A stretch of DNA of 13,747 nt, from positions 1 through 13,747 of the forward strand of contig JADGJA010000622.1 of the NCBI GenBank assembly GCA_027596035.1, written 5' to 3'. The translations under genes and the position numbers were made by a program. The notes under the pieces are model-generated. The model saw only the letters and a list, made by a program, of their open reading frames with translations, was not told the DNA's origin and searched no databases. This stretch comes from Thoreauomyces humboldtii. Its lineage: Eukaryota > Chytridiomycota > Chytridiomycetes > Spizellomycetales > Powellomycetaceae. Each line of letters opens with the position of its first letter. Positions within the stretch are counted from its first letter, which is position 1. This document shows, piece by piece, positions 1 to 13,747 of this stretch.

Positions 1-173
1 CCCCCCCCCCCCCCAACCTTGCTTGAGTCAGGCAGGGATGTCTTTTATCACCCGAAACAGCGGGGTCTCTGCTTACCGGTACATTGATGTGCCCGCCGAG
101 TATGATAGTCACCAGTTCATTATATACAAGTAGGCCGCATGTTGTGGTGGAGGGGCGACACTCGTTTCGAGCG
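1..173. other. 3' flank of TTI1 with poly-C run at window edge
   Basis: Bases 1-14 are all C. The remainder is 3' flank of TTI1 with no gene that I can support. The C-run is not a TTAGGG-type telomere repeat; it could be a genuine homopolymer or an assembly edge. Confidence 0.6.
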
Positions 174-3100
174 CTACCTGCTCCAAACCGCTGTCCCCGA
201 GAGCGGCGCATGACACCACTCTCTTCCGTGCTCGCCCAGGCTAAGCCCTTCCTCCCCGAAGAGATCTCTCAAAAGATTTGTCCCGCATTCGATCCCCGCC
301 CTGTCGGTGCGGGCAGTCATCCATGCGGGAACCTTGGTGATCCTCCCTCGTCCGTCCACGACCTTCCTGGCTCCCAACATTCCAGCCCATACACCCAACC
401 AGACAGCGTCCACCTCGGAGCCCTTCGCGCACGCCCTGACGACCTCGCCTCCAGCGAGCCTGATGGCCTCGTCCTCATCCCCGAGACACCTCACACCGAG
501 GTCCAGGAACCTTCTCACGACGTCCCCGGTCAGCTCGACGGTCGCGACCATTTCCGCGACGAACCCGAGGATCTCCGAGACCATCCTCCTCTCACCCCTC
601 GTCCTGGCCGTCCTCCCGAGTCGGACGTCGACGACGGTCTCCACCCGACCGACGACGTCGTCCCGAACCCGTTTGGCCACGAACCCTTTGCTGGCGACGC
701 GACAGAGCGTGCCGATGCATCGCATGGCTTCCTCCACTACCCACGTCTCTCCGTCCCCGAGGCGTCGCGCGACCGAGGGCCACAGACGGTGCACGGTGGG
801 ATCCCGGTCCGTGGCGGAGAGGAGGGGGAGGCCAACGGAGAGGGTGGAGAGGATGAGGTGACGCAGACGGTACGTCGGGGTCGGGAGGAGGTACACGAGC
901 TTGGACAGGATCTTGAGCGTGAGGGTTTCGGAATGGGTTTTCGGTGGTGGATCGGGTTTGCTTTGATCGTGGGCGGTATCTGGCTGAGAATCTGGGTCGT
1001 GTGGTGGTGCGTCCATCGCGGGTGAGTTGAGAGGTGATGTCCCATCATTATCGACGACTCCTTCCTTGCCTCGTTCGGCAAAGTAGCGTTCGATCTCTTC
1101 TATCCTCGTAGCCTGCTTACTGAGGGAAGGAGAGGGGGTGGCCCCCGCTTTCGAGGTTGGACCAAATTTGACGTAGAGCTCGACCATTTCCTTCGAGCAG
1201 CCAGCGAACTCATCTGACACAGACGACGTTGAGGGGCTTGGTGGATCTTTATCTGAATCCGTCGATTCCTCCTTGTCCATTCCCTCGGCTATGGTCTCGA
1301 TCAGCTGGGCGAGACACGCGACGAGGGCCAGACATAGGCCTTCGCTCCTCGAATGCCACGCGTCCACCGCGTCGAGGATCTCGTCCACGGAATCGTCCAT
1401 GAACGGGACCACCTCGGGTCCGGCGATCCTGACCGCCGCGCAGAGGACCAGACACGCCCTCGGGTTCGAACTGACGTGTCTGAGCTTCCTGCTCACGACG
1501 TTGACGACGTAGTCGACGTTGTCCAGTATCAGCTCGATCACGGGCATGGAGGAGGAGGGTCGCTTCGGGTACCCGCAAGCGAGAGCCACGACGTCGAGTG
1601 CTGTGGCAGCCGATTCCGAGACTGCCGAGTTAGCGTCTCCCGAGTTCTCGAGCAGGATGTACAGGGCCTCCATGAGCAAGACCTGAACGTCTTGCCCAAG
1701 GATCTGAGCTTGTGTCGCCATCCCTTCCAGAAGAAGACACGTTTTCAAGATCACGGCATTGTAGTCCTGCATCGTTCGCTGCCTGGGAGCACCGATCGAA
1801 GGTATCTGCGAGCCTGGCAATGTGAGTGCTTGAAGATCCTGATGAAGTTTCGAGTCGTCGATGCTGGTCGTGTCATCCCAAAGCGAGGAGTGCACGTAGT
1901 CGCGCATGACAGACCTCGCCAATTTGTTGATACTCCGCAGGTTCGCATTCCGTAACGCAATGTCATGTGCATCCCAAACGGCATTGACGCCGACACCAGC
2001 AGCCCCGAGGGTGATCTCGTTGACAATCTTGATAGCCTGAGCCTGGAAGTCTTCCAGGGAGACGGAACGGACATGGACGAGGAAGTGGTCGACAAGGTGA
2101 TTTGCGTTTCCGTAGAATCCTAGCAACCGACACATCTGACTCAGCGCTGCCTCCACTCTGTCATCTCTGAAGTGCTGGTACCTCTTGCGCGGGAACCTGT
2201 GCGTTTCCATTGCGTCCGCGTGCCTGACATGGGAATCCTTGGCGGCGGAGAGCAACGCGAGGTTGCTACTGGCGGTTCGATCTTCCACGAGCTTCACGTT
2301 GGAGATGTCGAACGTCCATATCCGAAGCAAGGCTATGGACATTCTCGCCAGCACGGTGCTCATGGACGTCCGAATACCGTCCTTCAAAAGAAGCAGGTAC
2401 CCGTTGATGACTTGCAGCGCCTCGTGCTTCTTCCGATCGTCCGGTTGCATGACATGATGCGGAAGCGCCGTCATCATGGCGTAAAAGTTCTTTTTCAGGA
2501 TGGCAGTCAGCGAGTATTGGCCTCTGATGGCAAGTGAGACGGCCTCGAGCTGGTTGCGGCATTCCGTCGCCACCTGAGGAAAGTCGTCGTTCAAGTAGCC
2601 TACGAGCGTCTCAACTAGGATGGGGGTTGAGGAAACCATGCTGCGAGGGCATCGTAGAATGATGCGAGATGAGAACTGCAGAAACGCGAGACGTACACGC
2701 CAGTTTTCGTGATGTCGTATCGTGAACGAGTTTGCGAAAAGCCTGTTGAGCCTGACGACTGTGGTCGTGTGCCATTGATCGTCTCGTACGACGACCCGTC
2801 CTCGACTTTCACGAGTCGGCGAGGGGGAGGGCTTGGCCGCGCTCGAGGTATCCAGAGCAGAGCCAGGCTCTTTGGCCATGGTGACCAGGTCCTCCCACTC
2901 GACTACATCCTTGGCGAGAAACTGAGCGCAAGCACGATCGTTCATGGCGAGATCGACCATGGCACCGAAGGTCTCCAGACACCCGACGATGATTCGATGG
3001 CTCTGCTTCTCGTCCCGAACCATCACCCTGACCAAGGTGGATCCAACGGCCGGAAGGAACTGCGAGACGTGATCAGCGTCATGCACGCAAACGGCCAGGT

Positions 3101-3806
3101 CGCGAAGCACGCGCAAGGCGGCCACCTGGAGATCCACGTTGCGGTCAATGTCGATGACCTCGAGGAGAACGAGCACGAGGTGCGCGAGCGTGGGCTGGTA
3201 CTCTGGCCGGTCGAGACGCTTGAAGATTTCGGTTTCTGGTTTCGAGGGCTCTCGCTGGATGGTCGGATCGTTCTCGGCTGGAATGTCGACTCTTTGCAGG
3301 AGCTCGCTTAGACATTCCACGCCGACGGCCCTTAGCTCCTCTGGCGGGTTCGATTGGTTGGCAGGTTTCTTGACTCCCAGAGTGCCGATCCTTCCCCGTT
3401 CGATCAGTAGAGGAAGAGTTACGAGGAGCTCCCGATACATGTGCAAAGGCATTGCTCCCGGCGAGGCACCCTTTAGGAGGGCAAGTAGACACGTAAGGGC
3501 CCCTTCCACCGCGGCGAAGGCCGGAGAGGGTGCTTGGAGAAGCTGGAGGATGGGAGCGCAGATGTATTCGAAAAGGCCATCGAGCACCAGAGGGCCGTGG
3601 TCGGAGGAGGCTGAGAGGTGTGATATTGTGGACAGGAGTGCGGCGAGGGGTTGTGCTGCTGCTGGGTCCTTGTGAGTTCCTGCTCCGGGAGAAGCGCACT
3701 GCATCAAACGGACGCAGTCTGGCCTGAGACGCTGGAACGCCTGTTGCCTGAGTACTGCGATCTGCGTGGCCGACACATGCTGCTGGTCATGAATGGAAGT
3801 TGTCAT
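174..3806 (-). CDS. TTI1: TTI1-like HEAT-repeat protein (TTT co-chaperone complex subunit)
   Basis: Single open frame of 1210 aa from ATG at 3806 to TAG at 174-176. The frame stays open upstream to a GTG, but the ATG has A at -3 (CACCATGA), and homology to the TTI1 N-terminus (QAFQRLRPDCVRL, about residues 22-34) begins just after it. The protein is almost all amphipathic helix, as expected for HEAT/ARM solenoids. The C-terminal family block, about residues 979-1030 (YRLRHLIL, then RLWPSVARRL), resembles human TTI1 in spacing and content. A Ser/Pro/Asp-rich linker at about 860-955 looks disordered. In known systems TTI1 binds TEL2 and TTI2 and, with HSP90/R2TP, matures PIKKs (TOR, ATM/Tel1, ATR/Mec1, TRRAP) in cytoplasm and nucleus. 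The family is usually about 1000-1100 aa, so this one is slightly long. It has no recognisable intron, unlike its three neighbours. Family call is by remembered similarity, not a search. Confidence 0.88.
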   Translation of the reverse strand: MTTSIHDQQHVSATQIAVLRQQAFQRLRPDCVRLMQCASPGAGTHKDPAAAQPLAALLSTISHLSASSDHGPLVLDGLFEYICAPILQLLQAPSPAFAAVEGALTCLLALLKGASPGAMPLHMYRELLVTLPLLIERGRIGTLGVKKPANQSNPPEELRAVGVECLSELLQRVDIPAENDPTIQREPSKPETEIFKRLDRPEYQPTLAHLVLVLLEVIDIDRNVDLQVAALRVLRDLAVCVHDADHVSQFLPAVGSTLVRVMVRDEKQSHRIIVGCLETFGAMVDLAMNDRACAQFLAKDVVEWEDLVTMAKEPGSALDTSSAAKPSPSPTRESRGRVVVRDDQWHTTTVVRLNRLFANSFTIRHHENWRVRLAFLQFSSRIILRCPRSMVSSTPILVETLVGYLNDDFPQVATECRNQLEAVSLAIRGQYSLTAILKKNFYAMMTALPHHVMQPDDRKKHEALQVINGYLLLLKDGIRTSMSTVLARMSIALLRIWTFDISNVKLVEDRTASSNLALLSAAKDSHVRHADAMETHRFPRKRYQHFRDDRVEAALSQMCRLLGFYGNANHLVDHFLVHVRSVSLEDFQAQAIKIVNEITLGAAGVGVNAVWDAHDIALRNANLRSINKLARSVMRDYVHSSLWDDTTSIDDSKLHQDLQALTLPGSQIPSIGAPRQRTMQDYNAVILKTCLLLEGMATQAQILGQDVQVLLMEALYILLENSGDANSAVSESAATALDVVALACGYPKRPSSSMPVIELILDNVDYVVNVVSRKLRHVSSNPRACLVLCAAVRIAGPEVVPFMDDSVDEILDAVDAWHSRSEGLCLALVACLAQLIETIAEGMDKEESTDSDKDPPSPSTSSVSDEFAGCSKEMVELYVKFGPTSKAGATPSPSLSKQATRIEEIERYFAERGKEGVVDNDGTSPLNSPAMDAPPHDPDSQPDTAHDQSKPDPPPKTHSETLTLKILSKLVYLLPTPTYRLRHLILSTLSVGLPLLSATDRDPTVHRLWPSVARRLGDGETWVVEEAMRCIGTLCRVASKGFVAKRVRDDVVGRVETVVDVRLGRTARTRGERRMVSEILGFVAEMVATVELTGDVVRRFLDLGVRCLGDEDEAIRLAGGEVVRACAKGSEVDAVWLGVWAGMLGARKVVDGRGRITKVPAWMTARTDRAGIECGTNLLRDLFGEEGLSLGEHGREWCHAPLSGTAVWSR

Positions 3807-3917
3807 GGTGTGGAGAATATCATGGGGAGCAGATTGTTTGGACGAAGGGTCAGGGACGCACCACACCCGCCTGAGGTGGAGAGGGGTCTCGAGAAGGCAC
3901 TTGGGGACCGAGGGACA

Positions 3918-3949
3918 GGTGAGTCATGGTGAGTCATGGTGACTGACTG
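3918..3949. promoter_or_regulatory. Tandem TGAGTCA (bZIP, Gcn4/AP-1-type) sites
   Basis: Three successive 10-bp units: GGTGAGTCAT, GGTGAGTCAT, then a degenerate GGTGACTGAC. Perfect TGAGTCA cores sit at 3920-3926 and 3930-3936, one helical turn apart and about 115 bp upstream of the TTI1 ATG. TGASTCA is the established Gcn4/AP-1 core; use here is inferred. Confidence 0.45.
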
Positions 3950-4046
3950 CCTTTCTTGGACATCAACTAGCATCGCCACCCCTGTTCATCCATGTGGGAG
4001 TCTTCCATGGGAATTCTCGCCTCTGGAAATGAAGAAGAAAAATTTT

Positions 4047-4057
4047 AAAAAAAAAAA
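4047..4057. repeat. Poly(dA:dT) tract
   Basis: Eleven consecutive A, preceded by AAAAATTTT, in otherwise GC-rich sequence. Such tracts commonly mark nucleosome-depleted fungal promoters. Confidence 0.7.
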
Positions 4058-4460
4058 CAAGGGGAATGGAAAAGGGATCCTCCAGTGAAAAAGCCTTGCC
4101 GCAAAAGCGTCTGGTCCATACGACCACACGCGCGGGCCCTCCTCTTCCCCTTTGGGCAAAGAATTGGTCCTTGGATCTCTGTGTGTGGAACGTTTCGCTT
4201 GGTGGGATCCTCCTCTCTCAAAACCGCAGGAAGGCTCCTCCCCACACTCCGGTTGGTTCCACACATCACAGGTCTCGGCGAAACGATGATTGATGAACGA
4301 TCGGATCTCTCTCCGTCTCTTCTGTCTTTTGGAGCTTCCCCGATCCCACACTTCGGAAATCCTCTCGCTCAGCCAAAACCGTCTCGTTGACACCACCGGC
4401 ACCAAAGAGGGTCATACTGCCTGTTCCCTCTGAGTCCTTCCGAACCTCAGTCCTCTCAGA

Positions 4461-5234
4461 ATGACGCTCTTGGACTTTTTCAACAAACACCGCGAGTTGA
4501 GGGTGGGTCATGCTCGTTCACGTCCAGCAGCCGTGGAGCAACTGTGCAGTGCAGGCAACCTAACTGGCTGTTCCCCCCACCTGCAGCGCATAGAAAAGTA
4601 TACCAAACGAAGAAAGGACGCCGACACGTCCCCCGTCCCCTCCGTGACAGCTCTGAAGATTCCAAAGCCATCATACAAGTGGGACACAGAGCGACACGCC
4701 CAGGAATACTACTCGGTCCCCATAGCAAAGACACCCGTCGTCCAACGGACCGGAGATGCTGGCTACTCGACGATGGGACGACCGCGCAGCATGGCCGCAG
4801 GTCCAGCCACCGCGCCTCCGCAAGGACAGGGCATCCTCATCGTCCTTGCGGACGACGACGATGACGAGGCAGACGGCCGCGACCACCCCTCCTACTCCTC
4901 GATCCGGAATCCTCGTCTGGCCCACGCCCAGGACCAGGAGAGAAGGGCGACCACGCGAGGGACGGTCTCGTTCGACTCTCCGCGGGAATATGATCGCGCT
5001 CTGCAGGCACGGCTAGCTCGCACCGGCACCACCAACAAGCGGTCGAGCATCTTCTGGAAGGGTTACAAAGGTCAGTCCATTCCCAAGGACGACACGACCG
5101 TCCGTTCCTCCGAGGACTACAACAAGCTGGACGGATATGCGAGGAGAAGAGGGTAATTCTTTTCTGCTCTTAAACGTCGATCGGGTCTGCCGCTTGTTGA
5201 CTAACCGGTTGCCTATGGTTTGAGCAGGTACTGA
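4461..5234 (+). CDS. Uncharacterised basic, largely disordered protein (about 204 aa, three exons)
   Basis: I do not recognise this family. Best model: exons 4461-4502, 4587-5152 and 5228-5234 (TGA at 5232-5234), giving 204 aa. Without splicing the frame reads 231 aa and stops at 5154-5156, inside a well-formed intron. Visible features are a short N-terminal helix (MTLLDFFNKHRELR) running into a basic stretch (RIEKYTKRRK, 15-24), a hydrophobic run followed by acid (ILIVLADDDDDE, about 97-108), Ser/Arg-rich low complexity, and an aromatic/basic tail ending RRRGY. No transmembrane segment or signal peptide is evident. It is divergent from TTI1 and 387 bp upstream of LRGUK on the same strand. 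Two consecutive CTCAG strings just before the ATG could be acceptors of a 5'UTR intron, so the first exon may not be complete. Coding status rests on open frame plus two good introns; function unknown. Confidence 0.62.
4503..4586 (+). other. Intron 1 of the 4461 gene
   Basis: 84 nt, GTGGGT donor, CTAAC branch site at 4560-4564, C-rich tract, CTGCAG acceptor. Phase 0 and exactly 28 codons without a stop, so retention would insert 28 residues rather than break the protein. Confidence 0.72.
5153..5227 (+). other. Intron 2 of the 4461 gene
   Basis: 75 nt, GTAATT donor, CTAAC branch at 5201-5205, GAGCAG acceptor. Splicing adds only one residue (Tyr) before TGA, so retained and spliced forms differ by a single C-terminal residue. 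Confidence 0.7.
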
Positions 5235-5621
5235 TCCTCCTGCTTCCATGCCTGCTACTTACGATACCCGCACCTTGTTATTCAAGAACCTCGTCATTTT
5301 CTCTTACCTTTTGTAGCGCTGGCACGCTTTCCGTGTAACTTGTACCTCGTAGTTTCTTGGGGCCATCGAGCCTCAAGAATTGACTTTGAAATATCCATAA
5401 TAATAATGTACAGGGTTGACATGTACTTGTATGGCGAGCCCAGTCGGCACGTTGATTACGCGAACTCCTCTTGTGATTTTGGACAGGTCACTGTCCGTTT
5501 CCCGGACTCTGCCCTCTCCTCTCCTTGAACTTTCTTGCCACCATCATCAAGCCGCACCCTAGAGTGCTGCTCCGACGTGCATCAGGCTATCGTATTATCG
5601 TTCGCAATCTCCTCAGATTCA
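5235..5621. other. Intergenic: 3' end of the 4461 gene and LRGUK promoter/leader
   Basis: 387 bp without a supported gene. It contains an A/T-rich patch near 5386-5408 (ATCCATAATAATAATGTA) that may hold 3'-end signals, and a CT-rich stretch at about 5495-5525 ahead of LRGUK. Short frames here lack ATG starts or domain content. Confidence 0.55.
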
Positions 5622-8514
5622 ATGTCGGCAAAGAAGCCTGCATCGCGTCCTACCTCGTCAAAGGCCAAACCCACGACAGCCGGTACGACAGCCGCACCCA
5701 CCACATCACCTTCTCGCGCAACCTCTGGAAAACGATCCAACGCAAAACCAAACGTAAAGTCCTCCTCTCAGATCTCTCTCGAATCAAAGTCTCGGAGCGG
5801 GTCTAGGACAAGTCTTCCCCTCGAACCCAACAAGAGCCACGATGAACTCGCAATGGCGGCCCTCCCCGCGCTTCCTATCGGCGGCGCAGAGGAGGTGGTC
5901 GAGGCACCGCAGGTGGACGAGGGCGCAGAGTACGCGAAGAGAGTCGAGGGACTGCCTTTGCCGTATGAGCTTTTGAGAATGGGTTTGAGCAACCTCGGGA
6001 GAAGTCCTGTCGGATTGAAGCAAGTCTTTACGAAACTATCTTTGCCGGTGAGCTTTGTTTCAGCCGAGTGATTCTCAGCGGTCCCCAGAACTAAAGCCCC
6101 CGGTATCGCCAGAACGCGAAACTAAGATCGATTGGTATGCTGAAAAGCTATCCCTTCATACAAACGCTGGAGTTGCCTGGAAACGCAATCTCTGGTACGC
6201 AAAGGCTATACCTTTCGACTGTGGTCCAGCTTAGCTTGACCTCATCAACACCCGGTAGACGTTTCTGTTCTCTCCACCATGAGATATCTTGCTCAGCTCG
6301 ATCTGTCCAACAACAATCTCACGGAGGCCCTGGATTTCGATCCGCCACCGTACAACCTTCAACACGTCGACCTCTCTCGAAATCAGATTGCGGATATAGG
6401 GAATATGGGGAAGCATCGGTTTCTCATGAAGCTGTGCCTGGATCGTAAGTTACTAGGGAAACACTGCCGGAATGCTTTCATGTCCGATTCAGATATCTTT
6501 TTCTCTCATCAAAGGCAATTTGATCCGCACTCTTTCGGGCCTGTCGAACTGCAAGTACCTGACACACCTCAGCCTTGTGAACAACAGCATTTCCACCATC
6601 CAAGGGTTAGAGAACCTTCCATTGCAGTTTCTCGATCTTCGACGAAATCAACTCGCCTCACTCGACGGCATAGAGACCCTCTCCAAACTTGAAGAGCTTC
6701 ACCTCGCCCACAACTCCATCACAGACCTCTCCCCACTTACATCCCTGGCGTCCATCCGTCTCCTCTCGGCACCATCAAACGCCATCGAAACGCTAGCGGA
6801 GATAGTCCCACTCGTGTCCCTCCCTCTGCTGAGGGACCTGGACCTGTCGAACAACCCGTTGGTGAGAGAGGAAGGCTACAGACTGCAGACGGTGTTCCAG
6901 CTATCCCAGCTCCACGTGTTGGACGCCCTCCCCGTCAGTCCGGAGGAGAAGGTCAAAGCCGTCAACGTCTACAATCCTCCCCCGAGCGTGGTGGCGAGCG
7001 TCCAGCACGCGGCTATGCTCAAGAGCTGGGGGTTGAGGCAGATGGTCGTCATCAACAAGGTCGATCTCATGAGGGCGAAGAGACTGAGACCTGTCGTCCT
7101 GTGCGGTCCCAGTGGGGTCGGAAAAAGGTGAGAAGAGAACTTGGTCTCATGAAAGAAATCGCTACACTGACATCGTCTTCTTCCTTTTCGTTTCAGGACC
7201 CTTGCAACTCGCTTGATTCAAACCCATCCATCTGTTTATGGTCTCGCCATCTCTCATACCACTCGACCGCCACGCCCAGACGAGGTAGATGGCGTGCACT
7301 ATCATTTCACGACACGGGCGAGGATGGAAGAGATGGTCGAGAACGGCGAGTTCGTACAAGCCGTGGTACTGTTTGGAGAGTACTACGGTGTCAGTATCGC
7401 CGCACTTGACAGGGTCACGGAGGCAGGGAAGATCGCCGTCATGTGTTTGGAGCTTGACGTAAGTATCAAAGACAAGATGCCATATGGTTTCCCCACGAGG
7501 TGACAGTTCCTGATGTCATTTCCATGGCGCATCGTTTAGGGTGTCTTGACGCTGAAGCGGTCACCGCTGAAATGCTACTACGTGCACGTGTTGGCTCCCG
7601 ACATGCTCGTCTTGCAGAGTCGGCTCGAGACGCGGTTTCCTCAACCGCGCGGGATGGTGTCCGCGCAGGACGAGTTCGAGAACGAGAGCATTCCGGACGC
7701 CAGCACTCCCGATCTGATGACCAAGGATGAAGCTGATCGGAGCAGCATTGCGGAGAATGACGACGGACAGCATGAGGCAGAGAACGAGCAGGCGAACTTC
7801 GAGGACACAGAGGAGACGGCTTTTGGCGACCATCTCGACGAGACCAATACAAGGATCAGCTCACCGGTGTCCGGAGGACTCCAACAAGAGGGCTTGTCCA
7901 TACCCTCTACACCGCAACCGGTACAACTAGGTGAAGACGATGAAAACGCGCAAAACCCAGAGGAAAATCCCGCGGACGAGAAGGAGGAGGAGGAGGAGGA
8001 GGAGGAGGAGGAGCAAGTCATCCAGTTCAACGTAGACAACGCCGTCACTCCCGCCACTCCCATCACTTCCGTGACCCCTGAGACTACCACGTATCTCTTC
8101 GGTTCGCTCCCGGGTCACCCGCAGGTCTTCTCCCCATTCCAGGTCGATCTCGACAACCTCTCCTCCTCCTCTCGAGCCATCACGGCCTCCAACAACACGT
8201 CTCGAAAGGCCTCCTTCCAGCACATGACGGGATCTTCCATCAACTTCCCCCACATCCCCTATCCGGACGACGACCTCCAGGATCAGATCGAGCGACCCAC
8301 CACGGCAATCGTGGAACCACCGCCTGAGGATCAGCTGGATGCCACTTCGCCCCTCCACCGATGGATCGCCAAGGCCGCTCTCACGAGGGACTATGTCGAG
8401 GCGGCGGACATGTTCGACCTTGAGATCTGCAATGAGGACCTGGAAGAGGCGTTTGGGAGGTTGGAGGGGTTCTGCGAGAAGGAGAGATCAAAGAGTGCGG
8501 ACGAAGAGGATTAA
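5622..8514 (+). CDS. LRGUK: LRGUK: leucine-rich repeat and guanylate kinase domain protein
   Basis: Six exons: 5622-6047, 6113-6194, 6259-6444, 6515-7127, 7197-7458, 7540-8514; 847 aa. The joined exons follow animal LRGUK closely: the LGRSPVGLKQV block (about 125-135), then SDS22-type leucine-rich repeats (about 139-370; LDLSNNNLTEALDF, LSLVNNSIS, LHLAHNSITDL), a repeat cap (EEKVKAVNVYNPPP), and a guanylate-kinase domain from about 424. Kinase landmarks are the P-loop GPSGVGKR (429-436), SHTTRPPR (455-462), the HYHF Tyr471 and EYYG (497-500). After LQSRLETR the fold is interrupted by about 235 acidic, low-complexity residues and resumes at about 793-847 (FDLEICNEDLEEAF). ATG 5622 is the first in-frame ATG. 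The first 60 residues are Ser/Thr/Lys-rich. In mammals LRGUK works in basal body, manchette and sperm-tail assembly; a flagellar role here is inferred. It is convergent with the WD40 gene. Confidence 0.92.
6048..6112 (+). other. LRGUK intron 1
   Basis: 65 nt, phase 0, GTGAGC donor, CTAAA branch-like at 6091-6095, GCCAG acceptor. Joins LSLP to NAKLRSIG, matching the LRGUK family length with no gap. The two earlier AGs give either a 31-nt intron or an immediate stop. Confidence 0.88.
6195..6258 (+). other. LRGUK intron 2
   Basis: 64 nt, phase 1, GTACGC donor, TTGAC branch at 6236-6240, GGTAG acceptor. Joins NAIS to DVSVLSTMRYL within a leucine-rich repeat, continuous with the family alignment. 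Confidence 0.88.
6445..6514 (+). other. LRGUK intron 3
   Basis: 70 nt, phase 1, GTAAGT donor, pyrimidine-rich run, CAAAG acceptor. Produces KLCLDRNLIRTLSGL across the junction, a standard repeat spacing. No convincing branch motif seen. Confidence 0.85.
7128..7196 (+). other. LRGUK intron 4
   Basis: 69 nt, phase 2, GTGAGA donor, CTGAC branch at 7167-7171, strong TTTCAG acceptor. It splits the P-loop Arg codon: GPSGVGK-R-TLATRL. Confidence 0.92.
7459..7539 (+). other. LRGUK intron 5
   Basis: 81 nt, phase 0, GTAAGT donor, CTGAT branch at 7510-7514, TTTAG acceptor. Joins CLELD to GVLTLK, equivalent to the guanylate-kinase region around the conserved GV(K/R)xxK segment. Confidence 0.88.
7984..8013 (+). 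repeat. (GAG)10 trinucleotide tract, poly-Glu
   Basis: Ten perfect GAG codons, residues 672-681 of LRGUK, inside the acidic insertion. Uninterrupted triplet repeats are prone to length change, so tract length may vary between strains. Confidence 0.95.
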
Positions 8515-8788
8515 TATATGTATATGTCAGGCCTTGTCTTCAAACAAAGCTGCCTGGAGAGGGTTGGTGCCCGCCATCTTGCAAAGACACGCTTTTGGGC
8601 TCTATGAACCCGGTTCCTCCAGCGGTCGTTCGTCTTCCCATCGATTCGCAAAGAAAGACCCTCGGAACTGCCCTCTCGCCGTGCTCTACATCTCTACACT
8701 ACATGTCGCTAAAAGTTGTGCTGTTTCGTAACCTCCATCCATCTGTCGAAATTCCAATGTGAAATGTGATGCCTTATCAGCACTGCCG
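8515..8788. other. Shared 3' region of convergent LRGUK and WD40 genes
   Basis: 274 bp between the two stop codons. TATATGTATATG follows the LRGUK stop at once and could act as a 3'-end efficiency element. With so little space the two transcripts may overlap antisense. No other gene seen. Confidence 0.55.
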
Positions 8789-11700
8789 TCATACCCACGA
8801 CGACTCGACATCCCACCCAACCCTGTCTCTCCCGCATCTTCCCTTCTCGTTCCACATCTCCACCACCCCGCCGCGATCGTGAACAGTCCAAAGATGGACC
8901 GTCCCCGTCGTTGTCCCGACCGCCAGCCAGTCCTCCTCTATCAAACATCAGAAAACAACACGTCAATGGCTCACATCGCGAGGGGGCCTTCTGCCATCTG
9001 ATCCGACTGCAGTCTTACCAGGTGAAAGGGCCAGAGCGCCGACGGGACCGGAGTGTCCGGTGAGACTCCTAACAAGACAGTCACCGTCTCCCTTCCGGAG
9101 GTCCCACACCCGAACCTCGTTGTCATGTCCCCCCGTTAGGAAGAGACCTCCGGACGTCCAGGTGGCGCAGCTGATGCCGTCTCCTTCGTCACCCGTGCTA
9201 GCCGCTGCATGTTAGAATGGTGCATCAGAAGCACGGACATGATAAGCGGGAGGGATCGGCCATGAATGTGGTGCTATCCTCTTACCTTCGTGACGCAGGC
9301 GTAATGGTCGCTTCCTTTCGGCAAGCAAGGGGACTTTACTGTATCGGATGTCAAAGACGGCAGTGTGAGGTTGTGAAGTTCCGTCCGGATCGGAGCAAGA
9401 GAAGATGTAGCGTTCGCAAGGGCTACAGAAAGGGAAGCAGCGAAAATCAGCATCCCAGTTCATCACACACCTATCGCTTCTCGCGAGCTGGACCCGTGGG
9501 ATTTTTACCTGAATCCAGCGATGTTGACATCTAGCTGCCCGGTCCTGAGCTCCAAGCAGCTTCTCGTTGCTTCACCCGCCACGTCAAAGATCCGCAGGAT
9601 CCCGTCACCGTACTGCGTGAAATGCGCGCCGTTCTCACCCGGCAGGGCCGCATTTCCCGTGACCCCCACGACCGCCCACTTGCCCGAGGGAGACACTTCG
9701 ACCGACGCCACAGCGTTCTCCCCCACGTCCCATGTTGCGAAAAGCTGCGACTTCTGGAGGTCATAAAGCCGTACAACGCCCGAATCGCGTTCGCCTCGTC
9801 GACGTTCGTGGCCAACGATGAGACGGCCAAAGGACGAGACACGGCCAAATGTCACGGTCGTAGCAACTCTATATGCGTCTTGGGAACTTTTAAACGCTAG
9901 TTTAGCAGATCATGCGTAAACAGAGGTCTTTATTCTTGATACATGACTGGGTTTATACCTCGTCTCCTCCGGAAGCAAAGCCGGCGACAAGTCCCCAACC
10001 CGCCACTCTTCATCGTCCGGAAGCTGGAACAAGCCGAAAACCCTCGCGGACCCATCGTACGAAGCTCCGGCGACAACACAGGGTCCCGGGTTCTTGGGCA
10101 TGACCGCCAGCTTTTGAAACCCCATGTTGCGAAACCGTGGAGCACCTAGACGAACGAAGGTCAATAGAGGAGAAGATTCCGAAGCACATCACGGTAACTC
10201 ACGTCTACCCCACTGCCCTTCCATCGCATCGGGCACCTCGGCCACGATCTTCGACCTTCCTGTCAGTGGGTCCCAACCTTTGATCCAAGGATCTCGATCC
10301 CCGACAGTGAAAAGGAACTCGCCATCCGGGTCGAAGCTCATGTCCATGACGCTCGCGTGAAGCATCGCGCCCGTCGGGTGTGTCCATGGATGCGAGACCC
10401 CGTTCTCGCCCACGATGCTTGGGTCGGGCTGGTTCACGTCGACCAACACGCAGCCGCCGGGTTTGTTGTAATTGAGAGAGTGGTCGACGAAATGGGAGGA
10501 TGCAAGAACTAGGTGAGGACCAGGCGGGACTGGAGTTTTCAAGGAGGAAGGCAAGTCTGACGAGTCGGTCCATTGCCTTTGATGGGTGATGGCGAACTGC
10601 ATGGAGGAGACGTGGCCGGATCCCAAGTGGTGTGTAGCGATACGTTCGAGGCGCTTGGTCACTCGCGACCGCATCATCTGGGCAGCAATTCAACATTAGA
10701 CCTTGCTTTCCCCGTCGTATGCTTTGAAAACCCTTATATATCTCTTACCCCCGTGCGTCCGGCATCGGCACCAACATCCATTTCCCGTGATGCGATCAGA
10801 TTCGTGATGCACCGTTTGGGAGCCAGAGGTACCTCCTTCCTTCCTCTCCTCTCTACAACCTGCTGCCGCATCCCAGACCGAGCATCCTTCGCTGCAGTCT
10901 CGATATTCTGAAGGGTCAACCCCGGTCCTTGCTTCTCGTCAACAAGGAGCGCCGTGGGTCCGTCGATCGGTCCAAAGTGAAGATACCGATAACAACGGCC
11001 TGAGAAATCAGTAGAAAAACGACAAGAAATGTAAGAACGTTGAAAGATGAATACAATCAAGTTTTGAAATTGTGTACAGCTCGAGAAACGCCTTCGTCCA
11101 GCTCTCCAAACTCTTTTCGACTCACGTGACGAAAGGTTGACAACATCTGCAACTTCAGAGCTCGGTACGCCGGTCCTGGCAAATGCGAGATTCTCGTCTC
11201 CTGTCGCTCTCGCGAGAGCACCAGCAGCTTGTCGAGTGACATTGACGAGCTTGCGATCTCTATCGAATTTCGAAAAGCGTGTGTGCTGAAAATATCTCGA
11301 TTCAGCGAAGATACCCAACGTTAAGGCGCCAATGGTAAATGGTTGCTGGTCCCGAATCAGGTGATTCGATGATGTTGGAAACGCCGTGTGCGAGTTATTC
11401 AGATTAAGACGCTTGTCCACAGGGCGAACGGTCCTAGGTCGCTTGATCGCCAAGCTGTCCCCTGATGGTGCAGAATGACTCGGAGACTTTCTTTTGATCC
11501 CACGGCGAGAAATTGACTGTGATCCAGGAGGTGTGATGGCTACCGCGCGCTCCAAATTGACCGTATCTACTACAGAACTGACCTCGTCGTCATCTGAGAT
11601 GAGTTCAATATGACTAGGACCCCTGCCAGAGCTCGAAGTAAGATCCCGAAAGGCAGTCGAAGAGCGGTTCATGCTGTGTGCAGCAGCGATCAGAGCTGAG

Positions 11701-13514
11701 AGAGCCGCAGAATTCGCGGTTGCTTTCCTTATAGCCGCGGCAGATGGTGTCACCTTAGGAGATGGCCGATGATCCATCAAAGAGCCGGCAACCCTCGCTT
11801 TGATTTCCGACGTCGTAGAGCCCCTGGGTCTGGCAGATAGGGAGGAGAGAACAGCTGCGAATGATGCAGGCAAGTCCGCCTTCTTTCTCGCAGCCTTCCC
11901 CAAGGTGGTCAAGGGCTCGGCAGAGATACTCGCCGGAAAAGATGGAGCCAATTTTACAGGTGCGGAGGGCCGTGGCAAGACAATGCCCACGAGTTCCTCC
12001 ACGTCCACATTGTCTTCCTCTTCTTCTGAAGAGCTCAGGGACATGTCCATATCCACGTCACTGTCACTGTCCGGTGCGACAAAGATGTATTTTGCGGAAG
12101 ATGGCTCCCACGTGGATGCAACAGAACTTGAAGTCGATTCCCTATCTGCATGAACTGTGTCGCGTGTCGAGACGAGCTCTGATTCTGTCGCTTTGGATAA
12201 ACCTGTAGATTTGTCCTCGCGGAGCGAATTTCGTTTCGTTATGAAAACCTGATGCGTGCGAGCTTCGCCTGGTCCTTTCGAAATTTCCGACTCTGCGCTT
12301 GAATGCTGGCGGGCCGAGGAGGGTGGACCGCGGTAGACAAGCGCGGGAGGGTCCCAGCCCCAGGCTAATTGCAAGTGCGCACGTCCTAGCATGCTTGCGG
12401 CATCTGGGTACATCGACTCGTCTAACAAATCGATCGCACCATCTGATGAGGCTATAGCATCGGACACAAGCGAAGGTGGTGTGCTTGCGAACTTTGTCAT
12501 AGCATCCGAAGCAGAGTCTTTGACATCGGACTTTGAGCCAGTACGAAATTTCCGGATTTTCACCGACACAAGGGGTATAGAGTCGCACATGGCAGGTTGT
12601 GGTGAGACCTTCCGAATTTCCGCGTACTTCGCACTTTTGCCTGCATTCGGTATCGTGGCCAGCACGGAGGGTATACGCTGTGACAAGAAAGTAGGAGACT
12701 GACGTGAATCAGCAGGACCACGGGCATCGAGCTTTTTCAAGTGCCAAGCGGTTTTAGACTTTTTCATGTCCCATGGCGAGCGACGTGACGCCTTGGCTCC
12801 GACTTTCGTTGAATGTTTATTGTGTATTCCGACGACAAGAGAAGCTTTTCGAGCGCGAGGACGTTCTGGCGAGACTGACGGTAACACGAAGGGAGACCTT
12901 CGGATGCCGTGTGGAGATGGGAAAGAGGAGGCTGTGACGCCTGGTGCGGGCGATTTTTTACGATCCGGTCTTTTTGCAGGAACTGGTTTGGTTGCCCGGA
13001 GTTTTCGACGGGTTTGGGTTGGCTCATGCGCTCGTAAGGGCACCGGATTCTTCGGCTGGTGCGAAGGTATTGAGCGTCGTGAACCGGCTACCGGTGAATT
13101 CGAGGGCTGGGACTCGTCCGAGTCCGAGTCAATGACAAACACCTGGCCCTCAAAGGATCGATGCACCGGACCTGAAGCAGTGTGACGCGAAGTTGCTGTA
13201 AAGTCTGACTTTGACTGCCTCAGAGTCCCTTCGCATTGCTGAACACCAGAGGAGAACCGTGAGTGAGGTGCCGAATGGGGACCAGATAGAAGTGGATTGA
13301 CCGGGCGCGACTGAGCCCGGGCAGACGAGGAGACGGGACGCGAGGTTGAGGCTAAGTGGTTCGGTCGCGGCGGTACCTTCTTTGAAGGTTGGCGTGGATG
13401 ATGTGGATGTGGGTGGTGGGGTGCAGTTGGATAGCCTCGTTTGTGGTGAGGGGAAGAAGGTGGGACCTGCGGCCTGTTGGTGAGTGGCTGTGACGGTGGA
13501 CAATCAGGAGGCAT
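8789..13514 (-). CDS. Large WD40-repeat protein with SIM-rich disordered N-terminus
   Basis: Eight exons on the minus strand: 13514-11126, 10999-10749, 10677-10203, 10145-9959, 9868-9509, 9422-9286, 9204-9019, 8937-8789 (TGA); about 1377 aa. Start is the first ATG (13514); the open frame continues upstream only to a TTG. Residues 1-about 770 are Ser/Pro/Arg-rich disorder, with a His/Pro run near the start, hydrophobic-plus-acidic motifs at 125-134, 361-367, 476-490 and 635-644, an acidic run at 493-506, and a likely nuclear signal (RRGIKRK 670-676, KRPR 691-694). Residues about 881-1377 form a WD40 propeller: FDPDGEFLFTVG, VSPSGKWAVVG, SPCERYIFSCSDPDG, EVRVWDLR and DWLAVGTTTGTVHLW are visible blade pieces, about eight in all. 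Probably a nuclear scaffold. The WDLR (with nearby FDIR) fits the WDxR motif of DDB1-CUL4 receptors. No specific orthologue recognised. It is convergent with LRGUK. Confidence 0.82.
8938..9018 (-). other. WD40-gene intron 7
   Basis: 81 nt, phase 1, GTAAGA donor, CTGAT branch at 8947-8951, GATAG acceptor. Joins ALALSP to EEDWLAVGTTTG, completing the last blade. Confidence 0.9.
9205..9285 (-). other. WD40-gene intron 6
   Basis: 81 nt, phase 1, GTAAGA donor, CTGAT branch at 9224-9228, ATGCAG acceptor. Joins LRLRHE to AASTGDEGDGISCATW; the next AG downstream is out of frame. Confidence 0.87.
9423..9508 (-). other. WD40-gene intron 5
   Basis: 86 nt, phase 2, GTAAAA donor, CTGAT branch at 9446-9450, long pyrimidine tract, CTGTAG acceptor. 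Creates DVNIAGFSPCERYIFS, a textbook WD40 strand pair. Confidence 0.9.
9869..9958 (-). other. WD40-gene intron 4 (acceptor uncertain)
   Basis: Phase 2, GTATAA donor. An ATATAG acceptor gives 90 nt and joins LLPEET to RVATTVTFG. An AAAAG acceptor at 9887 is also in frame and would add six residues. TAG is preferred over AAG on general fungal usage. Confidence 0.65.
10146..10202 (-). other. WD40-gene intron 3
   Basis: 57 nt, phase 1, GTGAGT donor, TTGAC branch at 10160-10164, TCTAG acceptor. Joins EGQWGR to RAPRFRNMGFQ. Confidence 0.85.
10678..10748 (-). other. WD40-gene intron 2
   Basis: 71 nt, phase 0, GTAAGA donor, CTAAT branch at 10695-10699, CCCAG acceptor. Joins GADAGRTG to MMRSRVTKRLER, linking the disordered half to the propeller. 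Confidence 0.82.
11000..11125 (-). other. WD40-gene intron 1 (126 nt, stop-free)
   Basis: GTGAGT donor, CTGAT branch at 11007-11011, T-rich tract, CTCAG acceptor, phase 1. It is 42 codons with no stop, which makes the first two exons look like one 932-codon reading frame. The intron translation (rich in Phe, Arg, Ser, Cys) differs from both flanks. Confidence 0.75.
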
Positions 13515-13747
13515 GTGCTTCGACGCTCGCAAGCTGTAGAAGAGAAGAATAAGACGGGGGGAAACGTCTCAAGCAAAACGAAGGAGCGAGCGGTCTTGCA
13601 TGTGCGTGAAGGAAGGGGGTGCTAATGGGGTGGTGAAAGGGTGGGTGAGAGAGGAGTGTGATGGAGAGGGGGAGCGATGTCCGATAGGTCGTACACCCCC
13701 CGACCCCTCTCTCTCTCCTCCTTTTGCCTCTCGCCGAACCTCACCCC
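13515..13747 (-). promoter_or_regulatory. Upstream region of the WD40 gene
   Basis: 233 bp upstream of ATG 13514. It holds a CT-rich plus-strand (AG-rich minus-strand) tract at about 13704-13732, a small upstream ORF, and TTCTACAG close to the ATG that may be the acceptor of a 5'UTR intron. Confidence 0.45.
13569..13601 (-). other. Possible upstream ORF (10 codons plus stop)
   Basis: ATG at 13601 reads MQDRSLLRFA and stops, 54 nt before the main ATG. If transcribed and not spliced out it could lower translation of the WD40 protein. Chance occurrence is quite possible. Confidence 0.25.

What the first reader, a model, noticed from the sequence alone, without database searches (positions are those of the whole stretch)
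7639..8346. Guanylate-kinase fold of LRGUK split at the LID by an acidic insertion of about 235 residues
Up to LQSRLETR (about 548-555) the protein follows a guanylate kinase. A canonical enzyme then has a LID of a dozen or so residues and continues with a helix, an FDxxIxN strand and a DLxxA helix. Here about 235 Glu/Asp/Ser/Thr/Pro-rich residues, including ten consecutive Glu, intervene before RWIAKAALTRDYVEAADMFD and NEDLEEAFGRLEGF complete the fold at the very C-terminus. I know of no LRGUK described with this arrangement. It would turn the nucleotide lid into a long acidic arm, perhaps a tubulin or basic-partner binder or a phospho-regulated element.
Basis: partly seen in the sequence, partly recalled or inferred. 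Interest (0 to 1): 0.82.

Follow-up and report, generated by a model that had tools for sequence, protein, structure and literature searches.

The report
Disordered acidic loop inside chytrid LRGUK
A flagellar protein of a chytrid fungus carries a long, floppy, negatively charged loop in the middle of its guanylate-kinase-like domain; the loop is real, but relatives show it is one case of a loop that grows and shrinks across swimming fungi, in a domain that has probably lost its enzyme function here.

Summary

Two parts of the interpretation change. First, the arrangement is not singular: the LID is enlarged (19-314 aa) in 30 of 33 fungal LRGUKs examined and compact (8-11 aa) in 15 of 17 non-fungal ones. 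Loops of different genera are not recognisably related, and strong negative charge is limited to a few lineages. Second, it is probably not a working nucleotide lid: the P-loop Lys is followed by Arg, and three residues that are E, T, D in 28 of 28 control kinases are Q, V, C here, a pattern shared (V or I) by all 7 Powellomycetaceae proteins.

Most likely a pseudo-kinase domain of a central-apparatus (C1b) protein that tolerates, and may use, a disordered loop.

The parts
5622..8514 (+). LRGUK gene, six exons (5622-6047, 6113-6194, 6259-6444, 6515-7127, 7197-7458, 7540-8514), 847 aa, stop codon included
   Evidence: Splice model; identical to deposited P0001
7105..7127 (+). P-loop GPSGVGK and the first two bases of the Arg codon (residues 429-436; the codon is completed at 7197): Arg436 follows the P-loop Lys
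7357..7359 (+). Gln490, at the place of yeast Glu70 (E in 28 of 28 controls)
   Evidence: yeast numbering of this residue inferred by spacing
7390..7392 (+). Val501, at the place of Ser/Thr81 (T in 28 of 28 controls)
   Evidence: numbering inferred by spacing
7444..7446 (+). Cys519, at the place of yeast Asp99 (D in 28 of 28 controls)
   Evidence: role of Asp99 from passages of PMC4325336
7636..8358 (+). LID insertion, residues 556-796 (241 aa), acidic, predicted disordered
   Evidence: canonical own-genome GK C250 has 10 aa here
7984..8013 (+). Ten GAG codons = ten Glu, inside the trinucleotide repeat 7974-8013
8359..8511 (+). Residues 797-847: C-terminal part of the GK fold (helix, strand, helix)

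Best explanation
The gene encodes the chytrid orthologue of LRGUK/CFAP246, a leucine-rich-repeat protein of the C1b projection of the flagellar central apparatus. Its GK domain folds normally but is most likely a pseudo-kinase used as a structural or protein-binding module. The short LID loop between the two LID arginines is a tolerant surface position; in zoosporic fungi it has repeatedly lengthened, here partly by trinucleotide-repeat expansion, into a disordered segment. In this species it is 241 residues and strongly acidic, a flexible negative loop hanging from the domain. Shown by sequence or prediction: gene, place and length of the insertion, fold completion in the model, low pLDDT of the loop, distribution in relatives, replaced active-site letters. 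Inferred: C1b location (from orthologues), absence of catalysis, and that any role of the loop rests on bulk and charge rather than on a conserved sequence.
For: Orthology: LRR array and Guanylate_kin; best PDB sequence match is mouse LRGUK 9ijj_4P over 106-545. C1b: mouse LRGUK placed there, modelled with SPEF2 (PMC12297659), and Tetrahymena Cfap246 (PMC8175508); SPEF2 and CFAP69 domains are found in this genome. Fold completed and loop disordered; same elements in the Powellomyces protein with a 32-aa LID. Enlarged LID in 30 of 33 fungal against 1 of 17 non-fungal LRGUKs (the one is a doubtful partial protein), with at least 5 crossings of the 100-aa mark on the tree. Fast loop evolution with conserved flanks. 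Replaced residues. The genome has two other GK loci with canonical letters. LRGUK models without GK in Spizellomyces and Phlyctochytrium and in Tetrahymena (PMC8175508) suggest the domain is dispensable in some lineages. Mouse LRGUK cut at R528, by the offset near residue 536 here and so before the LID, no longer binds HOOK2 (PMC4363142).
Against: The P-loop Lys, Ser35, Arg39, Arg42, Glu45, Tyr51, Tyr79 and both LID arginines are kept, so residual nucleotide binding or activity is possible. Long loops also occur in proteins that keep E-T-D (Chytriomyces, Blyttiomyces, Entophlyctis luteolus, Dinochytrium), so loop growth does not follow loss of these residues. Negative charge is shared by Thoreauomyces and four Geranomyces proteins, which could mean it is selected. 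Foldseek itself aligned only 136-139 columns to most listed GMP kinases, that is the part before the loop; helix 794-808 lies in blocks of pLDDT 74 and 65. No localisation data exist for this species.
Confidence: 0.6

Rival explanations
1. The acidic loop is a functional arm: a charge-based or phospho-regulated docking element for a basic partner such as tubulin or a motor adaptor.
For: Net charge -38 to -51 is shared by Thoreauomyces and four Geranomyces proteins although the sequences diverged; LRGUK works on microtubule structures in mouse (PMC4363142, passages).
Against: No conserved motif between genera; only 32 aa in Powellomyces of the same family, near-neutral loops elsewhere; the acidic tract comes partly from a trinucleotide repeat; motif counts lack a background control.
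Confidence: 0.2
2. The GK is still an active GMP kinase in the axoneme and the long LID tunes ATP access.
For: C1b has been proposed as a site of nucleotide enzymes (PMC9113940, passages) and LRGUK as affecting local GMP (PMC8175508, passages); P-loop Lys, GMP-phosphate residues and LID arginines are kept.
Against: Q, V, C at three positions that are E, T, D in 28 of 28 controls, and Arg after the P-loop Lys, a letter absent from the controls. The own-genome C250 and C648 loci keep E, T, D.
Confidence: 0.08
3. Gene-model artefact: part of 7639-8346 is an intron, or the annotation fuses pieces that are not translated together.
For: No RNA data; Powellomyces hirtus is annotated with only 32 residues here; open reading alone is only about p 0.006.
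Against: No GTRNG donor inside the stretch while 5 of 5 introns of the gene have one, and those introns are 64-81 nt; long loops at the same place in Geranomyces, Fimicolochytrium and Rhizophlyctis records; the C-terminal flank is homologous and in frame.
Confidence: 0.06

Closest known systems
LRGUK (animals), mouse LRGUK in the sperm central apparatus, PDB 9ijj
   Same: LRR array followed by a GK domain; Arg or Lys after the P-loop Lys in 14 of 17 non-fungal proteins and His at the Asp99 place in 14 of 17
   Different: LID of 8-9 residues in the named animal proteins examined except the partial beetle protein P0159; animal proteins carry a further C-terminal tail
LRGUK of other zoosporic fungi (Geranomyces, Fimicolochytrium, Rhizophlyctis, Chytriomyces and others)
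   Same: Same domain order and an enlarged LID at the same place
   Different: Loop length 19-314 aa, and the sequence is not recognisably shared between genera; Globomyces and Terramyces have compact LIDs of 8-9 aa
CFAP246/FAP246 (Tetrahymena, Chlamydomonas)
   Same: LRR protein of the C1b projection (PMC8175508, PMC9113940, passages)
   Different: Tetrahymena Cfap246 lacks the GK (PMC8175508). For Chlamydomonas FAP246 the papers differ: PMC8175508 and PMC7999657 describe EF-hands and no GK match, PMC9113940 a GK domain (passages)
MAGUK GK domains (Dlg)
   Same: A GK fold without catalysis that keeps the phosphate-contacting Tyr, Tyr and Arg; in Dlg it reads phosphorylated Pins (PMC3335814, passages)
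   Different: The Ser35-to-Pro switch is absent (Ser455 kept); no PDZ/SH3 domains were found by Pfam; protein binding by this GK is untested
Canonical GMP kinases (human, mouse, yeast; own-genome C250)
   Same: The whole fold
   Different: Letters at the E70, Ser/Thr81 and Asp99 places, Arg after the P-loop Lys, and the LID length

Membership tests
LRGUK / CFAP246 | N-terminal LRR array followed by a GK domain | tested here: met
   Pfam LRR families and Guanylate_kin 423-555
LRGUK / CFAP246 | Closer to LRGUK than to other LRR or GK proteins | tested here: met
   Mouse LRGUK is the best PDB sequence match, 4.9e-75 over 106-545; placed among fungal LRGUKs on a tree made of LRGUK-like rows only
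LRGUK / CFAP246 | Located in the C1b projection of the central apparatus | not testable with these tools
   Inferred from mouse and Tetrahymena; SPEF2 and CFAP69 domains occur in this genome
Active GMP kinase | Complete GK fold including the part after the LID | tested here: met
Active GMP kinase | Guanine-recognition and catalytic letters E70, Ser/Thr81, Asp99 | tested here: not met
   Q490, V501, C519; E, T, D in 28 of 28 controls
Active GMP kinase | P-loop with a small residue (G, S or T) after the Lys | tested here: not met
   Arg436; G 24, S 3, T 1 in 28 controls
Active GMP kinase | Residues that contact the GMP phosphate (Arg39, Tyr51, Tyr79) | tested here: met
   R459, Y471, Y499; roles from passages of PMC4325336
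[quoted passage not shown]
   Needs an enzyme assay
MAGUK-type GK protein-binding domain | Pro in place of hinge Ser35 | tested here: not met
   Ser455; the S35P switch is from PMC3335814 and PMC4325336, passages
MAGUK-type GK protein-binding domain | Binds a phosphorylated or acidic peptide in the old GMP pocket | not testable with these tools
   Needs a binding assay

The most novel reading that the evidence does not exclude
The GK of LRGUK has become, independently of MAGUKs, a reader of phosphorylated or acidic peptides in the central apparatus: the phosphate-contacting residues (Arg39, Tyr51, Tyr79) are kept in nearly all LRGUKs examined while, in Powellomycetaceae and animals, guanine-recognition and catalytic ones are lost, including Asp99, which hydrogen-bonds to Ser35 in the partly closed yeast enzyme. 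In Thoreauomyces and Geranomyces the acidic LID loop would be a tethered competitor that folds back on this pocket, so that partner binding in C1b is gated by the charge or phosphorylation of the loop.
Probability: 0.1. Interest if true: 0.68.

Novelty: new variant of a known kind. Interest (0 to 1): 0.4.

Why it matters
C1b has been described as a 'chemical factory' for nucleotides in the axoneme, and LRGUK's GK as a possible regulator of local GMP (PMC9113940 and PMC8175508, passages). The residue pattern argues that in Powellomycetaceae, and probably in animals, this GK is not a GMP kinase, which purified domains can test directly. The LID series in zoosporic fungi, from 8 to 314 residues with homologous sequence on both sides, is a natural experiment on what a GK domain still needs its LID for.

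Tried and rejected
Intron or fusion artefact: unlikely, not excluded.

Loop as a shared or mobile domain: a search with residues 556-800 found only the protein itself at E<=1 among 4793 candidates. Sensitivity is limited; even the Geranomyces loops were not found.

Conserved motif in the loop: local alignment scores between genera did not clearly beat shuffles; 285 of 300 (G. michiganensis), 53 of 300 (G. variabilis), 41 of 300 (Powellomyces), 25 of 300 (Fimicolochytrium) and 74 of 300 (Rhizophlyctis) shuffles reached the observed score. Motif counts in the same call had no background control and carry no weight.

'Loss of the P-loop Ser/Thr means no catalysis': my first argument, weakened by my own control. 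That position is Gly in 24 of 28 control kinases, Ser in 3, Thr in 1. I keep only that Arg does not occur in the controls. The Asp101-to-Glu change is not counted as loss, since the own-genome C648 GK also has Glu there.

Loop growth caused by active-site loss: not supported; Chytriomyces keeps E-T-D with 151 and 175 aa, animals lost them with 8-9 aa.

GK loss in Spizellomyces punctatus and Phlyctochytrium arcticum (P0135, P0144): both models stop just before the GK, but their genomes could not be read, so truncated annotation is possible. The short loop of Powellomyces could not be checked against its genome either.

Rows dropped: one search used 52 proteins; P0021 and P0131 (partial) and P0032 (degenerate, unnamed) were left out. 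The tree (quick method, SH-aLRT only) left out P0130, P0145 and P0159, so 49 of 52. The 28 controls were picked by me among the 33 listed hits with Guanylate_kin and no LRR; P0042, P0043, P0045, P0046 and P0107 (adenylate/guanylate kinase multidomain proteins) were not used. These controls share words with the query and are mostly plants, algae and oomycetes. LID lengths of Blastocladiella (62, 134), Quaeritorhiza, Polychytrium (33 and 27), P0145 and P0159 depend on the alignment. Several rows are near-copies (four Geranomyces, three Allomyces, two Globomyces), so counts are not independent.

Fold searches: listed rows are LRR and GK proteins; this excludes nothing else. A search listing for pseudo-kinase terms and one for guanylate kinase with chytrid terms gave no paper on fungal LRGUK among the rows shown.

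Full report
What it is. The window is contig C577 of a 20.7-Mb genome in 823 contigs. The gene at 5622-8514 (+) has six exons and encodes 847 aa, identical to the deposited protein HKX48_007442 of Thoreauomyces humboldtii, order Spizellomycetales, family Powellomycetaceae. Pfam finds LRR families and Guanylate_kin at 423-555, covering positions 3-135 of 182 of the profile; in Globomyces, with a compact LID, the same profile matches 3-178. The best PDB sequence match is LRGUK of the mouse sperm central apparatus, 9ijj_4P. In this genome the other matches to the protein are much weaker LRR and GK places, E 6.5e-14 or worse, among the candidates that the tool scored.

The insertion. Between R555 and R797 lie 241 residues (7636-8358). 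Yeast GMP kinase residues named in passages of PMC4325336 (Ser35, Arg39, Arg42, Tyr51, Tyr79, Asp99) correspond to S455, R459, R462, Y471, Y499 and C519 with identical spacing. The LID arginines Arg136 and Arg147 then correspond to R555 and R797, allowing the one extra residue of the yeast chain before the LID (ranges). That paper puts the mobile loop of the LID at residues 135-141, so the insertion is at the LID tip. The segment is 22% Asp+Glu, net charge -45. Ten Glu come from ten GAG codons in a trinucleotide repeat.

Is it coding? The frame is open for 708 nt, which 12 of 2000 dinucleotide shuffles also reach; codon use favours the frame only slightly; no GTRNG donor lies inside, while 5 of 5 introns of the gene start that way. 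None of this replaces RNA evidence. The comparative evidence below is stronger.

Relatives. Of 52 LRGUK-like proteins aligned, 50 have a GK: 33 fungal and 17 not. In the fungal ones the LID is 8-9 residues in 3 (two Globomyces, Terramyces), 19-75 in 16 and 110-314 in 14. In the others it is 8-11 in 15 of 17; the exceptions are P0145 (1) and the partial beetle protein P0159 (179, alignment doubtful). On a tree built without the LID columns the 100-aa mark is crossed at least 5 times (for the 'long' group against all other rows the table gives 6, of which starred branches force 4). Loops evolve fast: 56 and 72% identity in two Geranomyces pairs against 91-92% for LRR and GK. Between genera they are not recognisably related. 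The C-terminal flank 797-838 is 50-57% identical between Thoreauomyces and four other members of the family. Net charge is -38 to -51 in Thoreauomyces and Geranomyces, -21 in Rhizophlyctis, and between -11 and +9 in the other rows.

Is it an enzyme? In 28 control kinases the residue after the P-loop Lys is Gly (24), Ser (3) or Thr (1), and the E70, Ser/Thr81 and Asp99 places hold E, T, D in 28 of 28. Here the letters are R, Q, V, C. Q, V or I, and C are shared by all 7 Powellomycetaceae rows; Fimicolochytrium belongs to this family. Arg follows the Lys in 32 of 33 fungal LRGUKs (Ser in Rhizophlyctis) and Arg or Lys in 14 of 17 others. Of the 33 fungal proteins 18 keep E, 19 keep T and 16 keep D, so the loss is not fungus-wide. 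Arg39 is kept in 32 of 33 and 17 of 17 (the one is a gap), Tyr51 in 31 of 33 and 17 of 17, Tyr79 in 33 of 33 and 17 of 17; Arg42 in 32 of 33 but only 8 of 17 (all). Asp99 hydrogen-bonds to Ser35 in the partly closed yeast enzyme (PMC4325336, passages); it is Cys here and His in 14 of 17 non-fungal proteins. The genome has two further GK loci: C250 and C648, with GKST P-loops and E, T, D, so GMP kinase supply need not rest on LRGUK. LRGUK models of Spizellomyces punctatus and Phlyctochytrium arcticum end before the GK, and Tetrahymena Cfap246 lacks it (PMC8175508, passages).

Function. Orthologues sit in C1b: mouse LRGUK, modelled with SPEF2 (PMC12297659, passages), and Tetrahymena Cfap246, whose loss had minor effects on motility (PMC8175508, abstract and passages). 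SPEF2_D5 (E 4.4e-24) and a partial CFAP69 match (E 3.5e-6) are found in this genome. In mouse, truncation at R528 abolishes HOOK2 binding (PMC4363142, passages); by the offset this lies near residue 536 here, so the cut removes the LID, the rest of the GK and the tail. I therefore take the protein as a C1b subunit whose GK is a structural or protein-binding pseudo-kinase, with a disordered surface loop at a tolerant site. Whether the charge is used is open. The bold alternative, a phosphopeptide reader with a tethered acidic competitor, follows the Dlg precedent (PMC3335814, passages) and is not excluded.

In print. Searches of the held library found no paper with both LRGUK and chytrid and three with CFAP246 or FAP246. 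A 2026 atlas of fungal flagellar proteins holds none of LRGUK, FAP246, C1b, SPEF2, guanylate or Powellomyces in its main text (PMC13358043, find only; supplements not read). Most subscription journals are not held, so absence here is weak.

Verdict. Observation confirmed; interpretation partly supported. A real, widely variable LID loop in a probable pseudo-kinase domain: a new variant of a known kind.

Noticed in passing
window 177-3923, minus strand: Open frame of 1249 aa (stop to stop) matching all four TTI1 (TELO2-interacting protein 1) Pfam models.
   Followed up: partly
window about 8963-10689, minus strand: Several frames with weak WD40 matches; the best PDB match of 10189-10689 is a bacterial WD40 protein at 5e-7, with CFAP52 only at 0.0014. 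A WD40 gene convergent with LRGUK; whether it is flagellar is unsettled.
   Followed up: partly
window 10734-13568, minus strand: Open frame of 944 aa without a Pfam match at E<=0.01.
   Followed up: no
P0135 (Spizellomyces punctatus) and P0144 (Phlyctochytrium arcticum): LRGUK models that end just before the GK domain and group together on the tree (SH-aLRT 91), though NCBI taxonomy puts P. arcticum in Chytridiales.
   Followed up: partly
P0019 (Entophlyctis luteolus, 1051 aa) and P0010 (Polyrhizophydium stewartii, 1303 aa): LRGUK models joined to other domains by their precomputed Pfam lists, adenylate kinase in P0019 and PF00806/PF22493 in P0010; fused genes or fused annotations.
   Followed up: no
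P0019 (Entophlyctis luteolus) and P0009 (Entophlyctis helioformis): The two Entophlyctis proteins fall in different starred clades, with LIDs of 231 and 45 aa; the genus name may cover unrelated lineages.
   Followed up: no
P0016 (Rhizophlyctis rosea): The only one of 33 fungal LRGUKs with Ser after the P-loop Lys; it also has a 234-aa LID.
   Followed up: no
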